From Candidatus Poribacteria bacterium (GTDB lineage: Bacteria; Poribacteria; WGA-4E; WGA-3G), in NCBI GenBank assembly GCA_012267415.1, contig JAAXGN010000044.1, positions 124,001 to 188,000 of the forward strand: a stretch of 64,000 nt of DNA. The letters are read 5' to 3'. The translations under genes and the position numbers were made by a program. Below the pieces are notes generated by a model. It was not told the DNA's origin. It saw nothing but the letters and a program-made list of their open reading frames with translations, and ran no database searches. Below are positions 1 to 64,000 of this stretch, in pieces (the stretch's first letter is position 1; every line of letters starts with the position of its first letter).

Positions 1-2
1 CA

Positions 3-962
3 GCATGGCTATGCAAGGCAGATTTGACGACTCAGATGATCATTGAGTTCCCATCATTGCAAGGTATTACTGGAAGCTACTATGCCAAAAACTCTGGTGA
101 ACCAGAGCCTGTTGCAGCAGCAATTGCTGAGCATTACCAACCACTTGGCGCTGAGACACCGTTACCAGCAACTGAGATCGGATCAGTTCTGGCTATTGCT
201 GACAAAATTGACACAATCGTTGGATACTTCGGCATAGAGGAACGTCCCACAGGTTCACAAGACCCATACTCACTACGACGACATGCACTCGGTACAATCC
301 GTATACTTCAAGAAACAGAGTTACCTTTGTCATTAAATGCAGTGATTGAAAAGGCTATCTCTTTGTATGAAATAGGTCTTGTGGAAGACACAAAACAGAG
401 TGTTCTGACTTTCATCAAGGAACGTCTTCGCGGTATTCTGCTAATGCAAGAATATGCACCAGACACTGCCGATGCAGTCTTAGCAGTCTGGGATGTTGAC
501 ATCGTGGATATTCTCAAGCGAGCCAGCGCGCTTGATGAATTCCGCTTGACATCCAATTTTGAGAAAGTATATAATGCTCTCAATCGGGTACTTAGAATCT
601 TACCCGATGATGAGGAAGAAGATCTTGATGATATATTTAATAATCTAAATCAGTTAAACTCAGGAAATGATAGGGAAACTATTGATACGTCCCTATTTAT
701 TGGAGAAGCGGAAAAAGAACTATACACTCGTATCAAAGAAACAGAAAATGCTATTATGATTAGCAGACTAGAACGTGCATATCCGAAGCTGTTGAAACAG
801 TTAGCAGGATTGCAGCCCGAAATAGACAAATTTTTTGACGATGTGCTTGTAATGGCAGAAGATGATGACTTACGTAGAAATAGATTAGCACTATTGAAAC
901 TGATAGCAGAACCTGTTTATGCGGTGGCAGATCTGACAAAATTGGTAATTGCAGGAGAATAG
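3..962 (+). CDS. glyS: Glycyl-tRNA synthetase beta subunit, C-terminal part (5' end outside window)
   Basis: GlyS is the tRNA-binding beta chain of the tetrameric bacterial glycyl-tRNA synthetase and works with GlyQ in the cytoplasm. The frame is open from base 3, and the residues CKADL just before the first possible start belong to the family signature, so the gene enters from the left edge and any start near base 24 is false. Visible family motifs are EFPSLQG, the GEPEPVAAAI/EHY stretch, LADK-like AIADKIDT and PTGSQDPYSLRR. The C-terminal helical region follows and ends at the TAG at 960-962. About 319 codons are present, against roughly 690 for a full subunit. Only 12 bases separate it from the protease gene, so the two are probably cotranscribed. 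The family call is secure. Confidence 0.93.
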   Translation, partial: AWLCKADLTTQMIIEFPSLQGITGSYYAKNSGEPEPVAAAIAEHYQPLGAETPLPATEIGSVLAIADKIDTIVGYFGIEERPTGSQDPYSLRRHALGTIRILQETELPLSLNAVIEKAISLYEIGLVEDTKQSVLTFIKERLRGILLMQEYAPDTADAVLAVWDVDIVDILKRASALDEFRLTSNFEKVYNALNRVLRILPDDEEEDLDDIFNNLNQLNSGNDRETIDTSLFIGEAEKELYTRIKETENAIMISRLERAYPKLLKQLAGLQPEIDKFFDDVLVMAEDDDLRRNRLALLKLIAEPVYAVADLTKLVIAGE

Positions 963-974
963 AGACGCAATCTT

Positions 975-2234
975 ATGAACATCAAAAGGTATCTCCGTTA
1001 TTTCATGGATTTTGGTATATTAAACTCTTTTGAGAACGCTATTACTAAGGTTGTAGAGCGGAGTAAACCTGCTGTTGTTAGCCTTACGATAAAAAAAGAT
1101 GAAGAAAAAAAGAATACGACAGGGTCCGGTTTTATTTTTCGAAAAGACGGTCACATTCTAACCAATGAACACGTCGTGAGGGCGGCAAAAAGTATCACGG
1201 TGAGATTATATGATAATAACATGTTTGACGCAAAAGTTGTTGGAAGCGATCCGAACACTGACATAGCCGTGATAAAAATTCAAAGAGACAAGAAGTTCCC
1301 ATTTCTCTCTATAGCGGACTCCAAAAGAGTCAGGGTTGGACAATTTGCTATTACTATAGGTGATCCAATAGGTTATAGGCATACTGTGACAGCTGGTATT
1401 GTCGGTGGTAAAGATCGCTGTTTTCATCCAAAAAAAACAGAACTTTTTCAATATCATAATAATTACATCCAGACAGATGCTTGGATTAACCCCGGTAGTA
1501 GCGGAGGTCCTTTACTGAATATTCATGGTGAAGTTATCGGTATCGCTTCCTTAAACCCAGGAGAGGGTTCAACCTTAGCAATAAATAGTGATCTTGCGAA
1601 AACAATTGGACGTCAACTGATTGAACATGGCAGAGTTGTCCGCGGGTACATTGATGCGGATATGCGAAGTGTATCACAAGGTATCAAAATTACAAAAGTA
1701 GAACAGGACACGTCCGCATCCCGATGCGGTTTAAAACCTAACGACATCATTGTTGAATTCGATGAGGAAAAAGTACCAAGATCTTATGGCTTCAGATTGA
1801 TGGTTGCGGAGTGTGAGATTGGTAAGCAATATCCTGTTAAAATACTACGACAAGAACAGGAAATTATACTCAATGTAACTGTTGATGAGATGCCGCCTGA
1901 ATTAGTGGGACGTTCTGTGAAAACTGAGTCTGTTTCTTGGAAAACGCTTGGGTTAGCCGTGCAAAAATTAGAAAATGGAATTTTTCAAAGATATACCTAC
2001 CTAAGTGAGGAAGACCGGGGTATACTCGTTGAAAAAGTTAAGAAAGACTCTCCCGGATCCAATGCGAATATTCCACGTAACGCACTCATCATTGCTATTA
2101 ATGGGCAAGAAGTTAATGACATTAAAACATTTGAGACGTTTTTTCAAGATAAACAAGACATATCAGAAGTTACCCTTGATATTAAAAGTATACAAGGTAT
2201 AGAAAAAGTAACGGTAAAGTTCAGTAATAGTTAA
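975..2234 (+). CDS. HtrA/DegP-like trypsin-type serine protease with PDZ domains
   Basis: This is a 419-residue S1C-family serine protease. The catalytic triad is readable: His66 in TNEHVV, Asp96 in NTDIAV and Ser176 in NPGSSGGP. A PDZ domain follows at about 215-305, and a second at about 330-415, marked by the hydrophobic GILVEKVKKDSPGSNA segment. HtrA proteases degrade or refold damaged envelope proteins. However, the N-terminus (MNIKRYLRYFMDFG) has no clear signal peptide or membrane helix, so export cannot be assumed and a cytoplasmic role is possible. The start at 975 has only a weak ribosome site, and ATG 1005 is an alternative. It follows glyS after 12 bases. Family confidence is high; localisation and partners are unknown. 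Confidence 0.88.
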   Translation: MNIKRYLRYFMDFGILNSFENAITKVVERSKPAVVSLTIKKDEEKKNTTGSGFIFRKDGHILTNEHVVRAAKSITVRLYDNNMFDAKVVGSDPNTDIAVIKIQRDKKFPFLSIADSKRVRVGQFAITIGDPIGYRHTVTAGIVGGKDRCFHPKKTELFQYHNNYIQTDAWINPGSSGGPLLNIHGEVIGIASLNPGEGSTLAINSDLAKTIGRQLIEHGRVVRGYIDADMRSVSQGIKITKVEQDTSASRCGLKPNDIIVEFDEEKVPRSYGFRLMVAECEIGKQYPVKILRQEQEIILNVTVDEMPPELVGRSVKTESVSWKTLGLAVQKLENGIFQRYTYLSEEDRGILVEKVKKDSPGSNANIPRNALIIAINGQEVNDIKTFETFFQDKQDISEVTLDIKSIQGIEKVTVKFSNS

Positions 2235-2320
2235 CGGGAGTTTGAAGAAGTTTAGACGTTAAAACGCAGGATGTTACCTTATTGCAAATCTGTTAACTTG
2301 TGCATAAAAGGAAACAGAGA

Positions 2321-3946
2321 ATGAGAAGTTTTAGCACTTACGGACGGGTGCGTCCTGAACAGCATTATATTGTGCCACGCACTGCTGAGATAACTGATTT
2401 CATTGCCCGCGTCAAAGTTGGTAGATATGTCGTGCTGTTTGCACCCCGCCAGACAGGCAAAACCACTTTTTTCCGATTGGCACTTGGGACACTCACAGCT
2501 GAAGACTCGACCTATTTCCCCATCCTATTGGACTTCCAAATGATGCGTAATGCTTCACCTGAAACTTTTTATAAGCAGCTCACCTATATGATTCGGGAGC
2601 AGGTAGATGCAGTTTTTCAGCGTTGCGGGGAACTCCCCTCTGAAGTGCTAGCCCATTTTTTGGAGAACACAACGTTAACCGACCATTTTTCAATGCGGCA
2701 GTTTTTTAAGCAACTTGCAACCTTACTGAACAGCGATTCTCACACAGATACACCTGCTTTTAAACGGGTTGTCCTCCTTATTGATGAATTTGATGGTATT
2801 CCGCAAACTGTTCTGAGTGATTTCTTGTATACACTCCGTCAGATTTATCTCTCTGACGAGCTGCAATGTCCATACAGCGTCGGGATTGTAGGTGTTAGAA
2901 GCATCGCCCAACTTGATTACGATAGGTCGGTCTCTCCATTCAATATCCAAGATGAGTTCAAATTGCCGAATTTCACGCTTGAACAGGTCCAACAACTTTT
3001 CCAGCAATGCACGGATGAAGTCGGACAAGCCTTCGCACCGGAGGTCCTCACTTCCATTCACAAACAAACAGCCGGACAACCTTATCTCGTTAATCGATTC
3101 GGACAGATTATTACCGAAGAGATGGATATCCCAAAAGATGATACAGTTGTGATGGCACACTTTGTAATGGCACATGCACAAATGCTGAGGGAACAGAACA
3201 CCAACATCACACATCTGACGACCAACATCCGTAAAGACCGACGCTTTGAAAATATGCTAATGCAAATCATGGACCGTGATGAAGGTGTAGATTTCAATAT
3301 ACACAACAGCATTATTAATGAACTTGCAACCTATGGTGTCATCAAAGCGGGGGTTGATGGGATGTGTGAAATCCTCAATCCGATCTATCTGTATTGCATC
3401 CTACAGACATTTAAACCTATCGTAAATGGATTGGAGGATGAGTATTTTCCAGAAGATATGGAGGATCCGTTTTCTGAGTACCTCACGCCTACTGGGGAAA
3501 TTGCCTTAGAGTCGTTACTGGATAACTTCCGAGATTTCATCACACGGGTAGGATTCAGGGTTCTGCAAGTTCCTGATACGCCTAAAGAATCTGTGGGGCG
3601 CCACCTCCTAATTGCTTATCTTGATGCGTTTGTGAAGCAAGTCGGGGGTGTGATGCACCTTGAAGTGCAAACTGGACGTGGTAGAATGGACCTCATCATC
3701 ACCCGCAACCAACGTAAATATATCGTTGAAACAAAAATATGGAGGGGGCGAAGTGCTTACGCATCAGGAAAGAAGCAACTCGCCGCATATCTCAAGTTGG
3801 AGAAGGTCAGTGAGGGTTATTATGTCGTATTTGATCATCGAACAACCCCCGAACCGCGCGTGGAGACCGAAACAGTTGACAGCGTAGTGATTCGGAGTTA
3901 CGTGATTCCTGTTGTACAAGAGCAACCTTCCTCCGTTACCAGATAA
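2321..3946 (+). CDS. AAA ATPase fused to a C-terminal PD-(D/E)XK nuclease domain
   Basis: The N-terminal half is a P-loop ATPase of the AAA-like type, with Walker A APRQTGKTT at about residues 41-49 and Walker B VVLLIDEFD at about 150-158. The C-terminal part (about 390-541) carries a nuclease-like motif: GRMDLII with Asp near 455, then VETKIW with Glu near 470 and Lys near 472. This matches the D...(E)xK pattern of PD-(D/E)XK folds. Such ATPase-nuclease proteins are multicopy in some environmental bacteria, and their job is not established. I start at ATG 2321, which has AAAGGAAA about eight bases upstream, rather than the in-frame GTG at 2300. The product is then 541 residues. It stands alone, with 86 bases before it and 165 featureless bases after. 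Confidence 0.8.
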   Translation: MRSFSTYGRVRPEQHYIVPRTAEITDFIARVKVGRYVVLFAPRQTGKTTFFRLALGTLTAEDSTYFPILLDFQMMRNASPETFYKQLTYMIREQVDAVFQRCGELPSEVLAHFLENTTLTDHFSMRQFFKQLATLLNSDSHTDTPAFKRVVLLIDEFDGIPQTVLSDFLYTLRQIYLSDELQCPYSVGIVGVRSIAQLDYDRSVSPFNIQDEFKLPNFTLEQVQQLFQQCTDEVGQAFAPEVLTSIHKQTAGQPYLVNRFGQIITEEMDIPKDDTVVMAHFVMAHAQMLREQNTNITHLTTNIRKDRRFENMLMQIMDRDEGVDFNIHNSIINELATYGVIKAGVDGMCEILNPIYLYCILQTFKPIVNGLEDEYFPEDMEDPFSEYLTPTGEIALESLLDNFRDFITRVGFRVLQVPDTPKESVGRHLLIAYLDAFVKQVGGVMHLEVQTGRGRMDLIITRNQRKYIVETKIWRGRSAYASGKKQLAAYLKLEKVSEGYYVVFDHRTTPEPRVETETVDSVVIRSYVIPVVQEQPSSVTR

Positions 3947-4111
3947 CATGGAGAGGGGCAAAGTATTTTGCGTTGAGGTTGATAGACACACCAGATATTC
4001 GTGGACATTATCTTAGATTTGTGTTAGACTGAGAGATAATTTAAGGTGGATTGAGAGTAGAGAACGATGAGAATACCAACATAACTATCCGCTTCTTTCA
4101 GAAATTTACTT

Positions 4112-7100
4112 ATGAAACAATATACTATTATCTGTATTTATCTCGTTATTTGTTTCACCTTTCTTATCGGCTGTGGTGAGAAAGAAGACAAGGGAATTCT
4201 TTCTGCAAGGAAAGCGATTGTTCAAGGCGATTACGCTACCGCTATCTCGTCTGTACAAAGTACCCTTTCTAATGACGCTGATAATCAGGAAGCACGTTAT
4301 CTCAAACGGTTGCTTCAGTTACGGGAAAGTACAGATACTGACAATTGGCACCAAGCCATTGCACAGATCCTAAGTCATCTTGAAACGTTGAACACCGAGA
4401 TACATTCAATTCAACTCCTTGATGACCCCGATTCTGACGATCTGAACCGACAGGAACGGCTTAGACGTTCACGGAATTCAATTTCAGGTCTCATCGCGAC
4501 TACGCTCGCTATGGCATCTGAAAAACAACCATCTCTGTTAGCGAACTTAGCGAGTAAATCAGACGCAGTTGTCGTTACTGCATTATTAGAAGCACGGAAA
4601 TGCTACCAACCTGCAGTTCACACAGTCGTTGATGAACTATTCCAGAAACTGCACAATACACAGGAGGGAACTGAATCTGACTTCACACTGCTTCTAATTA
4701 AGTCCACACAGAACCGAGACCCACATATCCGCAGTGCTGCAATCCAAGAATTAGGTAAACTAAAAAATGTCGATCTTATACCAACATACAGAACAATCCT
4801 GACTAAAACGGATGAAGCACCTGAAGTAGCATATAGCGCAATAGTTGCTGTTGGGGTCCTCTGCCAACCCACATTCAAACCGAATGCCGAAATCGTATCA
4901 ACCCTCCAACTGGCAGCGAGAAACAACAACGCGCAAGTCCGAATGCATGCAGCAAAACTACTTGGCAAACTACAATCCGAAGATGCTGTTGACGCACTCA
5001 TCAAACTCTTAGCAGACTCTAACGGTTATGTGAAAGAAGCCGCTATCGTTGCACTTGAAAGAATCGGAGAACCTGCCATACCATCACTTTTAACAGTCAT
5101 TGAAACCGGCGCGAGGAACATCATTCCAGATGTAGATGATAGCCAGATGTTATTGCTGTCTGAGCAATACCAATACATCGCAACTGCGTATATTGATGAC
5201 ACCTGGATGAAAAAGTATCGTTTAAGAGCACAAGCTGCAGCCATTGATACGTTGGGAAGAATTAGAGCGGAAGAGGCGGTCATTCCACTAATACAACTAT
5301 TGGGAAGCGAGGATCTGAAAGGAGCTTCACTTGCCGCACTCATCTCAATGAGAGGTACTGCAGTACCAGCACTTATAGAAGCACTCCAAACGGGTGAATA
5401 TCTCGTGCAGCTTGAATCGGCAAAGGCACTCAATAGTATTGGTGATAGACGCGCAATTCAACCGTTTATTGATATGCTAACCGGAACGACAAACAAAGAG
5501 GTGAAAGCAATCGTAGCGATGGCACTCGGTAATATGAGAGCACGCGGTCCAGAAAACAGTGCAGTTTCCGCATTGACCGACGCGCTTCAGTTGGATGACA
5601 CCACTGTCACACAAGCAGCCGAAGCACTCGGTAAAATAAATGTGTCCTCTGATGATACAACCCGCAAATTAATCGCAATATCTATGGATAAACTCCGACG
5701 CGAAACTGTCCGAATCGCTGCAATCAACGCGCTATGGCAGTTGAAACCATCAGATGCCACCCAACCGATGCTATTGCTTATGCTCAGTGATGAAACAAGT
5801 GCTGTTATCAGATCAAACGCTGTGAAAGTCCTCAGCCGTATCAAGGATACAGAAACACTCCCAGCACTTTCCTGGGTTCTATCCATGCAATATGACGAAA
5901 TCTCCCACTTCCAACGACACATGAAACGCGAATACAAAACACTTGATGCCCTCAGAGCGCAACTTGATTCCTTGAATATTGAATGGACAGCAGATTATCC
6001 ACAGCAGGAATACCGTGTTTGGGGTGAACTTAAGCCAATGCCAAGTCTCGTCCGTAGCGAAGTCGCACGAGCACTCGGAATCTTTAAAGGTGAAGTTGTT
6101 GTTGAACCGTTAGTGAATGCTTTAGCAGACGACCAGCGAGCCACTGTGCGACGTAGTGCCGCATGGGCACTCGGTAGGGTAGGGGGTGATGCTGCAATTG
6201 AAGCACTTATTACTGCACTGAAAAAGGACAAACAAGGCGTAGTCAGGCAAGAAGCAGCAATCGCATTAGGTACAATCAAATCGGTCAAAAGTGCTGAACC
6301 TTTACTCAATATTATCAGAACAGATAAGTATGAAACCGCACGACTTGAGGCAGCGAAAGCTCTCAGGGAAATTAATCCCACTGTGGTTGATAAAGGTCTT
6401 GTTGACATCGTCAGAAAAGGACGAGGCAGTTTCGATGACGGTCATGAAGTTCAAGCCGTACAAAATGAGGTAATCGGCGCATTATTGACAAACGGGAATG
6501 AAACCACAACAGGATTCCTGCTTGACGCACTGAAAACTGCAAACGACGAATGGACCCGCTGGGCAATAATATATATGCTTGGTGTCATTCACAGCAGTTC
6601 AGCGTTAGACACAATGCTTGCTGAGTTGGAAAGTCAGAGCTATGTTATACGCAAAGAGGTCGTTACTCGACTTGGTGGCTTCAAAGATAGAAAGACGGTG
6701 GACACGCTAATAGGGATTCTTCAGAACAAAGAAGAAATGGTATCTATCCGTGCTGCTGCAGTGGCTTCTCTAAATGCACTTCGCGATGAAAGCGCAGCAC
6801 CCGCACTCCGACAGGCACTTAACGATGAAAACAGTGCTATCCGTCTACAAGCCATTGCTGCACTGAGCAGTATAAAGGATGCAAAATCAGTTACCAAACT
6901 AAGTGAAATGGTCGAAAACCAGTTAGAAACGGATGCAATCCGCGCGACAGCAGTTACTGCATTGGGTAATATTGGCGATAAAAGTTCTGAAGACCTACTC
7001 ATACGCGCGCTTGACAATAGAATTGGCAACATCAGAAATAACGCGATACTTGCCCTTGGTAAACTTGAAAGCACGACTGCTGTCCCGTTGTTAATTTCAA

Positions 7101-7981
7101 TCTTAGAAGACAAAAGGATTCCTTTAGATGCAAGCACTGCTGCCTTAGCAAATGTCTCACCCCGTATGAAAGCTGCGATAGCACTCGGTCAAATCGGAGG
7201 GGAAGCAGCAATAAACGCACTCTCTCATCGTCTCATTGACGATACTGAATACATCATCGCATTGGAAGATGCTGGCAACAGACGTAATTTAGCGTTGAAT
7301 GATCGGAAACGCAACTGGAGTTGGCGAATCGTTGTCAATGCTGCGAAAAAACATAACCTGCCAGAATTCATCGCAGAAAAAATGCAGGCACGAGTTGACG
7401 ACACATGGGAAGGGACCCCAATTAGAAACGCTGCATCAATTATACTGGGACGGACGCGTTCTCTTGATGTTAATGAACTCAGGGAATCACTTGCCGATTC
7501 AAATGTAGACACTCGCAAAGATACTGCACGCAAAATTGGTGAAACTGGAACGATCGCATTAATACCTGATCTTGTCCTCGTGGCAAACGGAGAAAATGAA
7601 GGGAATAAAGACGTTAGAAGATTGGCAACGCAGGCTTTAGGTGAACTATCGGATCCTTCTACAACCGATGATCTTATCCAAATAATGAACAACGATGAGA
7701 ATCATATTGAAATTCGCAGAGATGCATCCCGTTCACTCGGAAAAATCGGAAATGAAAAAGCTGTAACCGCACTTGTTGCTAAACTCACAGAGTTGCATGC
7801 TGATCAGGCAGATCGTGCATTTCGACTAAATATAATACAAGCGTTAGGAGACGCAAAGAGTAATAGTCCTATACAGTTGCTTGAAACGCTCTTAAAAGAC
7901 TCAGACGCGGACATCCATTTCCAAGCCGCTTCCGCACTCTACGAGATTACCGGGAATGGATATGGTTATGATCGGTTGTAG
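4112..7981 (+). CDS. Very long HEAT-repeat lipoprotein
   Basis: This 1289-residue protein begins with a lipoprotein signal whose lipobox LIGC places the lipidated cysteine at position 21, so it is predicted to be anchored in the envelope. After a helical, TPR-like N-terminal region (about 30-80), nearly the whole length is HEAT repeats of the PBS-lyase type. The recurring pattern is a VR..AA.ALG.I....A...L...L.D core, for example around 190-330, 640-720 and 790-960. HEAT solenoids are protein-binding scaffolds. There is no catalytic motif, so phycobilin lyase activity should not be inferred from similarity. Several opposite-strand open frames lie beneath it, but these are shadows of its repetitive coding bias. 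The partner is unknown. Confidence 0.82.
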   Translation: MKQYTIICIYLVICFTFLIGCGEKEDKGILSARKAIVQGDYATAISSVQSTLSNDADNQEARYLKRLLQLRESTDTDNWHQAIAQILSHLETLNTEIHSIQLLDDPDSDDLNRQERLRRSRNSISGLIATTLAMASEKQPSLLANLASKSDAVVVTALLEARKCYQPAVHTVVDELFQKLHNTQEGTESDFTLLLIKSTQNRDPHIRSAAIQELGKLKNVDLIPTYRTILTKTDEAPEVAYSAIVAVGVLCQPTFKPNAEIVSTLQLAARNNNAQVRMHAAKLLGKLQSEDAVDALIKLLADSNGYVKEAAIVALERIGEPAIPSLLTVIETGARNIIPDVDDSQMLLLSEQYQYIATAYIDDTWMKKYRLRAQAAAIDTLGRIRAEEAVIPLIQLLGSEDLKGASLAALISMRGTAVPALIEALQTGEYLVQLESAKALNSIGDRRAIQPFIDMLTGTTNKEVKAIVAMALGNMRARGPENSAVSALTDALQLDDTTVTQAAEALGKINVSSDDTTRKLIAISMDKLRRETVRIAAINALWQLKPSDATQPMLLLMLSDETSAVIRSNAVKVLSRIKDTETLPALSWVLSMQYDEISHFQRHMKREYKTLDALRAQLDSLNIEWTADYPQQEYRVWGELKPMPSLVRSEVARALGIFKGEVVVEPLVNALADDQRATVRRSAAWALGRVGGDAAIEALITALKKDKQGVVRQEAAIALGTIKSVKSAEPLLNIIRTDKYETARLEAAKALREINPTVVDKGLVDIVRKGRGSFDDGHEVQAVQNEVIGALLTNGNETTTGFLLDALKTANDEWTRWAIIYMLGVIHSSSALDTMLAELESQSYVIRKEVVTRLGGFKDRKTVDTLIGILQNKEEMVSIRAAAVASLNALRDESAAPALRQALNDENSAIRLQAIAALSSIKDAKSVTKLSEMVENQLETDAIRATAVTALGNIGDKSSEDLLIRALDNRIGNIRNNAILALGKLESTTAVPLLISILEDKRIPLDASTAALANVSPRMKAAIALGQIGGEAAINALSHRLIDDTEYIIALEDAGNRRNLALNDRKRNWSWRIVVNAAKKHNLPEFIAEKMQARVDDTWEGTPIRNAASIILGRTRSLDVNELRESLADSNVDTRKDTARKIGETGTIALIPDLVLVANGENEGNKDVRRLATQALGELSDPSTTDDLIQIMNNDENHIEIRRDASRSLGKIGNEKAVTALVAKLTELHADQADRAFRLNIIQALGDAKSNSPIQLLETLLKDSDADIHFQAASALYEITGNGYGYDRL

Positions 7982-8122
7982 CATTGATGCTCAATTCAGA
8001 GAGTATTGTCCAACAAAAATACTCATAACATTTCATTGTGAAAGAAACCTAATAAGTGGTAAACTAAATAATCCGTATAAGAGTTTTGAGAATCCGTGTC
8101 AAATAGAGTAATGTAAATATCC

Positions 8123-8773
8123 ATGATTCCATCACATTATAGTGACAATGTTTTTATCAATTGTCCATTTGATGAAGATTATAAACCTTTCTTAGATGCG
8201 ATTGTGTTCACAGTGTACGATTGTGGCTTCATTGTGAGATGTGCGCTTGAAGAAGATGATGCTAGTCAAGTCAGAATTGATAAGATTTACAGCATTATTG
8301 AAGACTGTAAGTATGGAATTCATGATATATCCAGAACAGAATTAGACAGGACTTCAAATCTACCTCGATTTAACATGCCCTTTGAATTGGGTGTTTTCCT
8401 TGGTACAAAGAAATTTGGTTCAGAAGAACAAAAGAGAAAAAAATGCTTAATCTTGGACAAAGAACAGTATCGGTATCAATAGTTTATATCGGATATTGCA
8501 GGACAAGATATACAAGCTCATAACAACACACCTGAGCAGATTGTGAAAGTTGTACGGAATTGGATACGGACAGCATCGAATCGTCAGATGATTCCGGATG
8601 GAGGCATCATCTGGCAACGTTATCAAGATTTTATGGTAGATCTACCTCAAATGGCTCAAATACGGCAGTTAGATGCAAATAATCTGATTTTCAATGATTA
8701 TACTTGGATGATTGTAGAATGGTTGCAAACAAAAAAGAATCCTCTATCTAAACAGGGTAAAGGTGGTGATTAA
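8123..8773 (+). pseudogene. Conserved hypothetical protein interrupted by an in-frame TAG
   Basis: Two stretches, 8123-8482 and 8483-8773, lie in the same frame and are separated only by a TAG codon at 8480-8482. Read through, they give one protein of about 216 residues. It opens with DNVFINCPFDEDYKPF, contains CKYGIHDISRTELD and RFNMPFELGVFLG, and continues after the stop with FISDIAGQDI. From memory, this is a widespread uncharacterised family in which the residue at the stop position is normally Lys (YRYQKFISDIAGQDI). A single A-to-T change (AAG to TAG) would explain the break. The Rossmann-like look, with an early acidic/NCPF motif, hints at a nucleotide-binding fold, but no function is established. 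The remnant may be a recent pseudogene, a sequencing error or, less likely, a recoded gene. Confidence 0.72.
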
Positions 8774-8774
8774 A

Positions 8775-9060
8775 GTGGCAAGAACAAGAACTATAAAAGA
8801 CCCCCCCCAAACGAGGAAACCTTACAAAAAGCGAAATTCAACATGCAGTTGAAGCGGTTGTCTACGGTCTGACTGAAGATACCCATTATGTTATTCCAAG
8901 CGATAACGGTGGGTGGGATGTAAAACGTGGCAGAGCTACAAAAACATTAAGACATTTCTCTACTAAAAAAGAAGCCGTGAAGTACGGACGAGAAGTCAGT
9001 CAAAACCAAAAGACAGAATTTGTGATCTTCCATAAAAATGGTAAAATTCAAGATTATTAA
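8775..9060 (+). pseudogene. DUF2188-type small protein broken by a frameshift in a C8 tract
   Basis: A GTG at 8775, two bases after the previous stop, begins MARTRTIKD and then meets a run of eight C at 8801-8808. Without one of these bases the frame continues as PPKRGNLTKSEIQHA and then HYVIPSDNGGWDVKRG to a TAA at 9058-9060. With all eight C present, the first frame stops at a TGA soon after. The second part matches the DUF2188 pattern (VIP...GGWDVK, KKEAVKYGRE, GKIQDY). The intact product would be about 94 residues. The family has no proven role. The lesion sits in a homopolymer, so it may be a real mutation, a phase-variable tract or an assembly error. The upstream gene is also broken. 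Confidence 0.7.
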
Positions 9061-9073
9061 CAAGGAGATTTAT

Positions 9074-9397
9074 ATGGCATTTTTTGAACTACGGCAATAT
9101 AGAACGCAACCCGGACAACATGAAAACTGGGTGAAATACATGGAAGAAACCGTTATTCCGTTCCAGATTTCTAAAGGAATGGTCGTTATCGGTAGTTTCA
9201 TTGGTGAAGAAGAGGACGATCTTTACGTCTGGATCCGTCGGTTTGAAAGTGAAGAACAGCGGGAACGACTCTACGCTGCTGTCTATGAAGATGACCGATG
9301 GGTAAACGAAATCTCAGCACGGGTCGGTGAACTTATTGACAGATCTAAGATCGTTGTTACGCGTTTAGAACCGACCTCGCGCTCACCACATCAATAA
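9074..9397 (+). CDS. NIPSNAP-family protein
   Basis: This is a 107-residue NIPSNAP-domain protein. It begins MAFFELRQYRTQPGQ, has the family VVIGSF and YVWIRRFES segments, and forms a single ferredoxin-like alpha/beta fold. Bacterial members are small, often dimeric proteins found beside dioxygenases and other catabolic enzymes, and their reaction is generally unknown. I place the start at ATG 9074 because AAGGAG lies at 9062-9067. The longer in-frame extension to 9038 would run back into the 3' end of the broken gene upstream. It is followed after 20 bases by a PhyH dioxygenase in the same direction, which suggests a two-gene unit. Confidence 0.85.
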   Translation: MAFFELRQYRTQPGQHENWVKYMEETVIPFQISKGMVVIGSFIGEEEDDLYVWIRRFESEEQRERLYAAVYEDDRWVNEISARVGELIDRSKIVVTRLEPTSRSPHQ

Positions 9398-9417
9398 GTG
9401 AAAACGGAGAAGTCTGT

Positions 9418-10164
9418 ATGAATGCTGAAGAGAAATATCTGTTTGACCTATGGGGATATGTCAATATTGAAGGTGTTTTACAAAAAGGTGAACTTGCTGA
9501 ATTGAATGCGTTGATAGATGCACAAAACTATCCTGATCCCGTTGATGATAACATCCATTCACAACGTTTCGGAGGGTTCCTAAGTTGGGAAAACGATGCG
9601 TTTCGCAGATTGCTTAATCACCCTCGCATCATGCCGTGTTTAGCAGAGATTGTCGGACCAAAATTCCGACTTGATCATGTCTATGGAATCTTGATGATAG
9701 ATGGGAATCCAGGCGGTACACTTCACGGTGGCGGTACACCTTACGATCCATCACAATACTATGTCTTTCGTAATGATCGGATGTATAATGGCTTAACCGT
9801 CGTCTCATGGGCATTGACAGACATGCTTCCCGGACACGGAGGTTTCTGTTGTATCCCTGGGAGTCATAAAAGCAACTATCCGTGTCCACCGCAGTTTCGT
9901 CCGGTAGTGGAAAACAAAACCTGTATGGCACCAGTCCATCAGGAAGCGGGTGATGTTGTCATCTTCACAGAAGCGTTGACGCACGGCACTTTACCATGGA
10001 CAGCAACACATCAACGCAGATCGATTCTGTTTAAGTATTCTCCAGGACACGCATCCTGGGGACGCGGAAGATATGACGATGCACTCCGTGAGTTGATGAA
10101 AGAAGAAGATCAAAAATTGATGCTTGAACCGCCGTATGTCTCACACCGAAAGCCTGTTGTTTAG
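9418..10164 (+). CDS. Phytanoyl-CoA dioxygenase (PhyH) family protein
   Basis: This is a 248-residue Fe(II)/2-oxoglutarate-dependent oxygenase of the PhyH family. Recognisable parts are GYVNIEG near the N-terminus, LHGGGTPYD (His103, with Asp110 a possible metal ligand), the CIPGSHKSNYP loop at about 145-154, and GDVVIFTEALTHG, whose His189 is the distal metal ligand. The arginines at 200-201 could bind 2-oxoglutarate. Bacterial PhyH proteins hydroxylate very diverse small molecules, so the substrate cannot be named. It follows the NIPSNAP gene by 20 bases. The end at 10164 faces the convergent dehydratase gene ten bases away, leaving almost no space for a terminator. Confidence 0.85.
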   Translation: MNAEEKYLFDLWGYVNIEGVLQKGELAELNALIDAQNYPDPVDDNIHSQRFGGFLSWENDAFRRLLNHPRIMPCLAEIVGPKFRLDHVYGILMIDGNPGGTLHGGGTPYDPSQYYVFRNDRMYNGLTVVSWALTDMLPGHGGFCCIPGSHKSNYPCPPQFRPVVENKTCMAPVHQEAGDVVIFTEALTHGTLPWTATHQRRSILFKYSPGHASWGRGRYDDALRELMKEEDQKLMLEPPYVSHRKPVV

Positions 10165-10173
10165 AATGTGTGT

Positions 10174-11319
10174 TTACCAATCCGCAACACTACCGTCGGT
10201 GTCATAATAATACTCGCCGCCAAGTTCTTCAGGATAGGTATCAAGTGTCTGTTCCGCTTCTTGCTCATTAATCTCAAAACCGAGTCCAGGTTTAGTTGGT
10301 AATTCAATGTGGCCATCTGTAACTTGCCAATCTTCTTTGAATAAACCAGCACCTAAACCGGCATCAATTTGCTCTTGAATAAGAAAATTTGGCACTACAG
10401 CATCAACATGAAGGGAGGCAGAAAAAGCAACAGGTCCAATCGCACAATGTGGAGCGATATGCATATAGTAAACCTCCGCCATATTAGCAATCTTTTTCAG
10501 CTCGGTAATACCGCCAGCGTGGGAGGTATCAGGTTGTAGATACGCAACCGCCTGTTTCTCAAAAACTTCGCGAAAACCCCAACGAGTCAGAAGCCGTTCA
10601 CCAGTAGCGATTGGAAACGGAACATGGTCGGACACTAATTTGAGAGCGTCAACGTTCTCTTGTGGAACAGGTTCTTCAACAAACATTGGACGCATGCCTT
10701 TAAGTTCATGACAAATCTCAATGGCTAGAGCAGGGGTCATCTTACCGTGAAAATCAAAGGCAAGTTCAACATCAGGACCGACCCATTCGCGCATGAGATA
10801 GGCACGTTCAACAAATGCGTCTATAACCGCAGGAGGTTCATGACCACGCCATTTACCACCGGGACCGCTCTTGAAGGCTGTGTATCCACCTTTCTGCTGT
10901 AAATAATCAAGACGTTCTTTTGCAGCAGATTTGCCTTCATCAGCAAGGTTTCCAATACCCCAATGGGCATAAACTCTGATGCGGTCACGGACGGCACCAC
11001 CTAAGAGTTGATAAGTCGGCACATTGTAAAATTTACCAGCAATGTCCCATAACGCTTGATCGATTCCGGATAATGCGGACATCAAGATATTGCCACCACG
11101 AAAGAAAGCGGAACGGTATACATGTTGCCAGTGGTGTTCAATACGTAACGGATCTTTGCCAATAAAATAGTCAGCAAGTTCTTCTACTGCTGCCCATGTG
11201 CTTTTAGGTTTACCCTCAAGTGTTGTTTCACCCCAACCAACGATGCCTGTGTCAGTAGTGATTTTGACAAGTCGCATTCGGCGACGCGGATAGAATTGTT
11301 CAATAGTTGCTATTTTCAT
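10174..11319 (-). CDS. Enolase-superfamily sugar-acid dehydratase, D-galactonate dehydratase-like
   Basis: A mandelate racemase/muconate lactonizing enzyme fold of 381 residues. The Mg2+ ligands fit Asp189 in FDFHG, Glu216 in FVEEP and Glu241 in ATGER. His191, and the Asp264/His291 dyad in QPDTSHAGG and IAPHCAIGP, are the expected acid/base residues. Those motifs are most like DgoD, which removes water from D-galactonate to give 2-keto-3-deoxygalactonate in the cytoplasm. The exact sugar acid cannot be fixed from sequence. I start at the ATG at 11317-11319, which has AGGAG just upstream on the minus strand. The 13-residue extension upstream adds nothing typical. It is divergent from the sulfatase gene, 60 bases away. 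Confidence 0.84.
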   Translation of the reverse strand: MKIATIEQFYPRRRMRLVKITTDTGIVGWGETTLEGKPKSTWAAVEELADYFIGKDPLRIEHHWQHVYRSAFFRGGNILMSALSGIDQALWDIAGKFYNVPTYQLLGGAVRDRIRVYAHWGIGNLADEGKSAAKERLDYLQQKGGYTAFKSGPGGKWRGHEPPAVIDAFVERAYLMREWVGPDVELAFDFHGKMTPALAIEICHELKGMRPMFVEEPVPQENVDALKLVSDHVPFPIATGERLLTRWGFREVFEKQAVAYLQPDTSHAGGITELKKIANMAEVYYMHIAPHCAIGPVAFSASLHVDAVVPNFLIQEQIDAGLGAGLFKEDWQVTDGHIELPTKPGLGFEINEQEAEQTLDTYPEELGGEYYYDTDGSVADW

Positions 11320-11379
11320 TTGCAGCTCCTTTTCATGTTTTAAAAAAGAAATGTTCAACCAAAATTATTAGGAGGAATT

Positions 11380-12714
11380 ATGTCATCACAACCTAATGTT
11401 CTATTTATTATCGCTGACGACCACAGATGGGACGCCATCGGTGGGATGGGCGATCCAACCGTCAAAACACCAACAATGGATTCACTTATGGAACGCGGCA
11501 CAACGTTCCGACAGACACATATTATGGGATCCCTCGTCGGAGCAGTCTGTGTCCCAAGTCGTGCCGCTGTTCTTACAAGTGCAAACCTATTCCGAAGCGG
11601 TGGTAACCAGCTTAACCCTGATTTAGCTGTTTGGCCACAAACCATGCGCGAATCGGGATACAACACATTCTTTGCCGGCAAGTGGCACAATGACAGAAAG
11701 ACGTTTACAAACAGCTTTGATGGTGGTGCAAAAATCTTCTTCGGTGGTATGAGTAACCAATATAAAGTCAATGTCTTCGATTTTGACTCAACGGGTAAAT
11801 ACCCAGCTGATGCCAAATACATTGGAGATAAGTTCTCTACGACACTGTTTACAGATCCGGTAGTCGAATTCATAGAAACTTATGACCGCACTGAACCATT
11901 TTTCGCTTATCTCTCCTTTACTTCACCGCACGATCCGAGAACACCACCAGGGGAATATGCGACAATGTATCCACCTGAAGACATACCTCTACCAGAGAAC
12001 TTTCTTCCTGAACATCCCTTCGACAACGGAGAAATGCGGATTCGTGATGAAGTATTGGCTCCGTTCCCACGCACACCAGAAATCGTGCAGCAACACATCG
12101 CGGATTACTACGGTATGATTTCCCATCAAGATTCTGAAATGGGACGTGTGATACAGACACTGGAAGATCAAGGACATCTTGATAACACCATCGTCATCTA
12201 TACTGCTGACCATGGACTCGCTGTGGGGCAACACGGGTTGTTTGGTAAGCAGAACGTCTACGATCACAGTATCCGTGTACCATCAATATTCGCTGGACCG
12301 GGTGTTCCTGAAGGTCACACCGTAGATGCTTTGACCTATCTATACGACCTATTCCCAACAGTATGTGATTTGACAAACGTTGACTGTCCAGATACAGTTG
12401 AAGGCATCAGTTTAGTTCCGTTGATGGAAGGTTGTGTCGACAAAGTTCGAGATTCAGTTTTCGCTGCATATAAAGACATTCATCGCACTGTCAGCAACGG
12501 AAAATGGAAACTCATCCGACATTATGTTTCTAAAGAAACAGGTAAAGGAACTGACTATATCCAACTGTTCGACTTAGAAACAGACCCGTGGGAAATGAAT
12601 AACCTTGCCGAACAGCCTGAACAGGCGGAACGAATTCAGTCATTAGCCGATGAACTCAAAAGATGGCAGAACGAGACTGATGATTTCATGAAAGATGTCC
12701 CAGTATTGTTGTAA
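11380..12714 (+). CDS. Type I sulfatase
   Basis: This is a 444-residue alkaline-phosphatase-superfamily sulfatase. The C-x-P-S-R motif is present as CVPSR, so Cys57 would be converted to formylglycine and Arg61 would assist. The metal-binding acidic pair DD is at 13-14, and the second metal/His cluster appears as YTADHG. The hydrolysed ester is unknown. There is no signal peptide, so it may act on imported sulfated sugars, although many such annotations miss unusual leaders. GGAGG lies at 11371-11375, before ATG 11380. It is divergent from the DgoD-like dehydratase, a natural partner in the breakdown of sulfated or acidic polysaccharides. A formylglycine-generating or anaerobic maturase enzyme is needed but not present in this window. 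Confidence 0.88.
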   Translation: MSSQPNVLFIIADDHRWDAIGGMGDPTVKTPTMDSLMERGTTFRQTHIMGSLVGAVCVPSRAAVLTSANLFRSGGNQLNPDLAVWPQTMRESGYNTFFAGKWHNDRKTFTNSFDGGAKIFFGGMSNQYKVNVFDFDSTGKYPADAKYIGDKFSTTLFTDPVVEFIETYDRTEPFFAYLSFTSPHDPRTPPGEYATMYPPEDIPLPENFLPEHPFDNGEMRIRDEVLAPFPRTPEIVQQHIADYYGMISHQDSEMGRVIQTLEDQGHLDNTIVIYTADHGLAVGQHGLFGKQNVYDHSIRVPSIFAGPGVPEGHTVDALTYLYDLFPTVCDLTNVDCPDTVEGISLVPLMEGCVDKVRDSVFAAYKDIHRTVSNGKWKLIRHYVSKETGKGTDYIQLFDLETDPWEMNNLAEQPEQAERIQSLADELKRWQNETDDFMKDVPVLL

Positions 12715-12822
12715 ACGCACAATTAAACCTTCTTGTAGGTTGGGTTTCGTTTTATAGCGAAATACAAGAATATATGCACACTTTTGCTACGTGAGACCTA
12801 AACAGACAGACTGGACTGTGCT

Positions 12823-12878
12823 GTAGCACAAACTTTTAGTTTGTGCAGTCGTGTACGCAAACTAAAAGTTTGCGCTAC
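12823..12878. repeat. Intergenic inverted repeat, GTAGCACAAACTTTTAG type
   Basis: Two arms, 12823-12844 and 12857-12878, are near-perfect reverse complements around a short loop. Each arm also contains its own AAACTTTTAGTTT palindrome. A diverged relative lies within the repeat at 49063-49141. The surrounding space 12715-12929 also holds a degenerate TGTAGGTTGGGTTTCG segment near 12735, and no coding frame. It lies between convergent genes, so it may also act in transcription termination. Confidence 0.6.
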
Positions 12879-12929
12879 AATTGTGTGTAAGTAATTATTG
12901 ATTTCACCATAAGTGAAATCCAACCTACA

Positions 12930-14090
12930 TTATGTCTGATGAAGATGTTTTCCAATCATAACTAATCTCGCAGCTTGCTCAGCAGTATCTGCAATTAATT
13001 GCAGTGCATCTTCAACTGCATCTTCAAGAGACATCGGTGCGTGGACGATACCTAACATGCTATCAATACCTTTTGCATAAACAGCCTCAGCTCCTTCACC
13101 GATACCTCCTGCAATGGCTACGACAGGAATATTGGCTTCTTTTGCGACCTTAGCAACCCCTACAGGTGTCTTCCCAAACGCCGTCTGAAAATCTATCTGT
13201 CCCTCTCCTGTAATCACCAGTGATGCACCTTTCATGCGTTCCCTTAGATTAACAGCATCAATCATAATATCAACACCGAGTCTTAATCTGGCATTTAAAA
13301 ACGCCATGAGACCAGCACCCAATCCTCCCGCAGCCCCTGCACCGGGAATGCTATCATAAGATTGTCCAAGCGTTTGTGTTAGGATGTCATCAAAGTGGGA
13401 TAGATTGTCATCAAGTGTTTTCACCATCTCCGGTGTTGCACCCTTCTGCGGTCCATAGACGTGAGATGCACCATTAGGACCTGTCAAAGGATTGTTGACA
13501 TCACATGCAACGATTATATCGGTTTCAGATATTGCTGGATGGATACCCTCAATATCTATAGATGCTAATTCCGCCAGTCCTCCTCCGCTGCGTTCTGTCA
13601 AATTTCCATCTGCTTTCAAGAATCTTACACCGAGTGCTTCAGCCATACCAGCACCTGCATCGTTTGTCGCACTTCCACCGATCCCAATAATTAATTTCCT
13701 ACATCCCGCTTCTAATGCGGAACGTATAAGTTGTCCTGTACCGTAGGTTGTTGTCCGTAGCGGGTTTCGTTTGTCGGTTGGAACGAGTGTTAAACCGGAA
13801 GCAGATGCCATCTCAATGACAGCACAGCTATATGAACTAGCACCATCTGATAGTAGTCCGTATTGTGCTTCAACCTCGTTACCGAGAGGATCAAGAACAC
13901 GTTCCGTTCGGAAGTGTCCACCGGTAGCATCCACAAGGGATTGAACAGTACCTTCACCCCCATCAGCCATTGGGATTTTATCTATGATTGCCTCTGGAAG
14001 TACACGGCGAAGTCCTTGTTCAATTGACTTCGCTGCTTCCAGCGCCGTGACGCTTCCTTTGAATGAATCAGGAGCAACGATTATCTTCAT
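12930..14090 (-). CDS. Glycerate kinase (GlxK/GarK family)
   Basis: A 386-residue type I glycerate kinase. It opens MKIIVAPDSFKGS and contains ADGGEGT near 42-48, EMASASGL, GTGQL and IGIGGSATNDAG (about 139-150), followed by ITGEGQIDFQT. These are the family signatures around the two-domain active site. Such enzymes phosphorylate D-glycerate with ATP to 2- or 3-phosphoglycerate, feeding glycolysis from glucarate, galactarate or glyoxylate breakdown. That role fits the dehydratase and sulfatase just upstream in the window. It is on the minus strand, reading away from the repeat-rich 14.1-14.5 kb spacer. The ATG at 14088-14090 is the first residue of the family motif, so the start is clear. Confidence 0.9.
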   Translation of the reverse strand: MKIIVAPDSFKGSVTALEAAKSIEQGLRRVLPEAIIDKIPMADGGEGTVQSLVDATGGHFRTERVLDPLGNEVEAQYGLLSDGASSYSCAVIEMASASGLTLVPTDKRNPLRTTTYGTGQLIRSALEAGCRKLIIGIGGSATNDAGAGMAEALGVRFLKADGNLTERSGGGLAELASIDIEGIHPAISETDIIVACDVNNPLTGPNGASHVYGPQKGATPEMVKTLDDNLSHFDDILTQTLGQSYDSIPGAGAAGGLGAGLMAFLNARLRLGVDIMIDAVNLRERMKGASLVITGEGQIDFQTAFGKTPVGVAKVAKEANIPVVAIAGGIGEGAEAVYAKGIDSMLGIVHAPMSLEDAVEDALQLIADTAEQAARLVMIGKHLHQT

Positions 14091-14153
14091 AAATGAAATT
14101 CTATCACAATTACTTCACTCCGTCAATTTCTTATACTAACATAATTTGCCACC

Positions 14154-14240
14154 TTGTAGCACCATCTGTTAGATTGTGCTTCTTTGTAGCACATTCATCC
14201 TTGATTGTGCTTGTTGTATCACATTCTTCCAGATTGTGTC
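14154..14240. repeat. Cluster of three mini-hairpin repeats (GTAGCAC..AGATTGTGC)
   Basis: Three adjacent degenerate copies lie at about 14154-14180, 14184-14211 and 14213-14240. Each begins GTAGCACA or GTATCACA and ends GATTGTG. A complete unit such as GCACAATCT...AGATTGTGC is itself a small hairpin. The same unit recurs as a tandem pair at 43350-43421, and as the arms at 37606-37758. The rest of the 14091-14528 spacer holds two more repeats (14243-14318 and 14397-14460). I reject the short open frame over this region as coding. Confidence 0.6.
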
Positions 14241-14242
14241 TC

Positions 14243-14318
14243 TTTGTAATGAAACGGAGAACGGCACAAACTAAGAGTTTATACAAAAAAAGAGACATTA
14301 TCAATTAGAAATGGTATA
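14243..14318 (+). repeat. 76-bp dispersed repeat, copy 1
   Basis: This segment, containing GAAACGGAGAACGGCACAAA and ending TCAATTAGAAATGGTATA, is matched in reverse complement at 49063-49141. A shorter relative ending TAGAAATGGTATA sits near 57709-57753. Alignment by eye shows long identical blocks, with a few substitutions and an indel. No product is expected. Confidence 0.6.
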
Positions 14319-14396
14319 ATCAAGGGAACATCACTCTCTTGTAATGCTATAGTAGGATTTAGAATTAAGCATGCAGTTATCCATCAGCAAATAACC

Positions 14397-14460
14397 GTTT
14401 GTAGTAGGGCAATTCATTGCCCGTTGTGCCAGGAAGTGTCATGTAATTCTTAGGTTTCAC
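14397..14460 (+). repeat. GTAGTAGGGCAATTCATTGCCCG repeat, extended form, copy 1
   Basis: A 64-base element beginning GTTTGTAGTAGGGCAATTCA, containing a GGGCAAT-TCA-TTGCCC hairpin, and ending AAGTGTCATG...TTTCAC. Close copies lie at 52355-52417 and 61093-61155. All three have the same strand and stand 39 to 68 bases before a plus-strand gene. Fully palindromic versions of the first half occur at 45546-45614 and 61700-61768. Confidence 0.7.
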
Positions 14461-14528
14461 AATAAAAGGTAGATGCAAAGAGATTCCAAACCTGCTACTA
14501 TGACATATCTACAAAGTTGGAGAAACTT

Positions 14529-15332
14529 ATGCACATCGGTCTCATGGAAGGAACTATTCATAGAGAAACATTGGAAGAAACACTTGATGCAGTGGTAGCA
14601 CACGATATTTTTTTCTTGCAGTATCATGTCTCAAAAAGCGGAACATCTACAACAGAGATTCGTAAAGCAATAGATGATAGACAAATCAAGATCGTTGCAC
14701 TTTCCGGGACATACAATATGATTGACCCAGATGTGCAAAAAAGGGAAGCGGGTTTAGATAAGTTACGCTATGTTGCTGGACAGTGTAAACCACTTGGAAC
14801 ATCAGTGATAACGTTATGTACTGGTTCACGCGACCCTCACAGTATGTGGCGTGCACACCCTGATAACAACTCAGTAGACGCATGGCATGATCTTGTTCAA
14901 TCTATGGAGAAAGCGTTAGAAATTGCTGAGGAATATGGGATTACGTTAGCAATAGAACCTGAAGTTTCAAATGTGATTGACTCTGCACAGAAGGCACGAC
15001 GTTTGCTTGATGAAATGCAATCACCTTATCTGAAGGTAGTGATGGATGGTGCGAATATATTCCATAAAGGCGAATTGCCACAGATGCAGGATATTCTTGA
15101 TGAGGCATTTATGCTCTTGGGAGAAGATATTGTCCTTTCACACGCGAAAGATTTGGATCGGGATGGTGAAGCGGGACATCTTGCTGCAGGAACAGGACTG
15201 CTGGATTATGATCAATACATCCGTTTACTAAAGGAATGTCGTTATAATGGTGCAGTTGTTCTGCATGGACTTACGGAAGAACAGGTTCCATACTGTGTAA
15301 AGTTTTTGCAAGAAAAGATTGATGTGTTGTAG
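14529..15332 (+). CDS. Sugar phosphate isomerase/epimerase-like TIM-barrel protein
   Basis: This is a 267-residue protein of the xylose-isomerase-like TIM-barrel superfamily. Typical features are the early HIGLMEG strand, LAIEPEVSNVIDSA (a metal-ligand Glu near 143), VMDGANIFHKGE near 175-186, LSHAKDLD near 207-214 and the final GAVVLHGLTEEQV strand. These supply the Glu/Asp/His/Glu metal site of epimerases and isomerases, but the sugar is not predictable. ATG 14529 is preceded by TTGGAGA at good spacing and is preferred over the TTG at 14517. The 3' end is overlapped on the other strand by 91 bases of a truncated transposase-type reading frame, suggesting that an element once inserted right behind the stop codon. 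Confidence 0.78.
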   Translation: MHIGLMEGTIHRETLEETLDAVVAHDIFFLQYHVSKSGTSTTEIRKAIDDRQIKIVALSGTYNMIDPDVQKREAGLDKLRYVAGQCKPLGTSVITLCTGSRDPHSMWRAHPDNNSVDAWHDLVQSMEKALEIAEEYGITLAIEPEVSNVIDSAQKARRLLDEMQSPYLKVVMDGANIFHKGELPQMQDILDEAFMLLGEDIVLSHAKDLDRDGEAGHLAAGTGLLDYDQYIRLLKECRYNGAVVLHGLTEEQVPYCVKFLQEKIDVL

Positions 15333-15904
15333 CGACTCTCGTCCATCTCTCCATCCAGAGAATCCAGGACAAGTTCCAACCACGCTTTAATACCGGTCGG
15401 TGTCTTATCGTTGAGCATACGAGGCACCAAAAATACAAGTTGATGCGGATAGACCTCGACTTTGCGGTTAAATTCGTTGATCGGGTTGAAATCCATGATA
15501 ACCACACTAAAGTCAATTTCGTTTTCACTATAAGGGCTCGTTAAGACAACAATCGTATAAACCGTCCGATCGAACTGGTATGCCTTGCTGTTTTTTACCT
15601 GTTCCACGAGATTGATGAGATGATAATATAGGAAACGATCATAGAAGTGGTGTTCTTTGACGTGTTGTATCTCAACCACGATACGAGATTCCGGGTCCTC
15701 GGCAAACAGATCGTGTTCAATATCAACCTGTCCGATGGGTTCAAGAAATTTGTAACCGCGATGTACCTCATCGGTATGGAATTTGATACCTAAAACATCT
15801 TCGGCAAATTGACAGAAGATCTCTGGTTGACTGAACGCTTTTTTAAAAGCGGTGTCGTATCGTAAGGGAACAACTTGCGTCATTTTGTTTTTCATTCTTT
15901 TCAT
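15242..15904 (-). pseudogene. Rpn/PD-(D/E)XK nuclease family putative transposase, 3'-truncated
   Basis: The frame gives 220 residues. The first about 190 look like the Rpn/PD-(D/E)XK transposase family: PLRYDTAFKKAF at the start, GQVDIEHDLFAED and then IVVEIQH supply the acidic/ExQ nuclease signature, and YHLINLVEQ with YTIVVLTSPY follows. Full members are usually about 280-300 residues. After MDESRY (about 15330) the frame simply runs on antisense through the end of the sugar isomerase-like gene, so its last 30 residues are not native. I therefore read it as a truncated remnant. It may retain some nuclease core, but the missing C-terminus argues against activity. It marks the left border of the accessory island that extends to 19.6 kb. 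Confidence 0.7.
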
Positions 15905-16009
15905 GAAATTTGCCTGAAAAGTATCAGATCAGGTAGGTTGATTTTTTAAGGTGTGTGACAACAGCGGCAATCCCTTAAGAAAATGACTCTATGGCACCGC
16001 GTTCCGCTT

Positions 16010-16516
16010 TCAATACCCAATCAGAATAATTCCTTTTAGAGGTAGCACTAACCGGCTGCTAATATACAGCGTTTCCAAGAACGTGTAAATCTTCTGAAAA
16101 TCGTCGCCTCCTCTATAATCGTTTCTCACAGCTAAGATTAAAAATTCTACACCGTACATCATAGATGCTTGAAATACATCTTTCAAAAATGCAAAATTAG
16201 CATAAGCTCTACCAGCTTCAACTTCAAGAACTATTTTCCCATCATTGCTTACACCATCGGCGTTGAAAGATTGGTCAACGGTATTATTCAAACCGAAAAG
16301 AACGGGGACAGGAATTTTCTGTCCCTTTGCTTTTCCAGTTTCGATCGTGAAGCCGATCTGCTCAAGATGAGGCCTTAATACATCTAATACCTCATTGCTT
16401 TTTAACTTGTTTTCAGGAGACTTTATCTGCTCATACGTCCGTTCAAAACATTCAATAACGGACTGAATTTGCTCGGATATGCCCTGGGATCTGGGAAACA
16501 GTTGATACCTTAACAT
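16010..16516 (-). CDS. Hypothetical protein with PD-(D/E)XK-like endonuclease motif
   Basis: This 168-residue protein has no name I can assign. Its centre reads FNADGVSNDGKIVLEVEAGRA: an Asp about eight residues before a GKIVLEVE strand is the spacing seen in restriction-endonuclease folds, with E-x-E in place of the usual E-x-K. A helical N-terminus (about 10-55) precedes this, and a hydrophobic VEFLILAVRN strand follows. It lies 102 bases downstream of the ParB-like gene on the same strand, in an island with a methyltransferase/endonuclease pair, so a role in DNA defence or maintenance is plausible. There is no membrane segment. Function is inferred from the motif only. Confidence 0.55.
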   Translation of the reverse strand: MLRYQLFPRSQGISEQIQSVIECFERTYEQIKSPENKLKSNEVLDVLRPHLEQIGFTIETGKAKGQKIPVPVLFGLNNTVDQSFNADGVSNDGKIVLEVEAGRAYANFAFLKDVFQASMMYGVEFLILAVRNDYRGGDDFQKIYTFLETLYISSRLVLPLKGIILIGY

Positions 16517-16618
16517 CTTTATGAGGCACTTGTAAATAAAAAAGGACTTAAGAGGATTTAGAGAAATAACGTGTAAGTTTCAGTCATCACACAAGATTTT
16601 TGTTTTGGAACCCAGTGA

Positions 16619-17683
16619 TTAGTCAAGTAACTTTTTGTAGTCAACCGCCAACTCTTCAACAGCGCGTTGGATTTCTGGGGAGTCCTTATAGCGATGGATA
16701 CCGTTCATAACGAGTTTTACATTGGCTGCTGCTTCGCTGAGAAGTTGAACACATTCTGACTCATCAACGGTTAACCGCAACGCATAGTCAAGGTTAGGCT
16801 TTTTGCTATTTTCCAAATATAGAACCGCTTCTGGATTTTTGAGAATCTTACCGTAGTCATCGACTCGCCACGGTTCTGTGAAAATTGGAGGCTGTTGTCG
16901 AGTTCCTAACAACCATTGTGCAAAGTGCGCAAGGGCATCCAAATGGGCTTTGGGTCCTGGCGTTTGGACATTCTGTGGATCTGCAAAAAAGTCAATATTA
17001 AGATACTTCAGTACTGCTGGCTTACGAAGCAAGTGGTACAGCACATTAAATTGATTATCAGAATCTTCAAAAGAAAATCCCTCCAAACTGCTTTCTATCT
17101 GTAGAACAAGCCGATATGAGATATAATGATGTCGAACTGTGGATGTATAGCTTCCAATTTTCATAGCCACTTCTTTGTACGTCATATTGTGATCATCTAC
17201 TAATCTTCCAATGTATCGCGTTTTCTCTAACGGATACCAGTTTTTAATACCAGCAGTGTGACGAAATCCTTGAAATGTCTCAATCGCTTCTCGAGTTTCA
17301 AGCCGTATATAGGGAACTCTATCAAAAAGTTCTCTAGGAACCTCTCTGTTTTCAACGAGCAAACCCCATTTTTTGGAGACTGGGTTTCCGTTGACAGCTT
17401 GACAAAGATAGATTAGAGCAGCGAGTCTGCGGTTCCCTTCAACGACAACAAGACATTGCTTTCCACATAATTCTTCTTTCACAACCAGCAATGCCTCGTG
17501 TTGCCAAAAACCGTTTTCCAGATAAGAGCCAGCGAGTTCATCAAGAACCCAGTTACGCATCAAATCCAGGATCTCTCCCTGGGAAAGATTTATATTAGAC
17601 TGAAAACGCCCAAGCCTCGGGTTTTTTACATCAAGACAAAAGTTATCTAGTCCTGTATATTGAAGTTCTGTACTTACACTCAT
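16619..17683 (-). CDS. Solo ParB-like nuclease-domain protein
   Basis: A 354-residue protein with a ParB N-terminal-like domain at about 45-130. Its core VVVEGNRRLAAL corresponds to the conserved GxxRxxA box of ParB/Spo0J and sulfiredoxin-like proteins. A helix-turn-helix-like stretch around 160-195 (EKTRYIGRLVDDHNMTYKEV) resembles the DNA-binding part of KorB/ParB. No ParA ATPase is next to it, so it is not an ordinary partition pair. It reads toward the PD-(D/E)XK protein gene, and 449 bases of apparently empty sequence separate it from the restriction endonuclease gene. AGGTG sits just before the ATG at 17681-17683. A role as a DNA- or CTP-binding part of a defence or modification module is inference. 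Confidence 0.65.
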   Translation of the reverse strand: MSVSTELQYTGLDNFCLDVKNPRLGRFQSNINLSQGEILDLMRNWVLDELAGSYLENGFWQHEALLVVKEELCGKQCLVVVEGNRRLAALIYLCQAVNGNPVSKKWGLLVENREVPRELFDRVPYIRLETREAIETFQGFRHTAGIKNWYPLEKTRYIGRLVDDHNMTYKEVAMKIGSYTSTVRHHYISYRLVLQIESSLEGFSFEDSDNQFNVLYHLLRKPAVLKYLNIDFFADPQNVQTPGPKAHLDALAHFAQWLLGTRQQPPIFTEPWRVDDYGKILKNPEAVLYLENSKKPNLDYALRLTVDESECVQLLSEAAANVKLVMNGIHRYKDSPEIQRAVEELAVDYKKLLD

Positions 17684-18132
17684 ATTTCACCTCAGTCTGT
17701 CGTTTCTCCAATCCACAAAGCGCATTTTTTAGCGAGCGTTGCAAGATAAAGTATTTAGAAAAGCTCTGTGATACATTCAACTTTTAACATCAACAATGGC
17801 ACTCCTCACAAGAAGATTCTACCTAAAACCTGATACAATGGCATACGGGAGAACATTTCTTATGAAAGGGATGAGGACAGTCCATATATTGACAATTTCC
17901 GTTGGTTGAAGAGTGTTACTCTCGTTGGTACATTAGTGTTAAACTATAGCATTCGGTGGACAAGACACGTACATGGATGCACGTGATGCTATTCCTGTCA
18001 AACTGACACTTTCAACTGTATCACACTTTTGAGAAAATATCAAATCTTTTTGCGTTCCTTGCTAGCAGACATGACTACAGAAAATATGGGCGATATCGGC
18101 TCAAAGGTGTTGATTCACTATCGTCGTATTTT
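17684..18132. other. 449-base spacer inside the accessory island, nothing recognised
   Basis: No open frame of useful length, no member of the repeat families seen elsewhere in the window, and no clear hairpin. A short frame beginning at 17862 stops after about 15 codons. The spacer probably contains the promoter of the ParB-like gene on its left side and remnants of a lost gene. Confidence 0.5.
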
Positions 18133-18798
18133 CTAAAACTCCTCAGTGGCAATAAGTGCAGCATCTGGAATTCTTCGTATATTTACCGTTATTTTTTCCC
18201 GTCTCGGACTGCCATCGGCATTTCTAAAACCTTTCTGGAATGTTCCACTACACTCAAGCAGTGTTTCAGTATCAAAACAGATAAAATGTATTTCAGACAA
18301 AACAAACTCTGTTTTTCGTCTTCGTGACATTGCACCTCTGTTAATTCGATTCACTTCATATTTACTGATTCCCTCTTTCAGTTCGTCGTGCCATCTTTTG
18401 AAGGTTCTTTCTTCATCATTGTACTCTACTTCACCTATTGCAAGAATAACTCCATAGTAACCGTATTCATCCATTGTGTTCATAATTGCTTCCGCATCAT
18501 TTGTAATGACTGTATGGTTTGTTGTATTAGCTGCGTGCGTCTTAAAATCCCATGAGATTCCACTAAATGCGTCAAACTCTGTATTTCCATACTTCTTCCC
18601 GGGCATATCAATGATGTTAGCATAATTCTGAAAGCACAAAAACTCAAAATAGAACCCCATCCATTCCATTTGCCTCCACTGTCTTGACCCTGCTTCTTTC
18701 ATTTCAAGGATTGCTTCTCTACCATCCCAAACCTCTGGTATATTTCGCGAGGCAATCTGCAATTTACTTACCGTGTCCATGATTTTTCGATCTAACAT
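18133..18798 (-). CDS. Predicted type II restriction endonuclease
   Basis: This 221-residue protein starts exactly one base after the methyltransferase stop codon (TAG directly followed by ATG on the minus strand), which strongly implies translational coupling in a restriction-modification unit. A PD-(D/E)XK site is visible: Asp76 in EFDAFSG, then WDFKTH with Asp84 and Lys86, and an upstream helix EWMGFYFEFLCFQ offering Glu52. The core strand replaces the usual E-x-K by D-x-K, as some type II enzymes do. I do not recognise the specificity. The evidence is position plus motif rather than direct family recognition, so a different partner protein remains possible. Confidence 0.65.
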   Translation of the reverse strand: MLDRKIMDTVSKLQIASRNIPEVWDGREAILEMKEAGSRQWRQMEWMGFYFEFLCFQNYANIIDMPGKKYGNTEFDAFSGISWDFKTHAANTTNHTVITNDAEAIMNTMDEYGYYGVILAIGEVEYNDEERTFKRWHDELKEGISKYEVNRINRGAMSRRRKTEFVLSEIHFICFDTETLLECSGTFQKGFRNADGSPRREKITVNIRRIPDAALIATEEF

Positions 18799-19608
18799 CT
18801 ATTCTTCCTCTCTGAACAAAGAAGGTTCATCACTTGGTTTATGAATCAAGTATTTTCCCGTCTCAAGTCTATCGCGTGCAAATCCATAATATTCCGGCAC
18901 AATTTCAAAACCAATATAATGCCGCCCCTGCATTTTGCTGACGACTGCAACCTGTCCAGAACCTAAAAAAGGATCCAAGACAACGTCACCTTTTTGACTT
19001 GAATAATCGAGTATTTTTTCAATGAGTTCAGCAGGTAACTTCGTCGGTGTTTTCATAGCACCTTGCCAATATTCTCTCTTGATCTCCCAGACATCCTCTT
19101 TGTCTTTATAGTGTGCTGAACCACCAGATTCAGTTTTTGTGTCTTTATCAAAACGTCGATACGGATAAAATTGCCGTTTTTTGTCGTTTTTACATAAGAA
19201 TAGACAGTGGTAGTGAGATGTTACATACTTACGCTTCGTAACGACCCCAAATTGATATTTCCAAATGATGTGATTGACCGTTGTAAGTTTACACGCATCA
19301 ATCGCAATCAAGAGATCTTTAAGGTAATTCCAACCTGAAAAAATATACATACTCCCAGATTCTTTCAATACTCTTGTTGCCTCTGAAAGCCAATCAAGTG
19401 TAAAAGTGAGATAATCATCTCCTTTAATCTCATTGTAACCTTGAAGCACGCGATTTCCCGTGCGATTGTAGTTGCCCCGGGTTGCTTTAAAATCAATCGC
19501 AAAAGGTGGATCTGTTATGACAAGATCGACGCATTCAGTTGGTAATTCAGACATTAACTCAATACAGTCGCCTTGTTTGATTGTATTAATGTACTCAGCA
19601 TGTTTCAT
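18799..19608 (-). CDS. Site-specific DNA methyltransferase, beta-type motif order
   Basis: A 269-residue amino-methyltransferase acting on adenine N6 or cytosine N4. The catalytic motif DPPF is at 33-36 and the S-adenosylmethionine-binding FLGSG comes later, at 214-218 (preceded by VVLDP and followed by GFEIVPEYY). That order is typical of the beta class. The central region (about 120-190) would hold the target-recognition segment. It is directly followed by the predicted endonuclease with no gap, so together they look like a compact type II system protecting and cutting the same site. No Shine-Dalgarno sequence is obvious before the ATG at 19606-19608. The recognition sequence cannot be read from this. 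Confidence 0.88.
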   Translation of the reverse strand: MKHAEYINTIKQGDCIELMSELPTECVDLVITDPPFAIDFKATRGNYNRTGNRVLQGYNEIKGDDYLTFTLDWLSEATRVLKESGSMYIFSGWNYLKDLLIAIDACKLTTVNHIIWKYQFGVVTKRKYVTSHYHCLFLCKNDKKRQFYPYRRFDKDTKTESGGSAHYKDKEDVWEIKREYWQGAMKTPTKLPAELIEKILDYSSQKGDVVLDPFLGSGQVAVVSKMQGRHYIGFEIVPEYYGFARDRLETGKYLIHKPSDEPSLFREEE

Positions 19609-19646
19609 TTTATGTTTTGTGTTTTAGAGCATCGCTCTGGTTTGAT

Positions 19647-20096
19647 TCAAAACTGCTTATCACTATCCAAAAGAATTGTAACCGGTCCATCATTAATCAA
19701 TTCCACATCCATCATCGCTTGAAAAGTACCGCCATACGTTTCTATGTTCTGCTGTTTTAGGGCAGCAATAAACTTCTCATAAAGTGCGTTTGCGACTTCA
19801 GGACGCGCAGCATTGATAAAACTTGGACGTCTTCCTTTGCGGCAATCCCCATATAACGTAAATTGGGATACGACGAGTGCTGAACCACCAGTTTCAAGTA
19901 GTGAACAGTTCATTTTCCCATCAGCATCCTCAAAGATACGCAAATTTGAAACCTTGTTTGCGATATAATCTATCTCTGCTTGACTATCATCATGTGCAAT
20001 GCCGAGAAAAATAAGTAAACCCGCTCCGATTTCAGAAACGAGTTCACCATCTACCTTCACACTTGCTGATTTGGCACGTTGTATAACTGCTCTCAT
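19647..20096 (-). CDS. dtd: D-aminoacyl-tRNA deacylase
   Basis: Dtd hydrolyses D-amino acids mischarged on tRNA, a cytoplasmic proofreading step. The 149-residue product begins [13 protein letters not shown] and contains [18 protein letters not shown], the SQxT active-site motif. Near the end, NDGPVT stands for the second conserved NxGPVT motif. The length matches the family exactly when the start is taken at the ATG at 20094-20096. The frame remains open 20 codons further upstream but is not conserved there. It lies on the same strand as the methyltransferase, 38 bases upstream of it, and a repeat element begins 56 bases beyond its start. Confidence 0.93.
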
Positions 20097-20152
20097 ATTT
20101 TGCCAATTATATAAAGATGGACTCCTAACAAAGATTGTTGCGTCTAACTTTG

Positions 20153-20362
20153 GCACAATCTAAATGAAGATTAAGTTATTAATTCGGTAATTCTCAATAT
20201 CCCGAACTCGGTAGGTGCGATATCCTTATCGCACCGGGTTTTTCCCAACTCGCTTCATTGAAGGTTTCCGCGTAGTATCCGGTGCGATAAGGATATCGCA
20301 CCTACCGGCCTGGAGAAATCAAAATTACCTGATTATTTATTTAATCTTCATACAGATTGTGC
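20153..20362. mobile_element. MITE-like element, GCACAATCT terminal repeats, copy A
   Basis: A 210-base segment bounded by imperfect inverted repeats of about 40 bases. The left end starts GCACAATCTAAATGAAGATT and the reverse complement of the right end starts GCACAATCTGTATGAAGATT. Both continue with related AT-rich sequence and GGTAATT. Inside lies a separate perfect inverted repeat (20209-20237 against 20279-20307). A second element with the same ends but a different interior lies at 57552-57691 in the opposite orientation. There is no coding capacity. The right end touches the stop codon of the outer-membrane-type gene. Confidence 0.65.
20209..20307. repeat. Perfect 29-bp inverted repeat, GGTAGGTGCGATA family
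   Basis: The arms 20209-20237 and 20279-20307 are exact reverse complements (CGGTAGGTGCGATATCC and onward), and each arm itself contains the GGTGCGATA/TATCGCACC palindrome. Single-arm relatives lie at 22561-22589 and 23236-23264. It is nested within the MITE-like element A, and resembles REP/BIME-type intergenic repeats. Confidence 0.75.
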
Positions 20363-20363
20363 T

Positions 20364-21317
20364 TCAAAAGAGTAATTTATTACCCTCAACTTCTTGTGCT
20401 TTTTCTCCACCTAACGTCAGACTGAAATGAAATCCGGGTTGGTTGTTAAGACCAATTTGGAATGCCAATGATTTGGACGTTTGATAACGGAATGCCAGAC
20501 CGATAATATTTGAGATATGTATACCTGCATGGTGAATGATATTTGTGTAGTCTGCCGTAAACCACATGTTGTCCGAGATTGCGATCTCTCCTCCCAACTG
20601 GTAAGTCAGCGGAAAAGCATCTGTCGTTCTGAGCGATTTCGAAGATAAGTATACCCCGGCACCCGCATGGAATTTGAAATACTTACGAAACCTTTGCGTA
20701 CCCACGCAATATGCATTCATAGCAGCATAAGGATACCCATCAATTGGACTATGATCAAGAAATTCCCTGTCAGAATTAAGTCTGTCATCAGCCGTGAATC
20801 CTGAAAAGAAATTTCCACCAACAGATATGCTTGGAAACCCATCATTTCGTTCAGGTTTTAAGTTATACTTAAGTCCAATCATACCATCATAGACGGGTTG
20901 GTCGTAAACGCGGTCGGAAGCGAGTTCGGGGTTTGCAGTATCATAGAAATTGTGGACTATTTTATGCACATCACCAATAGAGACAGTCGCACCGAGATTT
21001 AGATCAAGGTGGTCGCTTAATCCGTAAGTAAACCGGACAGGAAGCAGATATGTCTCAACTTCAAGTGAAACGTAGTGAGATTTCTCAAAACCGCCAATTT
21101 CAACGTTTTGAATAGGATCAGGACGCACTCTTTCAACAGAATGTTGAAAGAACCCGAGCGAGGTGATTGAACCACCTTTGCCTATCGGTTCCGCTGTCTG
21201 AATCGTCGTTAGCTGCGAAACAGGGACAGTCTGGGCAGAAAAATAACACTTGGGCGGTGAACTTGCTAATAGTATAACGATCACTAATCCAAATAAAAGG
21301 CGAAAATTTAGGTGCAT
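20364..21317 (-). CDS. Predicted outer-membrane beta-barrel or periplasmic protein, unknown function
   Basis: This 317-residue protein starts with a signal peptide (hydrophobic LLFGLVIVILLA at about 7-18, likely cleaved near residue 30). After that it alternates aromatic and polar residues in many short strands, such as VRFTYGLSDHLDLNLGAT, IGLKYNLKP and MWFTADYTN, the pattern of a small outer-membrane barrel. The C-terminus does not end in the usual Phe of BamA substrates except by approximation (NKLLF). I do not recognise a family. GAGGAT lies before the ATG at 21315-21317. It is the last of three minus-strand envelope genes and probably shares their transcription. Confidence 0.6.
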   Translation of the reverse strand: MHLNFRLLFGLVIVILLASSPPKCYFSAQTVPVSQLTTIQTAEPIGKGGSITSLGFFQHSVERVRPDPIQNVEIGGFEKSHYVSLEVETYLLPVRFTYGLSDHLDLNLGATVSIGDVHKIVHNFYDTANPELASDRVYDQPVYDGMIGLKYNLKPERNDGFPSISVGGNFFSGFTADDRLNSDREFLDHSPIDGYPYAAMNAYCVGTQRFRKYFKFHAGAGVYLSSKSLRTTDAFPLTYQLGGEIAISDNMWFTADYTNIIHHAGIHISNIIGLAFRYQTSKSLAFQIGLNNQPGFHFSLTLGGEKAQEVEGNKLLF

Positions 21318-21360
21318 TTTATATCCTCATAATTCTAATCTCACAAAGCAATTATAAATA

Positions 21361-22491
21361 TTATTGTGCCATTACTATTTCACTATGGTCGCGTTTCCCA
21401 TCAGGTCCAGGTGTATTGTCATACGCGGATATATAATAGGTACGAACAGGTGCTTCACCTCCCGGCGGTGGGTCTTCACCAGGAAAAGTGATTTCTGTTT
21501 CAAAACGATTCGCTGTTCCGCGTGTATACAAATTACCCTCTGCATCCTCGGTGTAGATTTGGTATCCTGCAAGGTCTGGTTCTGTATTTGCAGTCCAAGA
21601 AATCGTAGCATCATACTTGTTGTTAAACAGTGAACGTGGAATATATACTGCCCTAACATTTGATGGAGGCGCAGGAGGCAGATTAGGGGATGTCGCAGAA
21701 ATCGTGGTAATACCTTCAACACCAAATATATCTACGGCAGCGACACGATATATTTTTGTTACACCATCCTCACGGAAATTTTCGTCAGCGTAACCTAACT
21801 CATCACGTTCTATTTCAGCGATCTGTTTAAAGACCGGATGTTCAGTATCTCCGTCAACTCTTGCAGCGTATACACGGAAAGTATCAAAATCATTAGGAAA
21901 TTCGTAGCCGCTCCAAAATAGATTCACGGCAAGATCTACCGGATCACCAAGTGTGACAACGGGAACTGGTGGTGCGATACTCGGTTTTACCGTGGCTGTC
22001 TGCCAATGGCGGAAAGGTTCTTGATTCGGGTCCGGAGGATTAGTCGGATCGGGGGTTTCAACATCGTTCGTGTCAACATAAGAGATACGATATTCATACG
22101 CAAGTGGTCGTCCGAACTCGTCAAGACGGTCATTTTCTATGTTATCTGTGTCAATAAACTCGTTAGCTGGCGCATCCACTGTAGCAATTAACGCAAACGG
22201 TTCATCTGAGTTGCTTATTGAACGTCTATATATCTTATATGTTTTTATTCCTTCTTGTTCAGTATCTATCCATGTGACTCTAACCTGTTTATCTCCCGCA
22301 TATAGTTCCAATTCAGGTGCACCTGCTGTTCTCAAGTTATCGGAATCGAATGGGTTAGCAAAGTCTTCACTATTGGTACAACCAGCAAATACAACAAAAA
22401 TGAGAAAAATAGGAAGGTATATCAGTGATGCGGTTTTCAAAGTTAAGATTTGAGCAATAGTCTGGAATGATTTCATCCGCCCTTTAAACAT
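21361..22491 (-). CDS. Fibronectin type III-like repeat lipoprotein
   Basis: A 376-residue lipoprotein. A hydrophobic stretch ends in VFAGC, giving a lipidated Cys38, then comes ANPFDSDN, a motif that often follows the anchor in such proteins. The rest is three fibronectin type III-like domains (about 58-165, 170-265 and 275-375), each with the VTWID/FWSG/ISWTAN strand and a YKIYRR or YQIYTED strand. They are likely binding or spacer modules facing the periplasm or cell surface. There is no enzyme motif. The ATG at 22489-22491 has AGAGGA before it; an internal Met at residue 6 with AAGG before it is an alternative. It sits between two other envelope genes on the same strand. Confidence 0.78.
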   Translation of the reverse strand: MFKGRMKSFQTIAQILTLKTASLIYLPIFLIFVVFAGCTNSEDFANPFDSDNLRTAGAPELELYAGDKQVRVTWIDTEQEGIKTYKIYRRSISNSDEPFALIATVDAPANEFIDTDNIENDRLDEFGRPLAYEYRISYVDTNDVETPDPTNPPDPNQEPFRHWQTATVKPSIAPPVPVVTLGDPVDLAVNLFWSGYEFPNDFDTFRVYAARVDGDTEHPVFKQIAEIERDELGYADENFREDGVTKIYRVAAVDIFGVEGITTISATSPNLPPAPPSNVRAVYIPRSLFNNKYDATISWTANTEPDLAGYQIYTEDAEGNLYTRGTANRFETEITFPGEDPPPGGEAPVRTYYISAYDNTPGPDGKRDHSEIVMAQ

Positions 22492-22560
22492 TGAAATGTC
22501 CTCTTGAAGATGTATCGTAGTATTTATGGTGAAATTTAAAATAATTACACACGCTCATCC

Positions 22561-22589
22561 AGGTAGGTGCGATTTCCTAATCGCACCGT
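22561..22589. repeat. GGTAGGTGCGA...TCGCACC hairpin repeat
   Basis: A single copy of the repeat whose doubled version forms 20209-20307. GGTGCGATT and AATCGCACC pair around CCT. It is located between two minus-strand envelope genes. Confidence 0.6.
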
Positions 22590-22637
22590 TGTTGACTGTA
22601 TGATTAATTCCATATTCTACCATATATCTTGATTACC

Positions 22638-23198
22638 CTAAAAACGGAACGTGAATTGTAGGTTTGTCCGCTGCTTTTCACGGTCATAAGAAATGGCATA
22701 AGAGGGGGACAATCCAACACCCTTCGAATATTGAAAAGATGTGTTTAAGTGTGCCATTACATAAGAAAGTCTTGACGAACTAAAGGTATTCTGTTCGATT
22801 CTTCCTGACAAAGTGTTCATATCTTGTTGTGGTATAGACTCTGTATCTATGGAACTCTCGCTTATTTGGTCAAGAATAGATATAATCACGGCGAGTCCGA
22901 TAAATCCGTAACCTACACGAGACATTGATACACTGGCATTCTTGTAAGCTATCACATCGCTCTTTTGACTTTGAATATCGGATTGGATCACAGCAGAGAG
23001 ATAGTCTTCATACCTATTTTCAGCAGATGCATTTAGAAACGTGCTACCGACTTGTAAACCCAATCCCGATGCAAGCATTGTGATTGCAAAAGTTCGGTTA
23101 CCTTTACCCGCATCAGCAGATTGGATACTCGTAATTAGTATAAAGATACAACAAAATAGTAAGGCAAGCGGTTTTTGATATGAAAAATGATGTTTCAT
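22638..23198 (-). CDS. Hypothetical exported membrane-associated protein
   Basis: This 186-residue protein has a basic start and a hydrophobic leader (LALLFCCIFILITSIQ, about 11-26) ending ADAG, so it is probably exported. A second hydrophobic segment, YGFIGLAVIISILDQ, lies near 108-122. The C-terminus finishes with alternating strands and a terminal Phe (LQFTFRF), as in outer-membrane barrels. I do not recognise a family. The longer frame would start at a TTG; the ATG at 23196-23198 is preferred. It appears to lead a three-gene run of envelope proteins on the minus strand, and two GGTAGGTGCGA repeats flank it. Confidence 0.55.
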   Translation of the reverse strand: MKHHFSYQKPLALLFCCIFILITSIQSADAGKGNRTFAITMLASGLGLQVGSTFLNASAENRYEDYLSAVIQSDIQSQKSDVIAYKNASVSMSRVGYGFIGLAVIISILDQISESSIDTESIPQQDMNTLSGRIEQNTFSSSRLSYVMAHLNTSFQYSKGVGLSPSYAISYDREKQRTNLQFTFRF

Positions 23199-23235
23199 GC
23201 GTCTTCTATTCCCCAAGAATTACACTCTCATCTCC

Positions 23236-23264
23236 GGTAGGTGCGAAATCCTTATCGCACCGTT
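23236..23264. repeat. GGTAGGTGCGA...TCGCACC hairpin repeat
   Basis: A third occurrence of the family, here GGTAGGTGCGAAATCCTTAT followed by CGCACCG. It stands in the divergent space between the exported hypothetical protein gene and the FAH-family gene. Confidence 0.6.
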
Positions 23265-23422
23265 GTAAATAAAGTTTACCTTAATTATATTTGAATGTCA
23301 ATGTTTTTTGAAGGATGGGGTTTGCGGATAAATGTGATGATAAAAACTGTAAAAGATGCTATAATTCCTGACGTGGTAATTGTCCCTTCAAAGTTATTTT
23401 TGATTTCTGTTGAGGCGTTATT

Positions 23423-24403
23423 GTGAAACTGGTAACTTTCAAACACCCATCGTTTGACAAATCTGCTACATCTGATAATGCACATATCGGTGTGTGGATT
23501 GACAAAGACAATATTCTCGCTCTTAATCTAAGCGCGCGTAATATGATTGAATTTTTTGCTAATAATTGTATAGATGAAACAGCAAACTATTTAGCGCGCA
23601 TCCAAAAATCACGCGAACAGGATGAACCGAATATACTTTCTGATGCGTCTGAGGTCATTTTTCCCGTTTCAGAAGTAGAACTACTGGCACCATTTCCACA
23701 ACCAACAAGTCTACGCGATTTCGGTGTATTCAAAGAACACATGGATGCTGCAGCGCGCATTACAGGTAAAGAAATATCTCCAGAATGGTACAAACTTCCG
23801 AACTACTATCGCGGCAGTACGAGCCCCGCCTCTATTGCTGGGCATGAAGCAGTCGTTACCTGGCCTAACTACACAGAAAAACTGGATTTTGAACTTGAAT
23901 GGGGAATATACATCGGGAAACAAGGAAAAAACATACCAATAGATGAAGCACCAGCATACATCGCTGGATACACAATTTACAACGATATAAGTGCGCGAGA
24001 CATCCAGTTTAGACACATGACATTGTCACTCGGTCCCGCAAAGGGAAAGGATTTTGATAATAGTAACATAATGGGACCCTGTCTCGTAACACCTGATGAA
24101 ATCGGGGATCCGTATAATCTCAATATGATTGCACGTGTCAACGGAGAAATCTGGGCAGAAGGAAATACATCGGATATGTATTACTCTTTCGCTGAGATGA
24201 TATCTTTTGTCTCACAATCAGAGACGCTCTTCCCAGGAGATTTCTTAGGATCCGGTACGGTCGGGAAAGGATGCGGATGGGAGCTTGACCGATGGATACA
24301 ACCGGGAGATGTGATTGAGCTTGCAGTTGAAAATATCGGGGTGTTGAGAAACAGAATCGGCGAACCCGAACAGAATCCCGCTGCTTGGAAGGAAAAAGTT
24401 TGA
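23423..24403 (+). CDS. Fumarylacetoacetate hydrolase (FAH) family protein
   Basis: This 326-residue protein has the FAH catalytic domain over about 75-320. The metal site is readable in LDFELEWGIYIG (Glu-x-Glu) and in YTIYNDISARDIQ with its downstream Asp. GKDFDNSNIMGPCLV and SGTVGKGCG follow. FAH proteins cleave or decarboxylate acyl-pyruvate-like substrates in aromatic or sugar-acid degradation, and the exact substrate cannot be told. The start codon is GTG, and the first residues MKLVTF are the usual family beginning. Its TGA stop overlaps the TTG start of the following SDR gene, so the two are translationally coupled and probably act in one short catabolic pathway. Confidence 0.86.
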   Translation: MKLVTFKHPSFDKSATSDNAHIGVWIDKDNILALNLSARNMIEFFANNCIDETANYLARIQKSREQDEPNILSDASEVIFPVSEVELLAPFPQPTSLRDFGVFKEHMDAAARITGKEISPEWYKLPNYYRGSTSPASIAGHEAVVTWPNYTEKLDFELEWGIYIGKQGKNIPIDEAPAYIAGYTIYNDISARDIQFRHMTLSLGPAKGKDFDNSNIMGPCLVTPDEIGDPYNLNMIARVNGEIWAEGNTSDMYYSFAEMISFVSQSETLFPGDFLGSGTVGKGCGWELDRWIQPGDVIELAVENIGVLRNRIGEPEQNPAAWKEKV

Positions 24404-25155
24404 CTGTGCGACTCAAAGATAAGGTAGCAATCATCACAGGTGCAGCATCCGGAATTGGCAAAGCCACTGCAATACTTTTTGCACAACACGGAGCAAAGGT
24501 GGTTGTAGCCGACATAGATACACAGGGCGGAAACCAAACCGTCGCTAACATCAAAGAGAGCAACAACGAAGCTGCCTTCATTCACACTGATGTGACAATA
24601 AAAGATAACACTGAGCAGATGGTGGAGCATACCGTCCGAATATACGGGAAGCTTGATATCCTCCTAAACAATGCCGGCATCGCTATGCGTCTACCTGTCG
24701 CTGATTTATCAGAAGCGGATTGGCACCGTTGTCTAAATGTGAACTTGCACGGTGTTTTTCTCTGTTCAAAGGCAGCTATACCTGCTATGAAAGAGAACGA
24801 TGGTGGATCAATCGTCAATATGTCCTCAATTTATGGATTGGTGGGTGCTGATGTTCGCGCTGCTTATGTAGCATCAAAAGGGGCTGTCACAAACTTGACC
24901 CGCGGCATGGCACTTGACTATGCAGAAGACAATATCCGGGTCAACTGCATCTGTCCGGGTTTTGTAGAAACCCCTTTAGTTGCTGGAGTCGTCAGAACAC
25001 CGGAAGAATATCAAAAACTCGCAAATAAACATCCGATGCGGAGACTCGGACAACCCGATGAGATAGCGTATGGTGCCTTATACCTTGCCTCCGATGAATC
25101 CGCATTCGTCACCGGTATATCCCTGCCAATTGATGGAGGATATACGGCAGGTTAG
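24400..25155 (+). CDS. Short-chain dehydrogenase/reductase (SDR)
   Basis: A classical SDR of about 251 residues. The nucleotide-binding TGAASGIG is at 13-20, LNNAG at about 89-93, the catalytic Ser in NMSS at about 142-143, and Tyr156 and Lys160 in AAYVASK. Near the end is LPIDGGYTAG. Asp38 after the second strand (VVVADID) points to NAD rather than NADP. I use the TTG at 24400, whose TTGA overlaps the preceding stop and which has AAGGA six bases upstream. GTG 24406 is an alternative, and the TTG at 24385 is less likely. It is paired with the FAH-family gene, so an oxidation step on a sugar acid or keto acid is a fair guess. Confidence 0.88.
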   Translation: MTVRLKDKVAIITGAASGIGKATAILFAQHGAKVVVADIDTQGGNQTVANIKESNNEAAFIHTDVTIKDNTEQMVEHTVRIYGKLDILLNNAGIAMRLPVADLSEADWHRCLNVNLHGVFLCSKAAIPAMKENDGGSIVNMSSIYGLVGADVRAAYVASKGAVTNLTRGMALDYAEDNIRVNCICPGFVETPLVAGVVRTPEEYQKLANKHPMRRLGQPDEIAYGALYLASDESAFVTGISLPIDGGYTAG

Positions 25156-25194
25156 GATAGGTGTCAAAGTTACAATTGGTTAACAGGTGAATGC

Positions 25195-27885
25195 ATGCGG
25201 AAATTTATTATACTTGTTTTTCTCCTATTACTTTTAAACAGCGCATATCTTTTCAGTTTCGGTGAACCGACACTCTTCTATATTTCTAATATCCTGTTAC
25301 ACTTAGTTCTCGGTATTCTATTAGTAATACCATTTAGTGTGTATCTCTATAAGACACTAAAAAATATAATGTCCCTCGGTCGCGTCAGCGTTATCTGCAT
25401 AATTGTCGGAATCGTTACAGGTGTGTGTCTGATGATTGTCGGCGCGACGACACCCTACCGTTGGATTCTTTGTACACATATCATCAGCATCAGTATAGGT
25501 AGTTTTCTGTTTTGCATTCATCTGTTGAGAGATAATACCTATCTTACGCAAAGATTCAAGACTGTCATTGTTGGGGTGTTAGTTGGTGTTGTGTTTTTCC
25601 CGATTGGTGCTAAGTTATCACAACACTATTTTCCACATGGGAACTATCTTGTTGAGAACCCTACGCTTCCTCCTACAAGTATGTATGAAGAAGGGGGTGG
25701 TCCGACTGGACACTTCTTCCCAGCTTCTGTTGAAACGGAAACTGGTAACCGCATTCCGACCGAATTCTTTCTAACTTCAGAGACCTGTGCGACTAAGGGA
25801 TGCCATCCCGATATATATAAACAGTGGAACGAATCAGCACATCACTTCTCCTCTTTCAATAACCAGTGGTATAGAAAGTCTATCATCTATATGCAGGAAG
25901 TCAACGGAATACAACCCTCAAAATGGTGCGGTGGATGCCATGATCCTGCGATACTGCTTAATGGGGATATGGATAAACCGATACGAGAGAATCTGCATAC
26001 CCCCGCAGCACAAGCAGGATTAGCATGCACTGCATGTCACTCTATTGAAAGGGTAAAGGATACGATGGGAAACAGCGGATACGTAATAAAGTATCCACCA
26101 TTGCACGATTTAGCATCAAGCAACAATCGCGTTATTCGTAGTTTGCATAATTATCTCATCCGTCTTGACCCGGAACCGCATAAGAAGAGTTTTCTCAAGC
26201 CTTTCCATCGCAACAATACTGCAGAATTCTGCTCAACTTGTCATAAGGCACATCTGGATTTTCCTGTCAATAATTTTCGCTGGGTCCGCGGGTTCAACGA
26301 CTACGATCAATGGCAAAAAAGTGGCGTTTCTCATCAAGGTGCTTTGTCGTTCTATTATCCCGATACTGCACAGAAATGTGTTGATTGCCACATGCCACTT
26401 GTGGATTCCAAAGATGCTGGAAATATAGGTGGCAAGGTACATAGCCACCGCTTTCCCGCTGCAAACACTGCACTGCCTTATGTAAATAAACATGAGGAAC
26501 AACTCCAAGCGGTGATAGACTTCCTACAGAATGATGTGATAACTTTAGACCTATTTGCTAACGGTAAACCGATACCCACAGATGGTGTTCAAGTTGCACG
26601 TGGTGAGAAACCCCTAATTGAGGTTGTCGTACGCACGCGCGGTGTTGGACATCAATTTCCCACAGGAACAATTGATGCTTTTGACATCTGGCTTGAGCTG
26701 AAGGTCACGGATGAAAATGGAAAAATCATATTCTGGAACGGCAGTATCGCAGAACCGGATGGCAACGGACCTGTTGATCCGGGTGCACACTTTTACCGCA
26801 GTTATATGCTTGATGCACACGGCAACCGTATCAATAAACGGAATGTGTGGGCAATGCGAACTGTGCTATACTCCCGAACTATACCTCCCGGTGCTGCCGA
26901 TACCGTCCGTTACCGTTTGGAAATCCCACCCGATAGTGACGGAACGCTCTCTGTTGAAGCAAAACTAAACTACCGTAAGTTCAATTGGTGGCATACGCAG
27001 TGGGCTTATGCAGGGGTTCGTGATCCTGAGCATACAGATTTAAAAGTAGACAAAGGTTATGATAATGGAAGATGGGTCTGGACAGGCGATACATCAGATG
27101 TTGCAGGAGAAATCAAAACGATTCCAAACCTACCCATTACCGTCATGGCAGATGCAAAAGCAACTCTTCATGTTAAAACGGATGTCAAACCGACAACGCG
27201 GGATGTTACTACGAGCCACGCACAACAAGACAGTACAAAGATAGCAAATGCTCGCGAAAGATGGAACGACTACGGGATAGGGCTGTTCCTACAGGGTGAC
27301 CTCAGAGCAGCACAAACTGCATTTCGGGAAGTAACTAAAATCGAACCAGATTATTTAGATGGATGGGTGAATCTGGCACGATGTAGCATAAAGGAGGGTG
27401 ACATGAAAACTGCGGAAGCAATGCTCAATAAAGCATTCGAAATTCAGCAAAAAATGATCCCTACTAATCCACATCGTGCAAAGGTTCATTACTTTTTCGC
27501 GCTCGTTCAAGAATCCTACGGCAATTACGACACCGCGATTCAACATCTCCAAAGTGCGGTAGCACAGTTTCCACGCGACACCCGTGTGCTAAATCAATTG
27601 GGGAGAATGCACTTTCTAAAACGTGAGTACGAAACGGCTTTGACACAGTTTCAGAAAACCCTCACGGTTGATCCTGAAGATTTAGATGCACATTACAATA
27701 TGATGCGTTGTTATCGCGCCTTGAAGAATCCGTCTATGGCTGCAAAGTCACATAAACTCTACCAACGATTTAAGGCAGATGAATCTGTTGATGCGATTAC
27801 AGGAATTGCTCGCCGCGCAGACCCAGATGCTAACCGAGAACGGCAACCTATTCATGAACATACGAATAGTTACGTGGTAGATTAG
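25195..27885 (+). CDS. Membrane-anchored pentaheme c-type cytochrome with TPR domain
   Basis: An 896-residue composite protein. About five hydrophobic segments occupy 1-137, so the N-terminus is membrane-embedded. The periplasmic part has five heme-binding motifs: one unusual C-x4-C-H (Cys198, Cys203, His204) and four C-x2-C-H sites (245-249, 278-282, 346-350 and 395-399). A beta-rich region follows at about 440-660, and a TPR solenoid of four or so repeats at about 690-860. This layout resembles cytochrome c552/c554-like multiheme proteins fused to a protein-binding arm. It would carry electrons to or from an unknown periplasmic partner. The ATG at 25195 has AGGTG before it. It converges with pepA at a distance of six bases. 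Confidence 0.85.
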   Translation: MRKFIILVFLLLLLNSAYLFSFGEPTLFYISNILLHLVLGILLVIPFSVYLYKTLKNIMSLGRVSVICIIVGIVTGVCLMIVGATTPYRWILCTHIISISIGSFLFCIHLLRDNTYLTQRFKTVIVGVLVGVVFFPIGAKLSQHYFPHGNYLVENPTLPPTSMYEEGGGPTGHFFPASVETETGNRIPTEFFLTSETCATKGCHPDIYKQWNESAHHFSSFNNQWYRKSIIYMQEVNGIQPSKWCGGCHDPAILLNGDMDKPIRENLHTPAAQAGLACTACHSIERVKDTMGNSGYVIKYPPLHDLASSNNRVIRSLHNYLIRLDPEPHKKSFLKPFHRNNTAEFCSTCHKAHLDFPVNNFRWVRGFNDYDQWQKSGVSHQGALSFYYPDTAQKCVDCHMPLVDSKDAGNIGGKVHSHRFPAANTALPYVNKHEEQLQAVIDFLQNDVITLDLFANGKPIPTDGVQVARGEKPLIEVVVRTRGVGHQFPTGTIDAFDIWLELKVTDENGKIIFWNGSIAEPDGNGPVDPGAHFYRSYMLDAHGNRINKRNVWAMRTVLYSRTIPPGAADTVRYRLEIPPDSDGTLSVEAKLNYRKFNWWHTQWAYAGVRDPEHTDLKVDKGYDNGRWVWTGDTSDVAGEIKTIPNLPITVMADAKATLHVKTDVKPTTRDVTTSHAQQDSTKIANARERWNDYGIGLFLQGDLRAAQTAFREVTKIEPDYLDGWVNLARCSIKEGDMKTAEAMLNKAFEIQQKMIPTNPHRAKVHYFFALVQESYGNYDTAIQHLQSAVAQFPRDTRVLNQLGRMHFLKREYETALTQFQKTLTVDPEDLDAHYNMMRCYRALKNPSMAAKSHKLYQRFKADESVDAITGIARRADPDANRERQPIHEHTNSYVVD

Positions 27886-27891
27886 TTTTTA

Positions 27892-29379
27892 CTACCAATC
27901 TTCAACCAATTGTACTAACAGTCGCACACCGTACCCGGTTGCTCCTTCAGGGATATAGGTAGACCCCTTCATACCCCATGCCGTGCCAGCGATGTCAAGA
28001 TGAACCCACGGGTAACCCTCAGCGAACTTCTTCAGAAACGCTGCACCAGCAAGCGTTCCTGCAGTACCATCCCCGATATTCTGAACATCGGCAACTTTGC
28101 TCTTTACACCTTCATCATAATCATCCCATAACGGTAATTCCCAGACGCGCTCGTGCGTTTTCTCGGCTGCTTTCTTTATTCTCTCCATGAGTGCATCATC
28201 AGTACCCATGGCACCCGCTGCAATATGTCCAAGGCAAGTAATCACTGCACCTGTCAATGTTGCTAAATCAACCACGCCATTCGGTTCATACTGTGCAGTC
28301 CACCCGAGCGCATCAGCCAAAATTAGTCTACCTTCCGCATCGGTATTCATAATTTCAATCGTTTTTCCACCATAAGAGGTAACGACATCTCCCGGTTTGA
28401 TAGCGGTTGACCCTGGCATATTCTCTGAGGCAGCTACAATACCAATAACCCGCACATCAGGCTTTAGGTTGCCGATGACTTGCATCGCACCTAATACAGC
28501 TGCAGCACCTGACATGTCATGTTTCATCTCGTCCATACCCTTTCCTGATTTGAGTGAAATCCCACCCGTATCAAAGGTAATCCCTTTTCCAACGAGTGCA
28601 ACAGTATCCTGTGCGTCACCTTCAGGGGTGTATTCTAAGATGATAAACCGCGGCTCCTCAGCACTCCCTTGTGAAACTGCTAAAAGGGTGCGAAATCCTT
28701 TCTCCTCAAGTGTTGCCTTATCAAAAATCGTGCAGCTAAGTCCTGTAGTTTCTGCTACCTTTTCTGCTTTCTCAGCAAGCAGCGTCGGGGTAAGATGATT
28801 GCTGGGTTGATTGCTAAGATTCCGAGCAAGGATGGTTCCGTTCGCTATCGTTTCCCCACGAGTAACAAGCCGTTCAATGCTGTTCTTCTCTATATCACTA
28901 CCGACAAGAATCGTCAGAGAGTCAAGCGATTTACTTTCACCATCATCGTCTTCCTTTTGGGTTTTGTGCTGTTTGAATTCGTAGAGTGAAAGTAGGCTGG
29001 CTTCAACGGCGGCTTGTGTCCAATCATCTTGTGTTTCAGGTGGTAGCGGAACTGCGATAGATTTGAGTCCCATGTCGCGTGCCATCCGAGCGGTGTGTCC
29101 CGATACTTGACGCACCTTTTCAGCGTTGAGTTCAGCGTACATCCCAAGTCCTACCAAAATAACACGAGGAGCTGTTATGCCACCATCTGTATAAAGGACA
29201 CTTGTCGTTTTCGGTTTGCCTTTAAAGTCTCCGAGATTCAGGAACGACTGCATTCGTCCTTCCAAAGCAGCGTCAGCAGCAAGTAGTAACTCGTTATGAA
29301 TGTCATCTTCAAGAACGGGGATAAGAATCGCATCCGTCTCAAATTGACGAAAATCTCCAGTTGCAACAGTTATGTCCAT
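27892..29379 (-). CDS. pepA: Leucyl aminopeptidase, M17 family
   Basis: PepA removes N-terminal residues from peptides in the cytoplasm, using two metal ions. This 495-residue protein has the M17 domain order. A less conserved N-terminal domain (about 1-160) is followed by the catalytic domain with GKGITFDTGGISLK, MKHDMSGAA and the signature NTDAEGRLILADAL. Together these supply the Lys, Asp, Asp, Asp and Glu ligands. Some PepA proteins also bind DNA at cer/carAB-type sites, but nothing here shows that role. The length fits the family. It converges with the cytochrome gene, with only six bases between stop codons, and is followed 35 bases upstream of its start by the stop of the cupin gene on the same strand. 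Confidence 0.93.
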   Translation of the reverse strand: MDITVATGDFRQFETDAILIPVLEDDIHNELLLAADAALEGRMQSFLNLGDFKGKPKTTSVLYTDGGITAPRVILVGLGMYAELNAEKVRQVSGHTARMARDMGLKSIAVPLPPETQDDWTQAAVEASLLSLYEFKQHKTQKEDDDGESKSLDSLTILVGSDIEKNSIERLVTRGETIANGTILARNLSNQPSNHLTPTLLAEKAEKVAETTGLSCTIFDKATLEEKGFRTLLAVSQGSAEEPRFIILEYTPEGDAQDTVALVGKGITFDTGGISLKSGKGMDEMKHDMSGAAAVLGAMQVIGNLKPDVRVIGIVAASENMPGSTAIKPGDVVTSYGGKTIEIMNTDAEGRLILADALGWTAQYEPNGVVDLATLTGAVITCLGHIAAGAMGTDDALMERIKKAAEKTHERVWELPLWDDYDEGVKSKVADVQNIGDGTAGTLAGAAFLKKFAEGYPWVHLDIAGTAWGMKGSTYIPEGATGYGVRLLVQLVEDW

Positions 29380-29414
29380 TGAATATCTTCCTTTCTATTT
29401 TATTTTGTCCCTGC

Positions 29415-29723
29415 TTATTCTGAACGGCGCATTCCCGTCAATACGACGAGGGGGTCTGTGCTTGTTACAGTCAGTGAGTGGTATGTGTTCGCTGGGACAT
29501 CAACGCGGTCACCACGTTTAACCTTGTCAGTTTCATCTGCAACTTTTACATCTGCCGTACCTGACAATACACAAACAACTTCATCATCGCTATGAATGTA
29601 ATCAAGATAGGCACCACCCGGACGACCTGACCACTGATACGGGTCATACCCTTCGGATTGCAGCTGCTTTTTAAGTTCTTCAACACTATCATGCGCTTCT
29701 AACCAACATGATTTCCATTCCAT
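29415..29723 (-). CDS. Small cupin-domain protein
   Basis: A 102-residue single-domain cupin. The two motif regions are readable as YLDYIHSDDEVVCVLSG, which has the first His and acidic residues, and GDRVDVPANTYHSLTV, which has the distal His. The DDEVVCVLSG pattern is typical of cupins that lack some metal ligands, so catalysis is uncertain. The ATG at 29721-29723 overlaps the TGA of the formate dehydrogenase gene as TGATG, so it is translated from the same mRNA. The longer open frame upstream is out-of-frame antisense-like sequence and is not part of the protein. A role connected with formate dehydrogenase maturation or regulation is only a positional inference. Confidence 0.78.
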   Translation of the reverse strand: MEWKSCWLEAHDSVEELKKQLQSEGYDPYQWSGRPGGAYLDYIHSDDEVVCVLSGTADVKVADETDKVKRGDRVDVPANTYHSLTVTSTDPLVVLTGMRRSE

Positions 29724-32452
29724 CAACCTGCTCCTTGTAATGGTTCTAATTTTACTGGACACACCTTCAGTTCGGCAGTGTGGGTAACAGGGTCGTATCC
29801 TGAGCCGGTTAGAAGGTTCACCGGCACATCCCCGAAACTGAAACTGGCAAATACCGTACCACTCGGTGATCGGTTTGTCGCCTTTACTTTTATTTTGATG
29901 CTGCCGCGTGCACTGCTCATTTTGCACCATTCACCGTCTGCCAGTTTCCATTTTTCAAGGTCTGCTGGGTTAACTTCAAGTGATTCTTCGGGCAAGAAAT
30001 AATCAATACCTTGTGCTCTCCCTGTCTGTGTGCGTGTATGATACGACTGTAGACGTCTTCCTGTCGTTAGCCAAACTGGAAAATCTTCACTTATCGTTTC
30101 AGCGGGGTCTCGGTAGTGAACATTTGAAAAGATACCTTTACCGTTGACAAATGTCCCCTCGTGCAAGCGAGGTGTACCGGGATGGTCTCTGTTCGGAACA
30201 GGCCACTGATTGTTAAATTCATCTGTCACACCCATGTCAATCCGATCCCAATCTAATCCCGCGTAAATTGGGGATAGGCTACACAGTTCGTTGAAAATCG
30301 GTTTCGGTGAGTCATAATCAAATCCGTTGAAGTCAAGTCGTTTAGCAATTTCGCTGATAATCCACCAATCCGGTCTTGCTTGACCTATAGGTTGAACAGC
30401 AGCCCGCATCCGTTGTACCCGTCTTTCTGTATTTGTGCAGACACCATCGGTTTCTCCCCATGCTGCTGCTGGGAGTACGACATCTGCAAGTTCAGCAGTT
30501 TCAGTCAAGAATATGTCAATCACAACGAGATGTTCTAAAGAACGTAGCGCATGTTCGCAATGTTCACGATCCGGATCGGATATCAATGTGTTTTCACCGT
30601 CAATAAGCATTGCATGAATGCTGTCTCCACAAAGTTCCAGCGCGGTGACTTTTGTTATACCTTTATCAAGGTCAATTTCCTTTCCATAAGCAACCTTGAA
30701 CTTCTGCTGATTCTTAGGATCCGTAACGGATTGAAAACCGGGATAATTGTTCGGCAAAGCACCGCTATCACCAGCACCCTGAATGTTGTTTTGTCCACGC
30801 ATAGGGTTAATCCCTGTCCCTTCGCGTCCCACATGTCCTGTCATCAGAGCAAGGTTGCACAGACTCTGAACATTTTCAACACCGCAGATGTGTTCTGTGA
30901 TACCGAGTGTATAGTAGATCGCACCCTTGTCCGCAGTGCCATACCAGATGGCAGCAGTTTCAATATCTCTCGCAGGAACACCCGTAATTGTTTCTGCCCA
31001 TTCAGGTGTCCATCTGCTAACATGTTCAAAGAAATCATCATATCCTATAGTTCTATTCTTGATGAATTCGTTATTAACCAGACCTTCACGAGCAATCACA
31101 TGTGCCATGCCGAGAAGTAAGGCAGTATCTGAGCCGACACGAAGTGGTAGGTAGAGATGAGACATATCCGCTAATCCGATCCGTCTTGGATCAGCAACGA
31201 TCAGTTTTGCACCGCGTGCAATTGCTTTCTTCAAACCTGTCGCTGCAACAGGATGGCATTCCGTCATGTTCGTGCCGATGCAGAAAATCACATCCGGTTT
31301 CTGCATGTCAACAAGTGGATTAGACATTGCCCCGCGTCCTATTGTCGCTGCCAGACCGGCAACGGTGGGGGCATGTCAGGCACGGCTGCAATTGTCGATG
31401 TAGTTTGTACCAAATCCTGCGCGGATAAACTTTTGCATCAGATATGCCGCTTCACTCGGCGCACGTCCAGATGCAATCCCATAAACACTATATTTCCCAT
31501 GCTTTGCGTCAACGTTTTGAAAACCCGCAGCAGCTTGATCAAGGGCATCATCCCAGGACGTTTCGTGAAGTTCACCATCATCACCACGCACAAGGGGTGC
31601 CTTTAAACGATCAGGGTGTTGAACAAAGTCATACGCGAACTGTCCCTTCACACAGAGTGCACCTTGATTAGCAGGACCATCCATTGCGGGGTGAATACCG
31701 ATAATCTTTTCGTCATGTGTAAGGATGTCTACGGAGCAACCGACACCACAATAGGGACAGATAGTGCGTGTCTTATCAATCTGCGTTTCAGGGACCGTAT
31801 CGGCTGCGCGAAGTGCCTTTTTGTCTGCCAATGCACCTGTCGGACACGTCTGGATACACTGTCCGCAGAATGTACAGGCAGAGTCCTTGAGGAGTCCATC
31901 AAATTCAGTCGTTATTTGTGTATGAAACCCGCGATGCATCACGTTAATCGCGTGGTCACCTTCCTGTTCAGCACAGACTCGCACACACCGATAGCAAGAG
32001 ATACAAAGATCGTAGTCTCTAAGGATAAATGGATTGTCATCCGCTTTGCTGCTACCCGACGTTGTCCCGTTAATGTTTGATGAATATATTTCGTACTTGT
32101 CCCGCAGGGATGCAAGTTCGTTTGAGACATATCCTCTTAACGGATGAACATCTACTTCACGATTCTCACTAATTACCATCTCAAGTAGAGTTCTACGGTA
32201 CGCTTCTATCGAGTCTGTAGACGTGCGGATTACCATGTCTGATGTAGCTTTTGTTGTGCATGATGCTACGGGATTGCGCGCACCCGCTAATTCAACAATG
32301 CACAGACGGCATCCACCGAAGGGTTCCAGTCGTGGATCATAACAGAGCGTAGGTATGTCTTTCTGATGTCGCTGTGCTACTTCAAGGATAGTTTCACCAT
32401 CCGAAAAAGTGACTTCAGTGTCATCAATCTGCATTTTATGAACGTTTCTCAC
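29723..32452 (-). CDS. Formate dehydrogenase alpha subunit, predicted selenoprotein (UGA = Sec359)
   Basis: FdhA oxidises formate to CO2 at a molybdenum or tungsten bis-MGD centre. The frame from the GTG at 32450-32452 to the TGA at 29723-29725 is continuous except for an in-frame TGA at 31376-31378. This sits in NCSRA-U-HAPTVAG, the place where FdhF-type enzymes have selenocysteine, giving 909 residues with Sec359. Domains: 2Fe-2S cluster with Cys37, 48, 51 and 65; two 4Fe-4S clusters (Cys150/153/156/160 and 193/196/199/203); the catalytic-domain cluster with Cys232, 235, 239 and 267; then the MGD domains and a C-terminal MGD-binding domain. The layout resembles the FdsA-like subunit of NAD-linked enzymes, but no NuoE/F-like genes are adjacent. 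AGGTGGG precedes the GTG. It follows the BMP gene by 11 bases and overlaps the cupin. Confidence 0.85.
31328..31378 (-). promoter_or_regulatory. Bacterial SECIS-like element for selenocysteine insertion
   Basis: Directly after the UGA (31378-31376), the minus-strand RNA can form a two-part hairpin. The inner stem is GUUGCC (31363-31358) pairing with GGCAGC (31352-31347) around the five-base loop GGUCU, giving six pairs including one G-U. The outer stem is UGCCCC (31373-31368) with GGGGCA (31333-31328). The GGUCU loop and its distance from the UGA match the Escherichia coli fdhF SECIS, to which SelB binds. The fold was found by eye only. Confidence 0.75.
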
Positions 32453-32463
32453 TTTTGTCCCAC

Positions 32464-33495
32464 CTATTCATTTGCGAAATCTATCTGTGGCACCTCAAAC
32501 TCTGCTGCTAAGATTTTTGCTTTTACCTCTTCGACTTTCTTGAGTACCTCAGCCTGTATCTTATCTTTCATCAACGGATTGTATTTAAAAGTTATTGCTT
32601 CATCTTTCAGCATATTATAGGTATATATCTGTTTTTTGAACTTTCCATCTTTGACTATCCTTGCTATCTGAACAAAAGCATCGGGTGTGATGATACCATT
32701 CGCTAAGACTGTGTCTGGTGAATTATCACTCTTATCCTTATTGACACCAAATGTGTAAACAGTTTTTCCATCTTTATTGGCATCTTCTGCCGCTCGATAA
32801 GCACCGAGTCCGGCTGCATCAGCATTCGGGAATAGAAAGTCAACACCTTGATCAATAAGTGCTTTAGAGTTTCTCTTTCCCGCCCCGACATCATCCCAAT
32901 TGCCAGTGTAGGAGTCTAACACATCAACATTTGGATTGACACTCTTTGCCCCTTCTCCAAATGCCAAAAAAGTGCTTTGGATAGATGGTATCCTTTCGCC
33001 ACCGAGTACACCAATCTTATTGCTCTTCGTCATCATACCCGCGATTATACCCATCAGATAAGCGGGTTGTTCAACTCGGAAATTTATCGGTGCTATATTC
33101 TCTCCTGTGTATCCACCTGAAGAGTTTATGAATATAGTTTCAGGAAAATCGGGTGCAACCTCTTTAGCAGGTTCTTGAAATTCAAAACCGTGTCCAAAGA
33201 TTAAGTCATATCCCTTACTCGCATAAAAACGGAAGTGCTCATCCTGATCTGTCGGCGTGCGACTGACGACATGATTTACCTTTGCGCCGAGTTCCTCTTT
33301 AATCGCCAATAGACCTTCATACGCTAACTGATTCCAACCCGCATCAGTAACCTCACCTGGTAGAAGCATAGCGACCTTAAATTCATTTTCAGTGCTTTTA
33401 TCTGTGCATCCTGCAAGTATGATTCCCATAAGAAATACCGTACACACTGCAGTTATCATAATGTAACGACTTGACCAAAAATTCTGAGTAATCAT
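32464..33495 (-). CDS. BMP-family substrate-binding lipoprotein
   Basis: A 343-residue periplasmic binding lipoprotein of the Bmp/PnrA/Med type, which captures purine nucleosides or related ligands for an ABC importer. The signal ends in LAGC with lipidated Cys30. Family hallmarks are KVAMLLPGEVTDAGWNQLAYEG, DLIFGHGFEF, FINSSGG, APINFRVEQPAYLMGIIAG and the IGVLGG strand. The permease and ATPase genes of the importer are not in this window, so its partner lies elsewhere. The gene has a good sigma-70 type promoter 34 bases before its ATG (at 33493-33495), with AGGAG at the ribosome site. Its stop is 11 bases from the formate dehydrogenase start, suggesting that this promoter drives bmp, fdhA and the cupin. 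Confidence 0.9.
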   Translation of the reverse strand: MITQNFWSSRYIMITAVCTVFLMGIILAGCTDKSTENEFKVAMLLPGEVTDAGWNQLAYEGLLAIKEELGAKVNHVVSRTPTDQDEHFRFYASKGYDLIFGHGFEFQEPAKEVAPDFPETIFINSSGGYTGENIAPINFRVEQPAYLMGIIAGMMTKSNKIGVLGGERIPSIQSTFLAFGEGAKSVNPNVDVLDSYTGNWDDVGAGKRNSKALIDQGVDFLFPNADAAGLGAYRAAEDANKDGKTVYTFGVNKDKSDNSPDTVLANGIITPDAFVQIARIVKDGKFKKQIYTYNMLKDEAITFKYNPLMKDKIQAEVLKKVEEVKAKILAAEFEVPQIDFANE

Positions 33496-33528
33496 AATGT
33501 TCTCCTCTCAATGATTGACAATGAGAAT

Positions 33529-33557
33529 ATTATAGCATAGATAATAGATCATGTAAA
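33529..33557 (-). promoter_or_regulatory. Sigma-70 type promoter before the BMP gene
   Basis: On the minus strand, TTTACA (33557-33552) and TATAAT (33534-33529) are separated by exactly 17 bases. The ATG of the BMP lipoprotein gene follows 33 bases after the -10 box, with an AGGAG ribosome site between them. The -10 is the perfect consensus and the -35 has one or two differences. It probably drives the bmp-fdhA-cupin run. Confidence 0.65.
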
Positions 33558-33572
33558 ACGTAAAATGGTTTA

Positions 33573-33757
33573 GGGTGTGTAAATATTCTGTCACTCTATT
33601 TGTCTGAATCGCGCCAGTGCCCCATGTTTTTGAAAGTGAATGTTACTTCAGCGTTTTTATAATCAGATGAGACGGCACTCGGAGAGTGCCTACTACTATT
33701 AAGAGCATAGGAAATCCCAAAATTGACACTTATAGTGACAAAAACTTTACGCATCCC
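33573..33757. mobile_element. MITE-like element, GGGTGTGTAAA terminal repeats, copy I
   Basis: The segment begins GGGTGTGTAAATATTCTGTC and ends GACAAAAACTTTACGCATCC, which are imperfect inverted repeats of about 22 bases. The same pair of ends bounds 37484-37829 and 62872-63206. Inside lies GACGGCACTCGGAGAGTGCC, a small palindrome. It occupies about half of the 369-base spacer 33496-33864. The rest holds the BMP promoter and a conserved promoter-like block before the pectate-lyase-like gene. There is no coding capacity. Confidence 0.55.
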
Positions 33758-33772
33758 CAGGATGTAATCTAC

Positions 33773-33801
33773 TTGTGATTTATCCTCGTCTGTGGTAGAT
33801 T
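33773..33801 (+). promoter_or_regulatory. Promoter-like block before the pectate-lyase-like gene
   Basis: TTGTGA (33773-33778) and TAGATT (33796-33801) are 17 bases apart. The block around them is repeated almost exactly at 37845-37873 before another plus-strand gene, where TTGTGA and TAGATT again have 17 bases between them. The shared sequence reads TTGTGATTTATC, then TCGTCTGTGGTAGATTATA. Its conservation before two unrelated genes supports a promoter, or a repeat that carries one. Confidence 0.5.
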
Positions 33802-33864
33802 ATATTCAAGTTGAACTTTACCGAAAAATAAACATTACCATTAATTGAAATTTGAGGTTACACA

Positions 33865-35322
33865 GTGCGAGGTTTTATTATATGTATTAATGTTTTCATG
33901 CTGATGCTAAACGGATTTGCAGCAGATACACCAACTGTGCCCGCATTTCCAGGGGCAGAAGGTTACGGTGCTGTAACACGCGGTGGTAGAGGCGGAAAAG
34001 TTATCTTGGTGACAAATCTGAACGACTCCGGTCCAGGCAGCTTGCGAGCAGCAGTGAGAACTGAGGGGCCACGTATAGTCATCTTCACAGTTTCGGGGAC
34101 TATCACGCTTGAAAGTAAATTGAGAATCGCCGATCCCTATATCACCATTGCAGGGCAGACGGCTCCAGGGGATGGTATTTGCATTAGAAGATATCCGCTT
34201 TTAATTAATACCAACGAAGTTATTATCAGGTATATAAGGGTCAGATTGGGAGATGAAACGGATGATGATTCAGATGCTATATCAAGCGATCGGCGCAAGA
34301 ACATTATCCTTGACCATGTCTCAGCAAGCTGGAGTATAGATGAAACAGTATCTATCTACTATTGCGAAAATGTAACAATTCAATGGTGTCTGATATCAGA
34401 AAGTTTACGCTTTGCTGGACACGCCAAAGGTGCACATGGATTTGGTGGTATATGGGGGTCAAACCGTAGCACATATCATCATAATTTATTTGCACACCAT
34501 AGCAGTCGCACTCCCCTTTTTGCTCTTGGTTGCGGATACAACGATTTCAGAAATAATGTGATATACAACTGGGGTTACAACAGTGCCCACGGTGGCGGCA
34601 AGCAACACCCAGACGATGAGAGGTTTAACTTTACTGTTGTAAACATGGTAGCAAATTACTACAAACCGGGCCCTGCGACGCGCCCTGGCAAGTGGTCTTA
34701 CCGAATTATTAATCCATTTTCGAATAATTCAGACGACAATTTTGGTAAATGGTTCGTTGCTGAAAATGTTGTCCATGGCAATCCTGCAGTTACGGCTAAC
34801 AATTGGGATGGTGGTGTGCAGCCTGCTGGTGGCAATTCACATATTCCAAAATTAAAACTCTATCAACCTTTTGACGCTGTCCCTATCAACCAGCAAACCG
34901 CTGAAGAGGCATATCGTGCTGTTCTTGAGAGTGTAGGTGCTTCATTACCCAAACGTGATTCAATAGATACCCGTATCGTGGATGAAACCCGTAATGGCTA
35001 TGCAACTTATGAAGGGACAACATACAAAAATAGGTGGCCCGTGCCTGATAAATCAAAAAAATGCGGTATTATTGACTCACAGAAAGATGTTGGCGGATGG
35101 CCCGAACTCAAGAGTCTACCTGCACCTACCGATAGTGATGGCGACGGCATGCCAGACAGATGGGAGATGCAATACAAGTTAGACCCACAGGACCCTTCTG
35201 ATACCGCAAAAGACAACGATAAAGACGGATACACCAACATTGAGGAATATCTTAACGGTACTGATCCGACTGAGTTTGTGGACTATACAAAGCCTGAGAA
35301 TAATGTAAACACATTGAAGTAA
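33865..35322 (+). CDS. Secreted pectate lyase-like protein with calcium-binding repeats
   Basis: This 485-residue protein has a signal peptide (about 1-20), then FPGAEGYGAVTRGGRGGKV and LNDSGPGSLRAAV. That opening is typical of polysaccharide-lyase-family-1-like right-handed beta-helix proteins. The helix runs to about 330. The C-terminal part contains DSDGDGMPDRWE and DNDKDGYTNIEEYLNGTDP (about 423-465), calcium-binding loops of the thrombospondin type 3/dockerin-like kind. PL1 enzymes cleave pectate by beta-elimination outside the cell; the true glycan here is unknown. The start is GTG 33865. A promoter-like block shared with the gene at 37927 precedes it. The convergent PAP2 gene ends five bases past its stop. 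Confidence 0.8.
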   Translation: MRGFIICINVFMLMLNGFAADTPTVPAFPGAEGYGAVTRGGRGGKVILVTNLNDSGPGSLRAAVRTEGPRIVIFTVSGTITLESKLRIADPYITIAGQTAPGDGICIRRYPLLINTNEVIIRYIRVRLGDETDDDSDAISSDRRKNIILDHVSASWSIDETVSIYYCENVTIQWCLISESLRFAGHAKGAHGFGGIWGSNRSTYHHNLFAHHSSRTPLFALGCGYNDFRNNVIYNWGYNSAHGGGKQHPDDERFNFTVVNMVANYYKPGPATRPGKWSYRIINPFSNNSDDNFGKWFVAENVVHGNPAVTANNWDGGVQPAGGNSHIPKLKLYQPFDAVPINQQTAEEAYRAVLESVGASLPKRDSIDTRIVDETRNGYATYEGTTYKNRWPVPDKSKKCGIIDSQKDVGGWPELKSLPAPTDSDGDGMPDRWEMQYKLDPQDPSDTAKDNDKDGYTNIEEYLNGTDPTEFVDYTKPENNVNTLK

Positions 35323-35327
35323 CGCTT

Positions 35328-35939
35328 CTAAAACTCCCACTTCAACAAGGTCACGCGGTTGTGCCAAACCAATACCCCCATTGTTGTTCCAATTGCTGCA
35401 CCTGCTAATACGTCTGACGCATAATGCCGCCCAAGATAGATACGCGAGAAACCGACCAATCCTGCACCAATATACAGTGGAATTCGCCACTTCGGATAAC
35501 GGTAGCCTAAAATTGTCGCTGCACTGAACGCAATCGTCGCGTGTCCTGATGGTAGTGACGGATTCCCAAGCGTATCATCAAGTGGACGTTTCCTGCGAAT
35601 CACATGTTTCAACCCGTACGTCATAACGCCCGCGCTGATATATGTTGAGGATAACAACTTTCCCGTGTTCCGATGGTCCTCGTCTCCGTAAGCCATCAGC
35701 AAGATAGATAATCCCATTATTGAGCGATAATGTCCTGCTTCCGAGATACCATCCATTATCGTCCACATCGGTTCGTTAGGGGGTGGTGTATCATAGAAAC
35801 GGTCAAAGAGTTGCTGATCCCATCGGGAGAGAAAAGTGTCAGCGTCTGCCTCTAAACCGGATATAAACAACACAAGAAACAGCACGTAGATTATTGATAC
35901 CTGTTTTAAACGGTATGGATTGGATGAATTCAATTGCAA
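35328..35939 (-). CDS. PAP2-superfamily membrane phosphatase
   Basis: A 203-residue PAP2 (acid phosphatase/lipid phosphatase) protein. All three motifs are present: KHVIRRKRP, then PSLPSGHAT with the catalytic His, then SRIYLGRHYASDVLAG. Hydrophobic helices at about 12-30, 75-95, 140-158 and 165-190 place it in the membrane. Such enzymes dephosphorylate undecaprenyl diphosphate, phosphatidic acid or related lipids. The start is probably the TTG at 35937-35939 with GAAGG before it; no better ATG fits. A 66-base piece of this gene is duplicated at 40139-40204. It converges with the pectate-lyase-like gene, and the sulfatase gene stands upstream on the same strand. Confidence 0.85.
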   Translation of the reverse strand: MQLNSSNPYRLKQVSIIYVLFLVLFISGLEADADTFLSRWDQQLFDRFYDTPPPNEPMWTIMDGISEAGHYRSIMGLSILLMAYGDEDHRNTGKLLSSTYISAGVMTYGLKHVIRRKRPLDDTLGNPSLPSGHATIAFSAATILGYRYPKWRIPLYIGAGLVGFSRIYLGRHYASDVLAGAAIGTTMGVLVWHNRVTLLKWEF

Positions 35940-35961
35940 TTACCTTCTTTATATAGTGGGG

Positions 35962-37410
35962 TTACCACGGTGCTTGACGTTCGGGTAGCGGATCCACTGT
36001 CCACGCCATCCGATGGATAAGCCGTTCTTGCATTTCCAGTTTAACATCCTTGTAATCCGAATGATCCCAAAGGTTGTGTGTTTCCTGTGGGTCTTCTAAC
36101 AGATCGTAGAGTTCCCCACCATCTGTGCCGTGTGCTACGACTAACTTATACCGTTCACTTCGTACCATCGTAGCGTTTGCTGCAGGTTCACGGTGCCACG
36201 GCATTGCGTTGTAATACTCACAGTAGACATCATCGCAGTGGCTATCCAGACTCTTTTCACCTGTTAACATCGGTAGAAGACTTTGTCCTTGCATACCAGC
36301 GTAACGTTCTAAACCCCTTGCCTCCAAAAGTGTCGGTGCTAAATCTACTAATTCCACCAGAGCATCTGAACGTTCTCCGTTATTTAGCATCCCTGGTCCT
36401 GAGATAATGAGAGGCACTCGGATAGCGGGTTCATAGAAATAGGGTCCTTTCAGATAGATGCCATGATCACCAAGCATCTCCCCGTGGTCTGATGTGAAGA
36501 TTACAATTGTGTTTTCTCTCTGTCCCTTTTCATCTAAAAAACCGAGCAATCGTCCAACCTGTGTGTCAATAACATCAATCATAGCCCAATATGCGGCGGT
36601 TACCCAACGGTAATCTGTTTCACTCATTTCTCGGTAACGGAATCCAGACCCGCCACCATACGCACCACCGTGGTCAATCTGTTGCCAAATCGGTTTATTC
36701 TCAAGTTCGCCTTCAACATAGTTTGGGAGTGGGATGTCGTCCAATATGTCTCTGTATCGCTCTAACGCTTCAACTGGAGGGTCAAAGGCATGGTGCGGAT
36801 CAAACATATTGACTGAAAACAGCCACGGTTGTTTAAATCTTGATGCGCTGCCGATAAAAGACATTGCGCGTTCAACGCTCCATGTGGTTTGACTATGCTC
36901 CTCTGATGGGATCACGCGAACATATTTTGAATCAGCAAACGGTGTGCTATCTCTTCGTATGCCTTTTTCCGTGAGCCACTGAATGTAATCGTGTGTGGAC
37001 CAAGTATCCGCCGGATCGTGTGACCAGAAGAATTGGTCATAACCGTCGTCAATCCGTTGCTCTGTTCCCTTGCAAACACGCGGGTTGCACGGGGCAAGGT
37101 GAAGTTTTCCTGCTAAACCACACACATAACCAGCATCTTGTAGTATTTTCGTTACAAGGACTTCATCTGGTGGAATAGCTTGTCCATTTTGTCTGCATCT
37201 TGTTGTACGAGGATAACGTCCAGTGAGAAAACTGGCTCTACTCGGTGTACAGACAGGACTTTGGGAATAGGCATGTTCAAATAGCACACCTTGTTGTGCA
37301 AGTTTATCCAAATTTGGGGTTTGCACATAAGGGTTCCCATAGCAACCGAGGGTATCAAATCGTTGTTGGTCGGTACATATCCAGAGTATATTGGGAGGGT
37401 TTTCATGCAT
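35962..37410 (-). CDS. Type I sulfatase
   Basis: A 482-residue sulfatase of the alkaline phosphatase superfamily. CTPSR places the formylglycine precursor at Cys54 and Arg at 58. The metal-binding Asp is in ICTDQQ near residue 13, and FTSDHGEMLGDHG is the second ligand cluster. There is no signal peptide, as in the sulfatase at 11.4 kb, though it is only distantly related to that one, with a different insertion pattern. The ester hydrolysed (sulfated polysaccharide, glycosaminoglycan or small sulfate) is not predictable. It lies 22 bases upstream of the PAP2 gene on the same strand. The sulfatase-plus-lyase-like neighbourhood fits use of sulfated marine or sponge-matrix glycans, which is inference. 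Confidence 0.88.
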   Translation of the reverse strand: MHENPPNILWICTDQQRFDTLGCYGNPYVQTPNLDKLAQQGVLFEHAYSQSPVCTPSRASFLTGRYPRTTRCRQNGQAIPPDEVLVTKILQDAGYVCGLAGKLHLAPCNPRVCKGTEQRIDDGYDQFFWSHDPADTWSTHDYIQWLTEKGIRRDSTPFADSKYVRVIPSEEHSQTTWSVERAMSFIGSASRFKQPWLFSVNMFDPHHAFDPPVEALERYRDILDDIPLPNYVEGELENKPIWQQIDHGGAYGGGSGFRYREMSETDYRWVTAAYWAMIDVIDTQVGRLLGFLDEKGQRENTIVIFTSDHGEMLGDHGIYLKGPYFYEPAIRVPLIISGPGMLNNGERSDALVELVDLAPTLLEARGLERYAGMQGQSLLPMLTGEKSLDSHCDDVYCEYYNAMPWHREPAANATMVRSERYKLVVAHGTDGGELYDLLEDPQETHNLWDHSDYKDVKLEMQERLIHRMAWTVDPLPERQAPW

Positions 37411-37483
37411 CGTATTACGTTCTTCCGTTTTTCTCCATTATAGACGTTTAGGGGAAAGGTGTCAACATAAGAATAATCAGAGA

Positions 37484-37829
37484 GGTGTGTAAAGTTTTTG
37501 TCACTGGAATTCCTCTGGCATGTAGAAGTTATGTTGTCTTTTGATTGTGCTAAACATCCTTGATCCATCATTACCTCTTTCCGTACATCAAACATCGTGA
37601 TATAGCCGTAGCACATTCATCTTGATTGTGCTTCTTTGGACAACAACTATCTTTCAAGGCACCTCTCTGCACAACATTGATAAGACCGAATGCTGAGCAG
37701 ATACATTATCGCGTGGGTTGACGTGCTTCGTTGCACAATCAAGATGAATGTGCTACGGATTGATGACGCTAAATGCTGAGCAGATACTTTTTTGTTCATC
37801 CTGACGTCATGCCAAAAACTTTACACATC
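37484..37829. mobile_element. MITE-like element, GGTGTGTAAA terminal repeats, copy II
   Basis: The element begins GGTGTGTAAAGTTTTTGTCA and ends CCAAAAACTTTACACATCC, an inverted pair related to copies I and III. Inside are the 26-base inverted arms 37606-37631 and 37733-37758. It fills most of the 516-base spacer 37411-37926. The left 70 bases hold nothing recognisable, and the right 97 hold a promoter-like block shared with the 33.8 kb spacer. Confidence 0.55.
37606..37758. repeat. 26-bp perfect inverted repeat, GTAGCACATTCATC type
   Basis: The arms 37606-37631 (CCGTAGCACATTCATCTTGA and onward) and 37733-37758 are exact reverse complements, 101 bases apart. They belong to the GTAGCACA...GATTGTGC family also found at 14154-14240 and 43350-43421. 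It is nested in the MITE-like copy II, so insertion of one repeat into another is likely. Confidence 0.7.
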
Positions 37830-37844
37830 CTAAGGCAATTTTTA

Positions 37845-37873
37845 TTTGTGATTTATCTTCGTCTGTGGTAGAT
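37845..37873 (+). promoter_or_regulatory. Promoter-like block before the gene at 37927
   Basis: TTGTGA (37845-37850) and TAGATT (37868-37873) are 17 bases apart, and TATAAT lies two bases further on. The whole block, including TTCGTCTGTGGTAGATTATA, is nearly identical to 33773-33801, which precedes an unrelated gene. Confidence 0.5.
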
Positions 37874-37926
37874 TATAATATAAACGATTAAAGTTGAAAT
37901 TTACTGGAAAATAAACACTAAAGTAA

Positions 37927-38508
37927 ATGTCTAAAGAAGAAAATGGAAAAGCCAGAGATATCATAAAGAAGTGGATGCCTATAGGAATTTGGATTGCCGC
38001 AGCAATGATTGTCCCTTATTGGTTATGGATAGATGAAAAGAAATCATTACAATCCTCTCTGCTCAATATAAGTGCCTTAATACCACTCTTTTTGTTATTA
38101 TCAACACTATTCATAGAATTAGGAGGATATATAATGTCTGGAATTATGATGGCGGAAAGACTATGGAAAGAAAGAAAAGAGAGGATCCGCAAGGAGAATA
38201 TCGCTTCAGTCATATCACCACTTGCGGTACGTGTCGCCACTGGTTTTATTCTTGAACATGATTCTGAGCTTGGGAACAAATCAGATGCAGATTTGTTGGA
38301 GATGATAAATGCGTTTGGGACAAACAAAACATTTGATATAGCCGCAGATCTTGCTGACAAAGATATTTTGGAATTTGTCAACAGCATTAACCATGAAAGA
38401 CGGGCTAACCGGATAGCAGTTAAAATCTCTGACCTGATGGTAAATGAAGATTTTGCAAATTATGTTATTTCTTTGGTAAAAGAAAATCAAGATATGCATA
38501 TTGAGTGA
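37927..38508 (+). CDS. Hypothetical protein with N-terminal membrane helices
   Basis: I do not recognise this 193-residue protein. It starts with a basic segment and two hydrophobic helices (WMPIGIWIAAAMIVPYWLWI at about 16-35, and ISALIPLFLLLSTLFIELGG at about 48-67), then a soluble, helical C-terminal half of about 115 residues rich in Lys and Glu. A perfect AGGAGG ribosome site at 38121-38126 stands seven bases before an in-frame ATG at 38134. A shorter soluble product, starting MSGIMMAERLWKERK and about 124 residues long, is therefore possible or even the main product. No Shine-Dalgarno site is seen before ATG 37927. A copy of the ribosome-site segment lies downstream at 38681-38738. Confidence 0.5.
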   Translation: MSKEENGKARDIIKKWMPIGIWIAAAMIVPYWLWIDEKKSLQSSLLNISALIPLFLLLSTLFIELGGYIMSGIMMAERLWKERKERIRKENIASVISPLAVRVATGFILEHDSELGNKSDADLLEMINAFGTNKTFDIAADLADKDILEFVNSINHERRANRIAVKISDLMVNEDFANYVISLVKENQDMHIE

Positions 38509-38741
38509 AACTATTGAGATCCGAGTTCTCTGAGGAGACGAAAACCTACGCGCTAAACATCTCCCACATGAGTGGGATAAATATTATTAAAGAAACGTCA
38601 ATGTTCCGCAGTAACCAAGCACCAGCGGTGCGAAAGGTGTATAGAAAACATCTACAGAAAAATACTGAAATTGTCCAAACTATAGTAGAATTAGGAGGAT
38701 ATATCATGTCTGGAATTATGATGACGGAAAGACTAACGTAA
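38505..38741 (+). pseudogene. Decayed duplicate carrying a copy of the upstream gene's internal ribosome site
   Basis: The segment 38681-38738 repeats about 55-60 bases of the upstream gene (around 38108-38166), including TTAGGAGGATATAT, the following ATG and the codons for MSGIMM-ERL. It then runs into a stop after 11 codons. The larger 78-residue frame through it starts at a GTG overlapping the previous stop and contains little else recognisable. I read it as a partial tandem duplication in decay rather than a gene. The rest of 38509-38779 is otherwise empty. Confidence 0.45.
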
Positions 38742-38779
38742 AATCTATCAGTTAAGGTGAAGAATAAGCAAAGGTAATC

Positions 38780-39175
38780 GTGGAATTAAAAATTTGCACT
38801 CTCGGAATCTTGTTCAGGAATGGAAAAATCCTGTTGGGTAAAAGAACTAAACACCGAACTTCTTATCCCAATGTCTGGGATATGATTGGTGGACACTGCG
38901 AAAATGGTGAAACACTAACACAGACCCTCATCAGGGAATTGCAGGAAGAAATCGGTGTTACACCAATTCAGTTTGAACACATCTCAACCCTATTGGATTC
39001 CAACAACGACCACACCTATCATGTATTTGTCGTAACGGATTGGAAAGGTGAACCCGAAAGTCTACAGCCAGAAGAGCACTCAATAATCGAATGGTTTGGA
39101 ATCAATGAGGCGTTGGAATTGGAACTTGCCTTACCTGAATATCGTGAATTATTCATCAGTATGGAAAACAACTGA
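38780..39175 (+). CDS. NUDIX hydrolase (MutT-like)
   Basis: This is a 131-residue NUDIX protein. The signature G-x5-E-x7-R-E-x2-E-E-x-G is complete in GGHCENGETLTQTLIRELQEEIG (about 38-60), with the metal-binding glutamates in RELQEEIG. The family hydrolyses nucleoside diphosphates linked to another group, such as 8-oxo-dGTP, NDP-sugars or dinucleoside polyphosphates, in the cytoplasm. The substrate cannot be told from these residues. The start is GTG 38780, and the preceding AAGGTAATC supplies a weak ribosome site. Neighbours are a decayed duplicate upstream and a PhyH gene downstream, with no evident pathway link. Family call secure, function open. Confidence 0.9.
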   Translation: MELKICTLGILFRNGKILLGKRTKHRTSYPNVWDMIGGHCENGETLTQTLIRELQEEIGVTPIQFEHISTLLDSNNDHTYHVFVVTDWKGEPESLQPEEHSIIEWFGINEALELELALPEYRELFISMENN

Positions 39176-39289
39176 TTATATCACACACCGATATCAACAT
39201 TGAACAGGAAAGGTTCTTTCTATCGTGTGTGAAAGCCATTATTGCGCTGCACATGTAAAATCAATTATTTAAAAACAATTGAGGGAACT

Positions 39290-40126
39290 ATGGAACAACA
39301 TAAACTTCATTATAAAATGATGAACAAATTCAATCCGTATGGAGAGACGGGAGAGCACTGGGAAGTGGACGTACATGCCACTCCCGAAGAGTTGCAAACA
39401 TTTGCTGAGATAGGCTATCTCATTCGAGAGGGACTCTTTCAAGGTAAAGCACTCCAAAAACTGCAAGATGCCTTGGGTCGTTTGGAAGATCGGGAATGGG
39501 AAAAACGAGATAGTGCTATTGCGGGAAAAAAGGGGTGGGGTTTCATCCCTCGTCATCTTATGGATAAGGATGAAGTATTTCTTGAACTCTTGAAATTCCA
39601 ACCGACTTTATCAATTGCACGAGCAATGATGGGACCACTCGTCCGTCTGCGTGGTTTAAGCGCACGTATCACATATCCGGGTGATGGTCGGGAACACCAA
39701 ACACCGTGGCACCAACACATGCGAGTGATACCAAATCCAATTCCGCCATGGTTTTCCCGTCCACACTGCATTGATTGCCTCATCTACCTTGACGATTTGA
39801 ATGAAGATACAGGAGCCGTCGCTGTTGTCCCGGGTTCCCACGACTGGTTAGAAAAATCACCACCGACTGTACACGAACCTTTAGAAGGTGAAGTCGAACT
39901 ACGGGTGAAAGCTGGTGGTGGAGTCTTGATCCACGGCAATCTCTGGCATCGGGGGCTGCCAACACTACACACCAAGCGACGCATGTTAATTTTAAGCTAT
40001 ACACCGACATGGTTGCGGAAATCGCCACACGGTGGTGCACAACCTGAAGATGGGTTAACCCACGCTTTTCTTGAAAATGCTGATCAGGAAGAACGGATGC
40101 TGTTAGGAATGGGGGGATATTCCTAA
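39290..40126 (+). CDS. PhyH-family dioxygenase with atypical metal-ligand motif
   Basis: A 278-residue protein of the phytanoyl-CoA dioxygenase family. GYLIREG opens the fold, ITYPGDG precedes the metal site, AVAVVPGSHDWLEKSP is the usual loop, and GGGVLIHGNLWHRG holds the distal His, with Arg in HTKRRM as the 2-oxoglutarate ligand. The proximal motif reads PWHQHMR: the normal H-x-D is H-x-H here, so one carboxylate ligand is replaced by His. That could alter the chemistry, or another acidic residue could serve instead. ATG 39290 has GAGGGA before it; the in-frame extension to 39242 is rejected. It is followed by a fragment of the PAP2 gene on the other strand. Confidence 0.8.
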   Translation: MEQHKLHYKMMNKFNPYGETGEHWEVDVHATPEELQTFAEIGYLIREGLFQGKALQKLQDALGRLEDREWEKRDSAIAGKKGWGFIPRHLMDKDEVFLELLKFQPTLSIARAMMGPLVRLRGLSARITYPGDGREHQTPWHQHMRVIPNPIPPWFSRPHCIDCLIYLDDLNEDTGAVAVVPGSHDWLEKSPPTVHEPLEGEVELRVKAGGGVLIHGNLWHRGLPTLHTKRRMLILSYTPTWLRKSPHGGAQPEDGLTHAFLENADQEERMLLGMGGYS

Positions 40127-40138
40127 AGCTCAGGAGTA

Positions 40139-40204
40139 ATTTTCCCGTGTTCTGATGCTCCTCATCTCCATAAGCCATCAGCAAGATAGATAATCCCATT
40201 ACTG
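40139..40204 (-). pseudogene. 66-base duplicated fragment of the PAP2 gene
   Basis: This piece matches 35657-35722 inside the PAP2 gene, with about five substitutions, in the same orientation. It contains CATAAGCCATCAGCAAGATA and would encode MGLSILLMAYGDE. Only this internal part of the gene is present, without motifs or ends. It lies just behind the second PhyH gene, in the 188-base spacer before CotH. It is a remnant of a small duplication or gene conversion. Confidence 0.6.
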
Positions 40205-40314
40205 ATTTAATTTGCGTTTAACAACTCTATTCTGATATACTGATATACAACGCATTTCTATATTACAGAATTAACCATTCTGTATCCTTTTTCTAACCGA
40301 GGTTTTCGCCAACA

Positions 40315-41811
40315 ATGAATCGTATTAGAAAGGTCATGTCGCTGCTCTTGTGTGGTCTTTTGCTATCCACTTTTGTCAGCTGCTTTCCTGACAAGCCACC
40401 TCCCCCACAGAAAACAAGTAGATTAGAGAGTCGACAAACAAATAGATTCGAGAGTCGACGTGCTGTTAGATCCAGACAAGGTTCCTATAGTCGTCCAATC
40501 GCAAGTACCCCACTGAGCGGTCCCTGGAAACATAAATCCAATTTACCACTTGTCATTATTGATACAAATGGCAGATGGATACCTGATGATCCTAAAGTAC
40601 CAGCACAATTGAAGATTATTTACGATGAGTCTGGTGGAAAAAACAGTTTGGATAGTTCTCATATCCATTTTGAAGGTAAAATCGGCATAGAACTTAGAGG
40701 AAAGACCTCACAAGGATTTCCGAAAAGACAATACGGGTTTGAGTTTCAGGACAAACAGGGGAACGATAAAGATGTATCTATCTTCGGTTTACCCGCAGAA
40801 TCGGATTGGATACTCCACGGTCCATATTCCGACAAAACATTGATGCGGAACTACCTCGCATTTGAATTTAGCAACAGAATCGGTAGATATGCAAGCAGAA
40901 CGCAATTTGTTGAGGTGTTCCTTAATGATGATAGAGATAAGGAAATACAAGCGAAACATTATGTAGGTGTTTATCTGCTCTTAGAAAAGATCAAACGTGG
41001 GACGCATCGCGTTGACATTAAATCGCTGAAACCTACCCATAATGAACCACCTGAAATCACTGGCGGCTACATCATCAAAATTGACAAAATAGATCATTAC
41101 GATTCCTACTTCTTTACGCACCGCGGAACACAACTGACTCTTGTTTATCCGAAAAGGAATGAGATTACGTTTGCTCAGAAAACATGGATTCGTAACTATA
41201 TGAACAAGTTTGAAACAGTGTTAGCTGGACCAGACTTTAAAGACCCTGAGAAAGGATATGCAAAATACATTGACATAGATTCGCACATTGATCATTTTAT
41301 TATCAATGAACTTTTCAAGAATACGGATGGATTTCGTTTCAGTGCATATATGTATATAGATAGAGATGGCAAATTACAGGCGGGACCTGTCTGGGATTTT
41401 AATCTATCAATGGGAAATACGGTCTTCCACAACTCTTGGACAACTTATGACTGGTTGATATATACGAATCCTGTTCCATTCTGGTGGCATCGCTTAGTAT
41501 CTGATGCAAACTTCAAACAGAAACTTGTCGAACGGTGGAAAGAACTCAGGAAAAACGAACTCGCTACATCAGCAATCATCAACGAAGTTGATCAGACCGT
41601 TCAATACCTTTCTGAAGCACAAAAACGCAACTTCAATAGATGGCGAGTATTAGGTCGAGCAACATTTGGCAACCCTGGACCAGGATATCCAACATATCAT
41701 CAGGAAGTAGAAGAAATGAAAATGTGGTTGAAAACACGTATCAAGTGGATGGATGAGAATATAGAACGCCTTCCACAAAAGTATAGTTACTCAAGAAAAT
41801 ATCGTTACTAA
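40315..41811 (+). CDS. CotH kinase family lipoprotein
   Basis: This 498-residue protein has a lipoprotein signal ending FVSC (Cys23), then a Ser/Arg-rich linker to about residue 65. The CotH domain (about 75-430) is recognised by IELRGKTSQGFPKRQYGFEF, LPAESDWILHGPYSDKTLMRNYLAF, YVGVYLLLEKIKRG and GPVWDFNLSMGN. CotH of Bacillus is an atypical protein kinase that phosphorylates spore coat proteins, and family members in Gram-negative bacteria are surface proteins of unknown targets. The conserved Asp in WDFNLS is the expected magnesium ligand. A beta-helix protein gene follows 67 bases on. A surface or extracellular modification role is inference. Confidence 0.85.
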   Translation: MNRIRKVMSLLLCGLLLSTFVSCFPDKPPPPQKTSRLESRQTNRFESRRAVRSRQGSYSRPIASTPLSGPWKHKSNLPLVIIDTNGRWIPDDPKVPAQLKIIYDESGGKNSLDSSHIHFEGKIGIELRGKTSQGFPKRQYGFEFQDKQGNDKDVSIFGLPAESDWILHGPYSDKTLMRNYLAFEFSNRIGRYASRTQFVEVFLNDDRDKEIQAKHYVGVYLLLEKIKRGTHRVDIKSLKPTHNEPPEITGGYIIKIDKIDHYDSYFFTHRGTQLTLVYPKRNEITFAQKTWIRNYMNKFETVLAGPDFKDPEKGYAKYIDIDSHIDHFIINELFKNTDGFRFSAYMYIDRDGKLQAGPVWDFNLSMGNTVFHNSWTTYDWLIYTNPVPFWWHRLVSDANFKQKLVERWKELRKNELATSAIINEVDQTVQYLSEAQKRNFNRWRVLGRATFGNPGPGYPTYHQEVEEMKMWLKTRIKWMDENIERLPQKYSYSRKYRY

Positions 41812-41878
41812 GATTTTTATGAAGATTAAGTAATTAAAACGAAGGTAACTTATGATCAACTATTGATAGGAGAAAACC

Positions 41879-43279
41879 ATGAAGATTAGACTTTCGCTTG
41901 TGATGTTATCTATTATTGTAAGCCTATTATGTGCTAACACTGTTTTATTCGCAGTAGAAATTAATGTACCAGAAGACCAACCCACAATTCAAGATGGAAT
42001 TCTTATGGCAAAGGATGGGGATACAATTTTGGTCGCAGCTGGAATCTACGAAGGTAAAGGCAATGTCAATGTGGATTTCGGAGGAAAACAAATTACTGTT
42101 CGATCCATAAGTGGTGCAGAAAATACGATCATTGACTGCGGCGAGATACAAGATACACGCGGTTTTGTTTTCAATAAGGGTGAATCAGCTGCGACTATAC
42201 TTGACGGATTCACAATAAAGAATGGTGTCCATAAAGAGGGAGCAGGTATTTTCATCAATAGTGCCTCACCTACAATCAGAAACTGCATCATCACAGAGAA
42301 CAGTGCAGGTGATTCTGCAAACTATTCCGGCAAAGGCGGAGGTATCTACTGTTTTGATTCTAATGCATTCATTGAAGGTTGCACAATCACGCGCAACTTC
42401 GTCGGTTCAAGATTCGGTGGTGGTGGAATCTACTTAGGTGGTGAATCGAACTTCTCAAATTCAAGAGCCGAACTGATCCTCCTAAACTGTGATATTTCAG
42501 ATAATACTGGGCATGGCGTATATTCAAAGGGGTATGTCACTGTAACCATACAAGGTTGCACAGTCTCAAAGAATACGATGCGAGGAATAGTATGTACAGC
42601 AAATTACGCACGGTCAATCAACCTTATAACAAATTCACGTATTGAACAGAACATGGAAGGTGGCGTTGAAGTCTCTGAGGAGACAGTTCTAAACATCACT
42701 AAGTCCATTATTAGGAAAAACAGCGCAAGATCAGGTGCCGGTATTTCGTGTAGTCGGACATGTACTCTTTATGTATCAGATTGTGTCATCACAGATAATA
42801 TTGCAGATAACTACGGCGGTGGACTTGGCATTGAAACTTGGTCAGGTAAAGTAACTATCTCACACACCACAATTACTGGCAACACTTCACGTCGAATCGG
42901 TGGAGGTATATATTTTGGGGCTGTCCCAACAGAACGGTTAAGAATGACAATAAAAGATTCAATTGTTTGGGGTAATCGTAGCGATGGTAGTTACGATGAG
43001 TTAGCATTGAGTGGTAGTGCTATCGTAATTAAAAATAGTGATATTAGGGGTGGACTTGAAGGAATAGGTCGTGAAGCAGAACCTAATCGGCTGACCTATA
43101 CGGACAACATTGATGAAGACCCGCTCTTTATTGATCCTGAAAATGGTGATTTCAGACTTATGGAGAACAGTCCTGCTGCAGCAATGGGGGCAAATCCTAT
43201 CTTTTCTGTTGCCGGTCCACTTACCGTAACAGCAAAAGGTAAACGGATTTCTAAATGGGCAGAATTCAAACGTAGATAA
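41879..43279 (+). CDS. Secreted right-handed beta-helix repeat protein
   Basis: A 466-residue protein with a signal peptide (about 1-26, LLCANTVLFAVE). INVPEDQPTIQDGI and DGDTILVAAGIYEG follow, the usual beginning of parallel-beta-helix proteins. The rest consists of about ten coils, with GGGIYC, GGGIYLGG, GGGLGIE and GGGIYFG as the recurring turns, and TIxG or TIKNG as strands. These proteins often bind or cleave polysaccharides; no catalytic residues of a known lyase can be picked out. GATAGGAG stands before ATG 41879. It follows CotH on the same strand, and both are predicted to act outside the cytoplasm. Confidence 0.82.
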   Translation: MKIRLSLVMLSIIVSLLCANTVLFAVEINVPEDQPTIQDGILMAKDGDTILVAAGIYEGKGNVNVDFGGKQITVRSISGAENTIIDCGEIQDTRGFVFNKGESAATILDGFTIKNGVHKEGAGIFINSASPTIRNCIITENSAGDSANYSGKGGGIYCFDSNAFIEGCTITRNFVGSRFGGGGIYLGGESNFSNSRAELILLNCDISDNTGHGVYSKGYVTVTIQGCTVSKNTMRGIVCTANYARSINLITNSRIEQNMEGGVEVSEETVLNITKSIIRKNSARSGAGISCSRTCTLYVSDCVITDNIADNYGGGLGIETWSGKVTISHTTITGNTSRRIGGGIYFGAVPTERLRMTIKDSIVWGNRSDGSYDELALSGSAIVIKNSDIRGGLEGIGREAEPNRLTYTDNIDEDPLFIDPENGDFRLMENSPAAAMGANPIFSVAGPLTVTAKGKRISKWAEFKRR

Positions 43280-43349
43280 ATTTCCAGCATTCAAGTTGCA
43301 CAGAAGGAAAAATAAGAGTATAATTATAAATAATCTAATTTGCAGCCTA

Positions 43350-43421
43350 TGTAGCACAATCTGTTAGATTGTGCCTGTGAGCGTGTGTAGCATAATCTGC
43401 CAGATTGTGCCTGTGAGCGTG
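43350..43421 (+). repeat. 36-bp tandem repeat, two copies (GTAGCACAATCT...AGATTGTGC)
   Basis: Copies 43350-43385 and 43386-43421 differ at only a few bases. Each starts TGTAGCA, has GCACAATCTGTTAGATTGTG or its variant as a hairpin, and ends CCTGTGAGCGTG. This lies in the spacer before lysS. The family is shared with 14154-14240 and 37606-37758, and its core resembles the ends of the MITE-like elements at 20153 and 57552. Confidence 0.65.
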
Positions 43422-43443
43422 CAACAGGAAGGAGGAAGAAAGT

Positions 43444-44916
43444 ATGGACGAAACCAATGACCTCATGCGCCAACGCAAAGAAAAGCTAAACGAAATCCGG
43501 GATGCCGGTATTGACCCATATCCACATCAATATGAACCAACACACACGACTCAGGGTATACACGAAAAATACCAAGATGTCAATGATGCACCCGATGAGA
43601 AAAACCGTGTGACGATTGCTGGTCGGATAATGACAAAACGCGACCACGGAAAAAGTAGTTTCGCACACCTACAGGATAGCACTGGACGTATCCAAGTATA
43701 TGTGCGGCGAGACGGCGTTGGACCCGACTCTTACCTTATCTATCGTCGCTTTGATGTCGGAGACATAATCGGTGTAAGCGGCGTCGTATTTCGCACGCGA
43801 ACAGGCGAGCTAACAATAAACGTTGACACAGTTGAACTACTCTCTAAATCCATCCGACCCCTACCTGAAAAATGGCACGGACTGACAGATAAGCAGACGC
43901 GGTATAGACAACGTTACGCTGATCTTATCATGAATCCTGAAGTGAAAGAGGTATTCCAAAAAAGGACACAGATTGTTCAGGCAATAAGAGATATGCTCAA
44001 CGAACAAGACTTTATGGAAGTTGAAACACCTATACTGCAACCGATCTATGGCGGCGCAAGTGCACGACCTTTCACAACGTATCATAAGACTTTGGATCAA
44101 CCCTTATATCTTAGAATCGCAAATGAACTATATCTAAAAAGACTTATTGTCGGCGGCCTTGAACGTGTATACGAATTTTCACGTGATTTTCGGAATGAAG
44201 GTATGGATAGAGACCATAATCCAGAATTCACAATGCTTGAACTCTATCAAGCCTATGCCGACTATATTGAAGTAATGGCGTTAACAGAGAATCTAATAGC
44301 GAACACAGTAAAAAAAATACACGGTACAACAAAAATTACATATCAGGGACAACAGTTAGACTTTTCACCCCCCTGGCAAAGAATGACGATGATAGAATCT
44401 ATCAAAGAACATAGTAGTTTTAATCCTGAAACACTTTCTGAAGATGAACTCTATACAAAAGCTCTAAATGCAGGAATTGAGGTGGATGGAAACGAGTCTA
44501 AAGGGCAAATAATCGCTGAACTTTTTGATACTTATGTAGAAGACAAGCTAATTCAACCCACTTTCATCTATGACTATCCAATAGAGGTATCCCCATTCGC
44601 GAAAAAGAAACCGGAGAATCCGGAATTCGTAGAAAGATTCGAGTTTTTCATCGCTGGCATGGAATTAGGTAATGCATTCAGTGAATTGAATGATCCAATT
44701 GATCAGAGACAACGTTTTCTTGAGCAAGCAGCAAATTTAGAAAAGGGTGATGATGAAGCATTTATGGTCGATGAAGATTATCTGCGTGCTTTAGAATATG
44801 GGATGCCACCAACGGGAGGCTTGGGGATTGGAATAGACAGATTAACTATGTTGTTAACTGATCAATACTCAATACGGGACGTTATCCTATTTCCACAGAT
44901 GCGACCAGAGAATTAA
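43444..44916 (+). CDS. lysS: Lysyl-tRNA synthetase, class II
   Basis: LysS attaches lysine to its tRNA. The 490-residue protein has the OB-fold anticodon domain at about 40-145 (RVTIAGRIMTKRDHGKSSFAHLQD) and then the class II catalytic domain. Motif 1 covers VFQKRTQIVQAIR, motif 2 is FSRDFRNEGMDRDHNPEFTMLE, and motif 3 is GLGIGIDRLTMLL near the end. The length fits the bacterial enzyme. Only one base separates it from the acetyltransferase gene, so they form an operon. AGGAGGA precedes ATG 43444 at good distance, an unusually strong ribosome site. The 36-base tandem repeat lies just upstream. Confidence 0.95.
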   Translation: MDETNDLMRQRKEKLNEIRDAGIDPYPHQYEPTHTTQGIHEKYQDVNDAPDEKNRVTIAGRIMTKRDHGKSSFAHLQDSTGRIQVYVRRDGVGPDSYLIYRRFDVGDIIGVSGVVFRTRTGELTINVDTVELLSKSIRPLPEKWHGLTDKQTRYRQRYADLIMNPEVKEVFQKRTQIVQAIRDMLNEQDFMEVETPILQPIYGGASARPFTTYHKTLDQPLYLRIANELYLKRLIVGGLERVYEFSRDFRNEGMDRDHNPEFTMLELYQAYADYIEVMALTENLIANTVKKIHGTTKITYQGQQLDFSPPWQRMTMIESIKEHSSFNPETLSEDELYTKALNAGIEVDGNESKGQIIAELFDTYVEDKLIQPTFIYDYPIEVSPFAKKKPENPEFVERFEFFIAGMELGNAFSELNDPIDQRQRFLEQAANLEKGDDEAFMVDEDYLRALEYGMPPTGGLGIGIDRLTMLLTDQYSIRDVILFPQMRPEN

Positions 44917-44917
44917 T

Positions 44918-45478
44918 ATGAAAACCGTACCTACCTTACATACAGAAAGGTTGATATTACGCGCTTTTACGTTTGATGACGCACAGGATGTTCAAAGACT
45001 CGCAGGAGAACGCGATATCGCAGCAACAACCAGTAACCTTCCGCATCCTTATGAAGACGGTATGGCAGAAACATGGATAAATACACATTCGCCAAGATTA
45101 GAAGAGGGTAAAGGTGTCGTTTGGGCAATCACACTAAAGGTGGATGATTCCTATACAGACACAATCCTAATTGGTGCAATTGACATAAATGTTGATAAGG
45201 CAGAAAAAATCGGTGAACTTGGATACTGGATAGGAAAACCTTACTGGAATTCTGGTTACTGTTCAGAAGCCGCGAAGGCAGTGCTAAACTATGGATTGGA
45301 TGTTCTTAAATTAAAAAGTATCCACGCATTCTATTTCGCTAAGAACCCTGCATCCGGACGCGTCATGCAGAAAATCGGTATGAAATTTGAGGAACGTTTC
45401 CCAAAGGCAGTAGAGAAATGGGGCGTACTTGAAGACATTATTAAATATAACATACAAAACAAAACAGCGGATGTCTAA
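44918..45478 (+). CDS. GNAT-family acetyltransferase, RimJ/RimL-like
   Basis: This 186-residue protein has the GNAT fold used to move an acetyl group from acetyl-CoA to an amine. HTERLILRAFTFDDAQDV is the opening of RimJ/RimL-type proteins. IGELGYWIGKPYWNSGYCSEAAKAVLNYGL holds the conserved beta-bulge and coenzyme A loop, and SIHAFYFAKNPASGRVMQKIGM is the final strand-helix. Members modify ribosomal proteins, antibiotics or small amines; the substrate is unknown. It begins one base after lysS, and no other ribosome site is needed beyond the end of that gene, so translational coupling is likely. Confidence 0.86.
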   Translation: MKTVPTLHTERLILRAFTFDDAQDVQRLAGERDIAATTSNLPHPYEDGMAETWINTHSPRLEEGKGVVWAITLKVDDSYTDTILIGAIDINVDKAEKIGELGYWIGKPYWNSGYCSEAAKAVLNYGLDVLKLKSIHAFYFAKNPASGRVMQKIGMKFEERFPKAVEKWGVLEDIIKYNIQNKTADV

Positions 45479-45545
45479 TTCAAAAACGCTATCAATCATA
45501 GTAAAACTTGGAATTAAACATACACTTACGCATTGTCAAAAACTA

Positions 45546-45614
45546 GTTTGTAGTAGGGCAATTCATTGCCCGTTCTCCCCGTAGAAACGGGCAATGAATT
45601 GCCCTACTACAAAC
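45546..45614. repeat. Perfect palindromic GTAGTAGGGCAATT element, copy 1
   Basis: Arms of 29 bases, 45546-45574 and 45586-45614, are exact reverse complements, beginning GTTTGTAGTAGGGCAATTCA. A near-identical element is at 61700-61768. The flank on its right, GGCACCCCATTTTTGATTG, occurs in reverse complement to the left of the 61.7 kb copy, so the element is longer than its palindrome and inverted there. Confidence 0.75.
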
Positions 45615-45654
45615 GGAGGCACCCCATTTTTGATTGGGTAGAACATTAGACTAT

Positions 45655-47115
45655 ATGAAATTTGAATGGTTCGTAGCCTCACGTTATCTACTTTCACGCA
45701 GAAAACAATCGTTTATATCAATTATAAGTATAATCTCTATTATAGGAGTCAGTCTGGGTGTTGCAACAGTTATCTTAGTTATCGCTGTTTTAGATGGCGT
45801 TGAACACGGTTTGAGAGATAGGTTTCTTGCGAATGAAGCACATATCGTCTTAAGAGATTTCGGGAGTGCGTACTTTTCTGATTACGATAGTAAGATTGAG
45901 GAAATAAAAAAAGTTAACGGCGTCGTCGCAGCGTCACCGGTTGTCTATTCTCAGTCAGCAATTTTCCGGCAAGATAATAACAATATAGATGCTGTGATTC
46001 TCGTTAAAGGTATCGACCCAGAACTTGAGGAAACTGTAACCGGTTTTTCTCAGTTTGTTAAGGGGTCTACCGGTTTTCAAGATACCGGGATCATAGAAGA
46101 AGCCAGTTTTATAAACGATGTAAAAATTACAGGAGGAATTGTACTCGGATCGCGATTAGCACTCAGAATCGGTGTCACTGAAGGTGATGTATTAAGAGTT
46201 GTCGTTAGAATGGTTGAAGACGCATTGAACCCAGATTCACTGTATCCAATAATAAAGCATTTTGTAGTCATCGGTCTTTATGAATCTGAATTGACAGTTT
46301 ACGATAACCAGATTGCATTTATTCATATAGAAACCGCACAAGAGATATATGAAAAACCGGGGCAAGCTAACGTTATCTTAGTCCGACTTGAGGATGCTGA
46401 ACTTGCTCCTGAAGTCGCACAAAAGATGACGGAACCGCCGGCATTTGACAAGATACAAATGCCAATGACAACAACATGGTTGGAAACGCATGCACCGTTA
46501 TTTGCTGCATTGGAGTTGGAAAAAATCGCAACTGTCATTATAGAGGCGTTAATCATTTTAGTCGCAGCATTCAACATCGCAAGCACACTAATTATGACAG
46601 TGATGGAGAAAACGCGAGATATAGGAACATTACGCACGCTCGGATCATCACGCGGGAACATTATGCGGATATTTATGATTCAGGGAAGTGTGATTGGTAT
46701 GTTAGGCACATTCATCGGTACTGCTTTGGGACTCGGTTTATGCTGGTTGCTCAGTACGAATATTGTTAGACCTACACCCTTGTTTGCATTAGGACTTGTA
46801 GTATGCCTCATTCGGATACAGATTGCGATTGCAATCCTACGTCTATCACTGTATGCGAAAATAAGGAGAATTGGATTTACCATATTATGGGTCATTGCTA
46901 TTGCTTTTGGTCTATACTGTTTGGTAGAACCTATCTCCTTGCAGGAATTGGGTTTGAGTCAAATTTACCAGATGAATCAACTTCCAATAAGAGTTAATTG
47001 GTTCTTTGTGGGTTTTATCAATGTTCTGTCATTCGCAATCTGTTGGTTAGCAACAATTTACCCAGCGTGGCAAGCTGCAAACCTAAATCCGATTGAGGCG
47101 TTACAGTATGAGTAA
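45655..47115 (+). CDS. Lipoprotein-releasing ABC transporter permease (LolC/LolE type)
   Basis: A 486-residue inner-membrane permease of the MacB/FtsX superfamily. It opens EWFVASRYLLSRRKQSF and then the first membrane helix (about 18-45). A periplasmic domain spans about 50-290, and further helices sit at about 300-330, 350-380, 395-415 and 440-470. ETTRDIGTLR-type coupling helix (EKTRDIGTLRTLGSS) and the C-terminal IYPAWQAANLNPIEALQYE are family features. With LolD it extracts lipoproteins for transport to the outer membrane, which suits the many lipoproteins of this window. ATG 45655 is preferred over the TTG at 45634. The last 60 bases of the gene are tandemly duplicated downstream. Confidence 0.84.
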   Translation: MKFEWFVASRYLLSRRKQSFISIISIISIIGVSLGVATVILVIAVLDGVEHGLRDRFLANEAHIVLRDFGSAYFSDYDSKIEEIKKVNGVVAASPVVYSQSAIFRQDNNNIDAVILVKGIDPELEETVTGFSQFVKGSTGFQDTGIIEEASFINDVKITGGIVLGSRLALRIGVTEGDVLRVVVRMVEDALNPDSLYPIIKHFVVIGLYESELTVYDNQIAFIHIETAQEIYEKPGQANVILVRLEDAELAPEVAQKMTEPPAFDKIQMPMTTTWLETHAPLFAALELEKIATVIIEALIILVAAFNIASTLIMTVMEKTRDIGTLRTLGSSRGNIMRIFMIQGSVIGMLGTFIGTALGLGLCWLLSTNIVRPTPLFALGLVVCLIRIQIAIAILRLSLYAKIRRIGFTILWVIAIAFGLYCLVEPISLQELGLSQIYQMNQLPIRVNWFFVGFINVLSFAICWLATIYPAWQAANLNPIEALQYE

Positions 47116-47266
47116 TATGTCATAAAACTATTAAAAGTAGTAGGCACACGCCGTGTGCCGTCCATTTACCCAGTTTAGCAGCTACGAACCTAAATCCGAA
47201 TAAGGCGTTACAGTATGAGTAATATGTCATAAAACTATTAAAAGTAGTAGGCACACGCCGTGTGCT
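47056..47266 (+). repeat. About 107-bp tandem duplication across the lolC stop codon
   Basis: Bases 47056-47159 and 47164-47266 share most of their sequence at an offset of 107-108. This includes CCTAAATCCGA, GGCGTTACAGTATGAGTAAT and GGCACACGCCGTGTGC. The first copy holds the last 20 codons of the permease gene and the second is a noncoding, mutated copy (for example TGG changed to TAG). The repeat contains the hairpin GGCACACGCCGTGTGCC. Confidence 0.75.
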
Positions 47267-47298
47267 GTTAGTCTATCAAAAACAAACAACGTTGCAGT

Positions 47299-48024
47299 AT
47301 GGATAAATTAATTACAATTGACAATTTACACAAATCCTTTTATGATGGTGACTCAGAATTGAAAGTACTGAAAGGAGTCAATCTTGACATCTACAAATCT
47401 GAAATCCTTTCAATCATGGGGGCATCGGGAGTAGGAAAGAGCACCCTATTACATATTTTAGGCACACTTGACCGACCAACGACAGGTAGAATACTATATG
47501 AAGATGAAGACATTACGACATTCTCAGAACGGCAGTTGGCAACATTTCGGAATAACGCCATCGGTTTTGTTTTTCAATTTCATCAGTTACTCCCTGAGTT
47601 TACCGCATTAGAAAACGTTGCAATGGGGAGACTCATTAAGACATCCAAGCGAAATACATTCAGAGATACTGATCTGAATAACAACGATACTGATCTGAAT
47701 AACAACAGTACTTATGAAGACGCACAACGACTACTTGACGATGTTGGACTCTCAGAAAGATTAGACCATTATCCAAGTCAACTCTCTGGTGGAGAAAGAC
47801 AACGTGTCGCCATAGCAAGAGCGTTGATAAATCAACCAAAAGTCGTCCTTGCTGACGAACCAACAGGGAATATAGACGACAAAACCAGTCAAGCAGTCCT
47901 AAATGTCTTACAAAAAATAAATGAACGATTGCAACAGACTTTTATTATCGTAACACATGATTCACATCTAGCTGCACGAGCTGACAGAACTGTAGAACTT
48001 GTGGATGGAAAAATCGCAGACTAA
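47299..48024 (+). CDS. Lipoprotein-releasing ABC transporter ATPase (LolD type)
   Basis: A 241-residue ABC ATPase that powers the adjacent permease. Walker A is GASGVGKST (about 42-50), the Q-loop lies in FQFHQLLPEFTALENV, the signature is LSGGERQRVAIARAL, Walker B is VVLADEPTGNID, and the switch His is in VTHDSH. The coding sequence contains a perfect 21-base direct repeat at 47665-47685 and 47686-47706, giving DTDLNNN twice before the signature. This seems a recent, in-frame insertion. ATG 47299 has no strong ribosome site. It is separated from the permease stop by the duplicated segment and is otherwise a normal lolC-lolD arrangement. Confidence 0.9.
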   Translation: MDKLITIDNLHKSFYDGDSELKVLKGVNLDIYKSEILSIMGASGVGKSTLLHILGTLDRPTTGRILYEDEDITTFSERQLATFRNNAIGFVFQFHQLLPEFTALENVAMGRLIKTSKRNTFRDTDLNNNDTDLNNNSTYEDAQRLLDDVGLSERLDHYPSQLSGGERQRVAIARALINQPKVVLADEPTGNIDDKTSQAVLNVLQKINERLQQTFIIVTHDSHLAARADRTVELVDGKIAD

Positions 48025-48166
48025 GTACAATTGATATATAGTGAACAATGAAAATAATGATACAAAGTCCCTGTAGGAGCGATCTCCGAATCGCGACTTA
48101 ACTTCTACATCTCAAAATGTACCATTAATTCAAAAGTTTACTATAAGGGTAGAGGAAGGAATAGTA

Positions 48167-49054
48167 ATGTTGGTTTATATTGATGGAGCATATTTATCAC
48201 AAGAGAATGCTAAAATTTCTGTATTTGACCACGGATTACTCTATGGAGACGGTGTATTTGAAGGTATTCGTTGCTATAACGGTAATGTCTTTATGCTGGA
48301 TGAACACTTAGAAAGACTTTATGATTCAGCCAAATCACTCATGTTGGAAATACCAATACCAATAGATGCTATGAAGCATAATGTCCTTGAAACGTTACGC
48401 CGAAATCAACTACGTGAAGGTTATGTCAGATTAATTGTCACACGTGGGATAGGTGATTTAGGACTTGATCCAGAGAAGTGTCCTAACCCATCAGTCGTCA
48501 TCATTGCCGACAAAATTCAATTGTATCCAGAAAAATACTATGAAGACGGTTTGGAAATCGTCACGGTCTCCGTAAGAAGGAATTATCCTGAAGCAATCAA
48601 CCCACGTGTTAAATCTCTCAATTATCTAAATAACATTCTTGCAAAAATTGAAGCAAAACAGTCTGGTGCAGTAGAAGCATTGATGCTCAATAATGAAGGA
48701 TATGTTGTTGAATGTAGTGGTGATAACATCTTTCTGGTTAAAGATGAGGTCATAATCACGCCACCATCACATATCGGAATTTTGGAAGGTGTTACCCGTA
48801 ATACCGTAATTTCACTCGCTCGTGAAGCAGGATTTGAGGTAGAAGAACGCGTCTTCACGCGACATGATATATACATCGCAGATGAATGCTTCCTGACAGG
48901 GACTGCAGCTGAAGTCATTCCAGTCGTAAAACTTGATAGAAGAATAATCGGTGAAGGAAAACCGGGGATCGTTACACAAAAGTTAATTGCAGCATTTAGA
49001 CATCTCGCGAACAACTTTGGAACACCTATATTTGCTTGTGAAGAAAAGGAATAA
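48167..49054 (+). CDS. ilvE: Branched-chain amino acid aminotransferase (class IV PLP enzyme)
   Basis: This 295-residue fold-type IV PLP enzyme transaminates leucine, isoleucine and valine with 2-oxoglutarate. It starts MLVYIDGAYLSQENAKISVFDHGLLYGDGVFEGIR, the family N-terminus. The Schiff-base Lys is Lys149 in NPRVKSLNYLNNILAK, ECSGDNIFLV carries the conserved Glu region, and FLTGTAAEVIPV is the phosphate-binding part. D-amino acid aminotransferase is a related possibility, but the SLNYLNN stretch favours IlvE. AGAGGAAGGAAT precedes ATG 48167 at a good distance. A GTAGGAGCGAT-type hairpin repeat lies upstream near 48071-48094, and another repeat follows the gene. Confidence 0.86.
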   Translation: MLVYIDGAYLSQENAKISVFDHGLLYGDGVFEGIRCYNGNVFMLDEHLERLYDSAKSLMLEIPIPIDAMKHNVLETLRRNQLREGYVRLIVTRGIGDLGLDPEKCPNPSVVIIADKIQLYPEKYYEDGLEIVTVSVRRNYPEAINPRVKSLNYLNNILAKIEAKQSGAVEALMLNNEGYVVECSGDNIFLVKDEVIITPPSHIGILEGVTRNTVISLAREAGFEVEERVFTRHDIYIADECFLTGTAAEVIPVVKLDRRIIGEGKPGIVTQKLIAAFRHLANNFGTPIFACEEKE

Positions 49055-49062
49055 TAAAAACT

Positions 49063-49141
49063 TATACCATTTCTAATTGAGAACACCTTTTTAATGTAGC
49101 ATAAACTTTTAGTTTGTGCCGTTTACCGTTTCGTTACTAAC
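49063..49141 (-). repeat. 76-bp dispersed repeat, copy 2 (inverted)
   Basis: Reverse complement of the repeat at 14243-14318, starting TATACCATTTCTAATTGA and containing AAACTTTTAGTTTGTGCCG. It occupies the spacer between ilvE and bamA, which holds nothing else recognisable apart from a related ACTGAAATGGTATTAG at about 49163-49180. Confidence 0.6.
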
Positions 49142-49217
49142 ACCTAAGTAATGATAAAAAACTAACTGAAATGGTATTAGCATACCTTAGCATGCCACCA
49201 GTATAAGGAGCAAAAAA

Positions 49218-51656
49218 GTGAAACATAAGAAAAACGCAACAATAACATATTTCATAAGTATAATCTGTATAACCGCAGTATTATTGTTTATTCAGAGTCC
49301 TGTTACTTTCAGTCAATCATCTCAAACACCGTTTGGACCACAACCTGCAAAAGAAGAGACGCAGTCTGATCAAGCAGTTGTTGAACAGAAAGAATCCTTA
49401 CCCATCGACAATACTCTTATTGTAACAAAGATTGACTTCAAAGGTGTGCAATCGCTTCGTAAAGAGATGCTCCAGACACTCATTCAAACAAAAGTTGGGC
49501 AAGAAATATCTATAGATTTACTCACGAAAGATATTGAAAGTCTATATAAGGATACAGGGTTCTTCTACGATATGGAAGTTGATGTATCAAGAAACGAAGA
49601 AGGCGGAGGTAGAGCGGTAACCTATATCCTATACGAGAGTCCAAAAATAGAAGGCATCAATATTATTGGAAACGATGAGATTGACATCGGCAAAATCATG
49701 GACAAGATTACTTTGCGGCGTTCAGAGATATATAGTGATCACCTACGATGGCAAAGTGAAAGAGCAATTCGGAAACTATACCATGAAAAAGGATACTATC
49801 TTGTCAATATACAAGTTCACAACGACCTCAATGAAGAAGACAATACCAGTCAAGTTACTTTTGAAATCGAAGAAGGTCCACGCGTAAAAATTACAGAGAT
49901 CAACTTCATAGGAAATGACCAACTTTCCGCAAAAAAACTACGGAAAAAAATGAAGACGCGTATCGGTAAACATTATGATGAATTGCTTTTTGAAGAAGAA
50001 GATATGAACTTAAGTCTACGCAACTATTATCAAGACCAAGGTTTTTCACAAGTAAAGATACTCGGACATGAAAAACGCTTTACCGAAGACAAAACAGGTC
50101 TAATACTTGATATAACCGTTGATGAAGGTTCTCAGTTTGTATTAGGTAATTACAATATTGAACTTCAGACAGGTGATAAAGTTATCTTCTCAAAAGAAAA
50201 AATCAAGAATATGTTAGACCCAGCAGAAGGGGAAGTTTTTAATCGTGCTATCTTTGAAGAGTCTATAGCAAAATTACAGCAAGCATATCTTGATAAAGGT
50301 TACTTACTTGCCGAAGTGAATCCAATTCCCCTCTTTGACGAGGAAAACGCACTCGTAGACATCACCTTGAATATTAACCAGGGTGATGTTATAATTATAG
50401 ACAATGTACCCATTACAGGTCTGGAAAAGACAAAAGAGAGAATCATAAGACGAGAACTGGATTGGCTCAACATCAAATCAGATGAACTACTTGATGTTAA
50501 AACGCTGCGAAAAGCACGACAACGCCTTTTCCAGATGGGACCTTTTATTCGGGCTGTTGACTTCGTTCCAAGTGACACAGAAAATGACAGCCGGAAAAGT
50601 CTCGTCGTCAATATCGCGGAATCACCTACAACAGGAACACTCAGTGTCGGAGGTGGATACGGAAGTGAAGGCGGGATATTCGGAACAGCTGAAATCGGGC
50701 AACACAATCTTTTTGGACGTGCGTACCGTGTTCATTTGAAAGGGGAACTTGGAACAAGAGACCACCACACGGCTGAAGCCAGTTTTGGCTCACCATGGAT
50801 CTTTGGCACACCAACCAGACTTAATGCACGCATTTACAATAATCGCAGATTCCGACGTTATTACAGCAATGTTGGGGCCGCATTAAATCCGGATTATACA
50901 ACAGACAGATATGTGTGGGATACACGAGGTGGATCCATTTCTCTAGGACGTCCAATCGCATTTGATGTCGATCTTTCTGTAAGGTTCAGAAATGAAAACG
51001 TTAGGGCACACACGCCAGACGAGGAAGTGTTAAACCGTTCTACGAGAAGCATACTATTTGCTGTAGGACGAGATACACGAGATTACCGTACATCGCTTTA
51101 CGACCCTATGGGAGGAAGTTCTAACAGTATATCCTACGAATACTCTGGTGGAATCTTGGGGGCTGATAACGAATTCCAAAAATACACTGCTGACACAAGT
51201 TGGTTCTTCAATCCGTGGTGGAATCATGTATTTGCGATTCATGCACGGGCAGGGTATATGGTCAGTAAGAGCACAGATAGTAGAAACCTATTTTACGAAA
51301 GATTCTACTTAGGTGGCGTAGATACAATACGCGGATACGAAGATTGGGAAATATATCCTGATTCCGATGCTCCGATCAGACAATTTGGGGGGAACAAAGT
51401 GTTTTTCTCTAACTGGGAATACAGAGTTCAAGTTTCCCCACAGTTGACAACAGTAGTTTTCTTTGATATAGGTCAAGTGTGGGATGAATCTACCCCAAAT
51501 ATTTTCAATAACATCAATCTGAAACGTGGTGCCGGTGTTGAAGCGCGTTTACAGATGTTAGGGATGTTAGCACGCTTTGGATGGGGATATGGGTTTGACC
51601 GACAGAATCGGGAACCTTCAGGCAAATTCTATTTTACAATCGGTCCCGGATTCTAA
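49218..51656 (+). CDS. bamA: Outer membrane protein assembly factor BamA
   Basis: BamA inserts beta-barrel proteins into the outer membrane. The 812-residue protein has a signal peptide (about 1-33), then about five POTRA domains (about 70-460; VTKIDFKGVQSLRKE starts the first, IEGINIIGNDEI and KITEINFIGNDQ are later strands) and a C-terminal 16-strand barrel from about 475. The IRGYED loop near residue 706 corresponds to the VRGF/Y motif of the barrel. The protein ends in Phe (FYFTIGPGF), as expected for outer-membrane barrels. The start is GTG 49218 with AAGGAGC before it. It leads a cluster with skp, lpxD, and a UbiA-type gene. Confidence 0.93.
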   Translation: MKHKKNATITYFISIICITAVLLFIQSPVTFSQSSQTPFGPQPAKEETQSDQAVVEQKESLPIDNTLIVTKIDFKGVQSLRKEMLQTLIQTKVGQEISIDLLTKDIESLYKDTGFFYDMEVDVSRNEEGGGRAVTYILYESPKIEGINIIGNDEIDIGKIMDKITLRRSEIYSDHLRWQSERAIRKLYHEKGYYLVNIQVHNDLNEEDNTSQVTFEIEEGPRVKITEINFIGNDQLSAKKLRKKMKTRIGKHYDELLFEEEDMNLSLRNYYQDQGFSQVKILGHEKRFTEDKTGLILDITVDEGSQFVLGNYNIELQTGDKVIFSKEKIKNMLDPAEGEVFNRAIFEESIAKLQQAYLDKGYLLAEVNPIPLFDEENALVDITLNINQGDVIIIDNVPITGLEKTKERIIRRELDWLNIKSDELLDVKTLRKARQRLFQMGPFIRAVDFVPSDTENDSRKSLVVNIAESPTTGTLSVGGGYGSEGGIFGTAEIGQHNLFGRAYRVHLKGELGTRDHHTAEASFGSPWIFGTPTRLNARIYNNRRFRRYYSNVGAALNPDYTTDRYVWDTRGGSISLGRPIAFDVDLSVRFRNENVRAHTPDEEVLNRSTRSILFAVGRDTRDYRTSLYDPMGGSSNSISYEYSGGILGADNEFQKYTADTSWFFNPWWNHVFAIHARAGYMVSKSTDSRNLFYERFYLGGVDTIRGYEDWEIYPDSDAPIRQFGGNKVFFSNWEYRVQVSPQLTTVVFFDIGQVWDESTPNIFNNINLKRGAGVEARLQMLGMLARFGWGYGFDRQNREPSGKFYFTIGPGF

Positions 51657-51675
51657 TAGAGTGTCTACTTTTACA

Positions 51676-51714
51676 TTGTAGGTCGGGTTTCGCTTCGCTC
51701 AACCCGACCTACAA
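51676..51714. repeat. Intergenic hairpin TTGTAGGTCGGGTT
   Basis: Fourteen-base arms at 51676-51689 and 51701-51714 are exact reverse complements around TCGCTTCGCTC, giving a strong stem between bamA and skp. It may attenuate transcription between them or be a repeat of the TGTAGGTTGGGTTTCG family (a degenerate copy is near 12735). Confidence 0.65.
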
Positions 51715-51764
51715 AATAGAAATTACATAACGAACATATATGTGTTGTTCAAAAAGGAATAATT

Positions 51765-52334
51765 ATGAAAAAGTTTGTACTAATAGGATTTTCATTAGTG
51801 TTGTTCGGGATTTTGACCGGCAGCATCGGTCAAGAGTCATTTAAACTCGGTGTCGTTGATTCTAATCGTGTTCTGCAAAACTATAAGAAAGCAATGGATG
51901 CAGACAAATTCCTAAAGAATGCAGAAGCACGTTGGAAGAAGAATCTTGCTGACATGGAAGAAGACATTAGGACATTGATCGAAAAGAAAGAAAAAACAGA
52001 ATTATTTGTTGAAGAAGCACAAACAGCGGACTTAGTAAGACAGATTCAAGCCAAACAGTTGGAATATCAGAGAGAGTTTGATCAGGGAAATCAAGCACTC
52101 ATAGAAAAAAACAGAGAATTGATACAGCCGATTGTCAAGGAACTTGAACAACTCATTATTAAAACAGGAAAAGAAGAAAACTACGATCTAATCATCGACA
52201 AACAAGCAGCACTCTATTTTAATGAAAAGTATGATATTACGGACAAAATTATTATTCTGATCAATGCAGAAAATGAAAAAGCGGAACAGAATAATCAGGA
52301 TGCCGAAGCACCACAAAATGAAAAGGCAGATTAA
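51765..52334 (+). CDS. skp: Periplasmic chaperone Skp/OmpH family
   Basis: Skp holds unfolded outer-membrane proteins in the periplasm on the way to BamA. The 189-residue protein has a signal peptide (about 1-22, MKKFVLIGFSLVLFGIL) and FKLGVVDSNRVLQNYKKAM, the usual start of the mature form. A long coiled-coil arm follows at about 60-145, rich in Glu, Lys and Gln. The core closes with YDLIIDKQAALYFN and DITDKII. It carries a short acidic, Asn/Gln-rich tail. AAAGGAAT precedes ATG 51765. Its location directly behind bamA and before lpxD is the classical order in diderm bacteria. Confidence 0.88.
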   Translation: MKKFVLIGFSLVLFGILTGSIGQESFKLGVVDSNRVLQNYKKAMDADKFLKNAEARWKKNLADMEEDIRTLIEKKEKTELFVEEAQTADLVRQIQAKQLEYQREFDQGNQALIEKNRELIQPIVKELEQLIIKTGKEENYDLIIDKQAALYFNEKYDITDKIIILINAENEKAEQNNQDAEAPQNEKAD

Positions 52335-52354
52335 GTGCTATATTATACACGTTG

Positions 52355-52417
52355 CTTGTAGTAGGGCAATTCATTGCCCGTCGTGTCAAGAAGTGTCATG
52401 TTATTTTTAGGTTTCAC
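52355..52417 (+). repeat. GTAGTAGGGCAATTCATTGCCCG repeat, extended form, copy 2
   Basis: The same extended form as 14397-14460, including the tail AAGTGTCATGTTATT and ending GTTTCAC. It stands 60 bases before the lpxD start and on the same strand. Confidence 0.7.
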
Positions 52418-52477
52418 TTCATTATGCTGGCACACTAATGTTGTAAGATTGCACCCGTTCCAATGAGGATACTAAAT

Positions 52478-53533
52478 ATGAAACTAAAGGATATTTCAGA
52501 ACATATTGGTGGCGAACTTCATGGGGATGGTGACATTGAAATAACGGGTGTTTCTGGCATTAAAGAAGCAGTTCCGAACCAAATTACCTTCGTCGCAAAT
52601 ACAAAATATCTGAGTGCTATCGCAACTACCCAGGCATCGGCAATAATCTTAGGACACGGTGTTTCTGGCAATGGAAAAGCCACAATCCGTGTTGACAACC
52701 CATATTGGGGATTTGTAAAAGTATTGGAATTATTTGCACAAGGAACAGAGAGAAACCAACAGACCGGTATACATGAAACAGCGATTATCGGAGAGAATGT
52801 TAAAATCGGCAAAAACGTCTCTATACATGCGCACTGTGTCTTAGAAGACAGTGTGGAAATTGGTGATAATACAGTAATTATGCCTTTAGTCTATATTGGA
52901 GAAGGGAGCAAAATTGGATGTGATGGCTTAATATACGCCAATGTAAGTATTCGTGCTGATATCATTATTGGAGATCGTGTCATTATTCATTGTGGTGCTG
53001 TCATTGGTAGTGACGGATTCGGGTTTACACCTGACCCCACAAACCATAGTCCATATAAGATACCACAAATAGGTTCTGTCGTTATTGAAGACGATGTTGA
53101 AATCGGGGCAAATACAACAATTGATAGAGCAACAATCTCTGAAACGCTCATAAAAAACGGAACAAAACTTGACAATCTTGTTCAGATTGCACACAATGTA
53201 GTTATTGGAAAAGATTGCTGTTTAGCAGCGCAAACAGGTATTGCAGGAAGTAGCCAACTGGGTGACCGTATAAACATGGCAGGTCAATCTGGTGTCATCG
53301 GACACCTAACGCTTGGTGAAAACACCGTCATCTACTCAAAAACGGCTGTCACAAAAGATATCCCACCGGGAAGTCATCTTTCTGGTATTCCCGCCCGACC
53401 CCATAAACAGGAGTTACGTTTTCAAGCATCAATCAGAAAAATGCCAGAATTACTGCAAGAGTTCAATAAACTGCAAAAACGTGTCGTGGAGCTTGAAGAA
53501 AAACTACACGAACTTGAAAAAGAAGAATCTTGA
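52478..53533 (+). CDS. lpxD: UDP-3-O-(acyl)glucosamine N-acyltransferase
   Basis: LpxD adds the second acyl chain in lipid A synthesis, using acyl-ACP. The 351-residue protein has the uridine-binding N-terminal domain (about 1-95; SGIKEAVPNQITFVAN), then a left-handed beta-helix of hexapeptide repeats (about 100-310) and a C-terminal coiled helix. QIAHNVVIG puts the catalytic His at residue 239, equal to the known Escherichia coli position. I start at ATG 52478, which has GAGGAT seven bases before it, instead of ATG 52463. It follows skp and precedes the UbiA-type gene by six bases. This shows that the organism makes lipid A. Confidence 0.93.
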   Translation: MKLKDISEHIGGELHGDGDIEITGVSGIKEAVPNQITFVANTKYLSAIATTQASAIILGHGVSGNGKATIRVDNPYWGFVKVLELFAQGTERNQQTGIHETAIIGENVKIGKNVSIHAHCVLEDSVEIGDNTVIMPLVYIGEGSKIGCDGLIYANVSIRADIIIGDRVIIHCGAVIGSDGFGFTPDPTNHSPYKIPQIGSVVIEDDVEIGANTTIDRATISETLIKNGTKLDNLVQIAHNVVIGKDCCLAAQTGIAGSSQLGDRINMAGQSGVIGHLTLGENTVIYSKTAVTKDIPPGSHLSGIPARPHKQELRFQASIRKMPELLQEFNKLQKRVVELEEKLHELEKEES

Positions 53534-53539
53534 TCTACA

Positions 53540-54388
53540 ATGAGGACGTTGTTAACGTATATTGAACTTGCAAGACCTTTGAACGGTGTGATCGCTTTTC
53601 TTTCAGCTTGGTTAGGTGGCATATTCGCGCTAGGCAGCACACTCAATTCATTTTCAGAAGTAAAATTATTATATGTCTCTATCGCATCACTGTTACTACT
53701 CTCCGCAGGCAATGCCATAAATGATTATTGTGATTACAACATCGACTGCCATAACAGACCCGATCGTCCACTCCCATCAGGTAGAATCCGTAGAAGAAAT
53801 GCACTCATATTCGCCATAACGCTTATCGGACTCGGTATGGCACTTGGCGTGTTAGTCAATTTATATGCAGTTTATGTTGCAGTACTGGTGTCTATACTTC
53901 TCGTGAGTTATGCTCTCATTCTGAAACGTACACCCATCTTAGGAAATTTAGTTGTTGGACTTCTTACAAGTCTGACATTCATTTCTGGTGGTATAGCAGT
54001 CGGTTCAGTACGTAGCACCATCATACCTGCTATTTTTGCCTTTTTCTTTACAACAGCAAGGGAGATTGTCAAAGACCTTGAAGATATTGAAGGAGATAAG
54101 AGAGAAAACGTCAAGACACTCGCCAATCTCAACCCTCGTCTGGCAATCATCATGACATTGAGTTTTATGTTCTGTGTAATCATATTTAGTCCTATCCCCT
54201 ATCTGCTCGGACTTTATCCGTGGCAATATTTAGTAACGATCATACTTGGTGTTGATCTTGTGCTTATCTGCTTAGGAATTCAACTTGTGACGAACACCTC
54301 AAAAGACGGTTATGCAAAAATACAACACTGGATGAAATGGGACATATTCGTAGGTTTAGGTGCAATCTATCTTGGAATCTTATATTAA
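53540..54388 (+). CDS. UbiA-superfamily prenyltransferase, candidate geranylgeranylglycerol-phosphate geranylgeranyltransferase
   Basis: This 282-residue integral membrane protein has eight or nine hydrophobic helices and both Asp-rich motifs of the UbiA family: NDYCDYNIDCHNRPDRP (from about residue 60) and DLEDIEGDKREN (from about residue 179). UbiA proteins transfer polyprenyl groups to quinone precursors, heme, chlorophyll or, in archaea, to geranylgeranylglyceryl phosphate (DGGGP synthase). The short ExD/PLPSGRI pattern is seen in that last branch. A GGGP-synthase-like gene 1.5 kb downstream makes the archaeal-type lipid role attractive, but menaquinone or another lipid remains possible. 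It begins six bases after lpxD. Confidence 0.7.
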   Translation: MRTLLTYIELARPLNGVIAFLSAWLGGIFALGSTLNSFSEVKLLYVSIASLLLLSAGNAINDYCDYNIDCHNRPDRPLPSGRIRRRNALIFAITLIGLGMALGVLVNLYAVYVAVLVSILLVSYALILKRTPILGNLVVGLLTSLTFISGGIAVGSVRSTIIPAIFAFFFTTAREIVKDLEDIEGDKRENVKTLANLNPRLAIIMTLSFMFCVIIFSPIPYLLGLYPWQYLVTIILGVDLVLICLGIQLVTNTSKDGYAKIQHWMKWDIFVGLGAIYLGILY

Positions 54389-54430
54389 GCATAAGAGGTA
54401 GCGACGATTCATTTTTCGTCAAAATAGACA

Positions 54431-55663
54431 TTGGAAAACTACACCAAAGTAATAGAATTCTTAAACAGCACGACACCAAACATTGAGCATGCACTACACT
54501 TTATAAATGCATCTCAACGTTCATCCTTAACAGACGAATTGTGTAAAACCTGCAAGGTCTTTACGTCAGGATGGGGACAGATTGACGGTGTAATGTTGAT
54601 AAAAGAAAGTGAAGGACATGGTTCAGGTTATCGCATCCTTGTAAATGCAACTACCGAACGAAGTCTAAAGGAACTCCTACTCACTTTTCCAAGAAGTTCA
54701 GTTGGCATGTTTTTCCTGGCGAATGAATGGATTGAAAGCAGAATTCTTGATCTGTTTGATGGTAAGAGGGTTAATATAGGATCAGAAGTATGTTTCGTTG
54801 GAACAAAAAAAGGAAGTATTACAGAAGCAGAACAAAAGACATTGACAAAAAAGAAAGATGAAATCGCCAATAGTCTTGGGAAACTTACATCCTTAAAGGG
54901 TAGATCTGAGAATTCTCAGTTTCTTATTGAAGGAGAAATGATGGTAGAACGCGCTTTCTCAGATGGGTTACCTATTGAAAAGGTACTATATACACACGAC
55001 TTTGTCTCGTCTACTGCAGGCAAGGATTTTTTGAAGAAAGTTTTTGCCGAAAATCTTTCTATATATCTAACAAGAGATAGTGTAATCGGATCACTGACAA
55101 CAACGCGTCTAATTCCCGCAATTATAGCATCAGTACATCAAAGTTATCCTACCTTTCTAAATGAAGATGGACTTATGAATTTTCATTTCAGTCAGGACTG
55201 TATATTGCTGATTATAGAAAACGTTCAGAATCCAGACAATCTTGGGATGACTTTACGCACAGCTGATGCTGCAGGTGTTTCCGCAGTATTAATCAGCGGA
55301 GAAGGGGCAAATCCGTTTCATAAGAACTGTATTCGTGCATCGCGTGGTGCTGTTGGCAGGCTTCCCATTTTCTATGTTCCTTCAACGTTGTCAGCGATCG
55401 AGAAGCTTAAAGCAAGCGGTTGGCATATCATTGGAGCAACGGCAAGAGCAGAGAAGGAACTTTACGCATCGCGATATAAGACACCGATTGCAGTTGTTGT
55501 TGGCAATGAGAATAGTGGTTTGACAGAAGAGACTCGAAATCAGTGCACAGAATTAGTAAGTATACCAATGGCAACGGGTCAATCTTCTCTAAATGTTGGC
55601 GTTGCTGCCGGGATTCTACTATATGAATTAAACGCTAATCCTGTGAAAGTAAACCTGAGATGA
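54431..55663 (+). CDS. SpoU/TrmH-family RNA methyltransferase with extra N-terminal domain
   Basis: A 410-residue protein. The C-terminal half is a SPOUT methyltransferase with the knotted cofactor site: motif 1 NVQNPDNLGMTLRTADAAG (about 265-283), motif 2 VVVGNENSGL (about 355) and motif 3 IPMATGQSSLNVGVAAG (about 378). It would 2'-O-methylate rRNA or tRNA. The middle (about 150-250) is the usual RNA-binding SpoU substrate domain. The first 140 residues are not part of this family; they show an acetyltransferase-like pattern (GWGQIDGVMLIKE), but I cannot confirm that. The TTG at 54431 is the earliest in-frame start after a TAG, and no good ribosome site is seen. Transcription is likely with the UbiA gene. 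Confidence 0.82.
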   Translation: MENYTKVIEFLNSTTPNIEHALHFINASQRSSLTDELCKTCKVFTSGWGQIDGVMLIKESEGHGSGYRILVNATTERSLKELLLTFPRSSVGMFFLANEWIESRILDLFDGKRVNIGSEVCFVGTKKGSITEAEQKTLTKKKDEIANSLGKLTSLKGRSENSQFLIEGEMMVERAFSDGLPIEKVLYTHDFVSSTAGKDFLKKVFAENLSIYLTRDSVIGSLTTTRLIPAIIASVHQSYPTFLNEDGLMNFHFSQDCILLIIENVQNPDNLGMTLRTADAAGVSAVLISGEGANPFHKNCIRASRGAVGRLPIFYVPSTLSAIEKLKASGWHIIGATARAEKELYASRYKTPIAVVVGNENSGLTEETRNQCTELVSIPMATGQSSLNVGVAAGILLYELNANPVKVNLR

Positions 55664-55761
55664 GCAATAACACCTTCCGCGCCTTCCGTGTTCTCCGCGT
55701 CATCCGCGATTCTGATAAAAGGGTGACAAATAACTTTACATAACCCCTATATCATAAGAAT

Positions 55762-55790
55762 TTGACAAATTCGTCTGATGGTGTTAAAAT
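55762..55790 (+). promoter_or_regulatory. Sigma-70 type promoter before the GGGP synthase gene
   Basis: TTGACA (55762-55767) and TAAAAT (55785-55790) are separated by exactly 17 bases, close to consensus. The GGGP synthase-type gene starts 73 bases after it. A repeat (GTGACAAATAACTTTACATA, 55723-55742), related to the GGTGTGTAAA element ends, lies just upstream. Confidence 0.6.
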
Positions 55791-55863
55791 AATTTAGTTT
55801 TGATATATAAGCGTGTAAGTTAAATTCCCGAAGGATCAATGACATTTTGACAGTAAGGACCGG

Positions 55864-56616
55864 TTGCAATTGAGACCAAATTGTATTCTAAGTTATCTAA
55901 AAACAGTGCTTGCAGAAAAGGACGCAGGATACTTCATCTTGATTGATCCGGAAATGTGTGATGTAGAAAACACTGCAAAACTCGCCACGACCATAGAGAA
56001 CGCAGGAGCAGATGCGATTCTACTTGGAGGTAGTCTGTTGACTCAAGATTTGCATCCAATTGCCGCCGCAATCAAGGCAGAAACCGAGTTACCAATTATT
56101 CTATTCCCTGGCGACTCCATGCATCTCACACCACATGCAGATGCAATCCTGTTTATGAGTCTCATCAGTGGACGAAACCCAAACTATCTCATTGGGGAAC
56201 AGGTGAAAGCAGCACCCTGGATCCAGAAATATGGATTAGAACCCATACCAACGGGGTACATGTTGATTGATGGTGGAAGCAGAACTTCAGTAGAATTCAT
56301 GAGTGGCACTGCTCCTATTCCGAGAGATAAACCTGACATCGCTGCACCCCATGCACTGGCAGCAGAATACCTCGGTATGCAGATGGTCTATCTGGAAGCA
56401 GGAAGCGGGGCAACACTCCCAGTTCCAAATGAGATGATTTCTTCTGTGAAAGAACAGATCACAATACCATTGATTGTGGGAGGAGGCATAAGATCTCCTG
56501 AAACAGCAGCTGAAAAAGTAAGAGCAGGAGCAGATTTCATAGTCACGGGTAACATACTTGAAGAAACAGGGTCTATTGACCTTATGAAACAATTTGCCAT
56601 CGCAGTTCACGGTTAA
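55864..56616 (+). CDS. Geranylgeranylglyceryl phosphate synthase-family protein (PcrB-like)
   Basis: This 250-residue TIM-barrel protein belongs to the GGGP synthase/PcrB family, which joins a polyprenyl diphosphate to sn-glycerol-1-phosphate. Diagnostic segments are AGADAILLGGSLL, LFPGDSMHLTPHADAILFMSLISGRNP, YLEAGSGA, IVGGGIRSPE and GADFIVTGN. In archaea it starts ether-lipid synthesis. The bacterial PcrB group prefers heptaprenyl diphosphate, while larger bacterial members can make GGGP. The product length and the UbiA gene nearby favour the latter, but this is inference. The start may be the TTG at 55864 (AAGGA four bases upstream) or the TTG at 55870. It has its own promoter. Confidence 0.83.
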   Translation: MQLRPNCILSYLKTVLAEKDAGYFILIDPEMCDVENTAKLATTIENAGADAILLGGSLLTQDLHPIAAAIKAETELPIILFPGDSMHLTPHADAILFMSLISGRNPNYLIGEQVKAAPWIQKYGLEPIPTGYMLIDGGSRTSVEFMSGTAPIPRDKPDIAAPHALAAEYLGMQMVYLEAGSGATLPVPNEMISSVKEQITIPLIVGGGIRSPETAAEKVRAGADFIVTGNILEETGSIDLMKQFAIAVHG

Positions 56617-56699
56617 CTATTACAAATGACTTACATTATAGTGAATTTTGGAATTATAAAGATATTTCAATGAACTTGCAAGTACCACAAGTTCCGTAG

Positions 56700-56718
56700 G
56701 GGCGAGGTCTCCTCGCCC
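56700..56718. repeat. GGGCGAGG/CCTCGCCC hairpin (GTAGGGGCG family)
   Basis: Eight-base arms at 56700-56707 and 56711-56718 pair around TCT. The neighbour GTAGGGGCGGGGTTTCCCCG at 57628-57647 is the same kind of unit. It lies in the spacer before grpE. Confidence 0.55.
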
Positions 56719-56803
56719 GTTGAGGAGTGTTTCATTAAATGTAAGTTCCACTATTAGAATGTCCAATCAAAAAACAAACAAATAGAACGTGAGGAATTAC
56801 ATT

Positions 56804-57532
56804 ATGTCAGAAAACAAAGAGGTAGTTATTGAAATTGGAACTGGAGACGAAGAATCTGATGCTGAGACTTCTGCAACACCAGATGATTCTGACAATACTA
56901 CCGAGATAGAAAATAAAAATGACGAATCTACCGTAGAGACACTACTTGCAGAAATTGAAGAACTCAAGGAATATTACAAAAAACAAATTGAGGAAGTGGC
57001 AGAATCGGAGAAAGCACAGTATGAAACTGAACGGGAACGCTTGTTGCGCACCGCTGCAGAAGCTGAAAACACAAAGAGACGTGTTGAAAACGATGCTAAG
57101 AAGCAGCTAAAATTCGCAAATAAGAATATCATAGAAGGAATTATTCCTGTATTGGATAGCCTTGAAGCAGCAATTAATAGCATTGATGAGAAGATCGCAA
57201 CTGAAGAACATAATCCAGATATGTCTAACTTCAGTGAAGGAGTCGAATTAGTACATAAACAATTATTAGATGTTCTAAGAACACATGGACTTACACCAAT
57301 CGACTCCGCAACTGGTTCATTTGATCCAAACCAGCATGAAGCTGTCTTTGCAACAGAATCAGATGAAGTGCCAGAAGGGAATATCATTGAGGAATTCAGA
57401 CGAGGATATCTGCTGCATGAACAGGTGATACGTGCCGCACAAGTTGTTGTGTCAACGGGGAAGAAAAAGGAAGAACCCTCAGATGAAGGAACCGAAGAAA
57501 TCATCATCGAAATTTCAACTGAGGAAGAATGA
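56804..57532 (+). CDS. grpE: Nucleotide exchange factor GrpE
   Basis: GrpE releases ADP from DnaK. The 242-residue product has an acidic N-terminal tail (about 1-50), a long coiled coil (about 50-110; EELKEYYKKQIEEV), the four-helix region with PVLDSLEAA and EGVELVHKQLLDVLRTHGLTPID, and the C-terminal beta wing around DEVPEGNIIEEFRRGYLLHEQVIRAAQVVVS. It ends with another acidic tail longer than in most GrpE proteins. ATG 56804 has GAGGA before it; the ATG 15 bases earlier is not favoured. dnaJ follows 239 bases later, with a MITE-like element in between. dnaK and hrcA are not in the window, and no CIRCE operator is visible. Confidence 0.9.
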   Translation: MSENKEVVIEIGTGDEESDAETSATPDDSDNTTEIENKNDESTVETLLAEIEELKEYYKKQIEEVAESEKAQYETERERLLRTAAEAENTKRRVENDAKKQLKFANKNIIEGIIPVLDSLEAAINSIDEKIATEEHNPDMSNFSEGVELVHKQLLDVLRTHGLTPIDSATGSFDPNQHEAVFATESDEVPEGNIIEEFRRGYLLHEQVIRAAQVVVSTGKKKEEPSDEGTEEIIIEISTEEE

Positions 57533-57551
57533 ATGTAATACCTCTCTTGTA

Positions 57552-57691
57552 GCACAATTTGTATGAAGATTAAATGAATAATCAGGTAATTCTATTAATA
57601 AGACTCATCGTAAGAGTAAGGCTTCGTAGGGGCGGGGTTTCCCCGCCCGCGTATTACCCACTTAATAACTTAATCTTCATTTAGATTGTGC
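57552..57691. mobile_element. MITE-like element, GCACAATCT terminal repeats, copy B
   Basis: The ends of this 140-base segment match copy A (20153-20362) in reverse orientation. The left starts GCACAATTTGTATGAAGATT and the right ends AATCTTCATTTAGATTGTGC. The interior differs: it holds the hairpin GTAGGGGCGGGGTTTCCCCG (57628-57647) instead of the GGTAGGTGCGATA palindrome. It splits grpE from dnaJ. Confidence 0.65.
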
Positions 57692-57771
57692 CGTTACACG
57701 TTTGATTTCTAACGGTATCCAGTAATGAGAGATAGTTTAATAGAAATGGTATAACTTAGGTAGGAAAACTC

Positions 57772-58881
57772 ATGCAACAAAAACGCGACTATTATGATGT
57801 TTTAAACGTCAGCAGAGATGCAGATGAGAACGAAATAAAAAAAGCATATAGAAAATTAGCAGTAAAATATCATCCAGATAAAAATCAAGGTGATAAAGAT
57901 GCCGAAGAGAAATTCAAAGAAGCCACCGAAGCTTATGACGTGTTGAGAACACCAGAGAAACGACAACGATATGACCAATATGGACATGCCGGACTTGAAG
58001 GGACAACAGCCGGATACGGATATGGCGTAAACCTTGACGATATATTGAGTGAAGTGTTTGGAGACGTATTTGGTGGTTTTGGAAGAACAAGCAATAGACC
58101 CAAACAGGGACGTAGCTTACAGTATAGCCTTGAAATCTCACTTGAGGAAGCATATTACGGAAAAGAGGAAACAATTGAAATACCACGAATTGAATCCTGT
58201 CCTGAATGTAACGGCAGTGGAGCTGAAAGAGGATCAACTATTGATACGTGTCCTCAGTGCTATGGACAGGGACAGGTAACCCAATCACAAGGCTTCTTTA
58301 CAATGTCCCGAACATGTCCACGATGTCAAGGAGAAGGTGAAATTATAAAGAACCCATGTAGAAACTGTAACGGACAAGGTAGGATAAGAGTCAAACGAGA
58401 ACTCAAAATAAAAATAGATAAAGGTGTTGACAACCGTACTGAGTACCGTTTGCGTGGACAAGGCGAAGCAGGTACTTTAGGAGGACCCCCCGGAGACCTA
58501 CTGGTAGTTATCCATATAAAACCACACCAAACTTTCACCAGAGAGGGAAACGATCTATATACATCAGCAAAAATTTCGTTCATCCAAGCAGCACTTGGAA
58601 CTACTATTGAAGTTAGAAACATTGAAGGTGTTCAGGAATTAGATGTTCCCGCTGGAACACAATACGGAGACCAATTGCGCATTAAAGGGAAGGGAATGCC
58701 AAGATATAGAAGTTCTTATTTCGGTGACCTTGTTGTTCAGATAGAGATAGAAACACCAAGAAAACTCACGACACAACAGAGAACATTATTGGAACATTTT
58801 GATGCCCCTGAGTATAAACCCGACGGATCTGAGAACGGTAGTTTCTGGGAAAAACTTTTTGGCAATCAAGATGATAAGTAG
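57772..58881 (+). CDS. dnaJ: Chaperone protein DnaJ
   Basis: A full-length type I DnaJ of 369 residues. The J domain has the HPD motif at 34-36 (KYHPDKNQGDKD). A Gly-rich segment follows at about 75-110, then the zinc-binding domain with CPECNGSG, CPQCYGQG, CPRCQGEG and CRNCNGQG (about 140-205), and the C-terminal substrate-binding domains to 369. It stimulates the ATPase of DnaK and delivers substrates to it in the cytoplasm. The start at ATG 57772 follows AGGTAGGAAAA. The gene ends exactly at the border of a 61-base tandem repeat. It lies downstream of grpE on the same strand, as in many heat-shock clusters. Confidence 0.94.
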   Translation: MQQKRDYYDVLNVSRDADENEIKKAYRKLAVKYHPDKNQGDKDAEEKFKEATEAYDVLRTPEKRQRYDQYGHAGLEGTTAGYGYGVNLDDILSEVFGDVFGGFGRTSNRPKQGRSLQYSLEISLEEAYYGKEETIEIPRIESCPECNGSGAERGSTIDTCPQCYGQGQVTQSQGFFTMSRTCPRCQGEGEIIKNPCRNCNGQGRIRVKRELKIKIDKGVDNRTEYRLRGQGEAGTLGGPPGDLLVVIHIKPHQTFTREGNDLYTSAKISFIQAALGTTIEVRNIEGVQELDVPAGTQYGDQLRIKGKGMPRYRSSYFGDLVVQIEIETPRKLTTQQRTLLEHFDAPEYKPDGSENGSFWEKLFGNQDDK

Positions 58882-59004
58882 GCGGTGAATGCCTAAATGG
58901 CATTCATACCGTTGATTTGAACTCCGATTCCCGATTTTGTAGGCGGTGAATGCCAAAAGGCATTCATACCGTTGATTTCTTGATTTGAACTCCGATTCCC
59001 GACC
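58878..59004 (+). repeat. 61-bp tandem repeat, two copies, between dnaJ and prmA
   Basis: Copy 1 (58878-58938) and copy 2 (58939-59004) both begin GTAGGCGGTGAATGCC, contain GGCATTCATACCGTTGATTT as the second part of a hairpin with GGTGAATGCC, and end GAACTCCGATTCCCGA. Copy 2 has an insertion of a few bases. The first copy overlaps the last codon of dnaJ, so the repeat was probably acquired beside the gene end. Confidence 0.75.
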
Positions 59005-59010
59005 TAAAAA

Positions 59011-59895
59011 ATGAAATGGGTACAGATTACAATAAAAACATCTCATGAAGCATCTGAAGCAGTAGCAAATCAATTATTTGAAATGCAGTCACTCGGCGTT
59101 GAGATAACTGAAGATGACAAAAAAGATACCCTATTAACCGCATATTTCCCTTTAGATGACAAAATAAATTCAAGAGTTAACAGACTGAGAACCTTCCTGT
59201 CAAAACTACCTACATGGGGAATCCAACCGAATCCAGCAAAAATTGAACTAAAAAGAATTGAATCAGAAAAATGGACAGAGGCATGGAAGGCAAATTTCAC
59301 ACCTCAAAAAGTAGGAGAAAAGATACGCATTGTTCCAACATGGTATGAACAACCCATCAATGAATCAGACATCGTAATAAGACTTGATCCTGGAATGGCA
59401 TTTGGCACAGGTTATCATCCAACAACACGATTAGCTCTACAAATGTTGGAAAAGTCGATCAGACCGAATCAGATTGTAGCAGATGTAGGAACTGGTTCTG
59501 GTATTTTGGCAATAGCAGCTTTTAAACTTGGCGCGAAACATATTGACGCGATCGAACTCGACCCGACAGCAATACCAGTAGCAATGAACAATTTCGCCAA
59601 TAACAGTGTTTCCAAAAAAATCACATTACATGAAGCAGATGGACTCCGGACTGTTGAACGAAAATACGATATTATAGTCGCAAACATCCTAACAAAAGCA
59701 ATCATACCATTGATTCCATACTGTCGTGATAAACTAAATTCGGATGGGAGCCTGATCTTATCCGGTATTCTGGAATCAGAACAGACCGACGTTCAAGAAA
59801 CTCTAAAAGAAAACGGTTTAGAATGCGTTTCTGTCACGCGTCAAGCAGAGGATGAGCTGATATGGGTAGCAATGTTAGCGAGGTTCCTTGGCTAA
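59011..59895 (+). CDS. prmA: Ribosomal protein L11 methyltransferase
   Basis: PrmA trimethylates ribosomal protein L11. The 294-residue product has the N-terminal L11-binding domain (about 1-60; MKWVQITIKTSHEASEAV) and a class I methyltransferase domain with VADVGTGSGILAIAA (about 152-166) as the SAM-binding loop. HIDAIELDPTAI follows with the Asp/Glu that holds the ribose, then DIIVANILTKAIIPL, and LILSGILESE. Length and motif order fit. The 3' end overlaps by 21 bases the gene on the opposite strand that encodes a diheme cytochrome. AAAAAATG gives no clear ribosome site, but ATG 59011 begins the conserved domain directly. Confidence 0.9.
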   Translation: MKWVQITIKTSHEASEAVANQLFEMQSLGVEITEDDKKDTLLTAYFPLDDKINSRVNRLRTFLSKLPTWGIQPNPAKIELKRIESEKWTEAWKANFTPQKVGEKIRIVPTWYEQPINESDIVIRLDPGMAFGTGYHPTTRLALQMLEKSIRPNQIVADVGTGSGILAIAAFKLGAKHIDAIELDPTAIPVAMNNFANNSVSKKITLHEADGLRTVERKYDIIVANILTKAIIPLIPYCRDKLNSDGSLILSGILESEQTDVQETLKENGLECVSVTRQAEDELIWVAMLARFLG

Positions 59896-60132
59896 TCCAT
59901 GACAAAGATTACATCTACCGAGATTGAGATGGGGCATGATAGGTGATTTCTCATCGCCATCTTTATGACATTCCATACACGCTGCATCTTCAGAAGACGC
60001 TCGATGTTCCTCAATATTTGATCGGGCAGGTGCTGCATTAAAAAATAGAATTACCATGACAATCGCGAATATTAGACCAATTACGCAGACAATATACATC
60101 AGTACTTTCGGGTTAGCTTGATCGGTAGGCAT
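59875..60132 (-). CDS. Membrane-anchored diheme c-type cytochrome
   Basis: A small 85-residue protein with one membrane helix (LMYIVCVIGLIFAIVMVILFF, about 11-31) and two C-x2-C-H heme sites in the short periplasmic tail: CMECH near 52-56 and CNLCH near 74-78. Its compact form is like small electron-transfer cytochromes that dock on multiheme partners. The large pentaheme protein at 25.2 kb is a possible partner, but nothing links them directly. The last 21 bases overlap the end of prmA on the other strand. It starts MPTDQANPKV after a weak ribosome site. Confident that it encodes a cytochrome c; its electron partner is unknown. Confidence 0.8.
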   Translation of the reverse strand: MPTDQANPKVLMYIVCVIGLIFAIVMVILFFNAAPARSNIEEHRASSEDAACMECHKDGDEKSPIMPHLNLGRCNLCHGLAKEPR

Positions 60133-60188
60133 GTGATATTTAAAATTCCTTACTATAGTTGTTTTGTTAAATATGTGCCATTGGCAAC

Positions 60189-61013
60189 CTATTCAAAGAA
60201 TGGAAAAAGAATCGGTATGTTCTCTTCAGTGAGTCGGGAACCGTACTCGCTGGTCTCGAAAACTTCAGCAAAGTTTGTTTCAAGACCTACGCTTACACCG
60301 TATAGATTCGTCAGCAGACTTCTATGTTCTTCGGCAATCACATTGAAGCGATTACGCATACGATTAGCAAACCATTCGCGTCTGGCATCATCGCTTTCAG
60401 GCACTGAATCCAATGTTCCACTGTTGTACGGAAGCCATTCATAGAACTGTGAAGTATGACAATGGAGCATATCAATTTTCTGTTCAATGACTGCATCAAT
60501 GTTTATCGCTATATCTGGACAAAATGCATTCGGTTTTTTAAAACCATCACTAAGATACATAATTACAGGATTCCTCTGCATGTGCGGTGTCAAAGCACAT
60601 ACATTTGGAACTGTAACCATATAGGCAGCATCTTGAACCAGAATTGACGTATAACGGTGGTCTGGATGATAATCATTTGGTCGGTGAGTCATGATAAGGT
60701 CAGGTACAAATTCACGAATCAGACGAATAATCTGAAAGCGATTCTCTAAAGTAGGAACAAGTTCTCCATCGTGATTGTCAAGTAGTTCATATTCAATACC
60801 GATAACAGCCGCAGCAGCGTGTGCTTCAGCATTTCGTCTTTGTGCTAAAGCACCACCACCCATCTGATGGTGTCCTGCATCGCCGTTGGTAACGGAAACG
60901 AATTTAACATGGTGTCCGTTCTGTTTATATAGAGCTGCAACACCCCCTGCTTTGATGTCACAATCGTCTGGATGTGCACCGATAACCATAACCCGTACCG
61001 CTTCACTGTTCAT
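60189..61013 (-). CDS. PIG-L/LmbE-family deacetylase
   Basis: A 274-residue zinc-dependent N-deacetylase of the PIG-L/LmbE type. AHPDD (about 13-17) is the metal motif with His and Asp, and HRPNDYHPDHRY (about 111-122) carries the later His ligand. GDAGHHQMGG and RRNAEAHAA are further family marks. Members deacetylate GlcNAc-containing substrates such as GlcNAc-inositol, mycothiol/bacillithiol precursors or chitobiose derivatives. Which one applies here is not readable. The start is the ATG at 61011-61013. It is divergent from the tandem PurS gene. The relation to nearby glycan-degradation genes is inference. Confidence 0.88.
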   Translation of the reverse strand: MNSEAVRVMVIGAHPDDCDIKAGGVAALYKQNGHHVKFVSVTNGDAGHHQMGGGALAQRRNAEAHAAAAVIGIEYELLDNHDGELVPTLENRFQIIRLIREFVPDLIMTHRPNDYHPDHRYTSILVQDAAYMVTVPNVCALTPHMQRNPVIMYLSDGFKKPNAFCPDIAINIDAVIEQKIDMLHCHTSQFYEWLPYNSGTLDSVPESDDARREWFANRMRNRFNVIAEEHRSLLTNLYGVSVGLETNFAEVFETSEYGSRLTEENIPILFPFFE

Positions 61014-61092
61014 ATATTATATTCTCATTTGAAAATTCTTGTGTATACTATAGTTTAGAAATAGATATACACTTATTTCCTAACAAGTACTC

Positions 61093-61155
61093 GTTTGTAG
61101 TAGGGCAATTCATTGCCCGTCGTGTCCAAAAGTGTCATGATATTTTTAATTTTCA
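61093..61155 (+). repeat. GTAGTAGGGCAATTCATTGCCCG repeat, extended form, copy 3
   Basis: Same as 14397-14460 and 52355-52417: GTTTGTAGTAGGGCAATTCA, a CGTCGTGTCCAAAAGTGTCATG tail and a final TTTCAC. The start of the tandem PurS gene follows 39 bases later, on the same strand. Confidence 0.7.
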
Positions 61156-61194
61156 CTATAAAATCACATTTTATAATCTAAAACGGAAAAACTG

Positions 61195-61662
61195 ATGAAT
61201 TCTTGGAAAATTGAAGTTTCATACAAACCTGAAATTACAGACTTTGTTGGCAAAGAGATTCTTGAAGATATTACCGACCTTGGCATAGATGGTGTTGAAT
61301 CCGTCCGTACTGCATCCATATATTGGATTGAAGGAACACTTAACACCGAACACATACACAGAATTGGCAGCGAACTCCTTGCTGATCCGATTACACAAAT
61401 GTTTAATCTGACTGAAGAAAAAGAAGAAACAAACGATTGGACAATAGAAGTCCAATACAAACTTGGTGTAACAGATGCTGTTGGAGATAGTACTGTCAAG
61501 GGTATCAAAGATATCGGTATCTCCTCTGTCAACAATGTTCGGACAGGCAAAAAGTTCTGGTTAAGTGGAAACCTAAGTAATCAAATCATAGAAAACATTG
61601 CACAACGTCTGCTAATGAATGATGTAATCCAGACCTTTTCTTATGTAGAACCACATGGCTAA
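61195..61662 (+). CDS. Tandem-duplicated PurS-like protein
   Basis: PurS is the small subunit that bridges PurL and PurQ in the FGAM synthase step of purine synthesis, usually as a dimer of about 80-residue chains. This 155-residue protein contains two such units: residues 3-73 (WKIEVSYKPEITDFVGKEIL, GVESVRT, IYWIEG) and 79-150 (WTIEVQYKLGVTDAVGDSTV, SVNNVRTG, KFWLSG). They are joined by EEKEETND. The two halves share their pattern but are diverged, so it is an old duplication and would form a PurS dimer in one chain. No purL or purQ is next to it. ATG 61195 is preceded by weak AAAACGGAAAA. Confidence 0.75.
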   Translation: MNSWKIEVSYKPEITDFVGKEILEDITDLGIDGVESVRTASIYWIEGTLNTEHIHRIGSELLADPITQMFNLTEEKEETNDWTIEVQYKLGVTDAVGDSTVKGIKDIGISSVNNVRTGKKFWLSGNLSNQIIENIAQRLLMNDVIQTFSYVEPHG

Positions 61663-61699
61663 ATCCAGTGTTCTGTTCAATCAAAAAATGGGGTGTCCC

Positions 61700-61768
61700 G
61701 TTTGTAGTAGGGCAATTCATTGCCCGTTCTTCCCGCAGAAACGGGCAATGAATTGCCCTACTACAAAC
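61700..61768. repeat. Perfect palindromic GTAGTAGGGCAATT element, copy 2
   Basis: Reverse-complementary arms, nearly the same sequence as at 45546-45614 (GTTTGTAGTAGGGCAATTCA and onward, loop with TTCCCGCAG). The left flank CAATCAAAAAATGGGGTGTC is the reverse complement of the right flank of the 45.5 kb copy, so the element was inserted in opposite orientations. Confidence 0.75.
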
Positions 61769-61820
61769 GAGTACACATGTAATTCAAAGGTAGATAGTCT
61801 ACTAGTGTTAATATAGCATC

Positions 61821-62792
61821 CTAAAACAAAGGTAATCCTTGCGCTTCAGTATAGACCGAATATAGTGACTGACTACCTGTCATAAACAGTCTGTTACGTT
61901 TTGTTCCTCCAAAACATAGATTTGAACAGATTTCTGGTAAGTGAATTTTACCTATCAACGTTCCATCTGGAGCGAATATATGCACACCGTCATATCCATC
62001 TCCAACCCAACCAGCACTTGACCATAGATTGCCGTCTATATCACACCTGATACCATCAGCAATTCCTGGGGACATATCACAGAACACCTGTTTGTTCTCT
62101 AAGTGTTCACCGTTTACAACATCAAAGACATAGATATTTCTTGGACTTCCCTCTTTATGAATGGCACCCGTATCTACAACATATAACTTTTCATAATCTG
62201 GTGAAAAGCAAATTCCATTCGGTTTCTCAAGCTCCGTTGTAACAACAGTCGCTACTCTGGCATCAGGATTCAGACGATAGACTGCAGTGGGTAATTCAAA
62301 ATCTGCGATATGTCCTTCGTAATTCAGCATAATACCGTATCCTGGATCGGTGAACCATATATGTCCATCTGTGTGCACAGCAACATCATTTGGAGCATTG
62401 AGACGTTTACCATCATAGTGATCCATCAACACAGAAATCGTTCCATCATATTCAGTCCGAGTAACGCGTCGTGTGCCGTGTTCACAACTGATAAGTCTTC
62501 CTTGTCGGTCTCGTGTATGTCCGTTACTATAATTGGATGGTTTACGATATACACTTACCTTCCCAGAGGCTTCTTCCCATTTCAGTATCCTGTTATTTGG
62601 TATATCACTCCAAAGTAGATATCCGCCATCTCCGAACCACACAGGTCCTTCTGACCAACGGGCACCAGACCATAGTCGTTCCACAACTGCATTACCAATT
62701 CTATATTTTGCAAATCGTGAATCAATCACCTCAATCGCAGGATCAGGGTAACGGGTAATAGATCCGTCCCATTTCCTCTCAGAGTCGCGCAT
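61821..62792 (-). CDS. SMP-30/gluconolactonase family protein
   Basis: A 323-residue six-bladed beta-propeller of the SMP-30/gluconolactonase/LRE type. WSEGPVWF carries the metal-binding Glu, LNAPNDVAVH the Asn, and GICFSPDYEKLYVVDTG the Asp. IRCDIDGNLWSSAG follows. These enzymes open aldonolactones to aldonic acids, which would feed the sugar-acid genes seen earlier in the window. The start is the ATG at 62790-62792, which has GGAGTT at a good distance. The five-codon extension to 62807 is not needed. The 563-base spacer upstream of it (62808-63370) is full of repeats. Confidence 0.85.
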   Translation of the reverse strand: MRDSERKWDGSITRYPDPAIEVIDSRFAKYRIGNAVVERLWSGARWSEGPVWFGDGGYLLWSDIPNNRILKWEEASGKVSVYRKPSNYSNGHTRDRQGRLISCEHGTRRVTRTEYDGTISVLMDHYDGKRLNAPNDVAVHTDGHIWFTDPGYGIMLNYEGHIADFELPTAVYRLNPDARVATVVTTELEKPNGICFSPDYEKLYVVDTGAIHKEGSPRNIYVFDVVNGEHLENKQVFCDMSPGIADGIRCDIDGNLWSSAGWVGDGYDGVHIFAPDGTLIGKIHLPEICSNLCFGGTKRNRLFMTGSQSLYSVYTEAQGLPLF

Positions 62793-62871
62793 TGTTAACT
62801 CCTTCAATATTTATGTCAATAGATAAGTATAGCACAAAATACCTATCAAGTCTAAAGAATATACCTATACT

Positions 62872-63206
62872 GGGTGTGTAAATATTTTGTCACCATAATT
62901 GTCAATTTAAGAAGATAAATCCAATCAATTAGTGTCCTCAGTCCCGTAGGGACGCTATGTTTATAGATCATGTTTGAACACCCGTTCTTTAGTCCCGTAG
63001 GGACGATATGTGCAAAATAAGGCAATAACATAAACATATCGTCCCTACGGGACTAAAGAGGGTTAACAGCACGTTTTTCTATAAACATAGCGTCCCTACG
63101 GGACTAAAGACATACTCCTAACAGATTAATTCCTATAAATTAACATATAAGGTTACATAATCTTTACGTGCCAGAGAACATCCAGTGACAAAAACTTTAC
63201 ACACCC
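62872..63206. mobile_element. MITE-like element, GGGTGTGTAAA terminal repeats, copy III
   Basis: The ends GGGTGTGTAAATATTTTGTC (62872 onward) and GTGACAAAAACTTTACACAC (63185 onward) are inverted repeats with 20 of 22 matching bases, the best of the three copies. The 335-base interior is partly made of CCCGTAGGGACG repeats, and it has no coding frame. It lies between the SMP-30 gene and the cupin gene. Confidence 0.6.
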
Positions 63207-63360
63207 CTATACTTGACAGTGGAACACCTCAAAAAAAGTCGTTATTTTCGGTAAAAAATGGTATACTATATAACGAGTTTAGTCCTGTAGGGACGATATG
63301 TTTATAGAAAACGGCTATCTGAACTCGCTTCAGTCCCGTATGGGACGATATGTTTATAGA
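62938..63360. repeat. Cluster of six GTCCCGTAGGGACG repeats
   Basis: Six units of about 28 bases: 62938-62969, 62989-63013, 63031-63060 (inverted), 63078-63111 (inverted), 63278-63309 and 63328-63360. Each has the palindrome GTCCCGTAGGGAC, followed by G-(A/C)-TATGTTTATAG. Spacing and orientation vary, so this is not a CRISPR array. The last unit ends ten bases before the cupin start codon. Units two and three can form a long hairpin. Confidence 0.75.
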
Positions 63361-63370
63361 GGACTGAAAT

Positions 63371-63784
63371 ATGAGTGCAAATCCACATGTTATAGATTTT
63401 GATAAACAAACCCCGATTGACCGCGGCACAGGTGTGAAAACGGTTCCGTTGACTGGTAAATGGATCGACTCAACATCACTGACAAATGGTATTACGATGT
63501 TTGAACCGGGAGCAGCTATTGCCAGACATTACCATAACTGTGATGAATCGGTGACAATCCTGGAAGGTGAAGCCACTTGCGAAGTAGATGGTGAAATCTT
63601 CAAAATGAATGCTTACGATACAACCTTTGTTCCCGCTGGTATTCCACACCGGTTCTGGAATGAAAGCGATACCACAATGAAAATACTTTGGACTTATGCT
63701 TCTGTTGAGGTGACTCGCACATTTACCGAAACCGGTGAGACAGTTGGACATTTAACAGCCGCAGACCAAGCAGTCGTATCGTAG
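63371..63784 (+). CDS. Cupin-domain protein
   Basis: This 137-residue cupin has HYHNCDESVTILEGEATCEVDG (about 53-75, with His, His, Glu metal ligands) and PAGIPHRFWNESD (about 94-106, with the last His). All four cupin metal ligands seem to be present, so it is likely a metal-binding protein, enzyme or sensor. The substrate is unknown. The start codon ATG 63371 lies 10 bases after the last CCCGTAGGGACG repeat, and GAGGA lies at 63359-63363. It is followed 21 bases later by the M20 peptidase gene on the same strand, so the two may be expressed together. Confidence 0.82.
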   Translation: MSANPHVIDFDKQTPIDRGTGVKTVPLTGKWIDSTSLTNGITMFEPGAAIARHYHNCDESVTILEGEATCEVDGEIFKMNAYDTTFVPAGIPHRFWNESDTTMKILWTYASVEVTRTFTETGETVGHLTAADQAVVS

Positions 63785-63805
63785 TTAACAGAAGGAATCT
63801 TTTTG

Positions 63806-64000
63806 ATGTCTGTTAGAGACTATATTAAACAAAATCAGACTGCCTTGTGTAGTTTGCTTCAAGAACTCGTCAGAATCCCAACCATCAATCCACCAGGTGA
63901 AAACTATGCAGAGATGATTGAACTCCTTGATGGGAAGTGCAAAACGTTGGGAATGAAGACAAGAATTATAAAAGTACCGAAGCGAACTGCTGAACAGATT
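63806..64000 (+). CDS. M20-family peptidase/deacylase, N-terminal fragment (runs off window)
   Basis: The frame begins with ATG 63806 after GAAGGA at 63791-63796 and remains open to the last base. The 65 visible residues, including LLQELVRIPTINPPGENYAE, are the standard opening of the M20 family (ArgE, DapE, CPG2-type zinc amidohydrolases). The metal-binding His and Asp lie beyond the edge. Family members split acetyl-ornithine, succinyl-diaminopimelate or peptides. The identity cannot be narrowed here. Confidence 0.72.
   Translation, partial: MSVRDYIKQNQTALCSLLQELVRIPTINPPGENYAEMIELLDGKCKTLGMKTRIIKVPKRTAEQI

Follow-up and report, generated by a model that had tools for sequence, protein, structure and literature searches.

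A probable selenocysteine-type formate dehydrogenase in Poribacteria with a conserved in-frame UGA and a covarying SECIS-like hairpin

Introduction

A long minus-strand frame for a formate dehydrogenase is interrupted by a single TGA in the window, by which we mean the whole stretch of 64,000 nucleotides of poribacterial DNA analysed here. Is it a broken gene, two genes, or one gene whose UGA is read as selenocysteine (Sec)? An earlier note, made from the letters of the window alone, favored the last of these and pointed to a SECIS-like hairpin behind the UGA. We searched the assembly and its relatives for evidence bearing on each possibility.

Results and Discussion

Gene and reading frame

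The features discussed throughout are the following:
29723..32452, minus strand: fdhA, formate dehydrogenase alpha subunit, 909 codons with one in-frame UGA
31376..31378, minus strand: UGA codon, residue 359, taken as selenocysteine
31346..31364, minus strand: SECIS-like hairpin of seven pairs, loop GGUCU at 31357-31353
29725-29723, minus strand: stop codon (TGA) of fdhA

The minus-strand open reading frames 32452-31376 and 31327-29723 share one frame with the TGA at 31378-31376 between them, and the description of two in-register frames parted by that codon alone is borne out for 32452-29723. The start may be GTG at 32452 or ATG at codon 7; near full-length matches of relatives begin their alignments at residues 1-8. 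Next to fdhA lie genes for a cupin, a leucyl aminopeptidase and a Bmp-type binding protein. Around the 50 named loci, where some flanks are short, cupin was found in 34, Bmp in 34, aminopeptidase in 32 and none of the three in 14. The cupin gene (window 29415-29723, minus strand) overlaps the fdhA stop by one base (TGATG).

Enzyme family and electron partner

Translated through the UGA, FdhA matches TIGR01591 with 734.5 bits (cut-off 666.25) over positions 1-671 of 672. Its halves taken singly reach 148.8 bits (positions 1-127) and 535.6 bits (positions 146-671), both below 666.25. The formate dehydrogenase-N alpha model (TIGR01553) gives 261.2 bits against a cut-off of 814.2, which places the protein outside that family. 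The domain order is an N-terminal 2Fe-2S and ferredoxin-like Fe-S region, followed by Fe4S4, molybdopterin and dinucleotide-binding domains. The enzyme had been called FdhF-type, which holds for the Sec position but not for the architecture: the protein is of the longer type, whose N-terminal Fe-S region E. coli FdhF lacks (36% identity over 695 columns). The best solved relative, the alpha subunit of a tungsten formate dehydrogenase (PDB 7vw6/7e5z), aligns over residues 8-908, including the N-terminal Fe-S region, and has Cys opposite residue 359.

A selenoprotein with another main family activity, nitrate reduction for example, or one running as a CO2 reductase, is a very unlikely alternative. 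The weaker matches to the NasC (463.5 bits) and NapA models that might suggest it lie far under their cut-offs, Fdh-alpha is the sole model to exceed its own cut-off among the ten families listed, and formate dehydrogenases head the solved relatives. Sequence does not reveal in which direction the reaction runs.

No beta subunit was found among the genes neighboring fdhA. Two Complex1_51K genes are located elsewhere in the genome, on contigs C28 and C69. The gene on C28 comes after one for a NuoE-like protein and resembles NuoF most closely. The gene on C69 (L171 937-2643, 568 aa) is a NuoE-NuoF-like fusion, unlinked to fdhA, that aligns with the beta subunit of the tungsten formate dehydrogenase over residues 43-568 (308.5 bits) and scores higher, up to 375.1 bits, against chains named NADH dehydrogenase, NiFe/iron hydrogenase and NfnB. 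We take this fusion as a candidate beta partner of FdhA and nothing firmer.

Selection on both sides of the UGA

We compared the fdhA of the window with those 46 of the 50 named loci that gave near full-length matches. In 37 of these comparisons, dS was saturated in at least one part; in the other nine it could be estimated in both, and the median dN/dS was 0.041 before the UGA and 0.032 after it, the highest value after it being 0.081. Two relatives at low dS (0.22-0.34) gave 0.081-0.091 before and 0.076-0.081 after. Judged from these substitution rates, purifying selection also acts downstream of the UGA.

It is highly improbable that the locus encodes two proteins, with termination at the UGA and a restart at ATG 31327. 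An ATG-led frame does start 17 codons behind the UGA; however, the residues between the two codons are nearly invariant in 76 distinct sequences and align with the solved and E. coli formate dehydrogenases. The break would, moreover, fall on a metal-ligating position, and two separate proteins would leave the hairpin unexplained.

Conservation of the UGA codon

A search of 97 genomes with FdhA gave matches at E <=1e-100 in 81. Three genomes (G047, G054, G079) were left out of the codon count because their match is a paralogue of 34-35% identity, as was G056, whose match is a fragment. The remaining 77 genomes provided 78 loci covering residue 359 (G078 gave two), the window's own included; further paralogue rows of about 33-35% identity are left out of this count. 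Codon 359 is TGA in 72 of the 78 loci and TGC or TGT in six. It is also TGA in 49 of the 50 named loci, a set that overlaps in part with the 78; the remaining one is fragmentary and does not include the position. Identity to the poribacterial protein is 37-44% for the six Cys copies, of which five occur in class-level relatives and one in a genome related at the level of domain only.

In the alignment with E. coli FdhF, residue 359 falls opposite residue 140, where the E. coli genome record also has TGA, in agreement with the equivalence to Sec140 proposed before. Residue 140 of E. coli FdhF is selenocysteine. The poribacterial protein reads UHAP from the UGA onward, which fits the motif UHxP given for Sec-type FdhA in a table of PMC13188914.

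An error in the single assembly is very unlikely given TGA in 72/78 and 49/50 loci, and the TGC or TGT at 31376-31378 that would have told against the note's reading is not what most relatives carry. A misread base, or a nonsense mutation recently acquired by a gene in decay, would account for a frame broken by a stop codon, but such a reading is scarcely credible when the same TGA recurs in independent records and purifying selection acts on both sides of it.

Titles of the named loci assign 39 of 50 to Poribacteria, and every locus above 75% identity is one of these 39; on this basis the organism is taken as Candidatus Poribacteria. The other 11 (L078-L084, L092, L096, L097, L099) are titled Planctomycetota/Planctomycetes, Verrucomicrobia or a subgroup, or uncultured bacterium. 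Their FdhA is 66-73% identical to that of the window, more than the 37-45% of class-level relatives, a possible sign that the gene has moved between phyla or that some bins are mislabelled.

Two further loci deserve mention. One class-level relative, G078, has both a TGA-type and a Cys-type copy (L102 and L106), a natural Sec/Cys pair in one genome. In G067, the TGA copy (L110) appears as two matches in different frames around residues 375-380, which may be a frameshift or an assembly error.

The SECIS-like hairpin

The hairpin reads CGUUGCC-GGUCU-GGCAGCG at 31364-31346 and has seven continuous pairs. It had been described as a six-pair stem at 31347-31363 with a GGUCU loop; stem and loop stand, and the pair C31364-G31346 brings the count to seven. 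Folding of the RNA after the UGA had been suggested as a check, with a divided outcome: the 19-mer folds at -10.1 kcal/mol (z -2.95, 1/200 shuffles as good), whereas longer stretches are no more stable than their shuffles (z -0.42 and 0.03). Since the longer folds resemble shuffles, energy alone is insufficient as proof of the hairpin. For the E. coli fdhF hairpin itself, z was -1.25, with 24/200 shuffles as good.

We therefore looked at covariation in 27 chosen sequences against 500 shuffles. Pairing is kept in 97.4% of cells and 23 cells have two-sided changes, neither value being reached by any of the 500 shuffles; with the partner shifted by 1-3 columns, pairing is at most 65.1%. Two further measures, the number of pairs with two-sided change and the number of pair types, do not exceed the shuffles (453/500 and 200/500 as high), since few columns vary. 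The covarying pairs are found at the stem base (C-G/G-C/U-A/A-U) and in the middle (U-A/C-G/G-C). Both occupy the third positions of codons, and most of the changes are therefore silent. On these comparative grounds, compensatory changes in relatives decide that the hairpin is real.

Among 76 distinct TGA sequences, all seven pairs form in 70 and six or more in 75. The loop is GGUCU in 71, GGGCU in four and GGUUU in one, with GG first in 76/76. None of six Cys sequences reaches six pairs; since the Cys copies encode more distant proteins as well, this contrast in part reflects divergence. Even so, four TGA copies at 41-43% identity (L102, L104, L108, L109) retain six or more pairs, the middle one being different. 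A second stem outside the hairpin, also proposed in the earlier note, can be drawn in the window but finds no support in the relatives: there, its columns are 84.1% paired against 83.2% in shuffles, and 98 of 500 shuffles are as high.

According to the part of PMC13188914 that gives limits for the bacterial SECIS, the loop has 3-9 nt, the upper stem has 4-16 bp and a G stands in the first two loop positions; the same part gives 16-37 nt from UGA to apical loop and a free energy <= -7.5 kcal/mol. The poribacterial hairpin lies within all four (5 nt and 7 bp; GG; 18 nt; -10.1 kcal/mol). An Rfam scan of the window returned no match.

The loop had also been equated with that of the E. coli fdhF SECIS. 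The shared part is GGUCU, which in E. coli also starts 18 nt after the UGA. The fold differs: the E. coli stem has one bulged U and closes on a GGUC loop, whereas the poribacterial stem is continuous and without a bulge. Poribacteria and their Planctomycetota- or Verrucomicrobia-titled relatives may use a fully paired SECIS, with a U-G or U-A pair near the site of the bulged U, and their SelB may then read the loop and a wobble pair rather than a bulge. We consider this idea doubtful; if true, it would be a slightly different recognition rule for SelB inside a known system.

Selenocysteine machinery

The assembly (5.46 Mb, 170 contigs, 97.6% complete, 5.29% contamination) contains selA (523.5 bits) and selB (353.4 bits, positions 1-579 of 581), the latter with SelB-wing_2 and SelB-wing_3. 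A tRNA-Sec was matched with 77.7 bits over the whole model and given the anticodon TCA by ARAGORN. The assembly also contains fdhD (244.6 bits) and selD (366.2 bits; L019 1399-2472, contig C157), which has an in-frame TGA in CAG-U-ASKL and is itself probably a second selenoprotein, judging from that codon. The search for sel genes that had been recommended thus found selA, selB, tRNA-Sec and selD all present, the set that marks the Sec-decoding trait. The loci of selA, selB/selC, selD, fdhD and fdhA are on five different contigs, to be read against the 5.29% contamination of the assembly.

As controls, 14 well-known genomes gave scores over cut-off for selA in two, selB in two, selD in two, fdhD in eight and tRNA-Sec in five. 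Because the tRNA-Sec gathering score (47) was exceeded in 5/14 controls, that score alone is unspecific; the poribacterial match is 30 bits above it, ARAGORN concurs, and the second-ranked match in the genome has 41.2 bits. Neither Rfam nor ARAGORN found a tRNA around selA (L001).

Among the 97 genomes, 80 have selB at E <=1e-70. It is present in 67 of the 72 genomes with TGA, and the five without it (G004, G010, G048, G053, G063) are 73-83% complete. In the five genomes with a Cys copy only, selB is present in two and absent from three; its presence in two of them means that selB alone is no predictor of a UGA in fdhA.

A general reassignment of UGA, or its readthrough without a Sec system, would be consistent with the in-frame UGA of selD, but we give it almost no chance: fdhA itself terminates in TGA, the second in-frame UGA found lies in a known Sec family, and the full Sec gene set is present. 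A search of the window's genome with a model of the hairpin returned at E <=1 the fdhA site only (150 of 843 first-look candidates scored) and missed the selD UGA; the genome may hold further selenoproteins.

Proposed mechanism and significance

The organism very probably reads the internal UGA of fdhA as selenocysteine, as first proposed; the conserved UGA, the covarying hairpin and the sel genes point the same way. The best explanation, about which we have little doubt, is that fdhA specifies the alpha subunit of a Mo/W-type formate dehydrogenase, with Sec at residue 359, whose insertion would be directed by SelB and the hairpin. During translation, SelB carrying Sec-tRNA-Sec (anticodon UCA) would bind the hairpin through its C-terminal winged helices and, from this position 18 nt behind the UGA, deliver Sec in place of termination. 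Sec 359 would then serve as a ligand of the metal, the role that residue 140 has in E. coli formate dehydrogenase H. The N-terminal Fe-S region would pass electrons on, possibly to an NAD-binding beta subunit encoded elsewhere. We infer Sec insertion, metal ligation, formate oxidation and the beta partner. The Sec of FdhA coordinates Mo or W according to a passage of PMC13188914.

The poribacterial Sec-type FdhA is real and well supported, yet it is a common bacterial arrangement. A section of PMC13188914 describes FdhA as the most widely distributed bacterial selenoprotein family, and one of PMC1794560 (2006) counts it in 67 of 75 Sec-using organisms. SelA and SelB co-occur in the majority of sponge-symbiont bins, from various phyla, as stated in a part of PMC5649159. 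Since FdhA is that widespread and SelA and SelB are known in sponge symbionts, the poribacterial case belongs to a known type, and no principle is changed by it. Our searches of open-licence literature turned up no paper describing a poribacterial formate dehydrogenase of the Sec type. The present analysis documents such an enzyme across an uncultured phylum, warns that gene callers may split fdhA in two and brings in selenium supply as something that may bear on how Poribacteria use formate.

Other observations

Two other frames in the window were looked at. The stretch 52463-54388 was rejected as a second readthrough, being two genes with separate LpxD-like and UbiA domains, and the frame joining NUDIX and PhyH domains at 38780-40126 was taken as two neighboring genes.

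The TAG stop codon of selB lies inside the tRNA-Sec gene, with a 12-nt overlap (L003 1501-1512, contig C142). We looked at 21 genomes, 17 of which have an ARAGORN tRNA-Sec adjoining selB, and the overlap was found in only two of these 17 and is, therefore, incidental. Contig C50 of G033 has two selB matches over cut-off, separated by about 4 kb; the second of them spans no more than model positions 1-269. Finally, the plus strand of the window has at 25195-27885 an open reading frame of 896 aa, perhaps a multihaem cytochrome, in which four or more CxxCH motifs were picked out by eye.
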